DNA from: an uncultured bacterium
GTDB taxonomy: Bacteria > Oederibacteriota > PGYV01 > Palsa-1178
NCBI GenBank assembly: GCA_937889595.1
Contig: CALAOR010000077.1
Coordinates: 62,001 to 126,000, forward strand
Length of the DNA: 64,000 bases
Direction: 5' to 3'
A program made the position numbers and the translations under genes. Positions within the stretch are counted from its first letter, which is position 1; the number at the start of each line of letters is the position of its first letter. Below are positions 1 through 64,000 of the stretch, one piece after another. Below the pieces are notes generated by a model. It saw only the letters and a list, made by a program, of their open reading frames with translations. It was not told the origin of the DNA and ran no database searches.

Positions 1-622
1 GGCTGAAAAGCCTGACTGTTTTTTTATCCGCATCCGAGAGAATAGCCCCAGCCGCGACGGACGCGCGTATTAGGGCGCCGGTCTTGCATTTATGGAGGTA
101 ATCCACCATGCCGGGGGATATTTTTTTCCCTTCGCTCGTTATGTCAAGCACCTGTCCGCCTATCATGCCCTTCATTCCTGCTCCGTCAGCAATCTCAAGG
201 GCTGCATTAATGACATTCTTCGGCTTGATTTTTCTATTTTTTGAGCACATCAAAACACATTCAAAAGCGCGGGTTAAAAGCGCATCCCCCGCAAGTATGG
301 CGATTGCTTCACCGAATTTTTTATGGCACGTTAACTTGCCGCGCCTGTAATTATCGTCATCCATGGCCGGCAAATCATCATGTATCAAAGAGTAGGTATG
401 GATCATTTCCATGGCGCACGCCGCGGGCATTACGTCGGAATATGATAAACCGCAGGCCTTGGCCGCCAGCAGGGTCAGAATCGGCCTTAAGCGCTTGCCG
501 CCGGCAAACAAGCTGTATTTGGCAGCCTTATATATAACGGGCGGGTACTCATTTTTGTCGCTTATGTACCTGGCCAGGTTTTTTTCCACCAGCAACGATA
601 ATTTATGTAATTTTGCTTCCAT
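1..622 (-). CDS. ispA: Polyprenyl (farnesyl/geranylgeranyl) diphosphate synthase, 3' end off the left edge
   Basis: Trans-prenyl diphosphate synthase that condenses isopentenyl diphosphate with allylic diphosphates in the cytoplasm to make C15-C20 isoprenoid precursors. The visible N-terminal ~207 residues carry GGKRLRP (residues 41-47) and the first aspartate-rich motif DDLPAMD (82-88, the DDx4D form usual in bacterial IspA), followed by RRGK. The second Asp-rich motif lies beyond the window edge. The start chosen is the ATG at 622, with a GGGAG ribosome-binding site 8 nt upstream; an in-frame ATG at 634 overlaps that site and is less likely. It follows xseB by 15 nt. The order xseA-xseB-ispA is widely conserved in bacteria, often followed by dxs. 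Exact chain length of the product cannot be told from the sequence. Confidence 0.9.
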   Translation of the reverse strand, partial: MEAKLHKLSLLVEKNLARYISDKNEYPPVIYKAAKYSLFAGGKRLRPILTLLAAKACGLSYSDVMPAACAMEMIHTYSLIHDDLPAMDDDNYRRGKLTCHKKFGEAIAILAGDALLTRAFECVLMCSKNRKIKPKNVINAALEIADGAGMKGMIGGQVLDITSEGKKISPGMVDYLHKCKTGALIRASVAAGAILSDADKKTVRLFS

Positions 623-637
623 ACGTTCTCCCATGAT

Positions 638-937
638 CTAAAAAAGGCCGCCATCTTTATCTTTTGGCTGCTTTTTTTCCTGCCTGTTTTTGCCTGTTTC
701 CTCGGTAACTTCAGTCTCATCCAGTTCTTCCGCTGTATAGCCGTCTTCCGTCTTCTTCTTCAAAACCTCAATTCTCAATTTCTTTTCTTTGAGTATCTCA
801 CGGCATTTTTCTATGAGCTTCATGCCCTTTTCATAATACTCAATGCTCGCGTCAAGGTCCGCCTCGCCCGACTCAAGTTTATCAACGGTTTCTTCAAGTT
901 CGTTCAGGTATGCTTCAAAACCTTTGTCTTTTTTCAT
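638..937 (-). CDS. xseB: Exodeoxyribonuclease VII small subunit
   Basis: Small subunit of exonuclease VII, which with XseA degrades single-stranded DNA to oligonucleotides. The 99-residue product begins MKKDKGFEAYLNELEETV and has the XseB helical hairpin with the L-E-x-G-x-x-x-L-D-x-S-I pattern (LESGEADLDASIEYYEKG). The C-terminal ~35 residues are a charged Lys/Glu tail. The ATG at 937 is chosen because GGAGGT lies 6-7 nt upstream; the open frame extends 28 codons further up, but that part is Pro-rich, lies in a palindromic repeat and has no ribosome-binding site. It lies between xseA and ispA on the same strand and is probably cotranscribed. Confidence 0.92.
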   Translation of the reverse strand: MKKDKGFEAYLNELEETVDKLESGEADLDASIEYYEKGMKLIEKCREILKEKKLRIEVLKKKTEDGYTAEELDETEVTEETGKNRQEKKQPKDKDGGLF

Positions 938-972
938 AAAACCTCCGTTTAAGTTGGGGCTGCACGTCCTTA

Positions 973-1013
973 TCCGCCGAAGCAATGGCGGAGGTGGATG
1001 TGGGCCCGGCCCT
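973..1013. repeat. GC-rich palindromic intergenic element (TCCGCC/GGCGGA type)
   Basis: Between xseA and xseB there is a short stem-loop with arms TCCGCC (973-978) and GGCGGA (987-992), followed by GGGC-CCG-GCCC at 1002-1012. The same TCCGCC...GGCGGA pairing occurs inside a larger element at 50269-50321. It looks like a remnant of a dispersed palindromic repeat rather than coding sequence. It sits inside a putative operon, so it would be transcribed and could act as an RNA stem. Confidence 0.5.
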
Positions 1014-1073
1014 CGGTTCAAAAGTTATCTGCTTTGCCGGCAACCGTGCGATTTAAAATGAACTCTCTTGCTT

Positions 1074-1111
1074 ACCCGCGTGCGGGTGACACAGCGTGTC
1101 ACCCCTACGCG
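1074..1111. repeat. Palindromic repeat remnant ending CCCCTACGCG
   Basis: Two overlapping hairpins are visible: ACCCGC-GT-GCGGGT (1074-1087) and GGGTGACAC-AGC-GTGTCACCC (1084-1104, 9-bp perfect stem). The element ends in CCCCTACGCG, identical to the right end of the complete element at 21243-21350. It is therefore probably a partial copy of the same family. It lies between the xseA stop and xseB, inside the operon, with no T-tract, so it is not a standard terminator. Confidence 0.55.
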
Positions 1112-1129
1112 TTTATAAGACCACCAAAT

Positions 1130-2329
1130 TCAAACCTTCCCTGTAACTTCCGCGTCCAATCCGCCTTTATACAGCTTTATTTTGATTTCCTTACCCGCTG
1201 TTTCCGAATCCTTTATTATCGCGCCGCTGCCCGAATCATATACCACCGAGTAACCTTTTTTCAGTATATTCAGCGGGTTCATTATCGTCAGCTTGTCGTT
1301 TATAACTGTAAGCTTTTCATCGCTGTCTTGAAGCCTGTCATCCAGGCGCTTTCCCAGTTCAAGGCTGAGTTCATCCATACGCTGGACATGGTCATTATAT
1401 ATATTAAACGGTATCTTAAAACCGTAGCTTTTGGAAACTGAATCAAGCCTTTCTTCAAAATTCTTTACTGTATTCGTTATATATATATTTAGCCTGTTCT
1501 TTTGGGATTTCAGATTTTCTATAAGTTCCTGCACGTCAGGGACCACAAGTTCCGCGGCGGCCGACGGGGTAGGTGCGCGTAGATCAGCGACAAAATCCGC
1601 TATTGTAAAATCTATCTCATGTCCAACGGCGGAAATAACCGGTGTTTTTGCCTCTACTATGGCATATGCCAATTTTTCATCATTAAATGCCCATAAATCC
1701 TCAATTGAACCGCCTCCTCTTGTCAGGATTATGACATCGAGGCATAACGAATCCATCTCCTGCACGGCCTTGATTATCTGGGGCGCAGCTGCCTCGCCTT
1801 GGACCATAACCGGGTAAATCAGTACTCTGCAGACAGGATACCGCCTGCTTATGATGTTTAAAATGTCCCTGATGGCAGCGCCAGTGCGGCTGGTTATTAT
1901 GCCTATTTTCTCGGGATACTCGGGTATGGATACCTTGCGGCTTGCATCAAAGAGACCTTCTGTGGATAACCTTTTTTTAAGCTTCTCAAACTCAACTAAG
2001 AGGCCACCCACACCCATTACCTGTATTTCTTCAACTATTAGCTGGTACTCGCTTCGCTTCCCATAGATGGAAACCCTGCCAAAAACAGCTACTTTAACGC
2101 CATCCTTTAATTCAAGGTCATATGCCTTTTTCTTACCGCCAAAGAAAGCAGTCTTAATCTGGTTGGTTTCATCCTTTAAAGTGAAGTAAACATGGCTTGA
2201 AGCAGGACTTGAATAATTCGAGATTTCGCCTTGTATCCACACCGTATTTAAATTTTGCTCAAGTATTTCTTTAACCACATTGGTAATTTCAGAAACAGTG
2301 TATGCCTTGTCCCTTGAATTACCTCTCAT
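1130..2329 (-). CDS. xseA: Exodeoxyribonuclease VII large subunit
   Basis: Catalytic large subunit of exonuclease VII (single-strand DNA exonuclease, both directions, role in mismatch repair and DNA-end processing). The 399-residue product has the N-terminal OB-fold (YTVSEITNVVKEILEQN..., VWIQGEISNYS) over about residues 10-110 and the catalytic region with DVIILTRGGGSIEDLWAFND and AVGHEIDFTIADFVADLRAPTPSAAAE, both hallmarks of XseA. Length is at the lower end of the family range. The ATG at 2329 starts 3 nt after the galT stop and its ribosome-binding site (GGAGAG) lies inside the last galT codons, so translation is likely coupled. Confidence 0.96.
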   Translation of the reverse strand: MRGNSRDKAYTVSEITNVVKEILEQNLNTVWIQGEISNYSSPASSHVYFTLKDETNQIKTAFFGGKKKAYDLELKDGVKVAVFGRVSIYGKRSEYQLIVEEIQVMGVGGLLVEFEKLKKRLSTEGLFDASRKVSIPEYPEKIGIITSRTGAAIRDILNIISRRYPVCRVLIYPVMVQGEAAAPQIIKAVQEMDSLCLDVIILTRGGGSIEDLWAFNDEKLAYAIVEAKTPVISAVGHEIDFTIADFVADLRAPTPSAAAELVVPDVQELIENLKSQKNRLNIYITNTVKNFEERLDSVSKSYGFKIPFNIYNDHVQRMDELSLELGKRLDDRLQDSDEKLTVINDKLTIMNPLNILKKGYSVVYDSGSGAIIKDSETAGKEIKIKLYKGGLDAEVTGKV

Positions 2330-2332
2330 TTT

Positions 2333-3316
2333 TCATACTCTCCGCATAAAATCTGCAGCATCTTCGGGTAAAGTCGGGTTAATATAGAATCCGCTTCCCC
2401 ACTCAAAACCCGCGATTGACTTTACCCTTGGCATTATTTCAAGGTGCCAGTGATAATGGTCCTGATCCGGCTGTTTTAACGGGGTTGTATGTATCATGTA
2501 GTTGTAGGATGGGTAATTTAGGGCCTTGTTAAGCCTTGTAACCGAATCTTTCAGGATATATGCCATGTCAGCCGCTTCAGATTCGGACATCTTGTGGAAA
2601 TGGCTGGCATGGGCCTTTGGAACTATCCACATTTCAAAAGGCGTCTGAGAGGCAAATGGGGCAATAGTCACAAAGTGCTCGGTCTCTTTTACCACTCTTT
2701 CCTTCATCTGAAGTTCGTTCTCCAAAAGGTCGCAGTATACGCAGCGTTTCTTAAAGTAAAAGTACTCCTTGGAAGCTTCCATTTCCTCTGTTACTTTTTT
2801 TGGAACCACAGGCAGGGCCATGAGCTGGGAATGCAGATGGGGGGAGTTTGAACCGGCTCTTATTCCCCTGTTTTTGAAGATCAGGACATACTCAAGCCTG
2901 GTGTCATTTTTCAGGTCCATAATCCTGTCTTTATAGGTCTTAATAACATCAACGACCATGGAAGTATCCATTTTATCAAAATCCACATTATGCAGCGGCG
3001 TATCCACTATAATCTCATTTGCGCCTGTGCCTGAAATGACGTCAAATATACCCACGCCTTTCCGCTTAAGCTGTGTTTCAACCGTCAGATAAGGATGGTT
3101 ATTCGGTATAACCCTGACCTTCCATATTCCGTCCGGTTCATTCACGGAAAATATTGTCTTGCCCGTCTTTTCCTCATTACCCGGGCATAACGCGCAGGTA
3201 TTGTCCAAAACCTTCAGGTTGGACGGTATTTTTGAATCAGTTTGCGGTTTAAAACTCTTGTCATCAAGGGTAATAACCCACCTGTTTATAACCGGGTCCT
3301 TGCGTAATTCAGACAT
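2333..3316 (-). CDS. galT: Galactose-1-phosphate uridylyltransferase family protein
   Basis: Leloir-pathway enzyme exchanging UMP between UDP-glucose and galactose-1-phosphate through a uridylylated histidine. The 327-residue product has zinc-ligand pairs C41-x2-C44 (CALC) and a second CVYC at 192-195, and the catalytic HxH at H160-L-H162 within NSPHLHSQ, corresponding to the family's HPHxQ. The C-terminal HYHWHLEIMPR is also typical. It lies 2 nt from the yajC stop in a run of housekeeping genes rather than with galK or galE, so the physiological sugar could be another hexose-1-phosphate. The family is clear; exact substrate is inferred. Confidence 0.9.
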   Translation of the reverse strand: MSELRKDPVINRWVITLDDKSFKPQTDSKIPSNLKVLDNTCALCPGNEEKTGKTIFSVNEPDGIWKVRVIPNNHPYLTVETQLKRKGVGIFDVISGTGANEIIVDTPLHNVDFDKMDTSMVVDVIKTYKDRIMDLKNDTRLEYVLIFKNRGIRAGSNSPHLHSQLMALPVVPKKVTEEMEASKEYFYFKKRCVYCDLLENELQMKERVVKETEHFVTIAPFASQTPFEMWIVPKAHASHFHKMSESEAADMAYILKDSVTRLNKALNYPSYNYMIHTTPLKQPDQDHYHWHLEIMPRVKSIAGFEWGSGFYINPTLPEDAADFMRRV

Positions 3317-3318
3317 TT

Positions 3319-3669
3319 CTATACCGGCTTTTCAACTTTTTTTGTGATGTAGGGCCTGAGCACGTTGATCTTCGTGTTCTCGCCTACGGTAATTTGTATG
3401 ACATCTTCCTTGTCAGTGATCTTGGTAATAATCCCTATTATGCCTCCGGATGTTATTACCTTGTCGCCTTCTTTAAGAGCGGAAAGCATTTCCTTGGTTT
3501 TTTTAGCTTCTTTTCTCTGGGGCATGATGAACATAAAATAAAAAAGCACAAAAATTACAACAAGCGGTAAAAATGTCGCGATCATCGACGGTTTATCCGC
3601 TGCCGCGCCCGCTGCTGCGGAAACTGCCGGTACTGCTGCTGCTGTTGCTGCTAAAAGCATTGCAATCAT
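3319..3669 (-). CDS. yajC: Sec preprotein translocase accessory subunit YajC
   Basis: Small inner-membrane partner of SecDF in the Sec translocon. The 116-residue protein has an Ala-rich N-terminal segment, one strong membrane helix at about residues 31-49 (FLPLVVIFVLFYFMFI) ending in the YajC signature MPQRKEAKK, then a cytoplasmic domain with LKEGDKVITSGGIIGIITKI. GGAGG is placed 7 nt before the ATG. The tgt-yajC order is conserved in many bacteria; secD/secF usually follow but here galT follows. The extra Ala-rich segment makes it slightly longer than average. Confidence 0.95.
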   Translation of the reverse strand: MIAMLLAATAAAVPAVSAAAGAAADKPSMIATFLPLVVIFVLFYFMFIMPQRKEAKKTKEMLSALKEGDKVITSGGIIGIITKITDKEDVIQITVGENTKINVLRPYITKKVEKPV

Positions 3670-3722
3670 TCTGAAACCTCCAAATTTTTTTTGTGAATCT
3701 AATTTTAAGCATCATGCTTAAA

Positions 3723-4850
3723 TCATTCTTCTTCGCTGATCTCCACGTTCCCAACCTTATAAACGCTGAAAAACTTTTCTTTTTCGCGCTCATAATTGTC
3801 ATTTAATACGGCATTCTTAATTTTGCCCATCAAGTTTATCATAAAATGTATATTGTGTAAAGTGGTGAGCCTCATGCCGAGTATCTCGTGCACGTTGAAT
3901 AAATGCCGTATGTACGCGCGGCTGAAAGTCATACAGGTATAACAGTTACAACTTGAGTCTATGGGCCTGAAATCCTCCTTATATTCACCGTTCCTTATCT
4001 TGACCAGGCCTTCGGCAGAGTACGCGGTGCCGTTTCTGGCTATCCTTGTCGGAAAAACGCAGTCAAACATGTCCACGCCTTTTTCCACCGAGTACCAGAT
4101 ATCCTCGGGTGTGCCTACCCCCATCAGATATCTTGGTTTATCCTCAGGCATAAAAGGCGCGCACCAGTCAACAGCCTGGTATATGAGCTCTTTTCCTTCG
4201 CCGACCGACACGCCTCCTATGGCGTAACCCGGAAAATCCATTTTCACAAGTTCTTCCATGGCTTTTTCCCGCAGGTCGCGGTATGTACCGCCCTGGATTA
4301 TACCGAACAAAAACTGGCCTTCTTTTTCATGCGCTGCTTTTGCCCTTTTTGCCCAGTCTAAAGTCAGATCAAGCGAATTACTTACGTATTCTTTTGTCGC
4401 CGGATACGGCGGGCATTCGTCAAAACACATCATGATGTCGCTGCCGAGTATGTTCTGTATTTCAACCACTTTTTCCGGCGTGAACATATGCTCTGAGCCG
4501 TCAAAATGAGCGCGGAATTTTACGCCGTCTTTTGTGATTTTGCGCATATCTTTTAGCGAAAAAACCTGGAATCCGCCGGAATCAGTCAGTATGGCACGGT
4601 TCCATGCCATGAATTTATGGAGACCGCCTGCTTTTTGTATGATATCAAGTCCGGGACGGAGGTATAAATGATATGTGTTTCCCAGTATGACGTTTATGTC
4701 CATTTTTTCCATGTCTTCAGGCGTCATTATCTTGACAGTTGCCTGGGTTCCTACAGGCATGTATACGGGCGTGTTTATCTTTCCGTGAAGGGTGTTTATC
4801 TCGCCGACCCTGGCGTGTTTATACTTGTGGAGTACTTTAAAGAATTCCAC
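3723..4850 (-). CDS. tgt: tRNA-guanine transglycosylase (queuine tRNA-ribosyltransferase)
   Basis: Exchanges guanine-34 for the queuosine precursor preQ1 in GUN-anticodon tRNAs. The 375-residue TIM-barrel protein shows the substrate-binding D90-SGGFQVFS, GGVSVGEGK near 212-220, the nucleophilic aspartate D263 in FDCVFPTR followed by the ARNG tRNA-recognition motif, and the zinc site C301-x-C303-x2-C306 with H332. All are intact. Its first codons overlap the 3' end of the upstream GH5 gene by 14 nt. yajC follows in the same direction. Confidence 0.97.
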   Translation of the reverse strand: MEFFKVLHKYKHARVGEINTLHGKINTPVYMPVGTQATVKIMTPEDMEKMDINVILGNTYHLYLRPGLDIIQKAGGLHKFMAWNRAILTDSGGFQVFSLKDMRKITKDGVKFRAHFDGSEHMFTPEKVVEIQNILGSDIMMCFDECPPYPATKEYVSNSLDLTLDWAKRAKAAHEKEGQFLFGIIQGGTYRDLREKAMEELVKMDFPGYAIGGVSVGEGKELIYQAVDWCAPFMPEDKPRYLMGVGTPEDIWYSVEKGVDMFDCVFPTRIARNGTAYSAEGLVKIRNGEYKEDFRPIDSSCNCYTCMTFSRAYIRHLFNVHEILGMRLTTLHNIHFMINLMGKIKNAVLNDNYEREKEKFFSVYKVGNVEISEEE

Positions 4851-5919
4851 TTTGAAGCGCCTTCAGGATAGGCTCGTCAAGCCGCTGCTTATTGGCATAG
4901 TTCGGGCTTTTCGCGTATTTTTCCGAGTAATCCCAGATGCCAAAATCCATATTTTTGTAGTTCCAGTAGGTATATGATATTTTATTCTTTTTCAGGATGG
5001 AAATAAAATCCTTGGTCCAATTTTCACGCGTCCTGGGGGCAGCGTGGGCGACGCAGCCGAATTCCCCGCATAAAACCGGGACTTTATTCTTCTTTTTAAA
5101 ATCCAAAGCCATCTGCACGAGTTTTTCAATGCCATGTTTATCCCAATACTTGTCCATGTTCTTAAAGAAAATCGCAAAATCATTCTCTGTTTTTTCAACT
5201 TCTTTTCCCGCTTTTTTCATGTCTTCGGGCCGCCCCGGGTATTCAACCAGTTTTTTATAGATGTTATTGCGGACAAAACCGGTCCACTCTGCCATCTGGT
5301 GCGTCACCACAATAGGCTCATAAAAATGGAAACTATAAATTATTTTTTTGTCGTTCTTGAATACTTTCAAATTCTTCATTGTATGGACATTGCCCCACCT
5401 GTTTGACTCTATGACCACCCAGTGCTTTTTGTCAAATTTACGTATGGCTTTTAGCCCGTCAGTTGCCACGGCGTTCCACTTTGCGTCCTTATCCGCAACC
5501 GGTTCGTTTAGAAGTTCATACATGATCTTATCCCCGCGGCCGGCGTAACGCTGCGCCAGGAATTCCCATATCTTTATAAACCGGTTCCTGTTGGCTGATT
5601 TTTTGTCCCAGATATCATTTGCATCGCGTTCTTTTGCAAAAGTATGCCCGGGCGACTTGTGCAGGTCTATCATGAGCCATAACCCGTTCTTTTCAGCCCA
5701 ATTAACGCAGTTATCAAGATATTTGAGCCGGTTCTCAACGTACACATAAGGTTTATCGTCACGTTCAAACAGCATGTAATCAACCGGAAGCCGCACTATA
5801 TTGAATCCCCAGTTCTTTACAATCTTAAAATCCTTCTCAGTAATGAAAGTTTTCAGATGTTCTTCATTAAGGTCAGCCTGTGATAAAAATCCTCCGAAAT
5901 TGACTCCCTGTAGATACAT
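4837..5919 (-). CDS. Glycoside hydrolase family 5-type glycosidase, no signal peptide
   Basis: A (beta/alpha)8-barrel glycosidase of the GH5/cellulase superfamily. The acid/base glutamate is in YELLNEPVA and the nucleophile candidate in LCGEFGCV. The N-terminal GVNFGGFLSQ and NIVRLPVDYMLFE are typical of GH5 exo-glucanase-like or related subfamilies. The ATG at 5919 (360 residues) is chosen because GGAGGT lies 4 nt upstream; the open frame reaches 19 codons further but without a ribosome-binding site. No signal peptide or membrane helix is seen, so a cytoplasmic role on an internal or imported beta-glucoside is inferred. It overlaps tgt by 14 nt. A TATAAT -10-like hexamer (minus strand, 5947-5952) sits just upstream but the -35 is poor. 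Confidence 0.85.
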   Translation of the reverse strand: MYLQGVNFGGFLSQADLNEEHLKTFITEKDFKIVKNWGFNIVRLPVDYMLFERDDKPYVYVENRLKYLDNCVNWAEKNGLWLMIDLHKSPGHTFAKERDANDIWDKKSANRNRFIKIWEFLAQRYAGRGDKIMYELLNEPVADKDAKWNAVATDGLKAIRKFDKKHWVVIESNRWGNVHTMKNLKVFKNDKKIIYSFHFYEPIVVTHQMAEWTGFVRNNIYKKLVEYPGRPEDMKKAGKEVEKTENDFAIFFKNMDKYWDKHGIEKLVQMALDFKKKNKVPVLCGEFGCVAHAAPRTRENWTKDFISILKKNKISYTYWNYKNMDFGIWDYSEKYAKSPNYANKQRLDEPILKALQSGIL

Positions 5920-6012
5920 AATAACCTCCGGCTTAGTCTGTAAAATATTATAATAAAACAAAAAATGCTTCCGCACAAAAAAAATCTCCGGGTGCTTTCA
6001 AACACATCAAGA

Positions 6013-6038
6013 ATGCCGGGCTGCATGCAGCCCGGCAT
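6013..6038. repeat. Perfect 26-bp palindrome between iclR and the GH5 gene
   Basis: The two 13-bp arms (ATGCCGGGCTGCA and its exact complement) meet with no spacer. The stretch lies between the iclR stop and the promoter-like region of the GH5 gene. In the minus direction the nearest run of T (about 5978-5985) is some 30 nt further on, so it is not a standard intrinsic terminator. It could be a dimeric regulator site or a transcribed hairpin. IclR-family regulators bind palindromes, so the neighbouring regulator is one candidate ligand, without direct support. Confidence 0.6.
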
Positions 6039-6069
6039 AAAACCACATCAAACACCGGTAATGTTTTAA

Positions 6070-6852
6070 TTACTTATTATTAAACCCCATGCTCTGCGAT
6101 ATTTTTTCGGCGGTTAATTTTATCTGGTCCCCGAATTCCTTTACCTTTTCCTCGTTCATCCTCAAAGCCGGCGATGTTATGGCTATGCAGGCTATAACCC
6201 GGCCGCGGTAATTCCGTATCGGCGCGGAAACCGAAACCAGGTCAGGTGAGTATTCCTGATTGTCCACGGCATAACCCAAAGTCCGCGCCTGGTTGATGGA
6301 TTCCTTGAGTTTTTCAAGAGTGTCTATGGTATAAGGGGTAAAAGGCTCAAACTTGATCATTTTTATTATATCATTTAACCTGTCGTCAGGCAGGCATGCG
6401 AGCCAGATCTTTCCCGGAGCCGAGCAGTGAAGCGGAACCCTCTCGCCCACATTTGACTTAACTCCCACCCTTTCCAGGGTTTCAAGCACGTCAACGTATA
6501 GGACCTTGTACTGGTCAACAATGGCAAGCTGTATGGTCTCCCCCGTTGTTCTCCATAACTGACGCAGATAGGCCATGGAATGCTGGCGTATATCAAGCTT
6601 TGACAGTACGGCGTTGCCAAGTTCAAAAAGCCTCATGCCGAGCTTGTACTTTGATGTTTCCGGATCCTGTTCCACGTACTTTCTCAGCATCAAGGTCGTC
6701 AGCAGCCTGTGAACCGTGGATTTATGAAGTTTTAATTCTTTTGACAAAGTGGTTACGCCCACGCCTGTCTTGTACTCGCTCAAAGTTTCAATGATGTCAA
6801 GGGTCCTTTCAACCGACTGTACCGTAGTGTCATAAACCTGTTTTCTTCTCAT
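6070..6852 (-). CDS. IclR-family transcriptional regulator
   Basis: A 260-residue one-component regulator. Residues about 10-75 form the N-terminal winged helix-turn-helix (SVERTLDIIETLS, then GVTTLSKELKLHKSTVHRLLTTL), and about 85-255 form the IclR effector domain with APGKIWLACL, YAVDNQEYSPDLVSVSAPI and an IACIAI segment. These proteins usually sense small organic acids or sugar-acid metabolites and control a nearby catabolic operon; the ligand here is not evident. It lies 44 nt downstream of the PorV-OmpA gene, so it may share that promoter, and upstream of the GH5 gene. Confidence 0.92.
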   Translation of the reverse strand: MRRKQVYDTTVQSVERTLDIIETLSEYKTGVGVTTLSKELKLHKSTVHRLLTTLMLRKYVEQDPETSKYKLGMRLFELGNAVLSKLDIRQHSMAYLRQLWRTTGETIQLAIVDQYKVLYVDVLETLERVGVKSNVGERVPLHCSAPGKIWLACLPDDRLNDIIKMIKFEPFTPYTIDTLEKLKESINQARTLGYAVDNQEYSPDLVSVSAPIRNYRGRVIACIAITSPALRMNEEKVKEFGDQIKLTAEKISQSMGFNNK

Positions 6853-6896
6853 GTATCCTCCAGGAACATTTTATGCAGCAGTTTCAGTGTTATTGT

Positions 6897-8843
6897 TTAC
6901 TCGTAAGCGCTCGCGGATATCCTCAGTGTGACGCGCCTGTTTTGTTTTCTGCCTTCAGGCGTATCGTTGGCGGCGATGGGAACCGTGTCGCCTTTTCCAA
7001 CAGGAGTAAACATCTTTGGGTCCATCTCGAACAACTCCACAAAGAACTTGGCAACGGCTTCAGCCCTCGCCTGGGAGAGCGACGTATTATCAGCGTACTC
7101 GCCCCTGCCGCTTACCGGGACATTATCAGTATGCCCTTCCACTATTATATGCGGCTTGGCCATACTTTTTATCTGGTCGGCATATTTTTGCAGGTCCTTA
7201 TAAACGCTGATTTTCACGTCAGCTTTGCCTATGTCAAAAAGCGTATCAGCGGATAGGGTTATGATAATTTCCTTCGGATACACCTTAAACTGTCTTGTCC
7301 GCGACCTGCCCCAGTTCCCGACCGTGTCCATGGCAAAGAAGGTATAGGTATAAATTGTCTTTGTAGTTGCTGAAGTAGCGCCGGTATCATCAGAACCGTC
7401 CCAGGTTATCTGGTTAGGATCGCCCTTTCCTGACAATGTTTTAAATAACCTGCCGTCCGCTGTCCCTATCAATATCTTCCATGCGCCAATGCCGTGCAAA
7501 TCCTTCGCGTAAGGCATGAAAGTTGAAGGTACTACAAGGGTTGTCAGAGCCCCGGGCCTGACGACCTTGGGGTTGACATCGCCGTCAACAACAGGAGGCG
7601 TGTTGTCAAGGGCCACAACTGCGGCATTTGATTCTGATTTTATGCCGCCTCCGTAATCCACGTACAAAACCGCCCTGTAATCCCCGTCCGGACAAAGCTT
7701 TTTAAAATCATTGTAGCCGTTCCAGTAAATCTTTGACCAGTTGGTAACCGGGATCATGGATCTTACCGGCATGTTTCCGGGTCCGTATATAGTAAGGTAC
7801 GCCTTTCTGATCTTTTCTTTAGCCCTGAGTTTGGGGATAACAAAAGTAAAATCCAAAAACTTGTCGTTATTCGGGGAAAATACAGCCGGGTTCATTCTGA
7901 TTCTCAATTCAGGAGAACCGAACTTGTAAGAAGCGGTAAGCCTGTGCGTCATGCCCAGGTCATCAGTAGTATAAGGTACATAAGCATAATCAATCGCAAA
8001 ACCGCCGATAAGGAGGCCCGCGCCAGCCGTGAACTGGTTTATGGTGCCGCCTTTCCATCCGGCCCTCAAAGACAATACGTCAAACACTGTAACTCCGCCG
8101 CCTAAACCGTAATTGATATCGTTATCGCTGACATATTCCGCGTCAGCTTCCAGATTAAGGAATGAATTAGCATAACCCAGGCCTAGCCTTGCGGTGATAG
8201 GCTGCATAAAACCTTCTGATACAAATTTTGTTTCCAGCCCGACATTTTTAAAAACAATACCAGTGCTGAGCCCGGGCAACAGGCCTATATCATACACGAG
8301 GCCTAAATCCAGCATGGCGGACAATGCTGAACCGGCTGAATTTGAGGGATCTATGGCATAATCCAGTATTTTAAGGTTTGCGCCTATGAATAAGTTATCT
8401 GAAAACTCTGTGGAATAACTGATAATGCCGTTGAAAGCGTAGGGTGAGATGGAACCGATCTTATTATAACCCAAAGGATATGAAGCATCTATGACGGTTT
8501 TATCCATAGCCGGAATACTCATATAGTTCAGCGAAAAAGCCATGTTTCCAAATTCAAAAGGAAGCAAAAGCGCAAAGCTTTCATACCTCATGGCTTGAAA
8601 CCATTCAATGTGGGTAAATGAAATATCTGAAAGCATGGTTTTGCCAAGTCCCGCAGGATTATAAAAAACCGAGTTTACATCATCTCCTGTAGCAACATAC
8701 GCCTCACCTAAGGCGGCTGGTTTGGCCGGTGGAAGTATTTTAAGGAAATTGTTGGCTGTCGTCCCGATCTGAGTTGCGTCCGCAAAAATTAAAACGCATG
8801 AAAATGCGGAAAGCAAGAGGGTCAAAAAAGCTCGTTTTTTCAA
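6897..8843 (-). CDS. PorV/PorQ-like outer-membrane beta-barrel fused to an OmpA peptidoglycan-binding domain
   Basis: A 648-residue surface protein. A signal peptide covers residues 1 to about 23. Residues about 25-310 form a PorV-type barrel, opening with ATQIGTTANNFLKIL and containing AALGEAYVATGDDVNSVFYNPAGLG. About 310-520 carry FlgD/Ig-like beta repeats (NPAVFSPNNDKFLDF; DNTPPVV; ITWDGSDDTGA). About 530-648 are an OmpA domain with VEGHTDNVPVSG and GRKQNRRVTLRI. Together these suggest an outer-membrane protein anchored to peptidoglycan. The start is a TTG at 8843 with AGGGAGA 5 nt upstream. A strong promoter lies upstream. PorV is known as a type IX secretion shuttle component in Bacteroidota, but its homologues in candidate phyla are of unknown role. 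Confidence 0.85.
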   Translation of the reverse strand: MKKRAFLTLLLSAFSCVLIFADATQIGTTANNFLKILPPAKPAALGEAYVATGDDVNSVFYNPAGLGKTMLSDISFTHIEWFQAMRYESFALLLPFEFGNMAFSLNYMSIPAMDKTVIDASYPLGYNKIGSISPYAFNGIISYSTEFSDNLFIGANLKILDYAIDPSNSAGSALSAMLDLGLVYDIGLLPGLSTGIVFKNVGLETKFVSEGFMQPITARLGLGYANSFLNLEADAEYVSDNDINYGLGGGVTVFDVLSLRAGWKGGTINQFTAGAGLLIGGFAIDYAYVPYTTDDLGMTHRLTASYKFGSPELRIRMNPAVFSPNNDKFLDFTFVIPKLRAKEKIRKAYLTIYGPGNMPVRSMIPVTNWSKIYWNGYNDFKKLCPDGDYRAVLYVDYGGGIKSESNAAVVALDNTPPVVDGDVNPKVVRPGALTTLVVPSTFMPYAKDLHGIGAWKILIGTADGRLFKTLSGKGDPNQITWDGSDDTGATSATTKTIYTYTFFAMDTVGNWGRSRTRQFKVYPKEIIITLSADTLFDIGKADVKISVYKDLQKYADQIKSMAKPHIIVEGHTDNVPVSGRGEYADNTSLSQARAEAVAKFFVELFEMDPKMFTPVGKGDTVPIAANDTPEGRKQNRRVTLRISASAYE

Positions 8844-8888
8844 ATTATCTCCCTTTTTCGCTCAGTGAAATAGTCATTTACTGTTATT

Positions 8889-8917
8889 ATTTTGTCAGAT
8901 TAGCTTTTGTTTGTCAA
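8889..8917 (-). promoter_or_regulatory. Sigma-70-type promoter for the PorV-OmpA gene
   Basis: On the minus strand TTGACA (8917-8912) is separated by 17 nt from CAAAAT (8894-8889). The -35 is consensus and the -10 is off by one position. The predicted transcript starts about 40 nt before the TTG start codon. Confidence 0.65.
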
Positions 8918-9055
8918 TAACTTTTTTACAATGGGAAAACCTGTTTCAACCTCTAAATACTGATAACTACAGTTTCTCAATGCAGGACAATCATTTTAAA
9001 ACGGCAGCAAAGAACAAGTGAATATTAAGCGGCAGTATAAAACCCATCTATTAAC

Positions 9056-9090
9056 TTACAATTGTAACATTAATCTCCATGTGTTATTAT
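9056..9090 (+). promoter_or_regulatory. lacI-family gene promoter with overlapping 12-bp palindrome
   Basis: TTGTAA (9062-9067), a 17-nt spacer and TATTAT (9085-9090) form a plausible promoter for the downstream regulator. The perfect palindrome TTACAATTGTAA (9056-9067) covers the -35 element. A regulator bound there would block its own transcription, so autoregulation by the LacI-family protein is a reasonable inference. The site is AT-rich and lacks the central CG of many LacI/PurR operators. Confidence 0.5.
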
Positions 9091-9128
9091 GGTCACAGTA
9101 AAATATGTCATATCAGGGAGCCTGAAAA

Positions 9129-10133
9129 ATGTCAGTAACCATGAAGCAATTAGCGGCCATCGCCGGCGTCACACCGTCTACTATTTCCCTTGTAATGAAA
9201 GACAGTAAAAAAGTCAGCCAAAAAACGAAAGAAAAAATCAGGAAGCTGATGGATGATATGGATTACTACCCTGATCAAAGCGGCCGCAACCTCAAACAGG
9301 GCAAGACCAATACAATCGCGGTTTTATCCTCGTTTTTGCACGGTATCTTTAAAATGGAATTTGTGAACGGAGTTGAATCCGTGATCATAGATACGCCATA
9401 CCGATTAAACCAGTTTTATACAAAACTCGGCGATGAAACAAAAAAATACAAGGAAATCCTGCTCGGAAAACTGGCTGACGCCGTCATAACCATGAGCCTT
9501 AAATCAGACCCCGTATTGCTGCATAAGATGCGCGATGCCAACAAACACATAGTGCTGGTGGAGGATGTTATCGAAGGTTTCCCAGGCGTGAAGTTTGACA
9601 ATTTCCGCGGCGCTTACATAGCGACGGAATACCTGATAAAAAACGGGAGAAAAAAAATAGCTTTTTCAATAGCCGAATTAAAACTGTACGGGGGCCACCA
9701 GAACGTGGATGAGAGGATACGCGGGTATAAAAAAGCGCTAAAGGACCACGGCATGGAGTTTGATAAAAACCTGATGGTGGAGCTTACCAATTATACCATA
9801 GAAAGCGGCCGTCGCATTTTCACAGTATTGAAGGCAAATAAGGTCAATTATGACGCTATTTTCTGCGCTTCCGGCGACTTAACGGCTGCCGGCTACATGA
9901 AAGAAGCCGCGGAAAATAAAGTGAAAGTGCCCGACGACGTGGCAGTAGTGGGCTACGACGATACAATAATCGCGTCGGCCACTTCCCCGGGATTGACTAC
10001 CATAAGACAACCCGCCCACCAGATGGGCCAGGCTGCCTGCAGACTTGCCATATCCCTTATAGAACAAAAAGACGGAGACAACAACCAGATAATCGTTTTC
10101 AACCCGGAATTAATAAAACGGGAATCCGCTTAA
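9129..10133 (+). CDS. LacI/PurR-family transcriptional regulator
   Basis: A 334-residue repressor-type protein. The N-terminal helix-turn-helix and hinge region spans residues 5-60 (MKQLAAIAGVTPSTISLVM, then GRNLKQGKTNTIAVL), followed by a periplasmic-binding-protein-like effector domain with VPDDVAVVGYDDTIIASATSPGLTTIRQP and a QMGQAAC helix. The ligand is presumably a sugar; none can be named. ATG 9129 is supported by GGGAG 8 nt upstream, although Met5 could also serve. It is the only plus-strand gene in the left third, divergent from the PorV gene and convergent with the kelch gene; the two convergent genes share overlapping stop codons. Confidence 0.93.
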   Translation: MSVTMKQLAAIAGVTPSTISLVMKDSKKVSQKTKEKIRKLMDDMDYYPDQSGRNLKQGKTNTIAVLSSFLHGIFKMEFVNGVESVIIDTPYRLNQFYTKLGDETKKYKEILLGKLADAVITMSLKSDPVLLHKMRDANKHIVLVEDVIEGFPGVKFDNFRGAYIATEYLIKNGRKKIAFSIAELKLYGGHQNVDERIRGYKKALKDHGMEFDKNLMVELTNYTIESGRRIFTVLKANKVNYDAIFCASGDLTAAGYMKEAAENKVKVPDDVAVVGYDDTIIASATSPGLTTIRQPAHQMGQAACRLAISLIEQKDGDNNQIIVFNPELIKRESA

Positions 10134-11917
10134 TTTACCACATACAACTTCCCTATATATCTGTGGCCATCCGGGGTTTTAATGACGTAATAATAAATCC
10201 CCGGGGAAGCTTTGGAACCGTACACGTTCCTCCCGTGCCATATCTCATTGATACCGGATGCATTAATATTATACACAAGCTCGCCTGACAATGAGTAAAT
10301 TTGAATGAGAGTGCCGGCAATCAGGTTGCTGAATTTCAAAGTTCCGTTTACCGCTGTATCCGGGTTGAAAGGGTTGGGGTACACTATGGGCATATGTTCA
10401 GGGTAAAAACAAGTTGCCGAACATATAGCGGGGTGCCTTGAAGGCATCGTAAAATAATTGTCGTTATAATCACACCACGCCCTGTTTTCTATGGGGTAAT
10501 TGCCGTTATAGCTTGTCATTTTAGTCCTGATGTAAACATACGCAACAGTTCCTGCCGTGACAAGCGGCAGCATGAAGGAAACATAATTTCCCGTCACTAC
10601 AGGCGCAACTGCGGCTGAGTATCCGCTGTATATCACCTCTACCGGCAGAGTGTCCCAGATTATGAGGTTTGTTGCGTCCTGAAGCGTGTCATTGCGCACG
10701 GTTATTTTAAATGTCACATCAGCCCCTATTTCAGGCTGGTCCCCGGTCGCTGATTTTTCTATCTTAAGGTCGGCTGGCACAGCTGTTGTAGTCTGGGTTA
10801 TAGTCGGCGTACATATGATTGTGCAGGTCACGGTTATTGTAGGAGTGCATGAAGACGTGTCATTCGGCGTCTCTGAGGGTGTAAAAGTCGGAGACATCGG
10901 GCTTACGCCGCAGGAATACCAGACGTCATCGAATGAATTCCCTCCCCATCCGCCAAGTACCCATAACATGTTATTATAAACGAGCCCCTGTGTCTGCCTC
11001 TGATCGAACTGCGCGGCCGGAGTCCTCTGCGTCCAGTTTACACCATCGCTGCTTGCCCAAACGTCATTTAGCCGGTTAATTGAGCTGTCCACTCCGCCTA
11101 CAACGTATATCTCGCCATTATAAACATAACAGGCAAAATCCTGCCTCGGCGTGAAACCCGCGTTAGCCGTCTCCATGGTCCAGGTCACACCGTCATTTGA
11201 CGACCATACGTCATTAACATCGTTAGAGTAACCATTTTGAGTTTGGCCTCCAATTATCCACATCCTGTCCCCTGTGCCGCCGTTAAAAACCACGGCGCCG
11301 ACACAACTCCTCGGCGAAAATGCTGCGCTTGCAGTTGCTTGTGTCCATGCCACACCGTTAGTGGACCACCATACGTCGTTTGTCATGCCGTATGGGGTCG
11401 ATTCATTATGATTACCGCCAATGACCCACATCCTGTTATTATAAGACAGGGCGGCCATGCAATCTCTAATCGGAAAATTAGCGTTGCCTGTGGCAATAAA
11501 CCAATCTGCGCCATTGCTTGAATGCCAAACATCATTTACTGTTATACCGTTGCTATCGCCGCCTATTATCCACATTTCAGCATTATATGTGACATAACCC
11601 GGGTAAGATCTGCCTATAAATGCTGTGTTTAATGTCGCAGCGTACCAGTCAGCGCCGTTTGTCGACCACCAGGAGTCCATGTGATGGGGATAAGCATTTC
11701 CACCGCCTGAAACGATCCACATTTTATTATCAAAAACATATGATGCCTGGGCATGCCTTGCGGGAAAATCCGCGTTTAAAGTCGCGCCGTTCCAGTCAAC
11801 GCCTATTGCCCCTGTACAGGAGGGCGGGGCAGCGCTGCAAATGGAAGATAACAACATAGTTATAAGCATTGAAAGCAGAATAATAAATATATTTGGTTTT
11901 AAAATATTTGCTGTCAA
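10130..11917 (-). CDS. Secreted six-kelch propeller protein with DUF11 and YPNPFNP C-terminal domain
   Basis: A surface or secreted protein. After an N-terminal signal segment come six kelch-type repeats of about 50 residues (pattern: aromatic-rich start, MW(I/V)(I/V)GG, NDVW-S-DG, W), together about residues 40-350. A Thr/Pro-rich linker, a DUF11-type repeat (IEKSATGDQPEIGADVTFKI) and a C-terminal FlgD/Ig-like domain beginning YPNPFNPD and ending GIYYYVIKTPDGHRYIGKLY follow. The TTG at 11917 is chosen because AAGGGTGA lies just upstream; the ATG at 11938 is 7 codons longer but has no ribosome-binding site. YPNPFNP tails are sorting signals in type IX secretion bacteria; whether they are here is unknown. 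Confidence 0.85.
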   Translation of the reverse strand: MTANILKPNIFIILLSMLITMLLSSICSAAPPSCTGAIGVDWNGATLNADFPARHAQASYVFDNKMWIVSGGGNAYPHHMDSWWSTNGADWYAATLNTAFIGRSYPGYVTYNAEMWIIGGDSNGITVNDVWHSSNGADWFIATGNANFPIRDCMAALSYNNRMWVIGGNHNESTPYGMTNDVWWSTNGVAWTQATASAAFSPRSCVGAVVFNGGTGDRMWIIGGQTQNGYSNDVNDVWSSNDGVTWTMETANAGFTPRQDFACYVYNGEIYVVGGVDSSINRLNDVWASSDGVNWTQRTPAAQFDQRQTQGLVYNNMLWVLGGWGGNSFDDVWYSCGVSPMSPTFTPSETPNDTSSCTPTITVTCTIICTPTITQTTTAVPADLKIEKSATGDQPEIGADVTFKITVRNDTLQDATNLIIWDTLPVEVIYSGYSAAVAPVVTGNYVSFMLPLVTAGTVAYVYIRTKMTSYNGNYPIENRAWCDYNDNYFTMPSRHPAICSATCFYPEHMPIVYPNPFNPDTAVNGTLKFSNLIAGTLIQIYSLSGELVYNINASGINEIWHGRNVYGSKASPGIYYYVIKTPDGHRYIGKLYVVN

Positions 11918-11959
11918 ATTTTCACCCTTAGAATGCAAGTTTTCAATGTCATATAGCCA

Positions 11960-11987
11960 ATAATAATATAACCGGTTTGGGCTTCAA
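11960..11987 (-). promoter_or_regulatory. Promoter for the kelch-repeat surface protein
   Basis: Minus strand TTGAAG (11987-11982), a 16-nt spacer and TATTAT (11965-11960). A second, overlapping TATTAT is three bases nearer the -35. It lies just downstream of the terminator at 12010-12044, making a separate transcription unit plausible. Confidence 0.5.
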
Positions 11988-12009
11988 TTTTCAGCCGCTA
12001 AAAATCCCA

Positions 12010-12044
12010 AATAAAAGGCCAGAATTTCTTCCGGCCAATTTTTT
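12010..12044. terminator. Intrinsic terminator downstream of the TolB-like gene
   Basis: GGCC and GGCC arms (12017-12036) extended by GAA/TTC around a TTTC loop, with one mismatch. On the minus strand the hairpin is followed by TTTTATT (12016-12010), ending the 12128-14656 unit. On the plus strand it is followed by TTTTTT (12039-12044), so it could act in both directions. Confidence 0.6.
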
Positions 12045-12127
12045 AGACCGGAACAAAAAAACCGCTTATTCCTGTCTTGTTCTTTTTGATCTTGCTCTTC
12101 TATTATCTACTTTCTGAATATTTTGAC

Positions 12128-14656
12128 TTACTGCAACTGCGCCACCCATAGCCTGTTCGCATCAAGCAATGGCCTCATCCAAAAATCCCGCCATGATATA
12201 TATGCTATTACATGCCCGTCATTTGACCATGTTGGAGACTCACCGTAGAACTCATAAGGCAGTAGATCCCACTTTTCCCCGCCTATCGCGTGCACTATTT
12301 TCACCACGGTAAGTTCGGGCTGAAAATATATGCGGTGGTATGTTTCATCAAATGCCAGCCTCTTGCCCGGGTCATCCCATGACATATGTTTTATTGTTCC
12401 AGTTGCTTCGTACATGCACATAGGCTTGGTTCCGTCATTATTTATCACCCAAAGTTCTTCCAGGTGCGTCTTGGAGTCATACCAGATGGATTGTACTGTT
12501 TTTTTCTTTACGATAAAAGCTATCCGCTGCGAATTCGGGGACCATTCAAGTTCGGATATATCATGTTTTGTCGTATATAAACGGGTCTTGAATTTTCCAT
12601 CCTTATTCAAACGCCACAAAGAGCTGTCATCCTTATAATTAGCGCCGGTGATGACTGAGTCTCCGTCATACGACCACTTCGGCTGTGTAAGGGATTCGCA
12701 GACTTCTTCGAATATCTGCCTGTTCTTTTTACCTTTGGGGGTGATTGTCCATATGCGCCATATGGTTCCCGACTCGGTGTATTCAAGCGTTATCTTTTTC
12801 TTTTGGTCCGTTAACCAGTAAGGAGAAGGCGTAAGTGTGTCTTTCCCCAGCGGCTTCTGGCCGGTCGCGCTCGCGTTCATTATTATGAGTTTACCCTTTT
12901 TCAGGTATATAACCTTTGATTCAGACGCGTTCCAGAGCGGAAAAAGATCCTTGTCCCTTTTGCTTTTTACATTAAGTTCATGCGCGTTCTTGCCACCCAA
13001 ATCCGCGACCTTAAAATACGTGTAACTGTCGGTCTTGCTCACATACAGTAACCTATCGCCCTTTGGCGACCAAAGCGGCATGAGCTTCTGGTCTCCTTTT
13101 GTGACTTTATTTATGGTCTGTTCACGCGTATTGGACGACCATACGTTATAAACGCCCTTCTTATTTGCCGCATCAAAACAGAATCCTTTTCCGTCAGGAG
13201 ACCATGCCGTCTTATGAGTAAGGGGTTTGCAGTCCATATCTATTATTTTATTGATGTCCGCCACCACCACTTTTGGCTTGCCCACAGGCATGTTAAGCTT
13301 ATCCATTTCCGCCCTTTTTTTGGCGATTAATGTGACACGCTGTAGCTGGGTGAGGTCCTCCTCGTTCTCTTTTTCCTTTTTATTCGCTTCCATTTCCAGC
13401 AGCGTTAAAGTAAGCGCTACTCCCCAGATATTTCTAGGGCCGTCCTTGGTATCGCCGCCGGAAAATATCAGGAAATTTCCCTTATTATTAAATATCGGGG
13501 CGTCAAGATACTGCGGAAGTTTTATGTCTTCCGCGGCCCGGGCTTCGTCCGTGCTTTCAATCTTGAACGCTTTTTTCCCGGCAAGGTTTGCTTCGGCTTC
13601 TTTTTTCTTTTCCTTGCTTATCGGGAGTTTGAATGAAAAATCGCTTTCCGCAGCTTCCTGGTTTTTCTTTGGAGGCAGCGTATTGATTCCCAGCGACAAA
13701 GAATTCAATATGTTTACAGAACCTTCTTTTTTCTTATTATCAAAAAGATTATATGCGAATGACCACGAATCACCCGACCATGTAAGGTTAACCGGCTTGG
13801 TCCTGTAGGGCGGCGATATTTCGCCGTACACAGTTACGGCAATCGGCTTGTTAATAAATATGGTTGCCGCATAGGTCAAAATCAGCAGGAATATGATAAC
13901 AATGGACGTTATCACGGTCAGCCTTGCGTTCAACCTTCCGTCATCTTTAAGCGGGTCCTTTGTTATGGACATCATTACCAGGACAAGCGAAGCTAATGCA
14001 AGCACATACGATGCAATTGCGAAGTATAAGTAGAATACAATTCCGGCAAAAAAGGCCAATATAAACGCTATCAACATCTGGATATCGGCCACAACCTTTT
14101 CCTTGTTTTTTCTTATGTACAGTATCGCCTGTATTATCGCGACAATTCCCACGACAACGACCGCAAGCATTAATATGAGCTTATTCAGCGGCAGGTCAAA
14201 TTTCAGTTTCTTGAATATTTCCACTATGTAAGTTATCATCAGCGCCGCAAATACCGAGGCAAGAGCTATCTTGGATACGGTTCCCACGCCTTCTTCTTTG
14301 TCAAATTTTTTGCCTATGTATATGTCAAACAATGCCGCGAGCACAAAAGCCAGCATGCCGGCGGCTGCGGGAACAGGCATGAATTCCTGCCCTTTGAAAC
14401 CCAAAAACAAACCGAATAATCCGGCTGCTATCAGAATGAACTGAAGCATCCTGTTCATTGTCAGCGAATCAATAAAAGTGGCCTTTAAAGCGCCTTTTAC
14501 ATCCTTCGGTTCATCTTCCGCCGGCGCGTCTGTGGATGGTGGCGCATCGGATGGAACCTCCGCCGACGGTGCCGCATTTTTCTTCTCGGCCTCTTTCATG
14601 GGGTTCGGGGTTATATCTTTCGGGGCATCGTTCTTTTCATTTTCATTCTCAGCCAT
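12128..14656 (-). CDS. Membrane protein with N-terminal helices and C-terminal TolB/WD40-like propeller
   Basis: An 842-residue protein I cannot name. Residues 1-60 are a charged, Pro/Ala-rich cytoplasmic tail. About 65-275 hold some seven or eight hydrophobic helices. The rest, about 290-842, is likely extracytoplasmic and contains repeated TolB/WD40-like PD40 units: TAWSPDGKGFCFDA, PLWSPKGDRLLYVS, PKWSYDGDSVI, LEWSPNSQRIAFIV, PTWSNDGHVIAYIS. TolB propellers bind protein partners. The unusual part is the multi-span membrane anchor in place of a signal peptide. It is 50 nt downstream of sppA and ends at a terminator, so the two are probably one unit. Confidence 0.75.
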   Translation of the reverse strand: MAENENEKNDAPKDITPNPMKEAEKKNAAPSAEVPSDAPPSTDAPAEDEPKDVKGALKATFIDSLTMNRMLQFILIAAGLFGLFLGFKGQEFMPVPAAAGMLAFVLAALFDIYIGKKFDKEEGVGTVSKIALASVFAALMITYIVEIFKKLKFDLPLNKLILMLAVVVVGIVAIIQAILYIRKNKEKVVADIQMLIAFILAFFAGIVFYLYFAIASYVLALASLVLVMMSITKDPLKDDGRLNARLTVITSIVIIFLLILTYAATIFINKPIAVTVYGEISPPYRTKPVNLTWSGDSWSFAYNLFDNKKKEGSVNILNSLSLGINTLPPKKNQEAAESDFSFKLPISKEKKKEAEANLAGKKAFKIESTDEARAAEDIKLPQYLDAPIFNNKGNFLIFSGGDTKDGPRNIWGVALTLTLLEMEANKKEKENEEDLTQLQRVTLIAKKRAEMDKLNMPVGKPKVVVADINKIIDMDCKPLTHKTAWSPDGKGFCFDAANKKGVYNVWSSNTREQTINKVTKGDQKLMPLWSPKGDRLLYVSKTDSYTYFKVADLGGKNAHELNVKSKRDKDLFPLWNASESKVIYLKKGKLIIMNASATGQKPLGKDTLTPSPYWLTDQKKKITLEYTESGTIWRIWTITPKGKKNRQIFEEVCESLTQPKWSYDGDSVITGANYKDDSSLWRLNKDGKFKTRLYTTKHDISELEWSPNSQRIAFIVKKKTVQSIWYDSKTHLEELWVINNDGTKPMCMYEATGTIKHMSWDDPGKRLAFDETYHRIYFQPELTVVKIVHAIGGEKWDLLPYEFYGESPTWSNDGHVIAYISWRDFWMRPLLDANRLWVAQLQ

Positions 14657-14706
14657 TATTGCCTCCCGTGCATCGCGTAGTCAAATTTTGTTATTCAACA
14701 ACCTAT

Positions 14707-15624
14707 TTATTTCATCTTATACTGCATTACCATGGAAGAACTGCTTTGCGGGTTTAAGTCCGCTATTTTTGAGTCAAACCACGGCCCGAATCCCTGCTTC
14801 TTTCTTTCTGAAATAACCATTGGCCTGCCGTGTACCCCGATCATCTCTGCGGCGCCTGTTATGGCATCGTCAATATTCCCGAGCTCATCTATAAGTCCGA
14901 GTTCCTTGGCGCGCCTTCCCGTAAATATCCTGCCGTCAGCCACGTTCGCGAGCATATAACTTTTTACAAGCTGCGCGCGTTTCTTTGTGTTTTTTTCCCT
15001 TATGCCGAAAGCCGCTGCAAGCTTGTCCGCACGCACAGATACAACATCGTCCACGAACTGGTTAAGCACGTCCTGTATCATACCGCCCATTAAAAGCTTA
15101 TCTTCTTCATTTACAGGCCGTGAAAACGACCCGGTATCCTTATATTTGCCGCTCTTGATGGTGGTAAAATTAACCCCGACTTTCCCAAGCAATTTTTCGG
15201 CATTCATAAAATTGATTATAACGCCGATAGAGCCCGTGATAGTTCCCGGATTGGCGTATATCTTATCCGCAGCTGAAGATATGTAATAAGCGCCTGAAGC
15301 GGCCACATCCGACATGGAAACAACAACTTTTTTTCCGTCTTTTCTTATTTTTTTCACAAGCTCATAAACTTCCTGGGATGCCGCCACCCCGCCGCCCGGG
15401 CTGTTAACCCGGAGAACAATAACCTTAACAGATGCATTGTCATTAAATTGGTTCAAAAGTTCCATTAAATGCGTAGTGTCGGTTATATCGCCTTCAATGT
15501 TAATAAGCGCGATTTTATTGAGCATCGCGGAACCGCCCCTGCCTTTAGACATACTTACAGCAAGGCCGCCAATAATAAAAATGATAAATATAGATAAAAT
15601 AATAAAGATAACCTGTTTTCGCAA
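14707..15624 (-). CDS. sppA: Signal peptide peptidase SppA, short form
   Basis: Membrane-bound serine protease of the S49 family that degrades cleaved signal peptides. The 305-residue protein has one N-terminal membrane helix (about 5-25), VNSPGGGVAAS at 73-83, the catalytic serine S110 in DVAASGAYYI and the catalytic lysine K162 in SGKYKD, 52 residues later as in the Bacillus short form. GSIGVI follows the nucleophile region as expected. It has its own promoter upstream and the TolB-like membrane protein follows. Confidence 0.94.
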   Translation of the reverse strand: MRKQVIFIILSIFIIFIIGGLAVSMSKGRGGSAMLNKIALINIEGDITDTTHLMELLNQFNDNASVKVIVLRVNSPGGGVAASQEVYELVKKIRKDGKKVVVSMSDVAASGAYYISSAADKIYANPGTITGSIGVIINFMNAEKLLGKVGVNFTTIKSGKYKDTGSFSRPVNEEDKLLMGGMIQDVLNQFVDDVVSVRADKLAAAFGIREKNTKKRAQLVKSYMLANVADGRIFTGRRAKELGLIDELGNIDDAITGAAEMIGVHGRPMVISERKKQGFGPWFDSKIADLNPQSSSSMVMQYKMK

Positions 15625-15680
15625 AATATAACTCCTTATAATAGCCGGGAATTTAACACATGAAATTAAAAATACGCTAT

Positions 15681-15709
15681 ATTTTAATAGTTTTTATGGA
15701 ATTAGTCAA
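15681..15709 (-). promoter_or_regulatory. Sigma-70-type promoter for sppA
   Basis: Minus strand TTGACT (15709-15704), 17-nt spacer, TAAAAT (15686-15681), both one base from consensus. It ends about 55 nt before the sppA start. Confidence 0.65.
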
Positions 15710-15736
15710 GATTTAAAAGCAGGTTTATTGTCTTTT

Positions 15737-16516
15737 CTATCTTGTTATTTGTTTATTGTCCTCAACCCTTTTCACCATATTCCTGTAAAACATGCTGTCC
15801 AGCACCTTGGGCGCGAAAAAATTCATAACAGCCAGGAACCCGGACGCGGATACTTCCCTTTTTTCCTGTTCCATTGACTTAACAATCTGGGCCGCCACAT
15901 CCTCAACCTTCGCAAGCTTCATCGAACCCCTGTTGCTTAAAGCGATGAAAGGCGTATCAGTTGCAGGTGGATTATATGTAAGTACCTGCACGCCCGAACT
16001 CATGAGTTCCATCCTGAGTCCGTCAGAAAGCATATTCAGCATGGCTTTTGTCGACCCGTAAGCGGATAAGAACGGCAGTGCGCGTTTGCTTAAACCCGAT
16101 GATATGTTGACGATCATGCCCTTTGTCGCTTTTAAATGTTTGACCGTTTCCTGTATCATGTATAAAGGACCGAAGATATTAACCCTTAGCATGTGTTCAA
16201 ACGTTTTCATATCAAGTGTTTCAAGCGGGCTGTAATTGCCTATCCCAGCGCAGTTTATGACAACATCTATTTTCCCGAACTTTTTCATGGTTTCTTCCAC
16301 GGCATGCTTTATATCCCCCGCCGAGGTTACATCGGTTTTGATTGCGATTGCTTCCGTATTCAGCGCCTTATAATCTTTTACAAGCTGTTCCATTTCAGGC
16401 AGCCGCCTGGACAGCAGCGCAAGTTTTGCGCCTTTCTGCGCGAGCATTTTTGAAACTTCTTTGCCGATGCCGCTGGAAGAGCCGGTAATGACTACTACCT
16501 TGTCTTTTAGGTTCAT
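15737..16516 (-). CDS. Short-chain dehydrogenase/reductase
   Basis: A 259-residue NAD(P)(H)-dependent oxidoreductase of the classical SDR family. The Rossmann motif TGSSSGIG is at 11-18, NCAG at 88-91, and the catalytic Ser140, Tyr153 and Lys157 (YGSTK) are intact. The Arg/Ser content after the second strand (LLSRR) is compatible with NADP preference. The substrate is unknown. The C-terminal ~40 residues (FLAVMNFFAPKVLDSMFYRNMVKR) are amphipathic and may associate with membranes, as in SDRs acting on lipids. GGAGA precedes the ATG. A terminator for the upstream VIT gene separates it from that unit. Confidence 0.88.
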   Translation of the reverse strand: MNLKDKVVVITGSSSGIGKEVSKMLAQKGAKLALLSRRLPEMEQLVKDYKALNTEAIAIKTDVTSAGDIKHAVEETMKKFGKIDVVINCAGIGNYSPLETLDMKTFEHMLRVNIFGPLYMIQETVKHLKATKGMIVNISSGLSKRALPFLSAYGSTKAMLNMLSDGLRMELMSSGVQVLTYNPPATDTPFIALSNRGSMKLAKVEDVAAQIVKSMEQEKREVSASGFLAVMNFFAPKVLDSMFYRNMVKRVEDNKQITR

Positions 16517-16631
16517 GGTTGATCTCCTTTTTGTTCATGTATATAATACTTCAGCCGTTACAATCTAACACACAAATACAATTAAATCAATTTAAGGCTG
16601 TGTTTTTTAATTGTATGTGGTTATAAACAAA

Positions 16632-16700
16632 AAAACATCCGCGCGTTTTGGGGAACCTGCGGAGGGATTGCAGGATTTGTTCATCCAAAACGCGCGGATG
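16632..16700 (-). terminator. Strong intrinsic terminator after the VIT/VWA gene
   Basis: Perfect 16-bp inverted repeat, arms 16685-16700 and 16636-16651, with a smaller nested CCTGC/GCAGG stem in the loop. On the minus strand it is directly followed by a run of seven T (16635 downwards). It ends the sigma/anti-sigma/VIT unit. The long stem and nested hairpin are larger than needed for termination and may derive from a palindromic repeat. Confidence 0.8.
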
Positions 16701-16714
16701 CGGACATTGACCTG

Positions 16715-19090
16715 TTACATTATCTCAAATGTGAGCTTTAACGTTCCTGTAGCGGTTCCAAACGTTACTTTCTCCAATATCTTTTTCAGCTGTTCTTCAT
16801 TGCACGATTTGCCTTTGTACTTCAGCACCATTACTTCCTTTACCTTTCCGTTCTCTGCCTTAACTTCAAACTGCACCCCTGTTAACCCGCAGTTATTCAG
16901 GTACTGTTCAAGCTCCTGTTTTACCGCTTTAAACACTTCTTTTTCGGCTTCATCAAGCGTATATCCGGCCGGGACCTGTCCATCGGAGATATACAGCGAC
17001 CCTTTGGTTGTGCCTTCCAAAGCATATTTTTTCTCGCTCATTTCAGTCTTATCAACAGCTGCCTTCGTTTTATACCCCGCTTGCGCGTTCATCACCGGCG
17101 CTGCTTCGTAATCCATTGCCGGCCCGGGCTTTGACGCTTCTTTGGCCATTGAGCGCATTCCCCCGCCATAACCAGAGGCCGGCGCGTTGCCGTATGCCTG
17201 TGTTTCACCTACCGCGTTATCCGAGACGCCTTCAGGCATTGGCAGCGGCTGTTTTACCGTCACTGTTTCGCCTGTCGCCCTTACTTCTTTGTCAACCGCC
17301 ACAAACGATGTGTACGCCGTCATAAGGTGGTACTTCAAGCCCAGTTCAGTCACATCCTCTTTTACCTGCGCGCCTACCCTGGAATAATCATCAAGCCTGG
17401 CTATCCTGTCCCTGGCCCAGAGATACTTTACAGCTTCATTTTCAGGCAGTTCATTGTAATCAATGAGATTTACCGCCTTTTCGAAATTGCCATTTGCCGT
17501 CTTTCCCGTGATTATTATTTTGCCTTTGGCCTTGTGGTACTTGCCCGAGAGAACAAGCGGCCTTTCAGCGAAAAGGTCGGGCATAGAAGATGGTTCCACG
17601 TCATAGGCGTCAAATCCCTCGTACTTGATCTTAATATCCGTAAGCACCGGGCTCTTTATATATTTGATGAATTTCTTTGCCGCCGCTTCAGCCTCGTCCT
17701 GGCTTGTTACCACGAACGGCTCGCCTTTGCCCGCCCTTGCCATGCCTTCTATCAGGAACCTGTTTACCGATGTTCCGATGCCGAATGAGAAGAAGTTTGT
17801 ATTACCAAGATTCTTTTCCATCAGGTCAAAGACTTCCTTTTCCACAGACACATACCCGTCTGTCATGGTCACAAATATGCGGGACATGCCTTCTTTTTTC
17901 TCAAGCTGTAACGCCTTTGTAAAGGCCTGGAGTATTTCCGTTCCGCCCGCACCCTGCTGGTTGGTTATCATTTCCAGAGCGCGCGCCCTGTTGTGTTCTG
18001 TGGCAGGCATTGGCTTGTCAAAAAGCGTGTTTGCGCCGCCCGCAAAGAACATTATGTTGAAGTAATCCTGGCCCCTTAAGTTGGAGAGTATTTCTTTTAC
18101 GACCTTTTTTGAAACTTCAAGCGGGTAACCGTACATGGAACCTGACACATCCATGATAAAAAGGTATTCCCTCGGGGGTATCTGAGCCATAGTTACCTGC
18201 GCCGGCGGCTCTATCATGGCTAAAAAGAAGTTTTCACCTTCGCCTTTTCCCGGATAAAGCAGTACCCCGGTGCTTATTGAATTACCTTTTAAAGAATAGT
18301 TAAGGATGAAATCCCTGTTGCCTCCGTTTGCTTCTTTCGGGGAGAGCGTTACAATAACTCCCCAGTTCCTCTTGTTTTCAGTTTCAACTTTGTGTGAAGG
18401 CGACCATATCTTCGCGACTTCCATTCCCGCCTTTATATTGACAGTGATCCCAAATTCATAAGGCGCGGCCTTGCCTTCATGCTGATACGGTGTAACCGTC
18501 CAGTTATCCTTGCCCTTTAAATCTTCCGGTGATGATTCGCCGGTAAACCTCGGCCCCGCTACTGTCGGAAAAACAAATCCGTAAACGCCCGATTCAGGTA
18601 CAAGCGATTCCGAATAATAAACAATGACTTCAACTTTATCTCCGGGCATGATGTTTGCCACGTTCATCTGGAAAACATTCGGCCTTTTCTGCTCCAAAAG
18701 CGAAGCTGTCTTGCCCGCGTTCTTAGCGTCATTGTAAATCTGCCTTGCATCCTCTGTTTTGTGTATTTCAGCCTCGATTACCCTGTTTCCTATCTTCATG
18801 CGCATCGCGTTTATCGCTGTTTTTGTTCCCAGAGGGAACACATAAACAGCTTCCAAAGTCTTTTTTCCGTCGTTCTTATAAACCTGTTTTAATTCGGTCA
18901 AAGCCGTCATACCCGCGATGTTTACTTCTGCCGTAGTGGAGAGCAGAGGGAATCCGTCAACATCAGAACTTCCCTGCACCAAAAAGTAAGGCGACAAACC
19001 TTCTTCCCCCGTCTTTTCAGACCCAAAAACACTTGCTGACCACAATCCTAAAACCACTACAAAAACCATCAAAACCAGCGCCTTCCTCAT
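16715..19090 (-). CDS. Secreted VIT and von Willebrand factor A domain protein
   Basis: A 791-residue protein with a signal peptide (1 to about 23). The VIT domain (about 45-175) includes VYKNDGKKTLEAVYVFPL and NVANIMPGDKVEVIVYYSE, as in the inter-alpha-trypsin inhibitor heavy chain family. The vWA domain starts near 308, with an intact MIDAS motif D314-x-S316-x-S318 (DVSGSM) and a later TDG. A low-complexity Ala/Gly/Met/Pro segment (about 600-680) precedes a C-terminal ~90-residue domain ending TFGTATGTLKLTFEIM, which resembles TonB-C/AgmX-like folds but I cannot assign it. GGAGGA lies 7 nt before the ATG. Metal-dependent protein binding in the periplasm or at the surface is likely. It lies downstream of an ECF sigma/anti-sigma pair and is a candidate target. 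Confidence 0.88.
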   Translation of the reverse strand: MRKALVLMVFVVVLGLWSASVFGSEKTGEEGLSPYFLVQGSSDVDGFPLLSTTAEVNIAGMTALTELKQVYKNDGKKTLEAVYVFPLGTKTAINAMRMKIGNRVIEAEIHKTEDARQIYNDAKNAGKTASLLEQKRPNVFQMNVANIMPGDKVEVIVYYSESLVPESGVYGFVFPTVAGPRFTGESSPEDLKGKDNWTVTPYQHEGKAAPYEFGITVNIKAGMEVAKIWSPSHKVETENKRNWGVIVTLSPKEANGGNRDFILNYSLKGNSISTGVLLYPGKGEGENFFLAMIEPPAQVTMAQIPPREYLFIMDVSGSMYGYPLEVSKKVVKEILSNLRGQDYFNIMFFAGGANTLFDKPMPATEHNRARALEMITNQQGAGGTEILQAFTKALQLEKKEGMSRIFVTMTDGYVSVEKEVFDLMEKNLGNTNFFSFGIGTSVNRFLIEGMARAGKGEPFVVTSQDEAEAAAKKFIKYIKSPVLTDIKIKYEGFDAYDVEPSSMPDLFAERPLVLSGKYHKAKGKIIITGKTANGNFEKAVNLIDYNELPENEAVKYLWARDRIARLDDYSRVGAQVKEDVTELGLKYHLMTAYTSFVAVDKEVRATGETVTVKQPLPMPEGVSDNAVGETQAYGNAPASGYGGGMRSMAKEASKPGPAMDYEAAPVMNAQAGYKTKAAVDKTEMSEKKYALEGTTKGSLYISDGQVPAGYTLDEAEKEVFKAVKQELEQYLNNCGLTGVQFEVKAENGKVKEVMVLKYKGKSCNEEQLKKILEKVTFGTATGTLKLTFEIM

Positions 19091-19215
19091 GTTAAATCCT
19101 CCTTTTTCCGGGCTTTAAGGCCCTGTTTTTTTAGCCTTGCTACGCTGCAAGACACCGGATAAGGAAAAAGGTTCCATGGAAGTTGTTGCATAGTCGAATG
19201 GGGTTTATTTGTATT

Positions 19216-19544
19216 TGTAGAGAGGGGGCTTGCCCCCTCTAATCCGTGATGGACGCAAAACGAAAGCCTGCGTTTGAGTGGGAGGCAGACTCCAATCCCC
19301 ATAACTACAGAATTATTATTTGAATTGATATAAGCCGGAAAGCCTGTATAGCATTTTTTTATTTTGCGCCAGTGCCTTTGACTTAAAGCCCGCTGGTAGA
19401 GGGGGCAAGCCCCCTCTCTACAGTTTTGTGAGGGATTGTTTATAGATAAGAAAAACCGTTGAAAAAAAATAAAACAAAAACCTGTAGAGAGGGGGCTTGC
19501 TCCCTCTCATCTGTGATGGGCGCAAAACGAAAACCTGCGTTTGA
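19216..19544. repeat. Three copies of a GAGGGGGC-TT-GCCCCCTC palindromic repeat in a 465-bp gene-free region
   Basis: The gap between the anti-sigma gene and the VIT gene (19091-19555) holds two direct copies of a ~62-bp unit (19216-19277 and 19483-19544), nearly identical including the tail GATGG(A/G)CGCAAAACGAAA(G/A)CCTGCGTTTGA. Each starts with TGTAGAGAGGGGGC and its palindromic complement. A third, inverted copy of the palindrome lies at 19396-19422 (GTAGAGGGGGCAAGCCCCCTCTCTAC). Copy 1 is followed at 19319 by the same GAATTGATATA that directly abuts copy 2. The remaining sequence between them is AT-rich and shows no gene. Confidence 0.75.
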
Positions 19545-19555
19545 ATTGATATATG

Positions 19556-20566
19556 TTATTTACTAAACACAAACTCCACGGGCAAATCAGACTTGTCTAT
19601 TACCTTGACGCAAACAGGATAAGTAATAATCTGCGCGGTTACCGCGCCAGGCTGGGGCGACTTTTGCGTAATAAATACCTGTATTTTATTTGTCCCGTAT
19701 TTTACGCCTGAAATTACCACGCTGTATCCTGCCGTGGGCTTTTCCCCCAAAGATACGTATAAGATCATCTGTTTGGTAAAATCAACGTTTATCACGCTGT
19801 CCCGCGCCACTGTCCTCCATGTTTCCTTATCCTTTATTACCATGTTCAAAGGCCCATTTCTGTCCCCATTTGTTTCATAGGCATCCATATCATTTCCGGC
19901 ACCCAAAGCCATTGACATTGACGGCGCGGCCTTTTTCTTAGGTGCTGCTTCCATTACAGGCTCGGCTGCGGGGGCATTATAGTTTGCCACAGCGCCTGAA
20001 GCAGCAGTTGAAGGCCCGGTTTTCGCCATATCATAGGCGCGTACTTCTTCCAATTCCGGCATTTCGGCTTTTTTCTGTTTTGAAGCCGTTTTAAAAACAA
20101 CTTTCTTTTTGACATTATCTTTTTTTCCAGCGCGGGAAAAACCGGCATTGCCCCGCGTGTTATCTTTTGGCAGTTCAGCACTGATTGCGGCGGACTTGTC
20201 ATAACCTTTGTTCCCCATATACTCCGGTGATCTGGTTATCTGCCTTACCATCACCACCGTAAATATAACCGCAAAACTTAATGCCGCAGCCCTTAACCAG
20301 GGTGTGTATATAAAACTTTTTCTCTTTATTTTATCCGCGTCTGCCGCATCCAGTTTTTGCCCAAGTTTTGCGTAGAAATTCACGGGCAAATCCTGTTCTT
20401 TTGCCTTAGTTCTCTTCATTTCTTTAACAGCCTTTATAGTCATCTGCAGTTCCAGCAGGCATGCGGGGCACACTAAAGCATGCTTATCAAAATCCACAAG
20501 CTCTGCATCGGCCAGTTTTTTATCCACGTAGTCTGATATCTTTGATTTAAATTGTTTATGCTCCAT
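19556..20566 (-). CDS. Zinc-finger anti-sigma factor with PrcB-like C-terminal domain
   Basis: Likely membrane anti-sigma factor for the ECF sigma encoded just upstream. From the ATG at 20566 (336 residues) the N-terminal zf-HC2 module has H29-x3-C33-x2-C36 (HALVCPAC), then a single membrane helix at about 90-108, a low-complexity linker rich in Ala/Pro/Lys, and a C-terminal domain with LGEKPTAGYSVVISGV and VTAQIITYPVCVKVIDK, which matches the PrcB C-terminal (protease-complex subunit) pattern. Earlier in-frame starts at 20572 (ATG) or 20575 (GTG) are possible. It overlaps the sigma gene, the usual arrangement of coupled pairs. The periplasmic PrcB-like end is the presumed sensor. Confidence 0.85.
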   Translation of the reverse strand: MEHKQFKSKISDYVDKKLADAELVDFDKHALVCPACLLELQMTIKAVKEMKRTKAKEQDLPVNFYAKLGQKLDAADADKIKRKSFIYTPWLRAAALSFAVIFTVVMVRQITRSPEYMGNKGYDKSAAISAELPKDNTRGNAGFSRAGKKDNVKKKVVFKTASKQKKAEMPELEEVRAYDMAKTGPSTAASGAVANYNAPAAEPVMEAAPKKKAAPSMSMALGAGNDMDAYETNGDRNGPLNMVIKDKETWRTVARDSVINVDFTKQMILYVSLGEKPTAGYSVVISGVKYGTNKIQVFITQKSPQPGAVTAQIITYPVCVKVIDKSDLPVEFVFSK

Positions 20567-21161
20567 AATCATCACCCAGATACTTCATCAAATGTTCTTT
20601 CAACGTTTCCCTCGCGCGCGCTATCCTTGACTTTACCGTCCCAAGGGGCGCTTTTATGATTCCTGATATTTCCTCGTAGCTTAATTCCTCCATATCACGC
20701 AGCACCAGCATTTCCTTTGCCTGCGGGTTCAGTTCATTCAAAGCCTTTTCTATGGCCTCTTTCCTGTGGAACTTCTCAAACTCCTCGTCAGCCCCGGGTT
20801 TTTTGTCAGGCAGTTCCTTTTTCATGTCGCCGTCTTCGCCCGCGATGGTTTCGTCAAGCGAATCATGCTTGAAAAAGAACCTACGTTTCTCATACCTGAC
20901 ACGGTTTTTCCATGCGTTAACCGCTATCCTGTAAACCCAGTTAGCGAACGGGCAGTCATGGCTGAATTTATTTATGCTGTTATATGCATTTATGAAAGCT
21001 TCCTGGGCTATGTCTTCGGCAGATTCTTTTGAATTGGAAAGCCTGTAAGCAAGATTATAGACCTGTTTTGCGCACCCATGCACAAGCGTTTCAAAAGCCC
21101 GTCGTTCCCCGGCTTTAGCCTTTAAAACCAGCTCTTTTTCCTCCTGCTTTATCTCAGCCAC
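20556..21161 (-). CDS. RpoE-like ECF sigma factor
   Basis: A 201-residue group IV sigma factor. Region 2 (about 20-95) has YNLAYRLSNSKESAEDIAQEAFINAY and FANWVYRIAVNAWKN; region 4 (about 140-195) has LNELNPQAKEMLVLRDMEELSYEEISGIIKAPLGTVKSRIARARE. The start is a GTG at 21161; there is only a weak AGGTG upstream and no closer ATG. It overlaps the anti-sigma gene by 11 nt or more. The likely regulon includes its own operon and perhaps the VIT/VWA gene, but I could not see a repeated ECF-type promoter. Confidence 0.93.
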   Translation of the reverse strand: MAEIKQEEKELVLKAKAGERRAFETLVHGCAKQVYNLAYRLSNSKESAEDIAQEAFINAYNSINKFSHDCPFANWVYRIAVNAWKNRVRYEKRRFFFKHDSLDETIAGEDGDMKKELPDKKPGADEEFEKFHRKEAIEKALNELNPQAKEMLVLRDMEELSYEEISGIIKAPLGTVKSRIARARETLKEHLMKYLGDDYGA

Positions 21162-21196
21162 TTATGAAGACACCTGATTTAGTATTTTGTTCCATA

Positions 21197-21225
21197 AAAA
21201 TAAACTCGGAATTTCATATTGTCAG
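21197..21225 (-). promoter_or_regulatory. Possible promoter of the ECF sigma operon
   Basis: Minus strand CTGACA (21225-21220), 17 nt, TATTTT (21202-21197). One or two mismatches from the housekeeping consensus. It is about 36 nt before the GTG start. An ECF-type AAC-containing -35 was not recognised. Confidence 0.4.
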
Positions 21226-21242
21226 TTTTGAATTTTGTCTTT

Positions 21243-21350
21243 GTAGGGGCGACCCGGTGGGTCGCCCGCTGCAGGCCCGCGAAATGGGCGAAAAAAATAC
21301 AATTCCATTTATTAAAGCCCACGGCGGGCGACACATCATGGCGCCCCTAC
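21243..21350. repeat. MITE-like element with GTAGGGGCG terminal inverted repeats
   Basis: A 108-bp element bounded by GTAGGGGCG (21243-21251) and CGCCCCTAC (21342-21350). Inside the left end is a hairpin GCGACCC-GGT-GGGTCGC, then GCCC...GGGC; an AT-rich middle; and near the right end CCCACGGCGGG. It has no coding capacity. It lies between the ECF sigma gene and the Gfo/Idh/MocA gene, ending 15 nt before the latter's stop codon. The remnant at 1074-1111 shares its right end. Confidence 0.7.
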
Positions 21351-21364
21351 GCGAGCAGTTCCGT

Positions 21365-22435
21365 TTATTTACCAACCCTGCTTTTCAGCTTATCCATAAA
21401 AACTTTTTTCCCCGTCCTGCCAGACTCATATATGGCTTCTATCATCCACTGCGTTTCAAGCCCAGCGTCCTCGTCTACATCCACGGCTGTGTTGTTTATT
21501 ATGGCTTCGTAGAACCTTCTGATCTCCACTGAGTGGCAGTAGCCCCAGTATTCTTTCCAGCCTGCGCCGTAATCTATGAACTCGCCGGCTTTGGGTTTTG
21601 CCCTTTTATGGCCGCCGAAGAACCTGTCTTTCAGATATAAATCGGCCGTGTCTTTTACTATCTTTACCTTTCCTTTTTCGCCGTGTATTTCCATGACCAC
21701 GTCGTCGTCGTATGAATAGTGGCATATGGTGTAGAAATTGACGTAAGAACCGTTCTTGAACATGATCACACCGGCTGCTTCGTCTTCCACCTGTATTTTT
21801 ACATGCATCCTGTTCGCTGTCGTGGCGTCCACCCAGTCTATTTCAGAGTTAAATACATACCTGAGTATATCCAGACTGTGAATGGCCTGATCTATAATAA
21901 CGCCTCCACCTTCTTTGTCCCACGTACCTTTCCAGTCGCTTTTTAGATAATAGTCATCAGGCTTACACCATGTAAGCATAAGCTTCGCCGACATTATTTT
22001 TCCTATCGCGCCTGAATCCACAGACTTCTTGGCAAGTTGGGTCGAGGGGTTGAATCTGTTCTGGAACGATATCGCGTATTTGACCTTCTTTTCTTTCACC
22101 AGCTTATTGAGCTCCACCGCGTCTTTCGCCGATATGGTCATGGGTTTTTCCTGGTAAACATGCACGCCGCGTTCTATGGCGTATGTCGACATTTCCTTAT
22201 GCATGTAGTGCGGCGTGCATACGTGTATCACATCGGGTTTTTCTATGTCTATCATCTGCCTGAAGTTCGCGTAAGTGGCGCATTTATATTTGGTCCCGGC
22301 CGCCATAAGCTTGTCCTGCTTTATATCGCATACCGCAACCAGGTCGGCGATGTCCCTGCATGACTGCCTTATTGACTCAGCATGCATGGGAAATATCGTG
22401 CCGCAGCCGATTATGCCTGCTTTTAATTTTGCCAT
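21365..22435 (-). CDS. Gfo/Idh/MocA-family oxidoreductase
   Basis: A 356-residue NAD(P)-dependent dehydrogenase-like protein. The N-terminal Rossmann domain has GIIGCGTI (8-15) and the conserved Lys in QEKPMT; the C-terminal alpha/beta domain has GGVIIDQAIHSLDILRYVF with the catalytic-region histidine. Members act on sugars, inositols, UDP-sugars or similar polyols; the substrate here cannot be determined. It is the last gene of a close-packed minus-strand run (prfB, 23764, 23054, 22452, this gene), 16 nt from the outer-membrane protein gene. Confidence 0.9.
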   Translation of the reverse strand: MAKLKAGIIGCGTIFPMHAESIRQSCRDIADLVAVCDIKQDKLMAAGTKYKCATYANFRQMIDIEKPDVIHVCTPHYMHKEMSTYAIERGVHVYQEKPMTISAKDAVELNKLVKEKKVKYAISFQNRFNPSTQLAKKSVDSGAIGKIMSAKLMLTWCKPDDYYLKSDWKGTWDKEGGGVIIDQAIHSLDILRYVFNSEIDWVDATTANRMHVKIQVEDEAAGVIMFKNGSYVNFYTICHYSYDDDVVMEIHGEKGKVKIVKDTADLYLKDRFFGGHKRAKPKAGEFIDYGAGWKEYWGYCHSVEIRRFYEAIINNTAVDVDEDAGLETQWMIEAIYESGRTGKKVFMDKLKSRVGK

Positions 22436-22451
22436 TATCCCTTCCTCCCCT

Positions 22452-23039
22452 TTATTTAGCCTGTTCGTTAAATAAATGAATCAGCGAGATCCCGACAAAC
22501 ATTCCGCCCAGATTTAGTTCATTATTAATTGGGGCCGCATATTTCACCGTAAAATACCGGTATCCCACTTCCAATCCGGCGTAGAACTGGTTTTTAAGCT
22601 GATAATACAGGGCCGTTGAAACTGCGGGAACAAACGCTGTCCCTTTATAGTTAAAAACGTCACGCCTGTAACGGGCAGACATTGCATAGCTGAACCTTGC
22701 GGTGGACCACCAAAGTAATTTATTATCCATGCACTTAAGGAAATATCCAAGTTCAAGACCCGGCACTGCGCCGACAAATCTTGCATTCGTGCTGCCCGTC
22801 ACGCTGCTGTAGCTCTGGTCTTCTATGCCTATATGATCGTACCTTAAACCCGCGATAAATCCGGAATCAAAGGTCATTCCAATTGCCCCGTTGAAGTAAG
22901 TCACGGTTGAAGCGCCCGAACCAAACAGGTAGTTATTTGTCAGAAAAGCGGAATCACCGCCTAAAGTCAGATACCCGCCCGCAAAAGAACCTGATACAAC
23001 CGCTAAAACCAGAATTGCTGAAACAAATAATCTTTTCAT
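22452..23039 (-). CDS. Small outer-membrane beta-barrel protein, unknown function
   Basis: A 195-residue protein with a signal peptide (MKRLFVSAILVLAVVSGSFA, 1-20) and alternating polar/aromatic beta-strand patterns throughout (GFIAGLRYDHIGI, LELGYFLKC, FYAGLEVGYRYFTVKYA, MFVGISLIHLF). This fits an eight-stranded outer-membrane barrel of the OmpW/OprF-N type, but no family can be named. The C-terminus is not the usual aromatic signal. It is 14 nt downstream of the methyltransferase-like gene and 16 nt upstream of the oxidoreductase. Confidence 0.75.
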   Translation of the reverse strand: MKRLFVSAILVLAVVSGSFAGGYLTLGGDSAFLTNNYLFGSGASTVTYFNGAIGMTFDSGFIAGLRYDHIGIEDQSYSSVTGSTNARFVGAVPGLELGYFLKCMDNKLLWWSTARFSYAMSARYRRDVFNYKGTAFVPAVSTALYYQLKNQFYAGLEVGYRYFTVKYAAPINNELNLGGMFVGISLIHLFNEQAK

Positions 23040-23053
23040 GTTACCTCCATTTA

Positions 23054-23746
23054 TTAAGAAATTTTAATGCTAAGGCATTCATTTCCGCCCTTAACAAACT
23101 CAAAATCCACCTTCTTAATTTCAAACCCGCACCTGTCAAACGCAGGCTCGCGAATTATCCTATCAACAAACTCCGCCTTTTTCCACCTCAAATTCACGAT
23201 AGGGAAAATACGTATCTCTTCTTTTGTGATCCTGATGAGTTCGGCGATGGAATCCAGGTGAAAATCATAGTCCAGGTGCTCATCATACAAAAATAAAAGG
23301 TGCGAAACAAGGGTTATATCAAATTCCTTATCAGTAAAAACGGTAAACGGCAGTTCTGATCTTATGTACCTGTTTTCACGGCTTTTCCTGTAATCTTCCA
23401 TGAAAATTTTGTAAGCCTTTTCCCTGTATGAACGAAGGCCTTCTTCGTCTTTATAAAGATCCCATAAATAATTTTTCCTCACAGCAGGCAGTTTTTCCAG
23501 CATCCCCTCAAGGTCTGCCCTGCATTTTGCCTCAAGCTCTTCCGGCGTAAAGCCGTATATCCTGTCGCATGATTTTACATTCAATCCCAATTCACAGGCT
23601 TCCGGGGTAAAAGAACTGACCCCGCCGCCCATATCAAGTATTGATGCGTTTTTTAACCATGTAAAACGCAGGTCAAACATCCTGCTGTACTCATCAAACG
23701 TCCTTCCTATGGCTATTGTTTCCTTTATGTCAAACTTTTCCGGCAT
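23054..23746 (-). CDS. SAM-dependent methyltransferase-like protein
   Basis: A 230-residue protein with a class I methyltransferase-like motif I (SILDMGGGVSSFTPEA, about 35-50) and an acidic residue after the next strand (VKSCDRIYG). FDITLVSHLLFLYDEHLDYDFHLDSIAELIRI reads like motifs IV-V. The enzyme's substrate is unknown. The pattern with a Gly-Gly-Gly rather than GxGxG loop is common in distant family members. It is 17 nt downstream of the unknown gene 23764-24465 and 14 nt upstream of the outer-membrane protein gene. Confidence 0.7.
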   Translation of the reverse strand: MPEKFDIKETIAIGRTFDEYSRMFDLRFTWLKNASILDMGGGVSSFTPEACELGLNVKSCDRIYGFTPEELEAKCRADLEGMLEKLPAVRKNYLWDLYKDEEGLRSYREKAYKIFMEDYRKSRENRYIRSELPFTVFTDKEFDITLVSHLLFLYDEHLDYDFHLDSIAELIRITKEEIRIFPIVNLRWKKAEFVDRIIREPAFDRCGFEIKKVDFEFVKGGNECLSIKIS

Positions 23747-23763
23747 TTGCGCCCCTTTACAGC

Positions 23764-24465
23764 TTAATTCATCCGGCCGTTATACTTGCCTTCATGCTTT
23801 ACATTCATAACATCGGTTATATCATTGAAAACCTTTTCATACTCATCTGTTCTTCCCGTGTCATAATAAAAATATACACGCACCGCAATATCATCGCTCA
23901 CCATGGCGTTCTTCACGGTCACATAAAAACTATCATCTATATTTTCCGGTTTTATGCCGTGCCCCAAAAATTCCACCACCAGGTTCGACTCAAGTGAACC
24001 GGCCATCTTAAAATTTACGGTCATAGTTAGGTTGACTGTGGCGTAATCCAGGTAATAATCGTATATTTTATCTATATTGTCGATAACTTTATCAAATATA
24101 TACCTTAATTCCGCGGGCGTATAGCGGTGATAATATTCATTGTCCACTTCCTCAAGGTCCGCATCCACTTCTTCCATGGTTTCTTCAACCGACTTGGGAA
24201 CAAGCGGGTCTTTGTGGGCGTGTTCATGTTCACAGCCGTCTTCACAATCATTCTCTTCCCCGGAAAGATGAGATTCATTGTCAAGCGATAAGAACTTCTT
24301 TATGTCTTTGAGCCCGGGATCCCGGGCGCCCTTCAAAGCGTCGCCTAGGTCCTCAAGCTCCAGGCACGTGATGGAATTCTGATCTATACTCGCGTTCAAA
24401 AGAAACTGATTGATAAACTCCGGGATCAGGGACGCCAAACTCAGTTCAAAGTTAAATTTTCTCAT
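23764..24465 (-). CDS. Hypothetical acidic protein with Cys/His-rich stretch
   Basis: A 233-residue protein that I do not recognise. It has no signal peptide or membrane helix. Near residues 68-88 is a short cluster of Asp, Glu, Cys and His (ENDCEDGCEHEHAHKD) that could bind metal. The remainder is acidic and looks alpha/beta (RYIFDKVIDNIDKIYDYYLDYATVNLTMTVNFKM). It overlaps the end of prfB by 14 nt, so translation is probably coupled to RF2. Its position between prfB and a methyltransferase-like gene gives no firm functional clue. Confidence 0.75.
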   Translation of the reverse strand: MRKFNFELSLASLIPEFINQFLLNASIDQNSITCLELEDLGDALKGARDPGLKDIKKFLSLDNESHLSGEENDCEDGCEHEHAHKDPLVPKSVEETMEEVDADLEEVDNEYYHRYTPAELRYIFDKVIDNIDKIYDYYLDYATVNLTMTVNFKMAGSLESNLVVEFLGHGIKPENIDDSFYVTVKNAMVSDDIAVRVYFYYDTGRTDEYEKVFNDITDVMNVKHEGKYNGRMN

Positions 24466-25580
24466 TTGATTTTTTCTCCGCTTCCATTTTTAAATATGCC
24501 GTTACATACGGGTCCAGGTCCCCGCCCAAAACCTTATCCACATCAAAACGCTCCAGATCCGACCTTAAATCCTTTATCATTTTATACGGGTGAAGCACAT
24601 ACGACCTTATCTGGCTTCCCCATGCCATTTCCTTCTTTTCTCCGGCAATTTCCGCGATATTTTCCTTGTGTTGTTCCTCTTTCAAGGCGACGAGCTTTGA
24701 CTTTAAGGCCTTCATGGCCCTGGCCCTGTTTTGTATCTGCGAACGCTCCACCTGACAGGCTACAATGACGCCTGTCGGCATGTGGGTTATCCTGATTGCC
24801 GACTCTGTCTTGTTTACGTGCTGGCCGCCCGCGCCTGACGCCCTGTATGTATCCACTTTTAAATCCTCGGGCCTTATATCAACCTCAATATCCTCTTCTA
24901 TCTCCGGGATAAGTTCAATAGAAGCAAATGACGTATGCCTGCGCTTGTTTGAATCAAAAGGCGATATACGCACCAGCCTGTGTACACCCTTTTCAGACCT
25001 GAAATAACCATAGGCATATTCACCCGTGACCTCAAAAGTAACGCTTTTAAAGCCGGCTTCGTCACCAGGCATGGAATCCGTAATAGTAACCTCAAACCCC
25101 TTCTTTTCGCACCACATCATATACATGCGCAACAGCATCTCGGCCCAATCGCAGGATTCTGTGCCGCCGGCGCCGGCATGTATGGTGACGATTGCATTGT
25201 GCCTGTCATACTTACCCGAGAACATGAGCTTAAATTCTTCCTGATCAACGATCTTTTTTAACTGGTTGAATTTGGATACAAGCTCGGTTTCTAAAGAAGC
25301 ATCTTTATCAGACTCAAGGAGTTGAAGCAATACATCAACATCGTCGATCGATGTGTTGATTTGGCTTGCTATCGTTAGTGCATTATTGATTATTTTAAGT
25401 TCTGCCTGAACGGCCTTGGCGTTAACGGAATCAATCCAGAAATTAGGTTCAGTTGTCTTTTTTTCAAACTCTACTTTATTGACCTTTTTCTTTTCAACGT
25501 CAAAGATACACCTCAATCTTCGATGCTCTCTGCTTTATATCATCTATTGCGCCTTTAACTTCCTTTAAATCAATTGCCAT
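24452..25580 (-). CDS. prfB: Peptide chain release factor 2, requires +1 programmed frameshift
   Basis: Terminates translation at UGA and UAA. The gene starts at ATG 25580 (GGAGG 6 nt upstream) and reads 26 codons to CTT, then in-frame TGA (25502-25500). A +1 shift continues into the long frame from GAC to the stop at 24452, giving about 375 residues, the usual RF2 length. In that numbering the UGA-recognising tripeptide SPF is at 206-208 and the peptidyl-hydrolysis GGQ at 251-253, both one residue from their E. coli positions. Calling the gene from the long open frame alone loses the true N-terminus. Autoregulation by RF2 level is expected from the family. A promoter lies at 25614-25642. Confidence 0.97.
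25499..25514 (-). promoter_or_regulatory. prfB +1 programmed ribosomal frameshift site
   Basis: Minus strand reads GAG GTG TAT CTT TGA C. CTT TGA C is the canonical RF2 slippery site, and GAGGTG three bases before the CTT is a Shine-Dalgarno-like stimulator in the same place as in E. coli (AGGGGG TAT CTT TGA C). When RF2 is scarce, ribosomes pause at TGA and slip +1 to read GAC. Confidence 0.95.
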
Positions 25581-25613
25581 AAGGGCCTCCACATGTTTAC
25601 TTTATAGATAACA

Positions 25614-25642
25614 ATAGTAATACATGGGCCGGCAATTTGCAA
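25614..25642 (-). promoter_or_regulatory. Promoter for prfB
   Basis: Minus strand TTGCAA (25642-25637), 17 nt, TACTAT (25619-25614). It lies about 34 nt before the prfB start. The divergent 315-bp region 25581-25895 also carries the pheT promoter; the rest of it is AT-rich with no gene seen. Confidence 0.5.
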
Positions 25643-25836
25643 GAAAAATCGTTAATAATAGCTCTAAAGCAGGGTTTTTCTTATCCTTAAATGGCAGGAT
25701 TTTCCTTATATCATTGATAATCAAGACACACAATCCTGCAAAATGCTATATTTACAAAGCCTTTTATAGTAATTGCTAATTTTACTACCTGCAAAGTTTG
25801 CCTGTTTTGAGCTTTATTACACCAATACATTTAAAA

Positions 25837-25865
25837 TTGACATTTAATATTGTTTGTGTGATAAT
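25837..25865 (+). promoter_or_regulatory. Promoter for the pheT operon
   Basis: TTGACA (25837-25842), 17-nt spacer, GATAAT (25860-25865). Consensus -35 and one-off -10. The start codon is about 25 nt after the predicted transcription start, with AGGAG at 25884-25888. Confidence 0.75.
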
Positions 25866-25895
25866 TTTATAAAACCAGCTTTTAGGAGAATATAG

Positions 25896-28301
25896 ATGCT
25901 GATCAGCTACAATTGGCTCAAAAAGTATATAGATTTGACAATGTCCCCGGCTGAACTGGTCAATATGCTAAATGTCGCAGGCCTTCCCGTCGAGGAAATT
26001 ATAGAAAGACAATCCCCTTTCACAAACGTATTTGTAGCGAAGGTTTTGGCAGTTGAAAAGCATCCACAGGCAGATAATTTAAACATCTGCGACGTAACAG
26101 ACGGGATTGAGACCATAAAAATAGTTTGCGGCGCCAAAAACGTGGCGGCCGGACAGACAGTTGCCCTGGCTAAAATAGGGGCCGTACTTCCCGGAGATTT
26201 CAAGATCAAAAAATCCAAAATCCGTGGTGTTGAGTCAAACGGAATGATCTGCTCCGAATCAGAACTGGGGCTTACAAAGGAATCAGAAGGCATCATGATC
26301 CTCGATGAGGCCGAATATAAACTTGGCCAGGCTTTTGAACCGGTAAAACCCGACACTATTTTCAGTCTCGAAATCACTCCCAACAGGCCCGACCTGTTGT
26401 CTTTGACCGGCGTTGCCAGGTTCATCTCGTCGCGTACCGGGCTAAAACTTAATTACCCGTCCTGCGCTTTGCCTGCCGGACAAATTAGCGCGGGACTGGA
26501 CATGAACTCAAAAATAAAGATCGAGAACTTGGAGCCGGAAAAATGCCCCCGCTATTCAGCGCGTCTTATTGAAGGCGTTAAAATTACCGGGTCACCCCAG
26601 TGGTTAAAGGACGCTCTTGCAACTGTTAACATCAGGCCAATTAATAATGTTGTCGACGTTACAAATTATGTCCTTTTTGAGTTAAACCACCCCCTGCACG
26701 CTTTTGACCTGGACAAACTAAAAGGCGGTAAAATAATCATAAGACGCGCAAAACATGGCGAAAAAATACTGGCGCTGGACGGCAAGGAATATCACCCGAA
26801 TGCGGAGGACCTGGTTATTGCGGATTCGGCCGACCCTGTTGCCCTGGCAGGCATCATGGGCGGAGAAAATTATTCGGTTGGTAATGCCACCACATCCATC
26901 ATCCTTGAATCAGCCTGCTTTCAGCCGAAAACAGTCAGGATAAGTTCAAGGCGCCTTGGGGTTTCATCTGATTCTTCATACAGGTTCGAGCGCGGTATAG
27001 ACATAGATAATGTCACAAACGCGCTTAACCGCGCCGTGGAACTCATAATACAAACTGCCGGCGGCAAAGCTTCATCAGATATAATAGATATCTACCCGGC
27101 CAGGACCGCGCCTATAACCATTAATGTCCGTTATAACAGGGTTAACGGGGTGCTTGGCACCTCATTTTCTCCGGCAGAGATTGAAGGCAATATCCTTAAG
27201 TTGTTTTTTTCCATAAAGAACAGGAATGTTGATTCAATTGAAATTGAAATTCCGCACTACAGGGTGGACATAACCGGGGAAATTGACGTCATTGAGGACA
27301 TTGCGCAGATACACGGATATGATAATATCCCTGTTTCCCTTCCCGCATCAGTCATCACAATAGGACGCGACACGCAAAGCGCCATGTTCAAGAATGGCCT
27401 TTCAAAAGTCATGACAGGTTTCGGGTTTTCAGAAGTGGTTAACTACAGTTTTCTTAATAACAAACTTTTAAAATCATTAAACGCGGGTTCTTACCTTCCG
27501 GAAAATTCCGTTGCCATTAAAAACGCGTATAACGATGAAGAAACGCATATGAAGACCACCCTGCTCCCCGACCTTATAAAGAATCTTATCACCAACGTCA
27601 ATAATGACAATGCGAACATCCACCTTTTTGAGACATCGAATATTTTTCTCAAAAAAGACGCCGGGTTCCTCCAGATTCCGAGGATTGGCGCCATATCTTA
27701 CGGCATGGTGATAGATACCGCTTATAACAAAAAAGAATTCGCATCTGATTTTTATTATTTAAAGTCCGTAATCACCGGTATTAAGGCTTTTCTCGGGTCA
27801 AAACATGACATCAGGTTCTCTATGGCCGGCTCAAACGAATTTTATGAATATTATACGGATGTAATGATTGCCGGGAAAACCGTCGGGACCGCAGGACAGT
27901 TAAAACAAGAAATCCTGTACAGCAATAAGCTTAAGGAAAAAGCGCACATGTTTGAGCTTGATGCCGACGCTTTGATGGCTTTGAATGAAACAAAAATTAA
28001 GTACAGCCATTTATCCCGCTTTCCTGTCGTGAAAAGGGACATGTCGGTAGTTGTAAATGACTCGGTGGAACAGGAAAAGCTGGAGTCCATAATCAATTCC
28101 GATTACAAATCCCTGATAAAATCAATTAAATTATTCGACCTTTACCGGGGTAACCAGGTTCCGCCTGGCTGCAAATCCTTAAGTTACAACATTATTTTCC
28201 AGTCCGATAAAAAAACGCTTTCAGAAATAGAGATCAATAAAGCTATGGAACGCATAGTATCCAGACTTAAATCCGAACTAAACGCTGAATTGAGGTCTTA
28301 A
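25896..28301 (+). CDS. pheT: Phenylalanyl-tRNA synthetase beta subunit
   Basis: Beta chain of the alpha2-beta2 enzyme that charges tRNA-Phe; it holds the editing site and tRNA contacts. The 801-residue protein has the tRNA-binding (EMAP-II-like) domain at about 40-150 (VAKVLAVEKHPQADNLNICDV), the B3/B4 editing domain (about 205-385, with HPLHAFDLDKL and SSDSSYRFERGID), B5 (RVNGVLGT, about 410-470), the catalytic-like core, and a C-terminal anticodon-binding FDX-ACB domain (SRFPVVKRDMSVVV to the end). pheS is not adjacent, unlike the common pheST operon; the promoter directly precedes pheT. Two cell-division-type genes follow. Confidence 0.97.
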   Translation: MLISYNWLKKYIDLTMSPAELVNMLNVAGLPVEEIIERQSPFTNVFVAKVLAVEKHPQADNLNICDVTDGIETIKIVCGAKNVAAGQTVALAKIGAVLPGDFKIKKSKIRGVESNGMICSESELGLTKESEGIMILDEAEYKLGQAFEPVKPDTIFSLEITPNRPDLLSLTGVARFISSRTGLKLNYPSCALPAGQISAGLDMNSKIKIENLEPEKCPRYSARLIEGVKITGSPQWLKDALATVNIRPINNVVDVTNYVLFELNHPLHAFDLDKLKGGKIIIRRAKHGEKILALDGKEYHPNAEDLVIADSADPVALAGIMGGENYSVGNATTSIILESACFQPKTVRISSRRLGVSSDSSYRFERGIDIDNVTNALNRAVELIIQTAGGKASSDIIDIYPARTAPITINVRYNRVNGVLGTSFSPAEIEGNILKLFFSIKNRNVDSIEIEIPHYRVDITGEIDVIEDIAQIHGYDNIPVSLPASVITIGRDTQSAMFKNGLSKVMTGFGFSEVVNYSFLNNKLLKSLNAGSYLPENSVAIKNAYNDEETHMKTTLLPDLIKNLITNVNNDNANIHLFETSNIFLKKDAGFLQIPRIGAISYGMVIDTAYNKKEFASDFYYLKSVITGIKAFLGSKHDIRFSMAGSNEFYEYYTDVMIAGKTVGTAGQLKQEILYSNKLKEKAHMFELDADALMALNETKIKYSHLSRFPVVKRDMSVVVNDSVEQEKLESIINSDYKSLIKSIKLFDLYRGNQVPPGCKSLSYNIIFQSDKKTLSEIEINKAMERIVSRLKSELNAELRS

Positions 28302-28303
28302 AA

Positions 28304-28594
28304 ATGCCGTTAATCGCACTTGATATACTTGATAACAAGATAAAAGAACTTCTTGTTATTATAAATCATTTAAGCGATGAAAATGCGGCCTTAAAATCCC
28401 GCCTGAATGAAACAAGGCCGCAGGCTTCCTCTCCATCCGCAAATAACGCGGCTGTTGCTATAAAACCCGAACTTTTGTACGAACTTGAAAACTTAAAAAA
28501 GACGGTCATAAGGTATAAAAATGACAGAAACCAACTCTATACCAAGCTCGCCGGCGTCCTTCGCCAGGTCGACGGGCTTATAAACAGGGAATAA
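28304..28594 (+). CDS. Small coiled-coil protein, ZapB-like by size and position
   Basis: A 96-residue helical protein with heptad-like patterns at both ends (NKIKELLVIINHLSDENAALKSRL and ENLKKTVIRYKNDRNQLYTKLAGVL) and a Ser/Ala linker in the middle. It starts 2 nt after the pheT stop and ends 1 nt before zapA. ZapB-like coiled-coil proteins work with ZapA at the division ring, so a division role is inferred from context; the sequence itself is too low in information to assign the family. Confidence 0.65.
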   Translation: MPLIALDILDNKIKELLVIINHLSDENAALKSRLNETRPQASSPSANNAAVAIKPELLYELENLKKTVIRYKNDRNQLYTKLAGVLRQVDGLINRE

Positions 28595-28595
28595 C

Positions 28596-29033
28596 ATGGA
28601 TAAATCCGTAATTACAGTAAACATATTCGGAAATGAATACACGATAAAAGGCGTTGCAAAACCTGATTATATTATTTCTCTGGCAAATTACCTCAATAAC
28701 AAAATGACTGAGGTACAGGAGGCCACGGGCCTAAAAGACGCAAAAAAGATAGCCATACTTGCGGCAATAAACATTTCAGATGAGTTATTTGAGGCAAAAA
28801 AGGCAATGAAAGAATCATTTGTCCCCAATGACCAGCTCGCGGCCATCAGGAACAAAGTTGAAGGATTGATAGCGTCAATTGATAAAAACTTGCCGTCTGA
28901 ACTTACAACTTTATCAGAAATAGACGCCCCTCCCGCCCCAACACAACCCCAACCCGCAGCAGGTTCTCAGGTCAACCAGGCTGACAATGACAAACCTGCT
29001 GATACAAACCTACGGGAACCAAAACCGGAATAA
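28596..29033 (+). CDS. zapA: Cell division protein ZapA
   Basis: FtsZ-ring-associated protein that bundles FtsZ protofilaments. The 145-residue product begins with the ZapA signature KSVITVNIFGNEYTIKG and continues IISLANYLNNKM, KIAILAAINISDELFEAK (coiled coil). The C-terminal ~45 residues are a disordered Pro/Ala/Gln tail absent in shorter homologues. pheT-zapA adjacency is common in bacteria, which supports the call. No terminator is obvious before the convergent gene at 29103. Confidence 0.9.
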   Translation: MDKSVITVNIFGNEYTIKGVAKPDYIISLANYLNNKMTEVQEATGLKDAKKIAILAAINISDELFEAKKAMKESFVPNDQLAAIRNKVEGLIASIDKNLPSELTTLSEIDAPPAPTQPQPAAGSQVNQADNDKPADTNLREPKPE

Positions 29034-29102
29034 CTTAAACTTTAAGGCACATCAATATCTTGAATTTTATACCCCCGGAAACACACAAAAATATGTTACA
29101 CG

Positions 29103-30284
29103 CTAATAATCGCCGTTTTTCCTGATTTTAAGAAAATACGCGTCATAATCACCCGCACCTGATGAAGCTGTCCAGCCTGCTATTGCGTATCCGCCGTCTT
29201 TATCCTTTATGATGGCCCCGAGATAGTCATCCTGTTTTCCGCCAAAATGCCTTGTCCACAGCGTGTTGCCGGAAGCGTCAACGGCTATTACAAGGAGATC
29301 GGAGCTTCCATAGCTGAATGAATCGCTTGTACCACCGATTATATATCCGTTGTCACCGCTGTTTATAAGCGTTACACCCTGGTCAGTGCCTGCCCCGCCG
29401 TATGTCTTGGACCACACACTGTTGCCTTGCGCGTCTGTTTTAACCATATATATATCCGAGTTACCCGCCCCAAATGAACCGGTGGTGCCGATTAATGCAT
29501 AACCGCCGTCCGGGGTCGATATAACACGGCTTCCAAAGTCAGGATTCGCTCCGCCGAAAGCCTTTGCCCAAATAGTGTTTCCCCGGCTGTCTGTTTTCAG
29601 CAAAAGCATGTCCTGCATGCCGTGCCCCGGTGAAGTTGTTGTCCCGCATATCACATACCCGTTATCTGCCGCCTTGATCACGCTTGACGCTGTGTCGTAC
29701 CTGCCATTACCATAAGTCATGGACCACACAGAGTTACCGTCAGCGTCGGTTTTTACCACATAAACCTGCGTCACTCCTGCCTTATTAAATGAATCAGACA
29801 TGCCGGCCAGTATATATCCTCCGTCGTCCGTCACAGCTAACGAATAAGCCTCGTCTTTGCCCTTTCCCCCGAATGTTTTTGTATATTTAAGGTCCCCTTT
29901 TTCATTTGTGCAGATCAGATAAAAATCATTATTACCGGCGCCATAAGAACTCGTGTAACCGGCTAAAACATAACCATTGCCTGTATTTATAATATCATAG
30001 AGCCTGTCGTCACCTTTTCCTCCAAAGGTGTTTTCCCACAGTTTTTCGCCCTTATTATTAAGGCACAGCATATACGCGTCCACATACCCTATGCCTGAAG
30101 ACATGGTCATTCCTGCAAGCATATAGCCCTGTTTGGAGGCGCACATGGCCCTTATGCTGTCATACTTTGATCCTCCAAATGTTTTAGGCTTTATAGACGC
30201 AGGAACAGCATTAAGCAGGACAACAAGAACAACGGTTGCGCCGGCTAGAGCAAAAATAATAACAGGAATAAGCATTTTTTTCAT
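29103..30284 (-). CDS. Exported or membrane-anchored seven-bladed beta-propeller protein
   Basis: A 393-residue protein with an N-terminal hydrophobic segment (about 5-25, no lipobox) and seven repeats of about 50 residues. Each begins (T/A/H)(F/Y)G, passes through an acidic turn and D/N-GGY or NGY-(I/V/A)(L/I)(A/G)G, and ends in a K-x-D-x-x-GN-x-x-W unit. Seven repeats predict a closed propeller outside the cytoplasmic membrane. I do not know its ligand. It lies 27 nt downstream of flhX at the far end of the flagellar operon, so it may be cotranscribed with flagellar genes, although a flagellar function is not shown. Confidence 0.75.
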   Translation of the reverse strand: MKKMLIPVIIFALAGATVVLVVLLNAVPASIKPKTFGGSKYDSIRAMCASKQGYMLAGMTMSSGIGYVDAYMLCLNNKGEKLWENTFGGKGDDRLYDIINTGNGYVLAGYTSSYGAGNNDFYLICTNEKGDLKYTKTFGGKGKDEAYSLAVTDDGGYILAGMSDSFNKAGVTQVYVVKTDADGNSVWSMTYGNGRYDTASSVIKAADNGYVICGTTTSPGHGMQDMLLLKTDSRGNTIWAKAFGGANPDFGSRVISTPDGGYALIGTTGSFGAGNSDIYMVKTDAQGNSVWSKTYGGAGTDQGVTLINSGDNGYIIGGTSDSFSYGSSDLLVIAVDASGNTLWTRHFGGKQDDYLGAIIKDKDGGYAIAGWTASSGAGDYDAYFLKIRKNGDY

Positions 30285-30311
30285 TGTTTCTCCCGGGATT
30301 TTTCAGGTATC

Positions 30312-30614
30312 TTAAAAGATTTTGCTTGCTTTATTGTTTGATTTATAAACATATACCAGAACTTCAGCTATTAATTTATAGAGATCAGGCGGTATTTCCT
30401 GACCCAAATCCAGTTTTGACAGGACTTCAAGCAAATCCGGATCCTCGTGAATAGGTATATTGTTTTCCCTTGCAAGTTCCAGTATCTTTTCAGCTATGGT
30501 TCCTTTGCCTTTAGCGGTGATTCTGGGCGCCCTATCCTTGTCCTTGTCGTAATGGATGGCTAAGGCTGACTTTTTGGGCTTGGAATTGCTGTTTTCCGGT
30601 TTATTATCAGGCAT
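30312..30614 (-). CDS. FlhB C-terminal-domain homologue (FlhX/YlqH type)
   Basis: A 100-residue protein matching the cytoplasmic C-terminal domain of FlhB after its cleavage site: APRITAKGKGTIAEKILELARENNIPIHEDPDLLEVLSKLDLGQEIPPDLYKLIAEVLVYVYK, colinear with KGINLMAEKVKQIARD...VPPDLFQAVAEVLAFVYQ in the FlhB of this window. The NPTH autocleavage motif and membrane part are absent. In Helicobacter FlhX can replace the FlhB C-domain in the export gate; in Bacillus the homologue ylqH follows ylqG. Here too it follows a FliK-like gene (12 nt). Confidence 0.88.
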   Translation of the reverse strand: MPDNKPENSNSKPKKSALAIHYDKDKDRAPRITAKGKGTIAEKILELARENNIPIHEDPDLLEVLSKLDLGQEIPPDLYKLIAEVLVYVYKSNNKASKIF

Positions 30615-30626
30615 GGTTGCTCATTT

Positions 30627-33140
30627 TTAAGCCTGCATATTAATTCTGCCCAAATTTACATATCCGTCCGACGGCGCAGGTGCGTCCACGGGACCGTCTT
30701 TTTCCAGCTGAATATTGAAATTTTTCATATTAAAATTCACGCTTTCCATTGACTTTAGGAAGTCATTTTTACCCCGCATGAGAACCTGTTTTGCTTTCTC
30801 ATTGTCTATAGTAACATTGCACTCGACTTCTTTTTTATAAACGGTCATCGATATTTTTACATTTCCCATGTTCGACGTATTCAGCATGAAAACAAAATTA
30901 ATCGGCATCGATTTTTCATAGTTTTCCTTTAATGAACCTTTCCTGTACCATACCTGCAGCTCGCCATTAAAGAACTTATTATTGAGAAATACCGGGATCT
31001 GGGTATACAGCGCCTCATAAGACACTGGTTTCTGGTTAATAAATTGCAGGGCGTTCATGTTTGTCAGTATATCGGTTGCTTTTTCCCTGACATTATCCAG
31101 CTCGGATTTCTGCTGGGAATTAAGTTTTGATGCAGCGGATGACCCTATCTCATTTGCCAGGGTTATCAACTGGGCTTTTAACGTCTCCTTTGAAGCCGTT
31201 ACAATCTGAATGGCTGCCGCATCAGCCTGTAATGCCATTTCCTTCAGCTTATTTTCAGTGTTCAGCCCGGATTTGTCGATAAAATTAAGCAATTGATCCT
31301 GCATTATCTGCGGTTTCAGGTTGGAATCGGACGGAATTATGGATATTTTCTGCATCAGATCCCTGACATTGGCCGTCAGGTCATTAATGCGATTGACAAA
31401 AGCATTAGTTAGCCTGTCCGGTGAAGCTGTGTTTTTTACCGCATCAAACCTGTCAAATGCAAGCGTTAAAGCTTCCATGTTCTGGTTTAATTTCATATCA
31501 TTCTTGAAGTACTTACCCATAATGTCTATGAAACCGTCGTTCCCGGTTGATATATTCCTTGATTTCAAAAAGGCGATTGATTCTATGGTTGACTCCATGT
31601 CTATAACGGGATTTACCTGTACCGGGATCGACAAATATTTTGCTTCATTAACCGGTGCTGACGCATTTAAAACCGGTATATTTTCAAGACCCTGGGCAAA
31701 TTGTTTTACAACAGCCTGAAAAGACAAGAATTCCTTTGGCGCCACATTAAGTTCTTCCGGATTGGACGCAAGTTTGAGATTATTAACAATATTTTTAACC
31801 TGCCCGTATACGCTGTTTAATTGTGACTTATATACGCTGATTTCCTGCGCCAAAGCCGCTGATTTATCAACAGCAACTTCAAAGGAATTATTCAGCGCTG
31901 TTACGCTATTATTTATCTTGGAAATTTGTGATGCAATATCTTTTATGTTCTGCTCCATATTAATTCCGCCCGGGGATGTAACGCTTTTGAGGAGTAAAGA
32001 AGTGTTTTCGCGGAGCGCTTGAAGTATCGGTTTGAAATCGGCGTTTAAAACATTCATAAGGTCCGGTTTAGCAATTACGGCAGCCATTGTCCGGCCGGCA
32101 GGATTTAAGCCGAGAAGTTTGTCATTAAATGAATTCAACATGTTATTTGATTGCTGCATTAAAGCCGCCCGCCCGGTGTCCCCGGATGCTGCGGCCGTTT
32201 TAACCATTTCACTTAAATTATTAAATTGTATTTCAAGGGAATTGCCGGCGGCGCGATTTATAACAACCGATCCCGATCCGGTAGAAGCAGGCTGTAATAG
32301 ATTCGCGTTATTTATAAGATCTTCCGCCTCGGCCGTAGTTACAGAACCGTCCCTTAGCGCGGATATAGCCATGTTTTTTACCAGATTGGGCGGCGGGTTA
32401 TTGATGGTAAGTGTCACTATCCCGTTCTTTTCAGTAATGCTTATTTCAGAGCTTCCCTGGATTACAGCAGCTATCGTATTTATGATATTATTGATTTTTT
32501 CATTTGCGTTGAGCGCCGTAATTGACTGGGCCAAGTGTGCCGCGTCATCTTCAGCGCTTATTACCTGATTAAGCTGCGTATTTAGCTTCAACATATTTTC
32601 CAGAACTATTTCTTTTGCCGCCTGCGGCGTCTGGACATTGAACGCCCTGACATCTATACCCTTATTATCCATATATCTGCCCAACGCGCTGTTTACTTCA
32701 ACAATATTCTCAGCGGTGACCGCCAGATGATAATCCGCAAGTTTTTGCGCTATAAATATATTTTGTTCATTTACCGGAACTTTTATGTTGTTTAGCATGG
32801 ATATGATCTGCGGGACTGTAATTGTCCGGGAGTCCGGCATTTCCGCGCCGCGGCCAAGGTCAAGGTTGGGCGGCACTAATTTCATGAATACCTGGTCATT
32901 GACCTTTGACACCTGGACATTTATAATATCACCCGGGTTAATCAGCATGTCTGTCGGAAGTTCCGATATGATATTGAACCCGCGGAAGTTAATTATGGCT
33001 TTATTCTCGCCCTGCAATATTTCGAGCACCCTGCCCCTTAAAGTGTCGCCAGGCTTGATAGTTGCAAGAAAATCCTGTATGTTCTTATCCTGCGAAAGCA
33101 GAAGTTGTAAAAGGCTTCCGTTTACTCCATTAATCGCCAT
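30627..33140 (-). CDS. Second FliK-like flagellar hook-length domain protein (YlqG type)
   Basis: An 837-residue protein. The N-terminal ~120 residues hold a compact beta-rich segment (KPGDTLRGRVLEILQGENKAIINFRGF, NPGDIINVQVSKVN). The long middle is Asn/Ala/Ser-rich and helical. The C-terminal ~110 residues match the FliK C-domain: GELQVWYRKG, NFVFMLNTSNMGNVKISMTVYKKEVECNVTI. It is distinct from the FliK of the hook operon at 53019-55280. Adjacency to an FlhB C-domain gene parallels Bacillus ylqG-ylqH. Role in substrate switching is inferred. A 133-nt untranslated stretch precedes it. Confidence 0.75.
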   Translation of the reverse strand: MAINGVNGSLLQLLLSQDKNIQDFLATIKPGDTLRGRVLEILQGENKAIINFRGFNIISELPTDMLINPGDIINVQVSKVNDQVFMKLVPPNLDLGRGAEMPDSRTITVPQIISMLNNIKVPVNEQNIFIAQKLADYHLAVTAENIVEVNSALGRYMDNKGIDVRAFNVQTPQAAKEIVLENMLKLNTQLNQVISAEDDAAHLAQSITALNANEKINNIINTIAAVIQGSSEISITEKNGIVTLTINNPPPNLVKNMAISALRDGSVTTAEAEDLINNANLLQPASTGSGSVVINRAAGNSLEIQFNNLSEMVKTAAASGDTGRAALMQQSNNMLNSFNDKLLGLNPAGRTMAAVIAKPDLMNVLNADFKPILQALRENTSLLLKSVTSPGGINMEQNIKDIASQISKINNSVTALNNSFEVAVDKSAALAQEISVYKSQLNSVYGQVKNIVNNLKLASNPEELNVAPKEFLSFQAVVKQFAQGLENIPVLNASAPVNEAKYLSIPVQVNPVIDMESTIESIAFLKSRNISTGNDGFIDIMGKYFKNDMKLNQNMEALTLAFDRFDAVKNTASPDRLTNAFVNRINDLTANVRDLMQKISIIPSDSNLKPQIMQDQLLNFIDKSGLNTENKLKEMALQADAAAIQIVTASKETLKAQLITLANEIGSSAASKLNSQQKSELDNVREKATDILTNMNALQFINQKPVSYEALYTQIPVFLNNKFFNGELQVWYRKGSLKENYEKSMPINFVFMLNTSNMGNVKISMTVYKKEVECNVTIDNEKAKQVLMRGKNDFLKSMESVNFNMKNFNIQLEKDGPVDAPAPSDGYVNLGRINMQA

Positions 33141-33274
33141 TTATGTACCTCACTTAAGTATATTACCGGCTCTTTATCATGCATTATTCAGTTCCAGTAC
33201 CGGTTATAATCAATATATCGGAAAATACCCGGATTTCTTTAGTATAAAATCTTATAAATTCATCATTATTGCGG

Positions 33275-33856
33275 TTATTTTTTTATATTTCTTACAAGTT
33301 CAATTTCACCCCTGGTTAATCCCGTGACTTTTGCTATCTCTTCCACCGACAGCCCGTTTTTAATCAGGCCGTTAATATGCTGGTACTTGTCCTTCGCAGG
33401 CGCTTTTGCTTCCGGGCCCGTACCTTCTGTTTCTTCCATGCCTGTAATTATCATCCTGGAAATGCCCTGTTGTTCTTTAACACCTCCAGTTTCCTCAAAT
33501 GGCAGCGTCATCAGTTTTTGTCCGGCAGGTTCATTGATCGCGCCCTTATATTCAGCCTGGCGCTTTAACTGGTTTCTTTCCATTAAATACTTTATCTCGC
33601 TTATTCTGACATCCGCAGCTTTAATTATCTGCTCTGTTTCGGCTTTCTTTTCTTCCATACCCGCTATGCTGGTCCTTGCGACAGAGTTCAATTCATCTAT
33701 CAACGTTTTTAAGTTTTGCTGGAACTCAATTAAATCCAGGTCTTCAAGGTCTGAAAAAAGCTTTTCGCTGCGGCTGGTGACCTTCCTGTTTTTATAAACC
33801 AGATATACTGCCGCAACCACCAGCATTAAATTCAAAACCACAAGTAATGTTGTCAT
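33275..33856 (-). CDS. Membrane-anchored protein with C-terminal HTH-like segment (DUF2802/DUF6115 style)
   Basis: A 193-residue protein with one N-terminal membrane helix (about 2-20), a coiled-coil region (about 28-100) and a C-terminal resolvase-type helix-turn-helix segment (INGLIKNGLSVEEIAKVTGLTRGEIELVRNI). The architecture matches small proteins found in flagellar operons between fapA and hook genes in Clostridia, Deltaproteobacteria and others (DUF2802/DUF6115-type). No function is established that I can state. It is 10 nt downstream of the next small gene in the operon. Confidence 0.7.
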   Translation of the reverse strand: MTTLLVVLNLMLVVAAVYLVYKNRKVTSRSEKLFSDLEDLDLIEFQQNLKTLIDELNSVARTSIAGMEEKKAETEQIIKAADVRISEIKYLMERNQLKRQAEYKGAINEPAGQKLMTLPFEETGGVKEQQGISRMIITGMEETEGTGPEAKAPAKDKYQHINGLIKNGLSVEEIAKVTGLTRGEIELVRNIKK

Positions 33857-33866
33857 ACTTTATCCT

Positions 33867-34190
33867 TTACACTTTGATGTCAATTATATTTCCGGTCGGA
33901 ACTGACGGGAGTTTGCTGATTTCGTTGTCTGAAAGAGGGTTAAACGGCTCCGTGTCCGTATCCTTGGCATTTTTTTTTAGGTTCCGGCCGCGTTTTTCTT
34001 TCTCTTCTATTGATCTGGAGCCCGGCTCATGTTGAGTCTGCTGGGTTTGCGTAAGGCTTAACTGAGCCTGATTTTCCAGCCGCATGGCGTTCTGGGATTG
34101 CGCCACCTGTCCCTGATGCTGGTTAACCTGCTGGATGCGATCTGCGATATTTGCGGCGCTTAAAATAACCTGTACATCATGCAGACTCAT
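33867..34190 (-). CDS. Hypothetical Gln-rich small protein in flagellar operon
   Basis: A 107-residue protein I do not recognise. Residues about 10-55 are Gln-rich and helical (ADRIQQVNQHQGQVAQSQNAM, cut here), then a basic stretch, and a conserved-looking end IIDIKV. No signal peptide or membrane helix. Small proteins with this layout (N-terminal amphipathic Q-rich helix, C-terminal IDI(K/R)(V/A)) occur next to fapA and DUF2802-type genes in other flagellar operons. It lies between fapA and 33275-33856. Confidence 0.6.
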   Translation of the reverse strand: MSLHDVQVILSAANIADRIQQVNQHQGQVAQSQNAMRLENQAQLSLTQTQQTQHEPGSRSIEEKEKRGRNLKKNAKDTDTEPFNPLSDNEISKLPSVPTGNIIDIKV

Positions 34191-34224
34191 ATTGCGCCGG
34201 CTCCTTTAAGTGATATTATGGGAA

Positions 34225-35874
34225 CTATCCGGAGAAAGGTAGAACCTGAATTTCGCCGTTTTTATCCACGAATGTGCAGTACTTTAATTCGTCCGTTATG
34301 GTCCTCTGGACTTTATTGATTATTATCTTGACGCCCGTATAAACTATGCCCATACAATTAACCTTGCCTCTTTTTGTTGTCTGCATTTCTTTTGCCTTGC
34401 CATCAAGTTTGTTTTTAATCTCTTCCCACTTTTTCTGTTCGGTCATCAGCTTAAACTGCGTTCTTGTGAGTTTTGCCATCAAATCACGTTTATCTTCAGG
34501 AAGTTGACCGCCCATCTTAGCGCTTAAGTCCTTAAGGAATATAATGCCCTTTTTGGTTTTATCCAGCTGTTCCTCGATATTTTTAAGCTCGGCAACGGCT
34601 TTGGTCATCTCTTCCCTCATCCTCGGTGTTTCACCGATGGATATTTCAGTCGGGGTTGCCATTTTTGCCCCGATTTCCTTGGCTGAGACTTCATGCGCGG
34701 CCGCGATGGTCCCGCCTACGAGAAGGCCCTTTGCTCCCATTACAATTATTTTATCGCCGGATATGAGCGTAGAATGCATCGCGGCTTCGTTTACTAGTAT
34801 GGATTTTTCCGTTTCAATATTGGAATTTCTTATGTATTTGGCCGAAACTTCGCCGCCCGCCACGACTTTTGATTTTACTATGCCGCCTTTTACCGTCAGT
34901 TTTCCGCCGCAGATGATGGTCGCAGAATCAGCCACATCGTCGATCATCACGTCTTCGCCGGCTTTTATGGTGAATTCCCCCACGCTTCCGTGAACTATTA
35001 CGCTTCCTACAAAATCTATATTTCCCACTTTTAGATTGACGTCGCCCTGTATTTCATAGATCTCAAGGACTTCAATTTTATTATTCTTAAAAACCACCTG
35101 CCCGTCATTTGCCGCTACATACAGCTCCGGATTTCCCACCGCAGGTTCAACGCCTTTTCCAAAAATAAACTTCACATCATTTCCCGGCTGGGCCTTTAAC
35201 TCTTTTCCCGTTACAGTCATACCGTTAATCCCGTTTGTCGGGGAGTTCTTTCTCGCAAGCGCTTCGCCTTTCTTTACATTTTGAATTGATTTTACGTTCT
35301 TGTAATCCATAGCCACTTCCACATCAACAGGCGCTCCTTCTTCCTTGCCTTCCGTACTGAACAGGAGTTCAAGTTTCGCGTCTTCACCGTTGACCATGGC
35401 AATTCCGTCAGCGACTATGTCTTCAATGGATTCCAGGAGAATAGTCGGGTCGTTTTTTGCTTCATGTGATTTTTTAACCAGTGCCGCAATTACATTTTCC
35501 TTTATCCCAAATACTATGCCGTTTACCGTCATGGCGTTTTTCGCGTCTTCGATGGATATTTCCCTGCCGCCGCCCTGCGGGGGCACGACCGTAAGCATAG
35601 CTGACATTTCTTCAGGGTTAACTTTCACAAAAACCTGTCCGTCTTTAGAATTAATTATTTCATGAACGATCAGGACCTGTTTACCCGAAGCTTCCCTGAC
35701 GGACCGCTCGACAGCTTTCCAGTCTATATCCTTATTTTTATATACATCCTTGGCCAACTCCGATTTAACAATCGGAAGTTCGACACGCAATCCCTTGCCT
35801 TTTGGAGGAAAAATCGTTAAATACAGCCCATCGTCTTCCGTACTTATTGTGGGATAACCATCCATATCAACCAT
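34225..35874 (-). CDS. fapA: FapA/DUF342 family polymer-forming protein
   Basis: A 549-residue protein from the ATG at 35874, which sits 4 nt after the fliA stop with GGAGAGG inside the fliA end as ribosome-binding site; an ATG seven codons upstream is weaker. The central beta-helix region shows repeated short strands (VKVGNIDFVGSVIVHGSVGEFTIKAGEDVMIDD; MHSTLISGDKIIVMGAKGLLVGGTIAAA, both abbreviated), as in FapA/DUF342. The N-terminal half holds the FapA domain with ARKNSPTNGINGMTVTG. The C-terminal part is a coiled coil. In Vibrio FapA regulates glucose-dependent flagellar placement; elsewhere it is often next to fliA. Confidence 0.85.
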   Translation of the reverse strand: MVDMDGYPTISTEDDGLYLTIFPPKGKGLRVELPIVKSELAKDVYKNKDIDWKAVERSVREASGKQVLIVHEIINSKDGQVFVKVNPEEMSAMLTVVPPQGGGREISIEDAKNAMTVNGIVFGIKENVIAALVKKSHEAKNDPTILLESIEDIVADGIAMVNGEDAKLELLFSTEGKEEGAPVDVEVAMDYKNVKSIQNVKKGEALARKNSPTNGINGMTVTGKELKAQPGNDVKFIFGKGVEPAVGNPELYVAANDGQVVFKNNKIEVLEIYEIQGDVNLKVGNIDFVGSVIVHGSVGEFTIKAGEDVMIDDVADSATIICGGKLTVKGGIVKSKVVAGGEVSAKYIRNSNIETEKSILVNEAAMHSTLISGDKIIVMGAKGLLVGGTIAAAHEVSAKEIGAKMATPTEISIGETPRMREEMTKAVAELKNIEEQLDKTKKGIIFLKDLSAKMGGQLPEDKRDLMAKLTRTQFKLMTEQKKWEEIKNKLDGKAKEMQTTKRGKVNCMGIVYTGVKIIINKVQRTITDELKYCTFVDKNGEIQVLPFSG

Positions 35875-35878
35875 TGCT

Positions 35879-36649
35879 TCACCTCTCCATTTCAAGTTTT
35901 CTGAACCCGCTTCTTAACCGCAGTATCAGTTTTGTATGTATCTGGCATGCCCGTGATTCAGAAATATTCAGAGCTAACCCGATTTCCTTCAAAGTTAAAC
36001 CATCCCAGTAATACATTTCCAAAAGGACGCGTTCATTGCGTTCCAGTTTTTCAATTATTGCGGCAAGCTGTGCTGCGGCATCTTTTTTTTCAAATTCAAG
36101 TAATGCCACACCGCTTTCACCGATAATATCCTCAAAGTAATATTTTTCCCCGTCACTGCTGAGTATTTCACTGTTTAAAGAGGTCAACGAAATACCCTTC
36201 ATTTTGTCCAATATATCATAAAACTCCTCTTTTGTCATCCTCAAATCTTTCATAATTTCTTCATCCGTTGCAGGCCTTCCCAGAGCGGATTCCAGCGAAT
36301 TCATAGCAATTTCAACCTTTTTTACCGTTTCCCTGACGTTCTTAGGAAGGAGATCCTCCTTGCGCAGCGTATCGAGAACTGCCCCGCGTATCCGTTTTGT
36401 TGCAAAGGTTTCAAACTTGAAATTCTGCTCGGGTTCAAACCTGTCGATTGCCTCTATAAGCCCTATTATACCCTCAATATACAGGTCTTCCCTGTCATTA
36501 AAACGTACATGATCAGGCAGATGATAAACGATCCTGTCTGATAAATATTTAACAAGCGGTATATAGTTTTTTACAAGTATGTCCCTGGATTTTTCATCTT
36601 TTGTTTTCCTGTATTTCTTCCATACGTCGTCAATATTTATGTTGTCCAT
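35879..36649 (-). CDS. fliA: Flagellar sigma-28 factor FliA (FliA/WhiG family)
   Basis: A 256-residue alternative sigma factor for late flagellar and chemotaxis genes. Region 2: YIPLVKYLSDRI, DREDLYIEGIIGLIEAIDRFEP and FATKRIRGAVLDTLRKED. Region 3: GRPATDEEIMKDLRM. Region 4: LERNERVLLEMYYWDGLTLKEIGLALNISESRACQIHTK (quoted in part), the FliA/WhiG type. It is embedded in the operon downstream of flhG, pilZ and a membrane protein gene and is followed by fapA. I saw no anti-sigma FlgM that I could identify in the window. Confidence 0.95.
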   Translation of the reverse strand: MDNINIDDVWKKYRKTKDEKSRDILVKNYIPLVKYLSDRIVYHLPDHVRFNDREDLYIEGIIGLIEAIDRFEPEQNFKFETFATKRIRGAVLDTLRKEDLLPKNVRETVKKVEIAMNSLESALGRPATDEEIMKDLRMTKEEFYDILDKMKGISLTSLNSEILSSDGEKYYFEDIIGESGVALLEFEKKDAAAQLAAIIEKLERNERVLLEMYYWDGLTLKEIGLALNISESRACQIHTKLILRLRSGFRKLEMER

Positions 36650-36664
36650 ACCGGCTGCTTTCTG

Positions 36665-37039
36665 TCATTTATACAGGTCATCAAAAAGATTGTCATCCCT
36701 GCTTATTAAATCCAGTTTCTTGCCTTTCACGGCTTTTTCCGCGGTTTGAACACCCGGTTTTCCGGTTATATTTGCGGCAGCTTTGACTGACTTTACCTTT
36801 TCAAAATTATCCGGCTGAAAAGTGTATTCATCTTCCGCGATATGCTTTTTTGTCCCTGACAATATAAGTTTCATGGCATAGTATGCCGTGAAAAACACAA
36901 GGACACCGGTCACTACGGCCGAAAGGAAAATATCAAGTATTTCCTTCCTGACATTGATAAGCCCGCCGAGAAAAAAACCCAGCACCCCCGCAAGCAAAGC
37001 TATTTCAACTTCCATGTGTTCCCGGATATTTCGTGTCAT
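36665..37039 (-). CDS. Small membrane protein of unknown function in flagellar operon
   Basis: A 124-residue protein with two predicted membrane helices (about 10-27 and 35-58) joined by a short loop with RKE, and a cytoplasmic C-terminal tail rich in Lys and Asp ending DDLFDDLYK style acidic residues. I do not recognise the family. The start at 37039 overlaps the pilZ stop by 4 nt (ATGA); Met9 at 37015 is an alternative. Position between pilZ and fliA suggests flagellar or c-di-GMP related function, by context only. Confidence 0.6.
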   Translation of the reverse strand: MTRNIREHMEVEIALLAGVLGFFLGGLINVRKEILDIFLSAVVTGVLVFFTAYYAMKLILSGTKKHIAEDEYTFQPDNFEKVKSVKAAANITGKPGVQTAEKAVKGKKLDLISRDDNLFDDLYK

Positions 37040-37395
37040 TTTTTTTGTTTGACCTTTACGCCTTCCCTGGTTACATACTTTACAAGCTTATCGCGCTCGG
37101 ATTCGTCAATTTGGATGAATTTAACTATTATTTCGAACTGGTTTTCCGAAATTGTTTTATTACCTATTACTTCGCCCGCCATTTCAATCTTTCCCGTCGG
37201 GAGTTTTATGGTCAATTCCAGTGTTTTGCCTTTTTCCATGGGTTTTGGTATGTACATGGACATGCCGTTGCCGGAAATCGAGTCGGTAAATGTGGTGCTT
37301 GGGGACTGCGCCGTGCTTGCAAATTTGTCAATAATCAGCTTATATTCCACTTCAAGTCTTTTCCCGAGCCTTGCAAAATTTCTTCTTTGTGCCAT
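37036..37395 (-). CDS. PilZ domain protein
   Basis: A 119-residue single-domain protein with the PilZ fold. The first c-di-GMP motif RxxxR is intact (RNFAR, residues 5-9). The second motif reads SISGNGMSM where (D/N)xSxxG is usual, so the first position is Ser. PilZ proteins in flagellar operons (YcgR type) act as brakes on motor output; this one lacks a YcgR N-domain. Strands TLELTIKLPTGKIEMAGEVIGN fit the barrel. It lies downstream of flhG. Confidence 0.8.
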   Translation of the reverse strand: MAQRRNFARLGKRLEVEYKLIIDKFASTAQSPSTTFTDSISGNGMSMYIPKPMEKGKTLELTIKLPTGKIEMAGEVIGNKTISENQFEIIVKFIQIDESERDKLVKYVTREGVKVKQKK

Positions 37396-37446
37396 AAAGC
37401 CCCCTTTATAATGAATTACTTGCTCTACATAAATCCAGCAGATAAT

Positions 37447-38403
37447 TTACTGGAAGAAATCAAATATCCTTTTAAATACGCCTCGTTTTTGAACCGTTTC
37501 TTCGTCCATTACCGCATCTGACGGCTTTTGCATTCGCAGCGAAACTTTAGCGGCAATCTCTTTGATGCATTCAGACGCCTTTGATCCCGGGAACATCACA
37601 GTAAAGGGTTTTTGCGCCATTACACTTGTGAGCACGTTCTTATCCCTGTAAATAAAGCCGTATGATTCAACAAAAACATTCAAAAACCGCCTGGCCAGTA
37701 GTATGACCCGGGAAGTTATTTCCTTTGCTTCTTCCCTGCTGTTAACCATGTTGACGACAAGCTTCAGCGGCACGTTTGACTTGCTCTGTGAAGTAACCTT
37801 TATCAGTCCGTACGCATCCATGAGCGAAGTAGGCTCGGGAGTCGTGACAATGATGCCGTAGTCCGCCGCGTAAAGGAAGCTTAAGGTGTTTTTGCTTATA
37901 CCAGCTCCCGTATCCACCAAAAGCACGTCAACCATATCTTCCAATTCGGATATTTTTTCAATAAACGAGGCCCTCTGCTGATTGCTCAGATTAACCAGTT
38001 CCTTTACACCCGACCCACTCGCTATTACTTTTATCCCGAATTCAGTTTCGGTTATTATGTCTTTTATGTCTTTTTCCCCCCTTACAAGATGGACCAGATT
38101 ATATTTGGGGTTTATACCGAGGAGTATGTCCACATTCGCCAGGCCCAGATCCGCATCAAGTATCATCACCCTGTTGCCGAGTTTGGATAATTCAATGGCA
38201 ATATTAATGGTGAAATTCGACTTGCCGACGCCCCCTTTTCCGCTTGCGACAGCTATAACCTTGGTGGTCGGCCTTGATTCATGGTCCGGAAATTCCTCTT
38301 CAGAAGAATCCGGATCCTGCTCCGCATTGCCCGTATTTTCCGGAGCTTCACCTTCTGCTCTTTTGGCTTTTACAAGCTCCCTTAACCTCTCTGCCTGATC
38401 CAA
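37447..38403 (-). CDS. flhG: Flagellar number regulator FlhG (FleN/MinD-like ATPase)
   Basis: A 318-residue MinD/ParA-type ATPase controlling flagellar number with FlhF. The N-terminal segment (LRELVKAKR) precedes an acidic linker; the deviant Walker A motif ASGKGGVGKSNF is at about 53-64, the DADLGLANVDILLG switch follows and LLVDTGAGISKNTLSFL marks the second motif. The N-terminal helix with DQA-RLRELV resembles the DQAxxLR FlhF-activating motif. It overlaps the flhF end by 22 nt. Confidence 0.94.
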   Translation of the reverse strand: MDQAERLRELVKAKRAEGEAPENTGNAEQDPDSSEEEFPDHESRPTTKVIAVASGKGGVGKSNFTINIAIELSKLGNRVMILDADLGLANVDILLGINPKYNLVHLVRGEKDIKDIITETEFGIKVIASGSGVKELVNLSNQQRASFIEKISELEDMVDVLLVDTGAGISKNTLSFLYAADYGIIVTTPEPTSLMDAYGLIKVTSQSKSNVPLKLVVNMVNSREEAKEITSRVILLARRFLNVFVESYGFIYRDKNVLTSVMAQKPFTVMFPGSKASECIKEIAAKVSLRMQKPSDAVMDEETVQKRGVFKRIFDFFQ

Positions 38404-39650
38404 TTTTCAAAATCTCCTTTTATTATTAATCTTGAAATCACCTTGGGGTCCGCAATTTCAAGGTCGTCGGGAACATTCTGCCCTATTGTAAGGAAGGAAA
38501 TCGGAATGCCACCCGACCCTACGGATAAATTCAGCAGCATGCCGTAGTTTTTTGTCTCGTCAAGTTTTGTAAATAACATGCGGTGTATGGGGACGAGCCC
38601 AAAATTATTAATAGTGCTCAGCGCGTCGTAATACTTCATTACTGATGAAATAACGATATGAGTTTCTATCGGCGACTGAACCTCTAAAAACTCCTTAAGC
38701 TCGGCCAAGTGCTGCCTGTTCCTGGGGCTTCTTCCCGCAGTATCAAAAAAGATCAGGTCCTTATCAATATGCTTGTTTATTACTTTTTTAAAATCATCAG
38801 GCGTTAGCACCACTTCAACCGGTATGCCCATTATTTCCCCGTACTTTTTAAGCTGCAGGTCGGCGGCGATCCTGTAAGTATCCGCCGTTACCATGACAAC
38901 GCTTTTACCTTCTATGAGCGCGTATTTGGCCGCCAACTTGGCTATTGTGGTTGTTTTCCCGACGCCGGTCGGCCCTATGAATGCTATAACCTTGGCTGTC
39001 CCGGGCGTTGTCTTTATAGGCCCCGATACCTGTACCATATTGGCGATATAGTCATACAGGTACTGTTCCATAAATACTTTATTATTGATCTGGACATCGG
39101 TCAACTGCGAGTTAATATTCTGCAATGTCCTGTATACCAGGCTTTCTTCGACCCCGTTTTCTATAAGAAGTTTCTGCACCCTGCCAATCCCGCTTTTTAA
39201 GGCAACTCCCGAAGGGGAGGCCGTACCTGACTCGCCGCGGGACGGCCTGTAATAACCGCTTAGGCTGACTTTCCCCTGTGATAATTCGCGGGCCAGATTT
39301 TCATTTTTCATGCTGATGTCTTCCACCCTGTTATAAACCGGCACCATGGGTTCAAGACGCGGGGCTATCTGAGGCTGCGGAGCCTGGGTGTTTTTTAAAG
39401 AATACTGGTTTTGAGGATACTGGGGAATTGACTGGGTGTTTCTTTCGTATGCAGGCTGCTTTAAGTTTGGGCGTTCCACGTTAATATCTATACCAGCGGT
39501 TACTTCGGTGGTTTCCCTTCCGAACAAACCGAAAATGCCGCCTTTTTTGTATTTTTTCGTATGAAGTATTACTGCTTCCGCGCCAAAGTCCTTTTTAACT
39601 CTGGACAGAGCCTCCTGAAGGGTGTCTGCTTCAAATTTTTTTATCCTCAT
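38382..39650 (-). CDS. flhF: Flagellar SRP-like GTPase FlhF
   Basis: A 422-residue signal-recognition-type GTPase that sets flagellar position. The B domain at the N-terminus (MRIKKFEADTLQEALSRVKKDFG) is typical, followed by a Pro/Gln-rich linker and the NG domain with the P-loop GPTGVGKTT at 226-234, the DTAGRSPRN motif and TKLDETKNYG. It overlaps flhA by 4 nt and flhG by 22 nt, so all three are likely translationally coupled. Confidence 0.96.
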   Translation of the reverse strand: MRIKKFEADTLQEALSRVKKDFGAEAVILHTKKYKKGGIFGLFGRETTEVTAGIDINVERPNLKQPAYERNTQSIPQYPQNQYSLKNTQAPQPQIAPRLEPMVPVYNRVEDISMKNENLARELSQGKVSLSGYYRPSRGESGTASPSGVALKSGIGRVQKLLIENGVEESLVYRTLQNINSQLTDVQINNKVFMEQYLYDYIANMVQVSGPIKTTPGTAKVIAFIGPTGVGKTTTIAKLAAKYALIEGKSVVMVTADTYRIAADLQLKKYGEIMGIPVEVVLTPDDFKKVINKHIDKDLIFFDTAGRSPRNRQHLAELKEFLEVQSPIETHIVISSVMKYYDALSTINNFGLVPIHRMLFTKLDETKNYGMLLNLSVGSGGIPISFLTIGQNVPDDLEIADPKVISRLIIKGDFENWIRQRG

Positions 39651-41740
39651 ATATCAACTTTCACCGTCCCTACGGCCCGCACTTCAACTTTAGGCAATAT
39701 CTCATTGTAGGATAAAACTGCTAAGTTAGGAAGAATCTTCTCCGCTATTTTCCTGAAATAACTCCTTATCATGGGAGAACATAACACCACCGCTTCGTAA
39801 TCAGCGCTTGCAGCTTTTCTATATTCGGTGATTAAGCTGTTATATATCATCTGTATGATCTTGGGTTCCAATCCGACAATTCCCGGCCTGTCAGACGAAC
39901 GGATTGCGTCAACCATCTTGTTCTCCAGCGCCGAGTCTATTGTTATGGCATGCATGATGCCGTTTTTAGTATATCTTCCGGTAAACTGCCTTGCAAGGCC
40001 CTGCCTTACAAATTCCGTCAAAAGATCTGTTTCTTTAGTCGTTTTCGCATAGTCCGCGAGTATTTCAAATATGCTGACCAGGTCCCGGATCGATACTTTC
40101 TCGCGCAGAAGATTCTGCAGTACTTTCTGCACTTCCCCAAGCGATAATGCAGCCGGGGTAAGTTCATCAACTACGGCAGGGTTGGATTTTCTCACAGCGT
40201 CTATCAGCCTGTGCACATCCTGCCTGGTTAAAAGCTCGTCAGAATGGGCCTTTATTATCTCGGCAAGATGTGTTGATATTACCGAAGGCACATCGACTAC
40301 TGTAAACCCCCTCATCTCAGCTTTTTTCTTTTCCTCTTCTTTTATCCATTTAGCCGGAAGGTTAAAAGCAGGATCTTTACCGGATATTCCTTCGAGCTCA
40401 GCTCCGTCAGAACCCGGCTTCATCGCGAGATAATATCCTATTTCGACTTTGCCTGATGATACTTCAACGCCTTTTATCTTAATAGAGTACGTATTTGAAG
40501 GCAGCTGCATATTATCCCTGATGCGTATGGGCGGCACCACAAGGCCAAACTCAAGCGCAATCTGTTTTCTGAGCATTGTGACCCTGTCCAGGAGGTCGCC
40601 TCCCTGCGCGGGGTCCACAAGAGGTATTAAAGCGAAACCTATTTCGAGTTCCATAGTGTCAACCTGTATGAGCGGCATTACATTCTCGGGTTCCCGCTTT
40701 ATTTCATCCTTCTCTTTCCTTGAAGCTTTTTGTTCGGCGTCCTGCCTGGAAGCAAGATTTAAAGTATACGCAAGTATCCAGCAAAAAACAGCAAGCAACC
40801 CGAAAATAAATTTAACTATTACGGCAGGAAAGACAATAGCCATAAGGAAAAGCACAACACCGACTATGCCTATAGCCCTTGGCTGTCCGAGCATTTCTCC
40901 CGCAAAGTCCTGCCCCAAATTAGCTTCTGATGCCGCGCGTGTGACTATGATGCCCGTTCCTATTGATAATAAAAGCGCCGGAATTTGCGTAACAAGCCCC
41001 TCGCCTATAGTAAGTATGGTATATGTTATGGCCGATGTCCTCATGTCAAAACCATGGAACATAATACCTATGAAAAACCCGGCGGTTATGTTTATAATCA
41101 CGATCACGATGGCTGCGATTGCGTCGCCACGCACAAATTTTGAGGCACCGTCCATGGCGCCGTAAAAATCAGCTTCTTTTTCTATGCCCCTGCGCCTTGC
41201 CCGGGCCTGTTCATCAGTTAATAATCCGGCGTTTAAATCAGCGTCTATAGCCATCTGTTTGCCGGGCATGGCATCCAATGTGAACCTTGCCGCAACTTCA
41301 GCTACCCTTTGGGCGCCTGAAGTTATAACGACAAACTGTACGACAATTATGATCGTAAATATTACAACACCAACGACAACCCCGCTTAAGTCCTGCGAAC
41401 CCACTACAAAATTTCCGAATGTGGCGATAACACTTCCGGCTTCAGCTTTGCTTAAGATCAGCCTTGTAGCTGATATATTTAATGCAAGCCTGAATACGGT
41501 TGTAATAAGCAACAATGTGGGGAAAGTCGAGAAATGAAGTGGTTCCTGGGTATACATGGTTATCAAAAGCACCAATAAAGCAAGCGCGATATTGATGGAT
41601 AAAAGAATATCAAGAATAAAAGTTGGTATAGGCACTACTATCATAAGCACAACGGCTACAATAGCAATAACTATGATAAAATCAGTGGATCTACTCAATG
41701 CGGCGCCGAATCCAGCCTGTGTTTTAGCCTCGGTTGCCAA
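39647..41740 (-). CDS. flhA: Flagellar export gate protein FlhA
   Basis: A 697-residue inner-membrane component of the type III flagellar export gate. Eight membrane helices fill about residues 20-320; the FHIPEP signature RFTLDAMPGKQMAIDADLN lies in the cytoplasmic loop with ARRRGIEKEADFYGAMDGAS after it. The cytoplasmic domain (about 350-697) binds chaperone-substrate complexes. It overlaps flhF by 4 nt and starts 2 nt after the flhB stop. Confidence 0.97.
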   Translation of the reverse strand: MATEAKTQAGFGAALSRSTDFIIVIAIVAVVLMIVVPIPTFILDILLSINIALALLVLLITMYTQEPLHFSTFPTLLLITTVFRLALNISATRLILSKAEAGSVIATFGNFVVGSQDLSGVVVGVVIFTIIIVVQFVVITSGAQRVAEVAARFTLDAMPGKQMAIDADLNAGLLTDEQARARRRGIEKEADFYGAMDGASKFVRGDAIAAIVIVIINITAGFFIGIMFHGFDMRTSAITYTILTIGEGLVTQIPALLLSIGTGIIVTRAASEANLGQDFAGEMLGQPRAIGIVGVVLFLMAIVFPAVIVKFIFGLLAVFCWILAYTLNLASRQDAEQKASRKEKDEIKREPENVMPLIQVDTMELEIGFALIPLVDPAQGGDLLDRVTMLRKQIALEFGLVVPPIRIRDNMQLPSNTYSIKIKGVEVSSGKVEIGYYLAMKPGSDGAELEGISGKDPAFNLPAKWIKEEEKKKAEMRGFTVVDVPSVISTHLAEIIKAHSDELLTRQDVHRLIDAVRKSNPAVVDELTPAALSLGEVQKVLQNLLREKVSIRDLVSIFEILADYAKTTKETDLLTEFVRQGLARQFTGRYTKNGIMHAITIDSALENKMVDAIRSSDRPGIVGLEPKIIQMIYNSLITEYRKAASADYEAVVLCSPMIRSYFRKIAEKILPNLAVLSYNEILPKVEVRAVGTVKVDI

Positions 41741-41742
41741 AG

Positions 41743-42879
41743 TTAACTACCTCCGATATCAGGACGAGGAATATATGTATCATTTAAAATACTATTATCC
41801 ACTTTTTTGTCATTTTCTTCAAGTCTTATTTTCCCTTTTGCCTGATATACAAAAGCAAGTACTTCCGCTACAGCCTGGAATAAATCAGGGGGTACCGACC
41901 ATCCCACCTCCAGCTTGACCAAGGTCCTTGCCAGCGGTGGATTTTCAACTATGATTACCCGGTTGTCCCTCGCTATTTGTTTTACTTTTTCAGCCATAAG
42001 GTTTATTCCTTTGGCCACTATTCTGGGGGCGTCGTCCTCACCTTCCTTATAACGCAGGGCGACCGCGACATGGGTCGGGTTAGTTATAACAACATCAGCC
42101 TGAGGTATTTCGGATATCATCCTTTTCCTGGCGAGTTCCCTCTGGATCTGCCTAATCCTGGATTTGATCAGAGGGTCGCCTTCCATCTGTTTTAATTCAT
42201 CCTTTACTTCCTGTTTTGACATTTTAAGCGAATCCTCAAACTCATATTTCTGGAATAAATAGTCAATGATCGAAAAAACAATAAAAGCCACGACTACCTT
42301 CATGGCGAGTTTGTATATGGAATCCGCAGCAAACAAAAAGTAGGTATTAATGTCCATAAGCGGGGTTAAGAATATCTCGTTTAATATTTTCTTTGAAGTT
42401 GAATAAAGTATATATGAAATAACCGCTATCTTGAATGTGGCTTTAACGAGTTCGAATATGATGCGTTTTGACAGGAAAATCCTTTTAAAGCCGCTGGCCG
42501 GGTTTACCCTGTCAAAGGAGGGTTTCATGGATTCAAAAGTTATTAGAAACCCGAATTGAAGCACATTTGACAATATGGCTATAACAAACACCACGGCGAG
42601 AAGCGGAAGCATGATCAGGATAATGCGTATGACCACAAAAGTTATGAATGACGTCATTGTATTGGGATCAATCGAAAAAGTCAATATATTACCCCAAAAA
42701 TATATGGATAATTCCTTGAGATTATGCATTATATAGTCGCCCGCGGTTTTTAAAACCAAAAATGAAGCGAGCACGTTTAAAACAACGTTAATCTCTACGG
42801 ACCTTGCCACCTGTCCTTTTTTTCTTGCTTCTTCCTTTTTTTTGGCTGTAGCGTTCTCTGTTTTTCCGGGATCTGCCAT
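41743..42879 (-). CDS. flhB: Flagellar export gate protein FlhB
   Basis: A 378-residue export gate protein that switches substrate specificity. The basic N-terminus (KTENATAKKKEEARKKGQVARS), four membrane helices (about 30-215) and the autocleavage site N267-P-T-H270 are visible. The C-terminal domain ends with an extended tail beyond VPPDLFQAVAEVLAFVYQ. It abuts fliR directly. A separate C-domain copy (flhX) is encoded at 30312-30614. Confidence 0.97.
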   Translation of the reverse strand: MADPGKTENATAKKKEEARKKGQVARSVEINVVLNVLASFLVLKTAGDYIMHNLKELSIYFWGNILTFSIDPNTMTSFITFVVIRIILIMLPLLAVVFVIAILSNVLQFGFLITFESMKPSFDRVNPASGFKRIFLSKRIIFELVKATFKIAVISYILYSTSKKILNEIFLTPLMDINTYFLFAADSIYKLAMKVVVAFIVFSIIDYLFQKYEFEDSLKMSKQEVKDELKQMEGDPLIKSRIRQIQRELARKRMISEIPQADVVITNPTHVAVALRYKEGEDDAPRIVAKGINLMAEKVKQIARDNRVIIVENPPLARTLVKLEVGWSVPPDLFQAVAEVLAFVYQAKGKIRLEENDKKVDNSILNDTYIPRPDIGGS

Positions 42880-43677
42880 TTATACCCTCATACTTTGCAT
42901 AAGATAATATATGTCGTTCCACATATCGGTTAAAAGCGCGTTAAACATGTTCACGATTATGGGCAATGAAACCATAACAGCCGCCAGTCCTACAAGGATA
43001 TTTAAAGGAAGCCCGACTAAAAACACGTTCATCTGCGGTATGGTCCTTGCTATGAATCCCAGCGTAACATTTGTAAGAAAAAGGGCCAGCGTTGCGGGGC
43101 CCGCTATCTTAAACGCTATTATAAACATGTTGACAAACAGGTCCGCGAGCTTTGAGGCGGTATCTTCGGTAATACCCACCTTTAATAGCGGCACTATCCT
43201 GAAGCTGTCTGTCATGGCCTGAAAAAGCACATGATGGCCGTTAATTGAAAGAAAAATAAGCACTCCAAGTATAAACTGGAACTGGCCGATTATTGATACC
43301 TGTGTATTTGACATCGGGTCCAGAACGTTAACAATGCCGAATCCCATCTGAAGATCTATAATCTGTCCCGACAGCTGTATTGCCGCAAAGATCATATATG
43401 AAGCGTACCCAATGATAACTCCGATGATAATCTGGCTTACGATATACATGCCGTATGTCATGGCCTGTTTGGGCAGTACCACAGTATGATCCAGTACCGG
43501 GTATATGATAAAGGCGACAAGGAAAGCAAATCCTATCTTTGTAATTACCGGCACATTGGCGTTCCCTATCAGCGGAGCTGTCATGAAAACCGACGCCATC
43601 CTTATGAAAACAAGCAGGAAAATCTGAAGATGCGCTATTGTCATTCCGAAAATGTCGTTATACTGCACGGGTTTCAC
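42880..43677 (-). CDS. fliR: Flagellar export gate protein FliR
   Basis: A 265-residue polytopic inner-membrane subunit of the FliPQR export gate. About six hydrophobic segments; AIQLSGQIIDLQMGFGIVNVLDP is the conserved FliR stretch. It overlaps fliQ by 4 nt and is followed without a gap by flhB. Confidence 0.95.
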   Translation of the reverse strand: MKPVQYNDIFGMTIAHLQIFLLVFIRMASVFMTAPLIGNANVPVITKIGFAFLVAFIIYPVLDHTVVLPKQAMTYGMYIVSQIIIGVIIGYASYMIFAAIQLSGQIIDLQMGFGIVNVLDPMSNTQVSIIGQFQFILGVLIFLSINGHHVLFQAMTDSFRIVPLLKVGITEDTASKLADLFVNMFIIAFKIAGPATLALFLTNVTLGFIARTIPQMNVFLVGLPLNILVGLAAVMVSLPIIVNMFNALLTDMWNDIYYLMQSMRV

Positions 43678-43946
43678 ATTTTCATGTATTCAGGCAGGTT
43701 TAATAAAAGCGTGGTCGTAAAATTAAGCAGGATCCTGAGCATCCATGGCCCGAAAACTACCACGGCAAGCATCACCACGATAATTTTCGGCACAAATGTA
43801 AGCGTCATTTCCTGAATCTGGGTGACTGCCTGGAAAATACTTATGATAACTCCGACTAACAGCGCCAGACCAAGCAGCGGCGCGGCAATCAGCAAGGTGA
43901 CTAAGAGAGCCTCCCTCCCGAAATTTATCACGAATTCTATGGACAT
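43674..43946 (-). CDS. fliQ: Flagellar export gate protein FliQ
   Basis: A 90-residue protein with two membrane helices, the family's normal size and layout. GLALLVGVIISIFQAVTQIQEMTLTFVPKI is the FliQ core (quoted in part). It is in the fliP-fliQ-fliR order universal to flagellar type III systems. Confidence 0.95.
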   Translation of the reverse strand: MSIEFVINFGREALLVTLLIAAPLLGLALLVGVIISIFQAVTQIQEMTLTFVPKIIVVMLAVVVFGPWMLRILLNFTTTLLLNLPEYMKM

Positions 43947-43961
43947 TAATTTTTTACCCGC

Positions 43962-44729
43962 CTAAAAGCTGACGATTAGGGCCCTGGCAATAAGATGCCA
44001 GCCGTCAACAAGAATAAATAAAAGTATTTTAAATGGCAGTGATATCATAACCGGCGGCAGCATCATCATGCCCATTGACATTAATGTACTCGCGACAACC
44101 ATATCGACTATCAAAAAAGGCACATAAATCAGGAATCCGACCGTAAATGCCGTTTTAAGCTCGCTTATTATAAATGCCGGTATCAATACGGTAGTTGGCA
44201 CATCGCTCTGGTTCTTGGGCCTTGCTGTTTTTGAAAGGAATATGAATAATGCGAGGTCTTTTTCCCTTGTCTGTTTGAACATAAACTGCCTCAATGGCTT
44301 AACGCCTTCATCTACGGACTTTTCAAGGGTTATCTTGTCATCAACATAGGGTTTCCAGGCCTTGTCATAGATTTCCTGGCCCACCGGTTTCATGATAAAA
44401 AATGTCATAAATAATGCCAGCCCTATCAATACCTGGTTTGGAGGTATCTGCTGGCTTCCAAGCGCCTGCCTTAGGAATGAAAGAACAATTACTATTCTCG
44501 GGAAAGAGGTCATCAGCATGAGTATCGCCGGCGCCAGCGTAAGAATCGTGAGCAGCAGGAATATCTGGACGGTCGCAGCCACATCTTTCGGCGTTTTTGC
44601 GTTTGTGATGCTTATTCCGACCTTGGGAATTGTGATATCATCGGCGGCCATAAGCGTACTGAAAGCAAATATACCGGTCATAACCACAACCGCCGCCAGG
44701 ATTGTTTTCCTGAATTTTCCGCTTTTCAT
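43962..44729 (-). CDS. fliP: Flagellar export gate protein FliP
   Basis: A 255-residue inner-membrane export gate subunit with a cleavable-type N-terminal signal (1 to about 29, ending LMAADD), as is usual for FliP. Core motifs: MLMTSFPRIVIVLSFLRQALG and QIPPNQVLIGLALFMTFFIM. The later segment PAFIISELKTAFTVGF is also conserved. It follows fliO by 1 nt. Confidence 0.97.
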   Translation of the reverse strand: MKSGKFRKTILAAVVVMTGIFAFSTLMAADDITIPKVGISITNAKTPKDVAATVQIFLLLTILTLAPAILMLMTSFPRIVIVLSFLRQALGSQQIPPNQVLIGLALFMTFFIMKPVGQEIYDKAWKPYVDDKITLEKSVDEGVKPLRQFMFKQTREKDLALFIFLSKTARPKNQSDVPTTVLIPAFIISELKTAFTVGFLIYVPFLIVDMVVASTLMSMGMMMLPPVMISLPFKILLFILVDGWHLIARALIVSF

Positions 44730-44730
44730 T

Positions 44731-45363
44731 TTACTTTTTATCCTTTTTGCCCAATTTAGTCATGATGCCCTTGATCATCTCATTCCCGCTATTGACAAGC
44801 TTTTTCCCCTGTTGAAGGTAGGAAGATTTCAATTCCTGGTCAAAACGGGACTCGGTTTTCAACCTGTACTTTGCCACATACTCATCCGCTTGCTGCTTTA
44901 TTTTTTCAATAGTTTCATTATCGGTAATTTCCGTCAGAAGATTTATGGACTGTCCGGCATTGCCCAACAGCAACACTTTGCCGGCGAATTCCACGACATA
45001 AAGTATGCTTTTTCCGTCAATGTATTCCTTCGCTATGACACTGATGACATTCTTGCTTTTTATCGGGATTGAGGCCCTTATATTAAAATATTTAAATGCC
45101 CATGCTAAAAGATAGACAAGCAGCAGAGTGAAACCTAATGCCACAAGCAGATTGATAATCGTAGGCAATATTTCCGGCGGAGAAACGGCTTTTGGCGACT
45201 GAATTCCCGGATATTCGTTGGATAAATATCCGGCGTCCTGTGACTGAGAACTGACCTCAGGTTTTGCCTGTTTTGCGGCATAAACAGACTTTACATCAGC
45301 ACCTTGAAGCAATAGCGGCGCTAAAAAAAAAATAAAAAACAGTATTATTATATTCTTGTTCAT
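44731..45363 (-). CDS. fliO: Flagellar biosynthesis protein FliO/FliZ
   Basis: A 210-residue protein with a signal segment (about 4-22), a periplasmic linker, one membrane helix (about 68-90) and the FliO cytoplasmic core (VISVIAKEYIDGKSILYVVEFAGKVLLLG, quoted in part; the GKxLLLG element is typical). FliO helps assemble FliP. Sequence similarity in this family is low, so position directly before fliP is a strong part of the call. Confidence 0.85.
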   Translation of the reverse strand: MNKNIIILFFIFFLAPLLLQGADVKSVYAAKQAKPEVSSQSQDAGYLSNEYPGIQSPKAVSPPEILPTIINLLVALGFTLLLVYLLAWAFKYFNIRASIPIKSKNVISVIAKEYIDGKSILYVVEFAGKVLLLGNAGQSINLLTEITDNETIEKIKQQADEYVAKYRLKTESRFDQELKSSYLQQGKKLVNSGNEMIKGIMTKLGKKDKK

Positions 45364-45365
45364 CT

Positions 45366-46331
45366 TTACATCTTCGGTATTCTGTCCGCCGGTCTTACTA
45401 TGTCGGTTATCCTGATGCCGAAGTTTTCGTCGATAACCACAACTTCGCCTTTTGCTATGTACTTCTGGTTGACAAGTATGTCAACCGGCTCGCCTGCGAG
45501 CTTGTCAAGTTCCACTACAGAGCCAGGCGTGAGTTCAAGTACATCGCGGACAAGCTTTTCTGTCCTGCCGAGTTCCACAGTAACCTGAAGCGGCACGTCG
45601 AGCACAATTTCCAGACTCCTGTCATAAACATTGCCTGATACTCTTTCGGCCTGGAGCTCAGAAGTTACCACATTCTGTGCTGTTGCTGATTTTTGCATTG
45701 TTTTTCCTCCTCCACCCGATGTAATATCACTTACAAAGCCCTCTGATGAAGCAGGGGCCTTTTGTCCGTTCTTTAGTGATGAAACAACTTTTCCGCCGAA
45801 TAACATGGCAAGTTTTCCCGAGCCTAAATCGCCGATTGTAAGGTCAGCATCCATTATAATAATATTCCCGTCGATCCCCTGGATAGGAGATGAATCCAGA
45901 TTAATAACACTTACTTCCCCGGGTGTTGAGAACAAAGATACACCTATCTGCGAGGCAACAGAACTTATTATCGCGTCTGAAACCTGATTTGCAAGTTCTG
46001 TAACCGCGCTTAAGTGCAGGTCTTCAAGGGCAGCCGGAGGATTTGTGCCGTCCTGGCCGATCATGAGGTCGGCCATTATCGCAGCCTGCGGCTCTGAAAT
46101 AACAAGAGCAACATTTCCCATATTGTCACCGAGTTCTATCGGTACAACGAGATTACGGCCCGGCAGCATTGAAGCGGCTGAGCCTGCGTCCACTTCCTCT
46201 ATCTGGCTCATTGACACCGATGTCACCTTTCCCAAAAGTTCGGAAAGCATTTTTTCCCCGCTAGGTACCGCGTTTCCCAGTATTTCTGTTGCGTTATTTT
46301 TCTGTGTGTCGTTAAGGGCCAATTTAGCCAC
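45366..46331 (-). CDS. fliY: Flagellar switch protein FliY/FliN with CheC-like domain
   Basis: A 321-residue C-ring protein. The N-terminal two-thirds is a CheC/FliM-like domain containing one phosphatase-type motif, E112-x2-N115 with P137 22 residues after the Asn, as in active CheC/FliY centres. Residues about 235-321 are the FliN (SpoA) domain: VPLQVTVELGRTEKLVRDVLELTPGSVVELD and IDENFGIRITDIV. This is the FliY architecture of Firmicutes, spirochaetes and others. A CheY-P phosphatase role is inferred; no cheY is in the window. It lacks the N-terminal CheY-binding peptide. Confidence 0.9.
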   Translation of the reverse strand: MAKLALNDTQKNNATEILGNAVPSGEKMLSELLGKVTSVSMSQIEEVDAGSAASMLPGRNLVVPIELGDNMGNVALVISEPQAAIMADLMIGQDGTNPPAALEDLHLSAVTELANQVSDAIISSVASQIGVSLFSTPGEVSVINLDSSPIQGIDGNIIIMDADLTIGDLGSGKLAMLFGGKVVSSLKNGQKAPASSEGFVSDITSGGGGKTMQKSATAQNVVTSELQAERVSGNVYDRSLEIVLDVPLQVTVELGRTEKLVRDVLELTPGSVVELDKLAGEPVDILVNQKYIAKGEVVVIDENFGIRITDIVRPADRIPKM

Positions 46332-46339
46332 CTCCCAAT

Positions 46340-47401
46340 TTATTTGGATCTGATCGAGAATTTCTTCTCGTACGACGTATCGGACTTCTTAATTATTGAG
46401 GAAATTTTTACGGCTTTCTTTTTTCCCTTTATTCCTATCTTGGCATAGAACATCGGCTTATTTTCCACCAGTATAAGAAGATCATCCTTCGCGTTTGTCT
46501 CAAGCTTTATGATATCACCCTGCCTGAGCTCTATTACCTGCTTCATTTTAAGAGAAGTTCCGCCCAGATTCACATATAAAGGGACCCATGTGTGCTTGAC
46601 TTTATCATCAAGTATCAGCTGTGTTTCAGGCGACATATCTTCCTTTGAAAGAGTAAACCACTGTTTGGCGGACAGCTTATAAAGGACGGGTTCAATCACC
46701 ATGTAAGGCAGGCACATTGACATGGAGCCCACGTGCTCCTTGATTTTAATCTCAAAATTAAGATTTAAGCACATTTCATTCGGGGCAACTATCTGCACAA
46801 ACTGGGGATTAGTTTCCCTCGCCTTGATTTCCGGGTCGAAATCAACTATCCTGTGCCATGAATCCTTTAAGTTCAAAAACCCTTTTTCTATTATTTTTCC
46901 GACTATTGCCTGCTCAAGGTCGGTGAGCTCCCTGGGTTTGGCTATTGCCTGCCCCTGTCCGCCGAGAACCCTGTCTATTATGGGGAATATTATTGAAGGA
47001 TTGATCTCAAAAATAGCCAATCCTTTCAGGGGTTCCAAACTGAAAACCGCGATTGAGGTCGGATTCGGAACCCTCTCAATGTACTCGCTGTATGTAAGCT
47101 GTTTTACGGAAGTAACTGTAACTTCCGCAATTGTCCTGATGTAACCGGATAAGTCGGCGCCAAAATGCCTGGCAAAACTTTCATGCATCATTTCTATGGT
47201 CCTGATCTGGTCCTTTGAGAACTTATCAGGCCTGCGGAAATCATACATCTTAATTTTGCCTTTTTTCCTGGAAACCATAGGCCCTGCCGATACTGATTCC
47301 TCTTCGGCGTCATCTTCATGTGCGGATTCCTTTTTTGGCCCTTCTTTCATTCCCGCTAAAAGGGCGTCAAGTTCACCGTCAGACAGAATGTCATCAGCCA
47401 T
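46340..47401 (-). CDS. fliM: Flagellar motor switch protein FliM
   Basis: A 353-residue C-ring protein. The N-terminal CheY-P-binding peptide is present as LSDGELDALLAGM (residues 6-18). The middle FliM domain has RTIEMMHESFARHFGADLSGYIR and LEPLKGLAIFEINPSIIFPIIDRVLGGQG, including the GG motif region, and the C-terminal SpoA domain follows (about 265-335). It is 8 nt upstream of fliY. Confidence 0.96.
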   Translation of the reverse strand: MADDILSDGELDALLAGMKEGPKKESAHEDDAEEESVSAGPMVSRKKGKIKMYDFRRPDKFSKDQIRTIEMMHESFARHFGADLSGYIRTIAEVTVTSVKQLTYSEYIERVPNPTSIAVFSLEPLKGLAIFEINPSIIFPIIDRVLGGQGQAIAKPRELTDLEQAIVGKIIEKGFLNLKDSWHRIVDFDPEIKARETNPQFVQIVAPNEMCLNLNFEIKIKEHVGSMSMCLPYMVIEPVLYKLSAKQWFTLSKEDMSPETQLILDDKVKHTWVPLYVNLGGTSLKMKQVIELRQGDIIKLETNAKDDLLILVENKPMFYAKIGIKGKKKAVKISSIIKKSDTSYEKKFSIRSK

Positions 47402-47430
47402 TAATCACACCCCGTATTTTATTTTAGTGT

Positions 47431-47895
47431 CTACTGTACCGCAAACGATGTAAAATATACTTTTGACAGCTGCCCTCTGTTTAATGTTGCATTAATCTTG
47501 TCTTTTACTTCCTGCTTTAAGGCTTCCCTGTTTTCCGGGTCCTGAAGCTGTACGGAAGTCTTGGCGCCCAGGCATGAGATAACTATATCTTTTATCTGCG
47601 GCAGCCTTTTTTCAACTTCCTGTGCCAGTTTCAGGCTGGAGCCGTAGTCCAGTTCAAGGACAACGGTTGACCTTAAATAATGGCTTTCCGTCGGATCCGC
47701 GAGGTTCACAATAAACTCGCCGAGTGTTGTAATGGGGCCCAACTCCGGTTTTTCAACAATTACTTTCTTTGTTGCCGGGGTTGTCTTTGTGGAAATCATC
47801 CAAAACGATGCGAATGCCGATACCAGACTGATTACAAGTACTGCACTTGTTAAAATAATCAGTGTGTTTAAACCCTTTTTGTCATCTGCGGCCAT
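47431..47895 (-). CDS. fliL: Flagellar basal body-associated protein FliL
   Basis: A 154-residue single-pass inner-membrane protein (helix about 10-32) with a periplasmic FliL domain: LGEFIVNLADPTESHYLRSTVVLELDYG, IKDIVISCLGAKTSVQLQDPENREALKQEVKDKINATL (quoted in part). FliL supports stator function. Located between motB and fliM. Confidence 0.93.
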   Translation of the reverse strand: MAADDKKGLNTLIILTSAVLVISLVSAFASFWMISTKTTPATKKVIVEKPELGPITTLGEFIVNLADPTESHYLRSTVVLELDYGSSLKLAQEVEKRLPQIKDIVISCLGAKTSVQLQDPENREALKQEVKDKINATLNRGQLSKVYFTSFAVQ

Positions 47896-47926
47896 ACTAA
47901 TACCTCCTCGTCAATGCTGTTTTATT

Positions 47927-48763
47927 TTAATAAGTTATTGTATCAAGATTTTCCTTGTCGATTTGCCGCTTAGTCTTGACGTCCGACGGCATAGGCAGTT
48001 CCCTTGACTCCACAGCCCTGTCATTTACCAGGTCAGACTTCAATAGGACTATATCTATCCTGCGGTTTTTCATTCTTGTAATATCGTCTATATTCGGGAC
48101 AAGGGGCCTAAATTCGCCGTATCCCGCCGCGGATAACCTGTCAGGCGAGACGCCTTTTCTTATCATGTATTTAAGGACACTTACAGCCCTTGCCGTGGAT
48201 AAATCCCAGTTGTCGCTGTATTTTGCCTTAATTGACTTCTTTGTTATTGGAGAATCGTCCGTATGGCCTTCTATAACAACCGGATTTGTCTGCTGTTTTA
48301 GAAGTTCGGCTATGTCGGAAAGTATTTCCCTTGTCCTCGGCACAAGCACCGCCCGTCCGCTGTCAAATAAAACCTTGTCGGTCATCAGGCTTATTACAAG
48401 CCCCCGTTCATTAAAACGCACTTTAACTTCGCGTTCAAGCTTCTTCTGAAGTATCCATTTCTGTATTTTTTCTTTTGTCGATGTAAGCTGTACCTGTGAT
48501 TCCGGCATGGTAACCGGTATGGTGTCTGTGGTTGCGCCCGAGCCTAAAACTGAAACCTGACCCGAGAGCCCGAAAGCCTGCCCTAAAGCCATGGCAAGCG
48601 CCCTGACTTTTGTCTCGTCAACCACGGACATGGAGTAAAGAATAACAAAGAGCGCGAAAAGAAGCGTTAACATATCTGCGTATGTGAGAAGCCATCTCAT
48701 CATACCTCCTGATTCCATTTCTACGCCTTCGCTACCTACCTTTATATCCCTTCTTTTTCCCAT
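47927..48763 (-). CDS. motB: Flagellar stator protein MotB
   Basis: A 278-residue stator subunit with one membrane helix starting near 24, the ion-binding aspartate D30 in LTYADMLTLL, and a C-terminal OmpA-type peptidoglycan-binding domain (VIEGHTDDSPI, STARAVSVLKYMI, MKNRRIDIVLL). Ion type (proton or sodium) cannot be settled from the motif alone. It starts directly after motA. Confidence 0.96.
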   Translation of the reverse strand: MGKRRDIKVGSEGVEMESGGMMRWLLTYADMLTLLFALFVILYSMSVVDETKVRALAMALGQAFGLSGQVSVLGSGATTDTIPVTMPESQVQLTSTKEKIQKWILQKKLEREVKVRFNERGLVISLMTDKVLFDSGRAVLVPRTREILSDIAELLKQQTNPVVIEGHTDDSPITKKSIKAKYSDNWDLSTARAVSVLKYMIRKGVSPDRLSAAGYGEFRPLVPNIDDITRMKNRRIDIVLLKSDLVNDRAVESRELPMPSDVKTKRQIDKENLDTITY

Positions 48764-49594
48764 TTACTTGGCTCCTCCGCCGGCTGCGGGAGCGCCTTCA
48801 CCTTCCGCGCCTTCTGTTTTCACAGCCTGCTCTTTCGGTGAGAGGAACGCTTTGAGTTTTTCTTCCACTATCCTCGGATTGTCGCCCGCGGAAATGGAGA
48901 GAATGCCTTCTATCATGACTTCGCGGATGAGAACTTCTTCCGCTGATTTTGCCTTTAATTTGAATGAAATCGGGAGGAATATCAGGTTTGCAAAACCGAT
49001 GCCGTAAAATGTCGCGATAAAGGCCACGGCGATGGCGCCCGCAACTTTGCTCGCGTTTTCAAGCGATCCAAGGGCATTAACCAGGCCCATGACGGTTCCG
49101 ATAATACCAAGCGTAGGAGAAAAACCTCCAAGTGTCCCGAAAAGCCCTTCGCCGAGTTTATGCCTTGTTTCAAGGAATGAAAGATCGGTTTCAAGGATGC
49201 TTCTTACGAGTTCTATATCCGTGCCGTCAACGACAAGCTGAATTCCCTTTTTCAGGAAGTTATCATTAACCTGGTTAATTTCATCTTCAAGACCGAGCAG
49301 TCCTTCTCTTCTTGCCTTGGTCGCAAAACCAACGAGAGTCTGTATGACATCGGCTGCTTTCATATCTCTTTTCAAAAATGCCTGTTTTCCAACATTAAGG
49401 ATATTGATAACCACTTCCCACGGATAACTTATGATGGTGGCGCCAAAAGTTCCTCCGACAACGATAAAAAAAGCCGACAACTGGAAAAACATGGTTACGA
49501 CGCCCAAATTGCCGTCCGATTCCATGAGCAGAGCAACGAAAACCGAACCCCAGCCTACCGCGAGTCCTATTATTGTTGATATATCTATTGCCAC
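48764..49594 (-). CDS. motA: Flagellar stator protein MotA
   Basis: A 276-residue stator subunit with four membrane helices (about 4-22, 32-52, 150-172, 183-205). The cytoplasmic loop contains FATKARREGLLGLEDEI, and FGTLGGFSPTLGIIGTVMGLV is the signature before the third helix. The last ~20 residues are a Gly/Ala/Glu tail. It follows flbD by 24 nt. Confidence 0.96.
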   Translation of the reverse strand: MAIDISTIIGLAVGWGSVFVALLMESDGNLGVVTMFFQLSAFFIVVGGTFGATIISYPWEVVINILNVGKQAFLKRDMKAADVIQTLVGFATKARREGLLGLEDEINQVNDNFLKKGIQLVVDGTDIELVRSILETDLSFLETRHKLGEGLFGTLGGFSPTLGIIGTVMGLVNALGSLENASKVAGAIAVAFIATFYGIGFANLIFLPISFKLKAKSAEEVLIREVMIEGILSISAGDNPRIVEEKLKAFLSPKEQAVKTEGAEGEGAPAAGGGAK

Positions 49595-49618
49595 AAATAC
49601 ACCCCCTGATTAAAGGTT

Positions 49619-49819
49619 TTAGTTTTCTTTCACTATCGGTAAATTTAATTCTTTTTTATACTTTTTTACAAGGTCAACTACCTGTTCTATGGTTTCTTTT
49701 ACTATGACTTTTTTCCCGGTTGTCGTGGTAATCATCGTTTCCGGCGTCTGCTCAATGAGCTCAATGAGCTCCGCATTGATCACGACTTTCTTATTATCAA
49801 GCTTTGTAATAAATATCAT
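49619..49819 (-). CDS. flbD: FlbD/SwrD family small flagellar protein
   Basis: A 66-residue protein from the ATG at 49819, supported by AGGAG about 9 nt upstream; the open frame continues 20 codons further across the promoter and that part is not coding. The family pattern is clear: MIFITKLDNKKVVINAELIELIEQTPETMITTTTGKKVIVKE (quoted in parts: KLDNKKVVINAELIELIE; TTTGKKVIVKET). The homologue SwrD in Bacillus increases motor torque. It is first in the operon and directly precedes motA, as in many bacteria. Confidence 0.92.
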   Translation of the reverse strand: MIFITKLDNKKVVINAELIELIEQTPETMITTTTGKKVIVKETIEQVVDLVKKYKKELNLPIVKEN

Positions 49820-49850
49820 AGTTTTTAATTCTCCTGAAAAACGTAAAACC

Positions 49851-49878
49851 ATTTTACAATTATTGTCCTTTATTGTCA
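49851..49878 (-). promoter_or_regulatory. Sigma-70-type promoter of the flbD-motA...flhX flagellar operon
   Basis: Minus strand TTGACA (49878-49873), 16-nt spacer, TAAAAT (49856-49851). The leader to the flbD start is only about 25 nt. A small palindrome ACAATATTGT (49856-49865) abuts the -10 and could be a repressor site. Confidence 0.75.
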
Positions 49879-50118
49879 ATAAGAAAAAACATTTATCTGC
49901 TGTTTCATAATTTAGACACCTGTTTTAGAACCGTATTTTATGCTATTTTTAAGCCTATTTTAAACAACCTGCATGTAATAAATATGCTTACTGCTTTTAT
50001 AACCTATATTTATACGTTTTTGAATATTTTTAGCATGTTTTTTTTGCGCAAAAAATAAAAGTTTTAGGCTTGTTTTTACAGTTTGAATTTGAACAGGTCT
50101 CCAACAGGTTTATACCGT
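49879..50118. other. AT-rich gene-free region upstream of the flbD operon
   Basis: Part of a ~590-bp gap between flbD and flgE. This stretch is AT-rich, with a T8 run near 50039-50046 and several TTTTAAGCC/TTTTAGGC-like words, but no gene, ribosome-binding site or conserved hairpin that I can support. Confidence 0.5.
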
Positions 50119-50182
50119 CGTGTAGTGGCGGCATATAATGCCGCTGTAACCCGATGGCCGAATAATATTCGGCCTCTACACG
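50119..50182. repeat. 64-bp three-stem palindromic element with CGTGTAG/CTACACG ends
   Basis: Terminal inverted repeats CGTGTAG (50119-50125) and CTACACG (50176-50182) enclose two hairpins: GCGGCAT-ATA-ATGCCGC (50128-50144) and GGCCGAATA-A-TATTCGGCC (50156-50174). The whole can fold as a three-way junction. There is no coding capacity. It resembles a small non-autonomous mobile repeat and shares its architecture, not its sequence, with the element at 21243-21350. Confidence 0.7.
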
Positions 50183-50268
50183 GCTTATTATTTTGCGCTT
50201 TTAATTTTTGTGTATTTTGACCCAATGTCCCGTCGGTGCATTGCCAGTCGTCATCGCGTTCCCACAGC

Positions 50269-50321
50269 GGGCCGCCACATCCGCCTTTGCCAAGGTTTCG
50301 GCGGACAAGTCAGGGCGGCCC
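50269..50321. repeat. Palindromic element GGGCCGCC...GGCGGCCC with inner TCCGCC/GGCGGA stem
   Basis: Outer 8-bp perfect arms at 50269-50276 and 50314-50321. Inner arms TCCGCC (50280-50285) and GGCGGA (50300-50305) surround TTTGCCAAGGTTTC. The inner TCCGCC...GGCGGA(CAAG) unit is like dispersed intergenic repeats known in several candidate-phylum genomes; the stem at 973-992 in this window is a shorter relative. Its GC content contrasts with the AT-rich surroundings. Confidence 0.6.
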
Positions 50322-50347
50322 CGACAGGTTATATTTGCGTACCAAAC

Positions 50348-50386
50348 AAAAAAAGGCCCGGTGAAAATCCACCGGGCCTTTTTTTT
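50348..50386. terminator. Bidirectional intrinsic terminator after flgE
   Basis: Perfect 9-bp stem GGCCCGGTG (50355-50363) / CACCGGGCC (50370-50378) with an AAAATC loop, flanked by seven A (50348-50354) and eight T (50379-50386). It ends the flgE unit in the minus direction and separates it from the flbD operon. Confidence 0.9.
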
Positions 50387-50407
50387 ATAAAACTAATCCA
50401 GCTTCTA

Positions 50408-51958
50408 TTACCTTCCGAGCTGAACGAGCGTGGTCAACATTTCTGAAGAAACTGTGACTATCCTCGCGTTTGATTCAAAACCTCTCTGCGCGATAATCAT
50501 GTTTGTAAGCTCTACAGACAGGTCGACATTGGACGCTTCAACTGACGCGCCTATCGTTGTTCCCATGCCTGCGCTTCCTGCTTCGCCTACCTGCGGTAAA
50601 CCTGAGTTTGCCGACTGCATGAATTGAGTACCGCCCACTTTCGTAAGTCCCTGGGGATTGGAAAATCTGGCAAGGGCAAGCTTGGCCATTATAACGATCT
50701 GGTTATTGCTGAACTGCACATTTAGCCCGCCGAATTGATCGACTGAAAGCCCGGTTAATGTGCCCTCGCTGTAGCCGTCCACAAAAGATGTGTAAATAGT
50801 CTGCTTAGGTATATAAACATTGGTTACCGGGTCTATCTGACCGGCTCCAAAATCGCCGGTAATGCCGTCACGCAAGCCTAACGCAGTTGCAAGGGGGAAA
50901 CCATTTGGCGTCCCGAGGTTTACCGAAATCGTCTCGCCTACAGGGTTATTTGCTCCGTCAAGAAGAGCTACTGGGATCAATATAACGTCATTGGTCGGAA
51001 CAGGAGGAGCTCCGGCAATAGGGCCGCCGTTTGTAGCCAAAGACCCGTCTCCGTTGAAAGTTACTTGGTTAGTGCTGTGCCCTACATAGGTACCTGAAAC
51101 CTGGCCCGGAATAGCAGGAGCCGCCGCGGCAATCGGAAGCCCTCCGGTGGTATCATATGCAGCCCATGTCCAGGAAGCAGGACCGAGGGGCATTGGATTA
51201 ATCTGATACCATAAGAATGTGATGGTATGAGCATTACCAAGTGAATCATAGACTGTTGAAGAAGTTTGTGCCGATGGTGCGGTTCCCAAAGCCGGATAAG
51301 CGCCGGCAAGCGGAGCACCCGCATTAGCCGGGGTCAGGGAGTCAAGGTTACCTTTAAGTTGAATACCCTGGTCCTTTATCGCAGGTGAAAGGTTTAAACT
51401 GGTGGCTTTGGGGCCAAGCACCAGGTTCTGCGGGATCTGAATATTGCCGTACGGCACGGATGTGTTTATGGGAAGCGTCGGGGTTGATGTTATACTCGCC
51501 GGCCCCAGTGCTATCGTGCCACCACGAACAAAGGGCATTTGCCAGCCCTGAACCAAAGCTCCGTTGGAAGCTACCAAGTTGCCTGCGTTGTCGAAGTAAA
51601 AGTTGCCTGCGCGCGAATATGTGGTGACATCCCCCGCTTTTTCAATGAAAAATCCCTGGCCCTGAATTGCGACGTCTGTCGGGTTGCCCGTGGTCTGGAT
51701 CGCGCCCTGTGTCATAATCGTGTCTATAGATCCCAGTACCGAACCGAGTCCCATCTGTTCCGGGTTTATTCCGCCGAGGTTTGCCAGTGAATTGGCGCCT
51801 GAAGCGGAACCCATGGTCTGTGAAATGGCTTCCTTAAAAGTTATCCTTGAATCCTTGTAACCTATCGTATTTACGTTTGAAATGTTGTTGCCGATTACGT
51901 TCATCCATGTCGTATGGTTCTTAAGTCCCGATACGGAGGAGAAAAGTGATCCCATCAT
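50408..51958 (-). CDS. flgE: Flagellar hook protein FlgE
   Basis: A 516-residue hook subunit from the ATG at 51958, preceded by AGGAGCG at the right distance; the open frame runs 14 codons further up into a hairpin. The N-terminal rod/hook signature is GSLFSSVSGLKNHTTWMNVIGNNISNVNTIGYK, and the C-terminal one is SNVDLSVELTNMIIAQRGFESNARIVTVSSEMLTTLVQL (quoted in parts). The middle contains the FlgE D1/D2 elements NFYFDNAGNLV and the GNLDSLTP segment. It is longer than the enteric homologue because of extra outer domains rich in Pro/Ala. It closes the hook operon. Confidence 0.95.
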   Translation of the reverse strand: MMGSLFSSVSGLKNHTTWMNVIGNNISNVNTIGYKDSRITFKEAISQTMGSASGANSLANLGGINPEQMGLGSVLGSIDTIMTQGAIQTTGNPTDVAIQGQGFFIEKAGDVTTYSRAGNFYFDNAGNLVASNGALVQGWQMPFVRGGTIALGPASITSTPTLPINTSVPYGNIQIPQNLVLGPKATSLNLSPAIKDQGIQLKGNLDSLTPANAGAPLAGAYPALGTAPSAQTSSTVYDSLGNAHTITFLWYQINPMPLGPASWTWAAYDTTGGLPIAAAAPAIPGQVSGTYVGHSTNQVTFNGDGSLATNGGPIAGAPPVPTNDVILIPVALLDGANNPVGETISVNLGTPNGFPLATALGLRDGITGDFGAGQIDPVTNVYIPKQTIYTSFVDGYSEGTLTGLSVDQFGGLNVQFSNNQIVIMAKLALARFSNPQGLTKVGGTQFMQSANSGLPQVGEAGSAGMGTTIGASVEASNVDLSVELTNMIIAQRGFESNARIVTVSSEMLTTLVQLGR

Positions 51959-51990
51959 GTTAAGCCACGCTCCTATTTTTTTGTTTTTCC

Positions 51991-52011
51991 AGCCGCGCAT
52001 TAGGCGCGGCT
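51991..52011. other. GC-rich hairpin between the TIGR02530-like gene and flgE
   Basis: AGCCGCGC (51991-51998) pairs with GCGCGGCT (52004-52011) over a 5-nt loop. On the minus strand no T-run follows, so it is not a standard terminator. It could stabilise the processed flgE mRNA or reduce read-through from upstream genes. Confidence 0.5.
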
Positions 52012-52080
52012 GTTACAGAGGCTTCCGCTTTACTGAAAGTAAAACAGTCCGGCCTCATATTACCGCTCCCAAAAGTCTAA

Positions 52081-52485
52081 TCACGCGAAAACCGCGCTGT
52101 CAATATTGGTGAAGACATTTTCCTTCATGCCGCTTTTGTCCACAGCGGTGATCACGGTGTTGTTCTTAACGCTTACGATAAGGGAGAAATTATCAAAGAT
52201 CATAAGCGTTTCGTTCGAGCCTTTTTCCTTTGCCTTTGATACCGCGTTTTTTAGCCTCTGCATGATCTCGGGGGTCAGCTCTATATCACGTGAAGCGAGC
52301 CTTTTCTCCGCATGTGAGGAAAACTTGATCGTGGTATCATTGGCGGCTACCGTACCGTTTAAAACCTGCTTAAAAGAAGGCGTATCCGGTGTAACAACAA
52401 TATTAGCAACATTTTGCTGTATGCGCTGCGCTTCCTGCAGCTGTGATAACTTTTGTATCTGGCTGTTGCTTACGTTATTTACCAT
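52081..52485 (-). CDS. Flagellar operon protein, TIGR02530-like
   Basis: A 134-residue protein with the pattern of the small conserved flagellar protein found between flgD and flgE in many flagellar operons: FKQVLNG, IKFSSHAEKRLASRDIELTPEIMQRLKNAVSKAKEKGSNETLMIFDNFSLIVSVKNNTVITAVDK (quoted in parts: FSSHAEKRLASRDIELT; NNTVITAVDK). Function is not established; a hook-assembly helper is assumed. Located 15 nt after flgD. Confidence 0.85.
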   Translation of the reverse strand: MVNNVSNSQIQKLSQLQEAQRIQQNVANIVVTPDTPSFKQVLNGTVAANDTTIKFSSHAEKRLASRDIELTPEIMQRLKNAVSKAKEKGSNETLMIFDNFSLIVSVKNNTVITAVDKSGMKENVFTNIDSAVFA

Positions 52486-52500
52486 GTTTACACCTCCTTA

Positions 52501-52995
52501 TTAAGCACTGATCGACTTGATACTTGCAAGTCCGTACGTGACTCCGTTTACGATGATCTTAGGCTGTCCGCTAACGAACGTTACCACTGAAACCGGTCCT
52601 GTGACATCCGGGCCGGGGATTGAAGCTCCGCTGCTGTCTACTGCAGTGGTTGATATCGTTACCGTCTTTCCGATCAATCCAGCTGCCTGGGTCGTGTTCT
52701 GCATCATCATCAAAGCCACTATGTTCGTGTTAAGGTCCTGCAAAGACACTGTCTGGGCCGACGCTGACGTGTTCAAGCTCTGCATCTGTTCGAGCGATGA
52801 GAACTGGGCCAATTCCGCTGTGAAAGCTGCGTCATCTACCGGGTTCGTAGGGTCCTGGTTCGCGAGCTTTGTAACCAACATCTGCAAAAACTCATTCTTT
52901 CCCAGCGAAGCATTCGGATTCGCAACCTGGTCAGTTGTTGCGGTTGATTTTGTTACATACGCGCTGCTGGTTGCTGTTACTGGTTGTACCGCCAT
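52501..52995 (-). CDS. flgD: Flagellar hook capping protein FlgD
   Basis: A 164-residue hook cap. The N-terminal signature [42 protein letters not shown] is intact (quoted here in parts: [26 protein letters not shown]), followed by GLIGKTVTI. It is short: the C-terminal FlgD/Ig and tudor-like domains of longer homologues are mostly missing. It lies 23 nt after fliK. Confidence 0.93.
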
Positions 52996-53018
52996 TAATA
53001 TTCACCTCCTCTCTATTT

Positions 53019-55280
53019 TTAAGCTAAGTAGTTAAGGTAGCCGTCGGCATTGACGAACGAGTCAATGCCGGTTTCTATATTTTCCTGGACTATAGTTTGT
53101 TGTGCCGATCCCTGCCACTGTGAAAAATTTTGCCTGCCATTGTCCTGGAAAGCCGATCCCGTATTTGAATTGGCCATGGATATGTCAAAATTATTTACCG
53201 TCATGCCTATATTGCTTAAAGCGGCCCTTAATTCGGGAAGATTGGCCCTTAACGTATCCCTGACCGAGTCATTGGTTACGAGTATGCTTCCCTTTATCCC
53301 GCCGCTTGTATGCTCGAGACTTATATAAACGCTGCCGAGGTTTTCCGGCTTCAGGACCATCTTTATTTCATTAACTTTTGACGCATTTGATGAATCATTG
53401 ATATTTGATACCACCTGCCTTAAGACAATCTGTTCCTTGATAGAATTTGCAAAATCAGCCACCCTGTCAAATATGGCCTGTTTATCCGTGCCAAGAGCTG
53501 CGGCGGCTTCATTGCCGAGAGCGGCTGGTTTAATGATGTTATCAGATACCCAGCGTACATCGGAAATAAGGTTTTTGGACGGTGCGTCCTGGGTTGATTG
53601 CCCAAGTTTATCATATAATACTTTAGTGGCTGTCTGTACCGCTCCCACTGTCACTGCGTCCGCAGTTTTTAAGGGGGTCAACAGGTTTTCAACAGCACTG
53701 CTGTCCGGCTGCGTCTTCAGGGTAACTGCCTGGGGCTGGACAAATGCTGATTGCGCTATATTTGCATTTATCTGGGCAGGCTGCCCGGCCGCTGATTGAT
53801 TGTCCGCCGCCTGAATATTCAAAACCTGGTCATTATTAACCGCGGTTACAGGCAAGGACTGCGGATTTGCAGCTAAAACTTCCTGTGCGGCTTTTACCTG
53901 CTGGAAAGACGGATTATTTACCGCAAGCTCTAAAGCTATATCCGGCCTTGAAGCATAAACCTGTTTATTGGCCACGCTTAAAGAGCCATTGAGTTCATTA
54001 AGCAGTATAACGATCTTCGCAACTATACTTTTGATATCCTGCGGCTGGTTTGAAGCAACAACAGTGTATTTCCCGCCCGAAGTGTTTTCCCGGTTGTTCT
54101 GTGACGAAAGGCTCAATGCCATGCTATTTATTTCCGCTGAATTATCAGCGGAAATTACTGCGGCCTGCTGTAATCCGGTTGATACCGCACCGGGAACAAC
54201 CGCTACCAGGTCATTAAGTCTTGATATGAGTTCCTTTAATGTGTCTTTAACCGCGGATGCCTTTGCCGGATCAGGAATGGCTGACGTGAGCGTGTTTATG
54301 ATTTCTTCGATGTTTGCTTTCAAGGGCTGGATTGTTTTCACGGCATCCAGGACCGCATTTGCAGGATCATTGGAAACCAGATTGTCATTAACGCCGTTTA
54401 CCGTAGGATTTGATTTTGAAATTAAAATTGAATTTAATGCATTTTCAAGTTTCCCGGTTAAATCAAGAACCTGGCCGGCAATTTCCGCTTTATCCGTTGT
54501 AGTTACGGAAATTGGAATAATCTTATCCGCAGTTCCCGCCGTTTTAACATCATTTTGAGAAACACCGTTTGCCGGGGTTTTGGATGCCACAATCCCAATG
54601 CTTACGCCGGTATCATTAACGGCCGCATCATAATTCAATGGCGATACAACAACTGCGGAATTCAGCGCTTCAAAATCAGCTGAAATTTGAATTGTGTTTA
54701 CGGCTGTTGTTTTACCGGATGTTGAGGCTATATCCGACGATACCGCCGTGTTCACAGGCGTTTGAACTGCCGCAGTTGACGCGGATTGTCCTGATAATGA
54801 AACTCCCGGATTTACAGGGATTGATTTTGTGAATGATACGGCATTGTCTAATGCCTGCGTATTGGATGAATTATTGTTTGCGGCTCCGCTTAATACTATT
54901 TCAATTGCGGTTGCTTTAAGCGCCCTTAAAAATACGGTCCTTTCAGCGGATGAAAGGTTGTTATTTTGCATTATGCTTGAAACGATCATGTCTTTGCCGA
55001 TCGCCGACGGCTGAAGCGTTGCTATATTCCCGATATTGCCGTTCAGATTTATGATCGAAGCCGCCTGATAAAGCGCTAATTTAATTTTTTCATTGGCCGA
55101 AGCATCAAGTGCCAGTTTCGTATTTTCTTTTGATGTTTCAGTCGTGAATAAATTTGATATAAAATCCTTAAAATTATTTGATCCGGGATTTACATTTGGA
55201 GTGTTTTGGGTATTGCTCCCGATAAGCGCGGGCATACCGATAGAAGCTGTAATGTTCGCATTTACTATAGGATTGACCAC
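53019..55280 (-). CDS. fliK: Flagellar hook-length control protein FliK
   Basis: A 753-residue ruler protein. Most of it is a low-complexity Asn/Ala/Ser/Val-rich region; the C-terminal FliK domain has EIKMVLKPENLGSVYISLEH, GSILVTNDSVRDTLRANLPELRAALSNIG (quoted in parts). The start is a GTG at 55280 with CGGAGGAT 6-7 nt upstream. It has its own consensus promoter and a ~100-nt structured leader inside the operon. Longer than typical FliK, which may correspond to hook length. Confidence 0.88.
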   Translation of the reverse strand: MVNPIVNANITASIGMPALIGSNTQNTPNVNPGSNNFKDFISNLFTTETSKENTKLALDASANEKIKLALYQAASIINLNGNIGNIATLQPSAIGKDMIVSSIMQNNNLSSAERTVFLRALKATAIEIVLSGAANNNSSNTQALDNAVSFTKSIPVNPGVSLSGQSASTAAVQTPVNTAVSSDIASTSGKTTAVNTIQISADFEALNSAVVVSPLNYDAAVNDTGVSIGIVASKTPANGVSQNDVKTAGTADKIIPISVTTTDKAEIAGQVLDLTGKLENALNSILISKSNPTVNGVNDNLVSNDPANAVLDAVKTIQPLKANIEEIINTLTSAIPDPAKASAVKDTLKELISRLNDLVAVVPGAVSTGLQQAAVISADNSAEINSMALSLSSQNNRENTSGGKYTVVASNQPQDIKSIVAKIVILLNELNGSLSVANKQVYASRPDIALELAVNNPSFQQVKAAQEVLAANPQSLPVTAVNNDQVLNIQAADNQSAAGQPAQINANIAQSAFVQPQAVTLKTQPDSSAVENLLTPLKTADAVTVGAVQTATKVLYDKLGQSTQDAPSKNLISDVRWVSDNIIKPAALGNEAAAALGTDKQAIFDRVADFANSIKEQIVLRQVVSNINDSSNASKVNEIKMVLKPENLGSVYISLEHTSGGIKGSILVTNDSVRDTLRANLPELRAALSNIGMTVNNFDISMANSNTGSAFQDNGRQNFSQWQGSAQQTIVQENIETGIDSFVNADGYLNYLA

Positions 55281-55286
55281 AATCTA

Positions 55287-55381
55287 TCCTCCGCACTTCA
55301 GGCCTTCCTTGCGGTCCAGGCCATCAGTCTCACGGGCAATCGGCCCGTTTAAAACTTGTATCTAAAGACTATTGCTTCAAC
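55287..55381 (-). promoter_or_regulatory. Structured 5' leader of fliK with interleaved helices next to the ribosome-binding site
   Basis: The predicted transcript from the upstream promoter begins near 55381. Hairpin I: ACGGGC/GCCCGT (55348-55343 with 55337-55332). Helix II: GGCCT/AGGCC arms at 55322-55318 and 55305-55301. Helix III: CCGCA (55314-55310) with TGCGG (55295-55291). II and III interleave, so they are either exclusive or an H-type pseudoknot, and the TGCGG arm abuts and overlaps the GGAGG ribosome-binding site. A small open frame, ATG 55324 to TGA 55298 (MAWTARKA), lies in the same stretch. I recognise no known riboswitch class. Confidence 0.45.
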
Positions 55382-55387
55382 AAGACA

Positions 55388-55416
55388 ATTATACAAAACC
55401 TTACTTGAACTGTCAA
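55388..55416 (-). promoter_or_regulatory. Full-consensus sigma-70 promoter upstream of fliK
   Basis: Minus strand TTGACA (55416-55411), 17-nt spacer, TATAAT (55393-55388): both hexamers exact. It lies between fliJ and fliK and divides the hook/basal-body operon. Confidence 0.85.
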
Positions 55417-55444
55417 GAACTATTTTATTCTTTTTTATGCCCTG

Positions 55445-55900
55445 CTAATAGCTTTTCTGTTCCTTCCGGTTAAACCTGGTCACCGCCATCTCATCAAGCA
55501 CTTTTTGCTCATTTTGGATGACTATGCGCTGGAACTCTCCAAACTGCTTTTCTTTAAGTTTCTCAAATACCTTTTTTTCCCTGCTTGCTTCCACAACTTC
55601 TACCCTCTTAATATCGGCCTTTTCCTCAAGAACTTTAATGCTTTTTTGGGTATCATCTATTTTTTTCAATAAAACCCCCAAATACTGTTCAAAATGAATG
55701 AGATTCTGTATATCGGTGCCTTTTTTGTTCTCATCCGATTTTTGCCTTGAAATATAAGTCCTTTTTTCCTTTACCTCGCCTAAAAGCTGTTCTTCCCGGA
55801 TTTTTAGGGCCTGCAGCTTCATAAGTTCATGCTTAAGTTGCTCTTCCCGCCTTTCCTTTACATTAAGGACAGTTTCAAGCTTAAATATGAACTTTTTCAT
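55445..55900 (-). CDS. fliJ: Flagellar export chaperone FliJ
   Basis: A 151-residue coiled-coil protein that binds FliI and FlhA. The N-terminal KFIFKLETVLNVKERREEQLK is the FliJ pattern (FxLexvLxxRexxE), and the rest is heptad-rich. It overlaps the fliI stop by 4 nt, the usual arrangement. Confidence 0.9.
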   Translation of the reverse strand: MKKFIFKLETVLNVKERREEQLKHELMKLQALKIREEQLLGEVKEKRTYISRQKSDENKKGTDIQNLIHFEQYLGVLLKKIDDTQKSIKVLEEKADIKRVEVVEASREKKVFEKLKEKQFGEFQRIVIQNEQKVLDEMAVTRFNRKEQKSY

Positions 55901-57210
55901 TTAAACAGCTTTTGAAGTGTGTCTACTGTCTGGTCATAATCGGCTTTTTCCTCAATTTCCTGCTTTAAGAACTTCCTTACACTTCCGATTTTTTCTATGG
56001 CATAATCAATGGATGGATTTGAACCTTTGACATATGCCCCTATATTTATGAGGTCTTCCGCGTTTTTATATGTTGAAATGGTCTCTTTGAGCCTGTTTGC
56101 GGCCTGTTTATGTTCCGGAGTGGTAATGTCTATCATACAACGGGAAACAGATTCCAGTATGTCGACAGGCGGGTACTGGTTCTGTGCCGCAAGCTGCCTT
56201 GATAAAACCACATGGCCGTCCAATATGGCCCTGACTGAATCTGATATGGGTTCATTCATATCGTCAGCTTCTACAAGAACCGTGTATAATCCGGTTATCG
56301 CGCCTTCACCTGGGGTTGTTCCCGCCCTTTCCAGGAGCTTTGGCAGCAGCCCAAACACGGATGGAGTGTAACCTTTCGTAGTGGGCGGTTCGCCTATAGC
56401 GAGGCCTATCTCGCGCTGGGCCATGGCAAACCTGGTAACCGAATCCATCATTAGCATTACATTATGCCCTTTGTCGCGGAAATACTCGGCAATTGAGGTC
56501 GCTACAAAAGCGCCCATTCTGCGTATGAGAGCCGGCTGGTCGGATGTCGCGGCTACCACCACAGAACGTTTCAGACCTTCCTTTTTCAGGTCTTTTTCTA
56601 TGAAGTCGCGAACTTCGCGCCCTCTTTCCCCTATAAGCGCTATGACATTGATATCAGCGCTTGTGTTACGGGCTATCATGCCGAGAATGGTGGATTTTCC
56701 GACTCCGGAACCCGAAAATATACCCATCCTCTGGCCCTTGCCGATAGTTAAAGCGCCGTCTATGGAACGTATGCCCATGGCAACGGGAAATTCAACTTTT
56801 TTTCTTGATATAGGATCGGATGGCTGGTTATAAACCGAATAATATTCTTTTGTTTTAAGCGGGCCCTTATCGTCTATGGGGCGGCCCAGGCCGTCAACTA
56901 CTCTTCCCAAAAGATGATCGCCGACCGGGACTTTAAACTCTTCGTTTGTGGCCACTACTTTAGCGCCGGGCCCGATACCGCGCAGATCACCCAAAGGCAT
57001 AAGCAGGGCTTTGCCTTCCTTGAATCCCACAATTTCCGCATCTATGGTAACTTCTTCATTGCGTGAAATTATCCTGCAAACTTCGCCGATGGATGATTTA
57101 AGGCCGGACGCTTCCACGACAAGTCCCACGATCTGTGTGACCTTGCCGCTTGTCTTTAGAAGCTGCATTTTCTGGAGTTTTTCATGATACCTAAGCAGGT
57201 TAATGCCCAT
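55897..57210 (-). CDS. fliI: Flagellar export ATPase FliI
   Basis: A 437-residue F1-beta-like ATPase energising flagellar protein export. Walker A GSGVGKST at 167-174, followed by GERGREVRDFIE, the Walker B region VMLMMDSVTRFAMAQREIGLAIGEPPTTKGYTPSVF (quoted in part) and LEAR-like LERAGTTPGEGAITGLYTVLVE. All catalytic elements are intact. It lies 4 nt after fliH. Confidence 0.97.
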   Translation of the reverse strand: MGINLLRYHEKLQKMQLLKTSGKVTQIVGLVVEASGLKSSIGEVCRIISRNEEVTIDAEIVGFKEGKALLMPLGDLRGIGPGAKVVATNEEFKVPVGDHLLGRVVDGLGRPIDDKGPLKTKEYYSVYNQPSDPISRKKVEFPVAMGIRSIDGALTIGKGQRMGIFSGSGVGKSTILGMIARNTSADINVIALIGERGREVRDFIEKDLKKEGLKRSVVVAATSDQPALIRRMGAFVATSIAEYFRDKGHNVMLMMDSVTRFAMAQREIGLAIGEPPTTKGYTPSVFGLLPKLLERAGTTPGEGAITGLYTVLVEADDMNEPISDSVRAILDGHVVLSRQLAAQNQYPPVDILESVSRCMIDITTPEHKQAANRLKETISTYKNAEDLINIGAYVKGSNPSIDYAIEKIGSVRKFLKQEIEEKADYDQTVDTLQKLFK

Positions 57211-57214
57211 ATGG

Positions 57215-58033
57215 TCAGTCCGAAAAATGGAGTTTTTTCTTTATCTCACCAAACTGGTAATTAATATCAGTATCAACTATCTCGCTGTCGGATTCAAGCC
57301 TGCACTCTCCGCGTTCAAGCATGTCGTCCGGCAGGATATGAAGCGCCTCATTTAAGTCCGTTAATTTCAGGAAATCTTCCCTGTGTGATTTGATCAGTTC
57401 TATATCTTCCGGGTGGCAGTATATCAGGATTTTTTCCTTGTTCTCAAGCATTTTAATGGCTTCTTTTACAAAATTAACCACTGTGTCCCTGTTTTCCGTT
57501 AATTCCCTGCCAACAACCTTTTTTGCTATGTCTACCGCGAGTTTGACGATATCGTCTTCGGTATTCTTGATGATCTTTTGTTTCTCAGTCAGCGCATTTT
57601 CCGTTATTGAAGTCAGTGTGCTGCTTAAGGATTCATACTTGCGGTCCATCTCAGACTTGCCTTTTTCCAGGCCTTCATAATAACCCTTGTCAAGTCCCGC
57701 CTCGTAGCCTTCTTTTTCCTTTAAATCCTTGAGTTCCGCGGCTTGTTCCTCCGCCTGTTTTATCTTCGCGGCTATCTCGGTTTCAGTGCTTTCCCTTAAA
57801 TCCTGATTAAGCTTTTCAAGCTGGAAAATCTCCTCTTTTTTCTGTTCTATAACGGTTGTAAGGGATTTTAACTCTTCTTCAGTCTCTGCCTTTTTTTGTT
57901 CCAGGGAAAGTTCCTTGGGTGCCTGCGCCGCTTCAGCTTCAAGCTTTGCCGCCTTTGATAAAAAAGAACCCCGTAACTTGTACGGGGTGTCTTTTAAGTT
58001 ATATTCACCTGGAGTATACAGGTTTTTATACAA
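57215..58033 (-). CDS. fliH: Flagellar export regulator FliH
   Basis: A 272-residue FliI-binding stator-like protein. A long coiled coil (about 40-130) leads to the E/YscL-like C-terminal domain: DDIVKLAVDIAKKVVGRELTENRDTVVNFVKEAIKML and CHPEDIELIKSHREDFLKL (quoted in parts), with the ECRLESDSEIVDTDINYQF end typical for FliH. It overlaps the fliG end by 8 nt. Confidence 0.92.
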   Translation of the reverse strand: MYKNLYTPGEYNLKDTPYKLRGSFLSKAAKLEAEAAQAPKELSLEQKKAETEEELKSLTTVIEQKKEEIFQLEKLNQDLRESTETEIAAKIKQAEEQAAELKDLKEKEGYEAGLDKGYYEGLEKGKSEMDRKYESLSSTLTSITENALTEKQKIIKNTEDDIVKLAVDIAKKVVGRELTENRDTVVNFVKEAIKMLENKEKILIYCHPEDIELIKSHREDFLKLTDLNEALHILPDDMLERGECRLESDSEIVDTDINYQFGEIKKKLHFSD

Positions 58034-59024
58034 AAATTTCCTCCTCGCCGCCGCGGGCTACGACTATCTCGCCCATCTCTTCCAGCTGGCGTATTACGTT
58101 TACTATCTTCTGCTGCGCTTCTTCCGTGGTCTTTAAGCGCACCGGACCCATGACTTCCATGTCTTCAAGTATCATCTGGCGTGCGCGGCTTGACATGTTC
58201 TTCAATACTTTGTTCTTACATTCTTCGGACGCGCCCTTCAAGGCAAGAACAAGGTCCTTGGAATCTATCTCGCGCAGGATCTGCTGTATTGTCCTGTCAT
58301 CCAGGAGAAGTATGTCGTCAAACACAAACATGAGCCTTTTTATTTCGTCCGCTAGATCCGGATTATTCTCCTCAAGTTTTTCCATAATCGCTTTTTCGGT
58401 CGACCTGTCAACCCTGTTGAGTATTTCAGCGACGTTCCTGACACCGCCGGCGGAGGCAAATTCCTGCGTGAATACCGACGCTATCCTTCTCTCAAGCACC
58501 TTTTCAACTTCCATAATAATTTCCGGAGTTGCCCTGTCCATAGTCGCAATCCTGGTCGCCACGTCGACCTGTATCTCGGGCCCCAACGAAGAAATAATGG
58601 CGGAAGACTGGTCCGCGGAAAGATGCGCAAGGACCAGCGCTATCGTCTGCGGATGCTCGTTTTGTATAAAGTTCAGTATCTGCTGGGGGTCCGTCTTTTT
58701 GATAAAATCAAAAGGCGTCATCTGGAGCGCGCCCTGCAACCTGTTTAATATTTCAACGGCTTTTTGCTCTCCAAGAGCTTTTTCCAGGAGTTCCCTTGCA
58801 TAGTCTATGCCGCCTTGTGAAATGTAATCCTCGGCAAGCGCGAGCTGATAGCTTTCTTCCATGACCGCGTCGCGGTCCTGTGGCTGCACCCTTTTTGTAT
58901 TCGCTATCTGAAGGGTTATCTGCTCCACAACCTCATCGCTTAAATTCCTGAGTACCTCGGACGATAAATCCGGCCCAAGGGTAATTAACAATATTGCCGC
59001 TTTCTGCTCTCCAGTTAAAGCCAT
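58026..59024 (-). CDS. fliG: Flagellar motor switch protein FliG
   Basis: A 332-residue rotor protein joining the MS ring to the C ring. N-domain ALTGEQKAAILLITLGPDLSSEVLRNL; the EHPQTIA motif (123-129) of the middle domain; C-terminal torque region with FDDILLLDDRTIQQILREIDSKDLVLALKGA, where the charged residues facing MotA are preserved (quoted in part). It starts 4 nt after fliF. Confidence 0.97.
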   Translation of the reverse strand: MALTGEQKAAILLITLGPDLSSEVLRNLSDEVVEQITLQIANTKRVQPQDRDAVMEESYQLALAEDYISQGGIDYARELLEKALGEQKAVEILNRLQGALQMTPFDFIKKTDPQQILNFIQNEHPQTIALVLAHLSADQSSAIISSLGPEIQVDVATRIATMDRATPEIIMEVEKVLERRIASVFTQEFASAGGVRNVAEILNRVDRSTEKAIMEKLEENNPDLADEIKRLMFVFDDILLLDDRTIQQILREIDSKDLVLALKGASEECKNKVLKNMSSRARQMILEDMEVMGPVRLKTTEEAQQKIVNVIRQLEEMGEIVVARGGEEEIFV

Positions 59025-59028
59025 AACG

Positions 59029-60636
59029 TCACCTCTTCTCTTCCGTTAACCAGCGTTTTATTAACTGAACGATTATCTTCGGATTTTCTCTCGCTATTTT
59101 TGTGATCTGGCGCTTCATCTCGGCGCGTTTTTGCGCCTCGGCAAGTTCCGCGGCCGACGGTACCGCCTCAAGCGGCACCTCTACTTCTTCATCAGCTTTC
59201 GCTGAAGCGGATGCCATCTCTATCTGGCGGCGCAGTTTCTCCCTGATCGCTTTCGGCTTGAGCGTCGAGCGCAGGAAGAACAGAGCGAATAACAGTATGC
59301 CGATTATAATACCCAGGCTCATGATCATAGTAGTGTACTTCTCGCGGTTAGCCGCGTCAACCTTATACTGGTCGGCTTTTTCAGCAGACCTGTCAAACGA
59401 TACGTTCTCAACAGCCACCTGGTCGCCGCGCCCCAGATCAAGCCCGGCCGCCGCAATGACCGCGTTTTTTATCGATGTTACCTGCTGTGGCTGGAGGTTA
59501 TCCACTATGACAGCCACAGAGAGTCTTTTTACGGCGCCAACGGTTTCTACGACATGTTTTTCACGTTTTGTTATTTCAAAGTTCTCGGTTGCTTCCGACT
59601 TGGAATACTGTGAATTCCCGCTTACAACCGACTTATAACCCGGTATATTTGAATCGGTGCCCGGCACGCCTCCGGGATAAACCCCGGCGCCCGTATAACT
59701 TTCAAGGTTTTTCTTTGAGCTCCTTAATACGCCTTTTCCGCCTATTATCGGCTCATATACTTCGTCTTTCTTTTCCACCTGGTCAAAATTAAGCTCCGCG
59801 GTTACCCGCACGGTTGTCCTGCTGTCGCCTAAAACCTGCCCAAGCATTGATTCAACCCTTCTCTGGATGTCTTTTTCAAAATCTTTCTGTATCTTTATCT
59901 GCTGGTTGGTAAGTTTAAGCTGCTTGGAAAGTGAAAAAGAAGCCGTGTCTTCCGTAAGCTCGTCCCTGATGATATCGCTTAAAACTTCGCCCTTGGTATC
60001 AACTATTGTGACATTAACAGGCGTCAAACCTTCAACGCTGCTTGCCACGAGATGTACTATGGCTTTAGTCTGGTCATATGTAAGCTTTTCTTCATATCTC
60101 ATCTTAACAAGGACGGACGCAGTAGGTTCTTTCTGGCTTTCTTCATAAAGTTCTTTTTTGGGGAGCACAAGATGAACGCGCGCTTCCTGTATCACGTCAA
60201 TGGCCGCGATGGTCCTTGAAAGCTCGCCTTCAAGCGCCCTTACATAATTAATCCTCTGCGTAAAATCAGTGACGCCGAGGTTGGTTTTGTCAAATATTTC
60301 AAATCCCACCCCGCCGCCTTTGGGCAGACCCAAAGTCGCCAGGTCCAGCCTTGTGTCGTATAAAAACTTGGTGGGTACGGTTATTACTTTGCCGCCGCCT
60401 TCTATCTTATAGGGAACTTTTTTGTCCTTTAACTGCTTGATAATAGCGCCCGCGTCCTCAGAACTTAAATTCGAAAAAAGAGGCATGTAATTGGGCGCCG
60501 AGGCATAAAGCGCTATAACGGTTATTAATATTATTACAGCCGCGGGGATCGACACCCACATAACCCGCTGCACAGTGCTAAGATTTTGCCAGAATGTTTT
60601 TAAACGCTCCCAAGTCCTTAATAAGAATTCGTTCAC
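59029..60636 (-). CDS. fliF: Flagellar MS-ring protein FliF
   Basis: A 535-residue MS-ring protein. Two membrane helices (about 27-46 and 446-465) bracket the periplasmic ring-building domains: LFSNLSSEDAGAIIKQLKDKKVPYKI, RVHLVLPKKELY, SVEGLTPVNVTIVDTKGEVLS. The cytoplasmic end (residues about 505-535, RQITKIARENPKIIVQLIKRWL) is the FliG-binding region. It follows fliE by 22 nt. Confidence 0.97.
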   Translation of the reverse strand: MNEFLLRTWERLKTFWQNLSTVQRVMWVSIPAAVIILITVIALYASAPNYMPLFSNLSSEDAGAIIKQLKDKKVPYKIEGGGKVITVPTKFLYDTRLDLATLGLPKGGGVGFEIFDKTNLGVTDFTQRINYVRALEGELSRTIAAIDVIQEARVHLVLPKKELYEESQKEPTASVLVKMRYEEKLTYDQTKAIVHLVASSVEGLTPVNVTIVDTKGEVLSDIIRDELTEDTASFSLSKQLKLTNQQIKIQKDFEKDIQRRVESMLGQVLGDSRTTVRVTAELNFDQVEKKDEVYEPIIGGKGVLRSSKKNLESYTGAGVYPGGVPGTDSNIPGYKSVVSGNSQYSKSEATENFEITKREKHVVETVGAVKRLSVAVIVDNLQPQQVTSIKNAVIAAAGLDLGRGDQVAVENVSFDRSAEKADQYKVDAANREKYTTMIMSLGIIIGILLFALFFLRSTLKPKAIREKLRRQIEMASASAKADEEVEVPLEAVPSAAELAEAQKRAEMKRQITKIARENPKIIVQLIKRWLTEEKR

Positions 60637-60658
60637 ACGTGCACCTCACGTTTATTTT

Positions 60659-61003
60659 TTATATCGACATTCCCATTATAGACTGATATGCCTCGGTAAC
60701 TTTGTTCTTTACCTGAAGGGCCAGCTCTAAAGTGAGCTGGGCTTTTTGCGCGGCAATCATAACATTATGAAGTTCTATATTCTGTCCTGATGCCAGCTTT
60801 GCTATCGCGTCATCAGCGCCGGTCTGTGTCTCGCTGACTGATTTTATAGCCGTGTTGAGAAGTTCCTTAAAATCCACCCGGTCGGTCGAAAGCGGCTGCT
60901 GCGCGGCCTGTACCCCTATGGATGTGTTATTTAATATGGTCGAAGGCATTCCTATACTTCCTGTAATTGCCTCTATGGCTCCCATCGCGAAAGGTACTGA
61001 CAT
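60659..61003 (-). CDS. fliE: Flagellar hook-basal body protein FliE
   Basis: A 114-residue rod-MS ring adapter. The FliE pattern is clear in VDFKELLNTAIKSVSETQTGADDAIAKLASGQNIELHNVMIAAQKAQLTLELALQVKNKVTEAYQSIMGM (quoted in parts: FKELLNTAIKSV; LHNVMIAAQKAQLTLELALQ; KVTEAYQSIM). Located between flgC and fliF as usual. Confidence 0.95.
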   Translation of the reverse strand: MSVPFAMGAIEAITGSIGMPSTILNNTSIGVQAAQQPLSTDRVDFKELLNTAIKSVSETQTGADDAIAKLASGQNIELHNVMIAAQKAQLTLELALQVKNKVTEAYQSIMGMSI

Positions 61004-61015
61004 TATTTATCCCCC

Positions 61016-61465
61016 TTATGCCTTGCCGATTTCAAGAGCTTTTGCAGCCATGGTTTTTACCGAATTAATCGAGGTTACATTGGCTTCGTACGCTCTTGTG
61101 GCAGAAATCATATCGACCATTTCTTTCACTATATTTACGTTTGGCATGGCCACGTACCCGTTCTTATCCGCGTCAGGATGTCCCGGGTCATACATAAGCC
61201 TGGGCGGGGTCGGGTCATCTATAACCCCGGTCACTTTTACGCCCTGAAACTGGTTTGCCTGTTTTGTCCTGTCAAAAACATATGGAAAAAGGAACCCTGT
61301 TTTTTCGCCCCTTGGCTCAAATACAACCCGCTGCCTCGAATAAGGCCCGCCTTCAACTGTCCTGGTCGTATTTACATTGGCTATGTTGTTGGAAATAACA
61401 TCCATCCTTAAACGCTCCGCCGTCAAACCGGACGCGCTTATCGCGAACGCATTGAAAATACCCAT
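61016..61465 (-). CDS. flgC: Flagellar basal-body rod protein FlgC
   Basis: A 149-residue proximal rod protein: N-terminal IFNAFAISASGLTAERLRMDVISNNIANVNT, then GGPYSRQRVVFEP and C-terminal NVNIVKEMVDMISATRAYEANVTSINSVKTMA (quoted in parts). Starts 25 nt after flgB. Confidence 0.96.
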   Translation of the reverse strand: MGIFNAFAISASGLTAERLRMDVISNNIANVNTTRTVEGGPYSRQRVVFEPRGEKTGFLFPYVFDRTKQANQFQGVKVTGVIDDPTPPRLMYDPGHPDADKNGYVAMPNVNIVKEMVDMISATRAYEANVTSINSVKTMAAKALEIGKA

Positions 61466-61490
61466 TTATTTATGCCTCCCGTTTTAGTGA

Positions 61491-61910
61491 TTACGTTTTA
61501 ATTACTTCCGACAGCATGCTGAGTTTCATGGAAGTCAACTGAGCGAGTGAAGAATAATAAGCGGTATTTTCCGCCATTTTTGACATCTCAATGTCAATGT
61601 CGACATTATTGCCGTCATTTCTTGAAGATGTTTCTGTGCTTGTGATAATCTCGGGATTAACCGAATCAATGGTCATTTCAGGGACAATAGAAATGTGGTT
61701 CTTATTTGTGACAGTAAGCGGAAGATAACTTTTTTCCATGCCGTTTAAAACCTGGTCAAGTTTGCTACGAAACACAACTTCCGAGCGCTTATAGCCCGGA
61801 GTATTGACGTTGGCAATATTATTTCCCGTCATCTGCTGCTGTAAAGACGCGGCATTCAGGGACTTCTCTAATATCTGGTATATTTCACTGGATATAATAC
61901 CCTCTACCAT
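61491..61910 (-). CDS. flgB: Flagellar basal-body rod protein FlgB
   Basis: A 139-residue proximal rod protein from the ATG at 61910; a GTG at 61922 is in frame but the GAGGGTG ribosome-binding site overlaps it and points to the ATG. Signature LEKSLNAASLQQQMTGNNIANVNTPGYKRSEV near the N-terminus and DIDIEMSKMAENTAYYSSLAQLTSMKLSML at the C-terminus (quoted in parts). First gene of the hook/basal-body operon. Confidence 0.94.
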   Translation of the reverse strand: MVEGIISSEIYQILEKSLNAASLQQQMTGNNIANVNTPGYKRSEVVFRSKLDQVLNGMEKSYLPLTVTNKNHISIVPEMTIDSVNPEIITSTETSSRNDGNNVDIDIEMSKMAENTAYYSSLAQLTSMKLSMLSEVIKT

Positions 61911-61973
61911 GGAAATATTCACCCTCTTTTATTTTTTTATATAAAAATAAACTGTTTTAAAGCAAGTGAATAC

Positions 61974-62002
61974 ATAATACTGAATTTTATTTTTTTTGTC
62001 AA
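61974..62002 (-). promoter_or_regulatory. Sigma-70-type promoter of the flgB operon
   Basis: Minus strand TTGACA (62002-61997), 17-nt A-rich spacer, TATTAT (61979-61974). Near-consensus; the start codon follows about 60 nt later. Confidence 0.75.
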
Positions 62003-62053
62003 CAATATTTTTAGTTTCAATTCCGTGAAACCGTGTTTTAGCATTCAAAAGGC

Positions 62054-62419
62054 TTATTTTAGCCGTTTATACGTTTTATAAGAATCAATATATTTGCCTG
62101 AAATCGAGTCGCCTGCCTGCGTTATCAATACTTCATTCTCTTTTTCAAGTTTTATTAAATCATTAAGTGATGAATTGATGTTTTCAATTATCTGTTTTGC
62201 GTTTTCAGAAATTAACCGGCTTGATTTCACGGCAGGCACTAATTCCATATCAACGGCAATCAGGCTTTGTATAACTGAATTCTTTTTTGCGTCCACGACG
62301 CCGGTTTTTTCGAAAGCTTTAAGTTTAATAAGCATGTTTTCTTCCCTGCACAAAACAACGGCAGTTTCAATGAATCCCCGTTTTTTTTCCAGGAGCAGTT
62401 CAATTTCACGTGTCCCCAC
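62054..62419 (-). CDS. Helical protein, possibly FlgN-like chaperone
   Basis: A 121-residue all-helical protein with no membrane segment. Length, helix pattern (EIELLLEKKRGFIETAVVLC; SLNDLIKLEKENEVLI) and position next to flagellar genes are like FlgN/FliT export chaperones, but sequence in these families is poorly conserved and I cannot confirm it. It is 2 nt downstream of 62422-62898 and last in the chemoreceptor unit. No clear terminator separates it from the flgB promoter. Confidence 0.5.
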   Translation of the reverse strand: MGTREIELLLEKKRGFIETAVVLCREENMLIKLKAFEKTGVVDAKKNSVIQSLIAVDMELVPAVKSSRLISENAKQIIENINSSLNDLIKLEKENEVLITQAGDSISGKYIDSYKTYKRLK

Positions 62420-62421
62420 CT

Positions 62422-62898
62422 TTATTCCGCCTTTATTTTGTTTATAATAGCCCTTACTTCTTCCAAAGCCTTTGCCTGTGAAAAATCAATTTTCAGTCCG
62501 AGGATTTTTCCAAGGAGCATGTTCACAAACATGTCATTGCTTAACCGCATGCCGCTGCCGGATTCCTTTATCTTTTTGACTGTTTTTTCGATACGGTCAA
62601 AATTTTTCCTGTCCAGTCTGGATGCGCTTTGCGCCCTTTTTGTTTTTACTGTTTTTACGCCGCGGCCCTTATATTCCTCCTGTCGGGACAGGTGGCCGGC
62701 TGCCTCGGTTTCTTTGAGGCTGTCCCGGACGGACGGTTCTTCACGCCGGGCAGAATCCGTTACGGCATGTGGAAACTCCGCAAAACGGAACGCTTCCTCT
62801 TTTTTTATCTTATCAGACCTGTCTTTTTGTTCTTTTAGCTTTTTTAATTTTTCAATCTGCGCCTGGGCTTCCGTAAAAGCGGGTTTATCATTTTCCAT
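62422..62898 (-). CDS. Hypothetical charged protein in the chemoreceptor unit
   Basis: A 158-residue, strongly charged protein. The N-terminal ~95 residues are Lys/Glu/Arg-rich and probably disordered or coiled coil. The C-terminal ~60 residues look folded (NFDRIEKTVKKIKESGSGMRLSNDMFVNMLLGKILGL, quoted in part). I do not recognise the family. It is 6 nt after the chemoreceptor gene and 2 nt before 62054-62419, so all three are likely cotranscribed. Confidence 0.6.
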   Translation of the reverse strand: MENDKPAFTEAQAQIEKLKKLKEQKDRSDKIKKEEAFRFAEFPHAVTDSARREEPSVRDSLKETEAAGHLSRQEEYKGRGVKTVKTKRAQSASRLDRKNFDRIEKTVKKIKESGSGMRLSNDMFVNMLLGKILGLKIDFSQAKALEEVRAIINKIKAE

Positions 62899-62904
62899 GT
62901 GTGT

Positions 62905-64000
62905 TTATCCCCTGATCTTATTGATGGACGCTATTACTTCATCAATTCCCGAATAGACATTTGAACCGGTCCTGTCTATTTCGTTTATTTCCGTGTTCAT
63001 CCTGTCGGCAAGTTTGTTATGATCCTCGGTCTTTTTGTAAAAATCACTTACAATCTTAAACATCAGTTCGCTGTCCGTATAGTGCTCATCAGTGAACGCG
63101 GATATGGACGCGATTATACGCTCTACACTTTTAACATCTTTAACAATATCTATAAATATGTCGCCGGTCTGGTAGAAAGTGCTTATGTTTTCCTCGATCT
63201 TCCCGGTCGTTTTTACCATTTCAATAACTTCCGCGGTCCTGTTCTGGACATCCTGAAGTATCTGTGTTATGTCCTCGGCAGACTGGTTTGAATTGCCGGC
63301 CAGGCTTTTGATCTCTTCGGCGACGACAGAAAAACTTTTTCCCGCCTCACCCGCGCGCGCGGCTTCAATGCTTGCATTTAAAGCAAGCAGGTTGGTTTTC
63401 TTGGTCATATCCACTATGGTGACAACAAAAGTCTTGATCTTCCTGGACATTTCTATGAGTTCCTTTATGATCTCAGTGGAAGATAGTATGGACTGTTTCA
63501 ATTCCGTTATACTTTGTATTTCCTTGCCTATGGCCCTGACCCCTCTGCCCGCCTTTTCAGACTGCTTCTTGGCGTCGTTCAGCACGCTCTGTGTCGCCGA
63601 ATCAATCTTCTTGGATGTATTTTTTATCTCGAGGCCTATAGCTTTTACTTTTTCAAATGTCCTTATATTTGCCGCGATAAAACTTTTAATATTCAATATG
63701 TCTTTTCTGATTTCATCGCTTTTACCGCGTTCCGCGTTATAAATACGCTTGGCTTCTTCAAGGCCTTCCACGATATGGTTAAAATCCTGCTTTTCAAGAA
63801 CTATTTTATCCGCCAAAGCACCATCTTTTTCGTTCAACTCCGCAATTATCGCGGAAAAACTCGCCTGTTTCATGTATTCATCTTCAATCTTATAATCGCC
63901 TTTTACGGCTTTTATGAGCATTTGCATCACGCTTTCATGATAACTGCGCAGGAACATAGTTGTGATAAGAAAGACCATAACCGCCGCCGCCAGAACAAGA
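62905..64000 (-). CDS. Methyl-accepting chemotaxis-type signalling protein, 5' end off the right edge
   Basis: The frame continues past the right edge: the codons before the Met at 63978 still encode hydrophobic residues (LVLAAAVMVFLITT) of a membrane helix. After the helix comes a short linker and a long cytoplasmic coiled coil with the receptor hairpin tip region IVDMTKKTNLLALNASIEAARAGEAGKSFSVVAEEIKSLA (quoted here as KTNLLALNASIEAARAGEAG). This tip binds CheA/CheW. The periplasmic sensor domain, if any, lies outside the window. The C-terminus has no NWETF-type pentapeptide. Two small genes follow closely. Confidence 0.88.
   Translation of the reverse strand, partial: LVLAAAVMVFLITTMFLRSYHESVMQMLIKAVKGDYKIEDEYMKQASFSAIIAELNEKDGALADKIVLEKQDFNHIVEGLEEAKRIYNAERGKSDEIRKDILNIKSFIAANIRTFEKVKAIGLEIKNTSKKIDSATQSVLNDAKKQSEKAGRGVRAIGKEIQSITELKQSILSSTEIIKELIEMSRKIKTFVVTIVDMTKKTNLLALNASIEAARAGEAGKSFSVVAEEIKSLAGNSNQSAEDITQILQDVQNRTAEVIEMVKTTGKIEENISTFYQTGDIFIDIVKDVKSVERIIASISAFTDEHYTDSELMFKIVSDFYKKTEDHNKLADRMNTEINEIDRTGSNVYSGIDEVIASINKIRG

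Follow-up and report, generated by a model that had tools for sequence, protein, structure and literature searches.

Because FliK governs hook length and the export switch, its dose relative to hook protein matters. Ribosomal-protein-type autogenous leaders carry a small conserved hairpin beside the Shine-Dalgarno (SD) sequence and occur in one gene context. The c-di-GMP-I riboswitch contains a GNRA-capped hairpin. This riboswitch (RF01051) has been described upstream of the flgB operon of Clostridioides difficile (PMC6200980, PMC11477304), and CsrA-FliW controls translation of flagellin mRNA (e.g. PMC4894983).

Here we analyzed a window of 64,000 nt from the flagellar cluster of a draft genome in 93 contigs (G000). 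The nearest named relatives of this genome are metagenome assemblies that carry the labels candidate division FCPU426 and Candidatus Goldiibacteriota. The leader of fliK, on the minus strand of the window, appears to be an undescribed cis-regulatory RNA candidate. A search of open-access papers about fliK leaders and structured-RNA screens turned up no fliK leader RNA or motif of this kind. A search against Rfam 15 gave no match in the window at the gathering score and chance-level matches only at E up to 10; six relatives gave no match at E up to 2.

Results

Promoter and genes of the proposed fliK unit

In the direction of transcription, fliI and fliJ lie upstream of the leader, and fliK, flgD, the gene of a small flagellar operon protein, flgE, flbD and a motA-like gene lie downstream. 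Pfam confirmed FliI, FlgD, the small protein, FlgE and FlbD, as well as FliJ (PF02050) and FliK (PF02120), whose genes flank the promoter and leader. The order fliK, flgD, small protein gene, flgE is kept in all six relatives with a contig covering the block (G003, G004, G005, G007, G009, G011). The fliK orthologues start with GTG in 10 of 11 genomes and, by inspection, with TTG in one; none appears to start with ATG.

A reading made earlier from the sequence only had described an exact TTGACA-17-TATAAT between fliJ and fliK, and a GGAGG site before a GTG-started fliK. Both were found. TTGACA lies at 55416-55411 and TATAAT at 55393-55388, the single exact match in the window against about 0.016 expected from base composition. 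TTGACA with a 17-nt spacer stands before fliK in 11 of 11 genomes, where the -10 element is TATAAT, TATACT or TAGAAT and the promoter score is 11-12 of 12. The best explanation is that fliK, flgD and flgE are transcribed as a separate unit, with this stretch as its promoter and 5′ leader. Transcription from this promoter would yield a structured leader of about 100 nt, from about 55381 to the fliK GTG (Table 1).

Two more near-consensus promoters (11/12, 17-nt spacer) were seen on the minus strand of the window at 49879-49851 and 62002-61974, at the 5′ end of the flbD ORF and upstream of the first rod gene, respectively.

Table 1. Features of the fliK leader and its proposed transcription unit in the window
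Feature	Position	Strand	Basis
Promoter TTGACA-17-TATAAT; predicted transcription start near 55381	55388..55416	-	Exact 12/12 match
Hairpin A, ACGGGC-CGAUU-GCCCGU, pentaloop consensus NGAWU	55332..55348	-	Covariation
Hairpin B with basal stem P1 (ACU/AGU, 3 bp in the window)	55295..55328	-	Complementary arms
Hairpin B core, GGCCU-GGA-CC-GCAA-GG-A-AGGCC (P2, 3x1 internal loop, P3 with GNRA loop)	55301..55322	-	Conservation
Anti-start sequence GACCGCAA, part of hairpin B	55309..55316	-	8 bp with UUGUGGUC at 55282-55275
Start-codon region UUGUGGUC, holds GTG at 55280	55275..55282	-	Pairs with 55316-55309 in the alternative fold
SD sequence of fliK, CGGAGGA	55287..55293	-	Sequence
fliK, GTG start	53019..55280	-	PF02120, E 5.5e-16
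Hook genes flgD, flagellar operon protein (PF12611), flgE, downstream of fliK	50408..52995	-	Pfam

Distribution of the leader

We sampled the order (FCPU426/Goldbacteria lineage) with 14 genomes, of which 11, from five families, yielded the region upstream of fliK. The core GGCCNGGACCGCAAGGNNGGCC occurs exactly once per genome in 11 of the 14, and it is present in all eight genomes with a completeness of 90% or more and a contamination of 5% or less. In the other three genomes fliJ was not found, so the upstream region is apparently missing there rather than shown to be without the core. The core lies directly before fliK in 11 of 11 genomes, and within the order it occurs nowhere but in front of fliK or a paralogue of fliK. 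G007 (L110) keeps the leader even though the stretch examined shows no recognisable fliJ ahead of fliK.

The exact core had no match in the genomes searched outside the order. We also ran a covariance model of hairpin B (R1) against 384 genomes. Strong matches, 45-53 bits, were restricted to the order. The best match outside reached 30 bits, and the sequence around five of these matches held nothing leader-like; they were judged to be chance. A one-mismatch core pattern matched 12 of 397 further genomes, including G005, a yield close to that of the reversed control. Families elsewhere in the phylum have a shorter distance between fliJ and fliK, mostly 4-72 nt, and showed no such leader.

The exact hairpin core was also present in one GC-rich phage contig (L177 of IMG/VR, 10187-10208, minus strand), directly upstream of an ATG-started ORF. 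A single exact core in the viral contig search is about what chance allows, though its position is notable.

G003 has a second R1 match (46 bits, L161:3818-3857) before a fliK paralogue. In this copy GCAA is changed to GUAA, which is still GNRA. The copy starts near the predicted transcription start and comes without the promoter. This copy and the second fliK-like gene lie within 3700-4955 of L161 (G003:C26:43000-47954). The opening codons of a flgD-like frame precede the copy, and a short ORF resembling flgD and a gene of the flgK type are close by.

Hairpins A and B

The leader alone folds only modestly better than shuffled sequences (z = -2.1), so the case is decided by conservation among the relatives and not by single-sequence folding. 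The one stable hairpin of the sequence-only reading is hairpin A, at 55348-55332. It was found in 10 of 11 genomes and is absent in G011. Five of its six pairs have changed on both sides, and the stem bases differ widely between families with pairing kept. The covariation score of hairpin A is 0.905, compared with 0.323 for shuffles and at most 0.214 for slid controls.

Hairpin B is made of the basal stem P1 and the core. The P1 arms vary by family and are complementary in most (CCGGC/GCCGG, CCGAA/UUCGG, UUGC/GCAA, AGAA/UUCU). When arms were permuted between representatives, 6 of 720 permutations scored as high; none of 2000 shuffles did. P1 is weak in the window and absent or 2 bp long in G007. 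The invariant core GGCCYGGACCGCAAGGNNGGCC is a GNRA-capped stem, and 19 of 22 core positions are the same in 11 genomes from five families. Its consensus is GGCCY/RGGCC for P2, GGA/R for the internal loop, and then CC-GCAA-GG. One P2 pair covaries (U-A, U-G or C-G), while the other four P2 pairs and both P3 pairs never vary. With so many fixed positions, covariation is limited to this one pair and says little on hairpin B itself. Taken as a whole, the leader has covarying, conserved structure upstream of one gene type, which is the pattern of a structured cis-regulatory RNA.

This contrast between the two hairpins bears on a rival explanation, in which the leader is constitutive and the promoter and hairpins set basal translation or mRNA stability with no signal. 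Such a leader would fit the strong consensus promoter and the stable hairpins. A passive hairpin, however, needs no invariant 22-nt core, and hairpin A shows that a stem may drift with its pairing kept. We regard a constitutive leader as rather improbable.

Leaders of family f3 (G005, G013, G010; L114, L115, L116) can form a further helix, UUUAGC/GCUAAA or similar, around hairpins A and B, which gives a three-way junction.

Interleaved helices and the short open frame

Two interleaved helices had been proposed to form a pseudoknot over the SD region. Helix II (GGCCT/AGGCC, 55322-55301) is present and kept across the relatives, and one of its pairs covaries. Helix III (CCGCA/TGCGG) is perfect in the window, and certain relatives form some of its pairs too. 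Among all relatives, however, only 50% of its cells are paired, close relatives have TTCGG, TACGG or GACGG, and no compensatory change was found. The conserved element is a GNRA-capped hairpin rather than a pseudoknot, and control of the SD sequence by helix III is very unlikely.

Attenuation by a leader peptide is a shade less credible still. The 8-codon frame on which it was based (55324-55298; ATG GCC TGG ACC GCA AGG AAG GCC TGA) is in the window, and the same or a similar short frame occurs in G001 and f3. It has no counterpart in G003, G002, G004, G009, G007 and G011, and no ATG-started matching frame was found in G003, G002, f2, f5 and f4, so the frame is not conserved among the relatives. 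There is also no terminator-like site between the leader and fliK. Without the pseudoknot and the peptide, the broader proposal of a separately promoted, RNA-controlled fliK/hook block is still supported, by the promoter and leader across five families, by covariation and by retention of the leader without an adjacent fliJ.

Complementarity to the fliK ribosome-binding site

The ribosome-binding site and start codon of fliK have a complement in the 3′ half of hairpin B. Pairing of GACCGCAA with UUGUGGUC is 8 bp in G000, G001, G005, G013, G010 and G011, 7 bp in G003 and 6 bp in G002. A complement of this type is absent in G004, G009 and G007. Because the core is unchanged in these three genomes, the complement cannot be what conserves it. 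There, CCUCC-GCAA(A)-GGAGG would mask the SD sequence and overlaps P2 as extended in these leaders.

An 8-bp loop complement was reached by 19 of 3000 shuffles for the window and by 1 of 3000 for G011. In most of these genomes the 3′ half folds more stably with the true ribosome-binding site than with shuffled ones: 2-15 of 500 shuffles were as good in seven of eight genomes of f1, f3 and f4, and 45 of 500 in G003. The pairing shows no compensatory change, the G003 paralogue has it only weakly, and GTGGTC also serves as coding sequence. As a competing pairing, the predicted start-codon/SD pairing is better supported than CCGCA/TGCGG. A pseudoknot in which P2 is kept and the loop pairs with the start codon is conceivable.

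In thermodynamic predictions, the 3′ half can pair with the ribosome-binding site once the 5′ arm of P2 is blocked. Predicted SD accessibility fell on blocking P2 in 10 of 11 leaders, slightly in G001, and went the opposite way in G002. With P2 blocked it dropped lower than with any upstream control block in 8 of 11, although these controls are an imperfect match for the release of a C-rich arm beside the SD sequence. Competing folds are predicted for the leader on thermodynamic grounds; in a riboswitch such folds would be mutually exclusive and would affect expression.

Discussion

We put the probability at about 0.5 that the leader is an order-specific cis-regulatory RNA that acts as a translational switch of fliK. 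Hairpin B would be the conserved sensor-like core. When it is formed, its 3′ half would be tied up and the fliK ribosome-binding site would be freer. We take this as the ON state because formation of hairpin B frees the site in the predictions. When hairpin B is opened, GACCGCAA and the adjoining CCU-type sequence would pair with the start codon and SD sequence (OFF). In families f2 and f5 masking would be by a CCUCC/GGAGG hairpin. Whatever favours one fold, be it a ligand, a protein or another signal, would then set FliK translation and thereby the hook gene block. A sensor with an expression platform would be expected to show this combination of an invariant core and a masking sequence that differs by family. 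Either a small molecule or a protein could be the signal.

The same core may instead be bound by an RNA-binding protein, perhaps in autogenous control, that acts on the ribosome directly by blocking or recruiting it, with no alternative fold needed. The GGA internal loop and CC-GCAA-GG are invariant while the flanking expression sequences differ by family, f2 and f5 keep the core without the start complement, and P1 is close to the SD sequence in most members. Against this, complementarity to the ribosome-binding site is above chance in f1, f3 and f4, and the only obvious candidate protein, CsrA, is absent. No csrA (PF02599) was found in any of the 14 genomes of the order, while the E. coli, B. 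subtilis and T. maritima controls were positive, which excludes CsrA as a general answer. We hold direct protein control to be a lesser possibility than the translational switch.

The leader could represent a new riboswitch class, or a protein-sensing leader that is the first of its kind, dedicated to the hook-length ruler and tuning FliK and hook apart from the basal body by a fold that masks the SD sequence and start codon. This stronger claim is tentative and on the unlikely side. Were it true, FliK and hook synthesis would be tunable apart from basal body synthesis. The fliK leader of this order looks like a predicted on/off control element for hook making. It offers a compact RNA family candidate, open to testing, in a lineage with little experimental work, and its two predicted folds allow a specific mutational test.

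Comparison with known systems

Like the c-di-GMP-I riboswitch, the fliK leader is a leader RNA before flagellar genes with a GNRA-capped hairpin, but its architecture differs. RF01051 gave no match in the window and none in the 14 genomes, the latter a weak absence as no control genome matched. CsrA-FliW likewise exerts translational control of a flagellar gene through a GGA-bearing leader RNA; in the fliK leader, however, the GGA sits in the internal loop of a fixed core, in an order without CsrA. Ribosomal-protein-type autogenous leaders resemble it in the small conserved hairpin adjoining the SD sequence and in the single gene context, whereas the fliK leader would regulate a flagellar hook ruler and any protein binding it is hypothetical. 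Compared with translational riboswitches and orphan candidates, its core is small, it has one gene context only, and its switching and ligand are proposals. It shares with them a conserved core, a family-specific expression platform, a sequence complementary to the ribosome-binding site and a single gene context.
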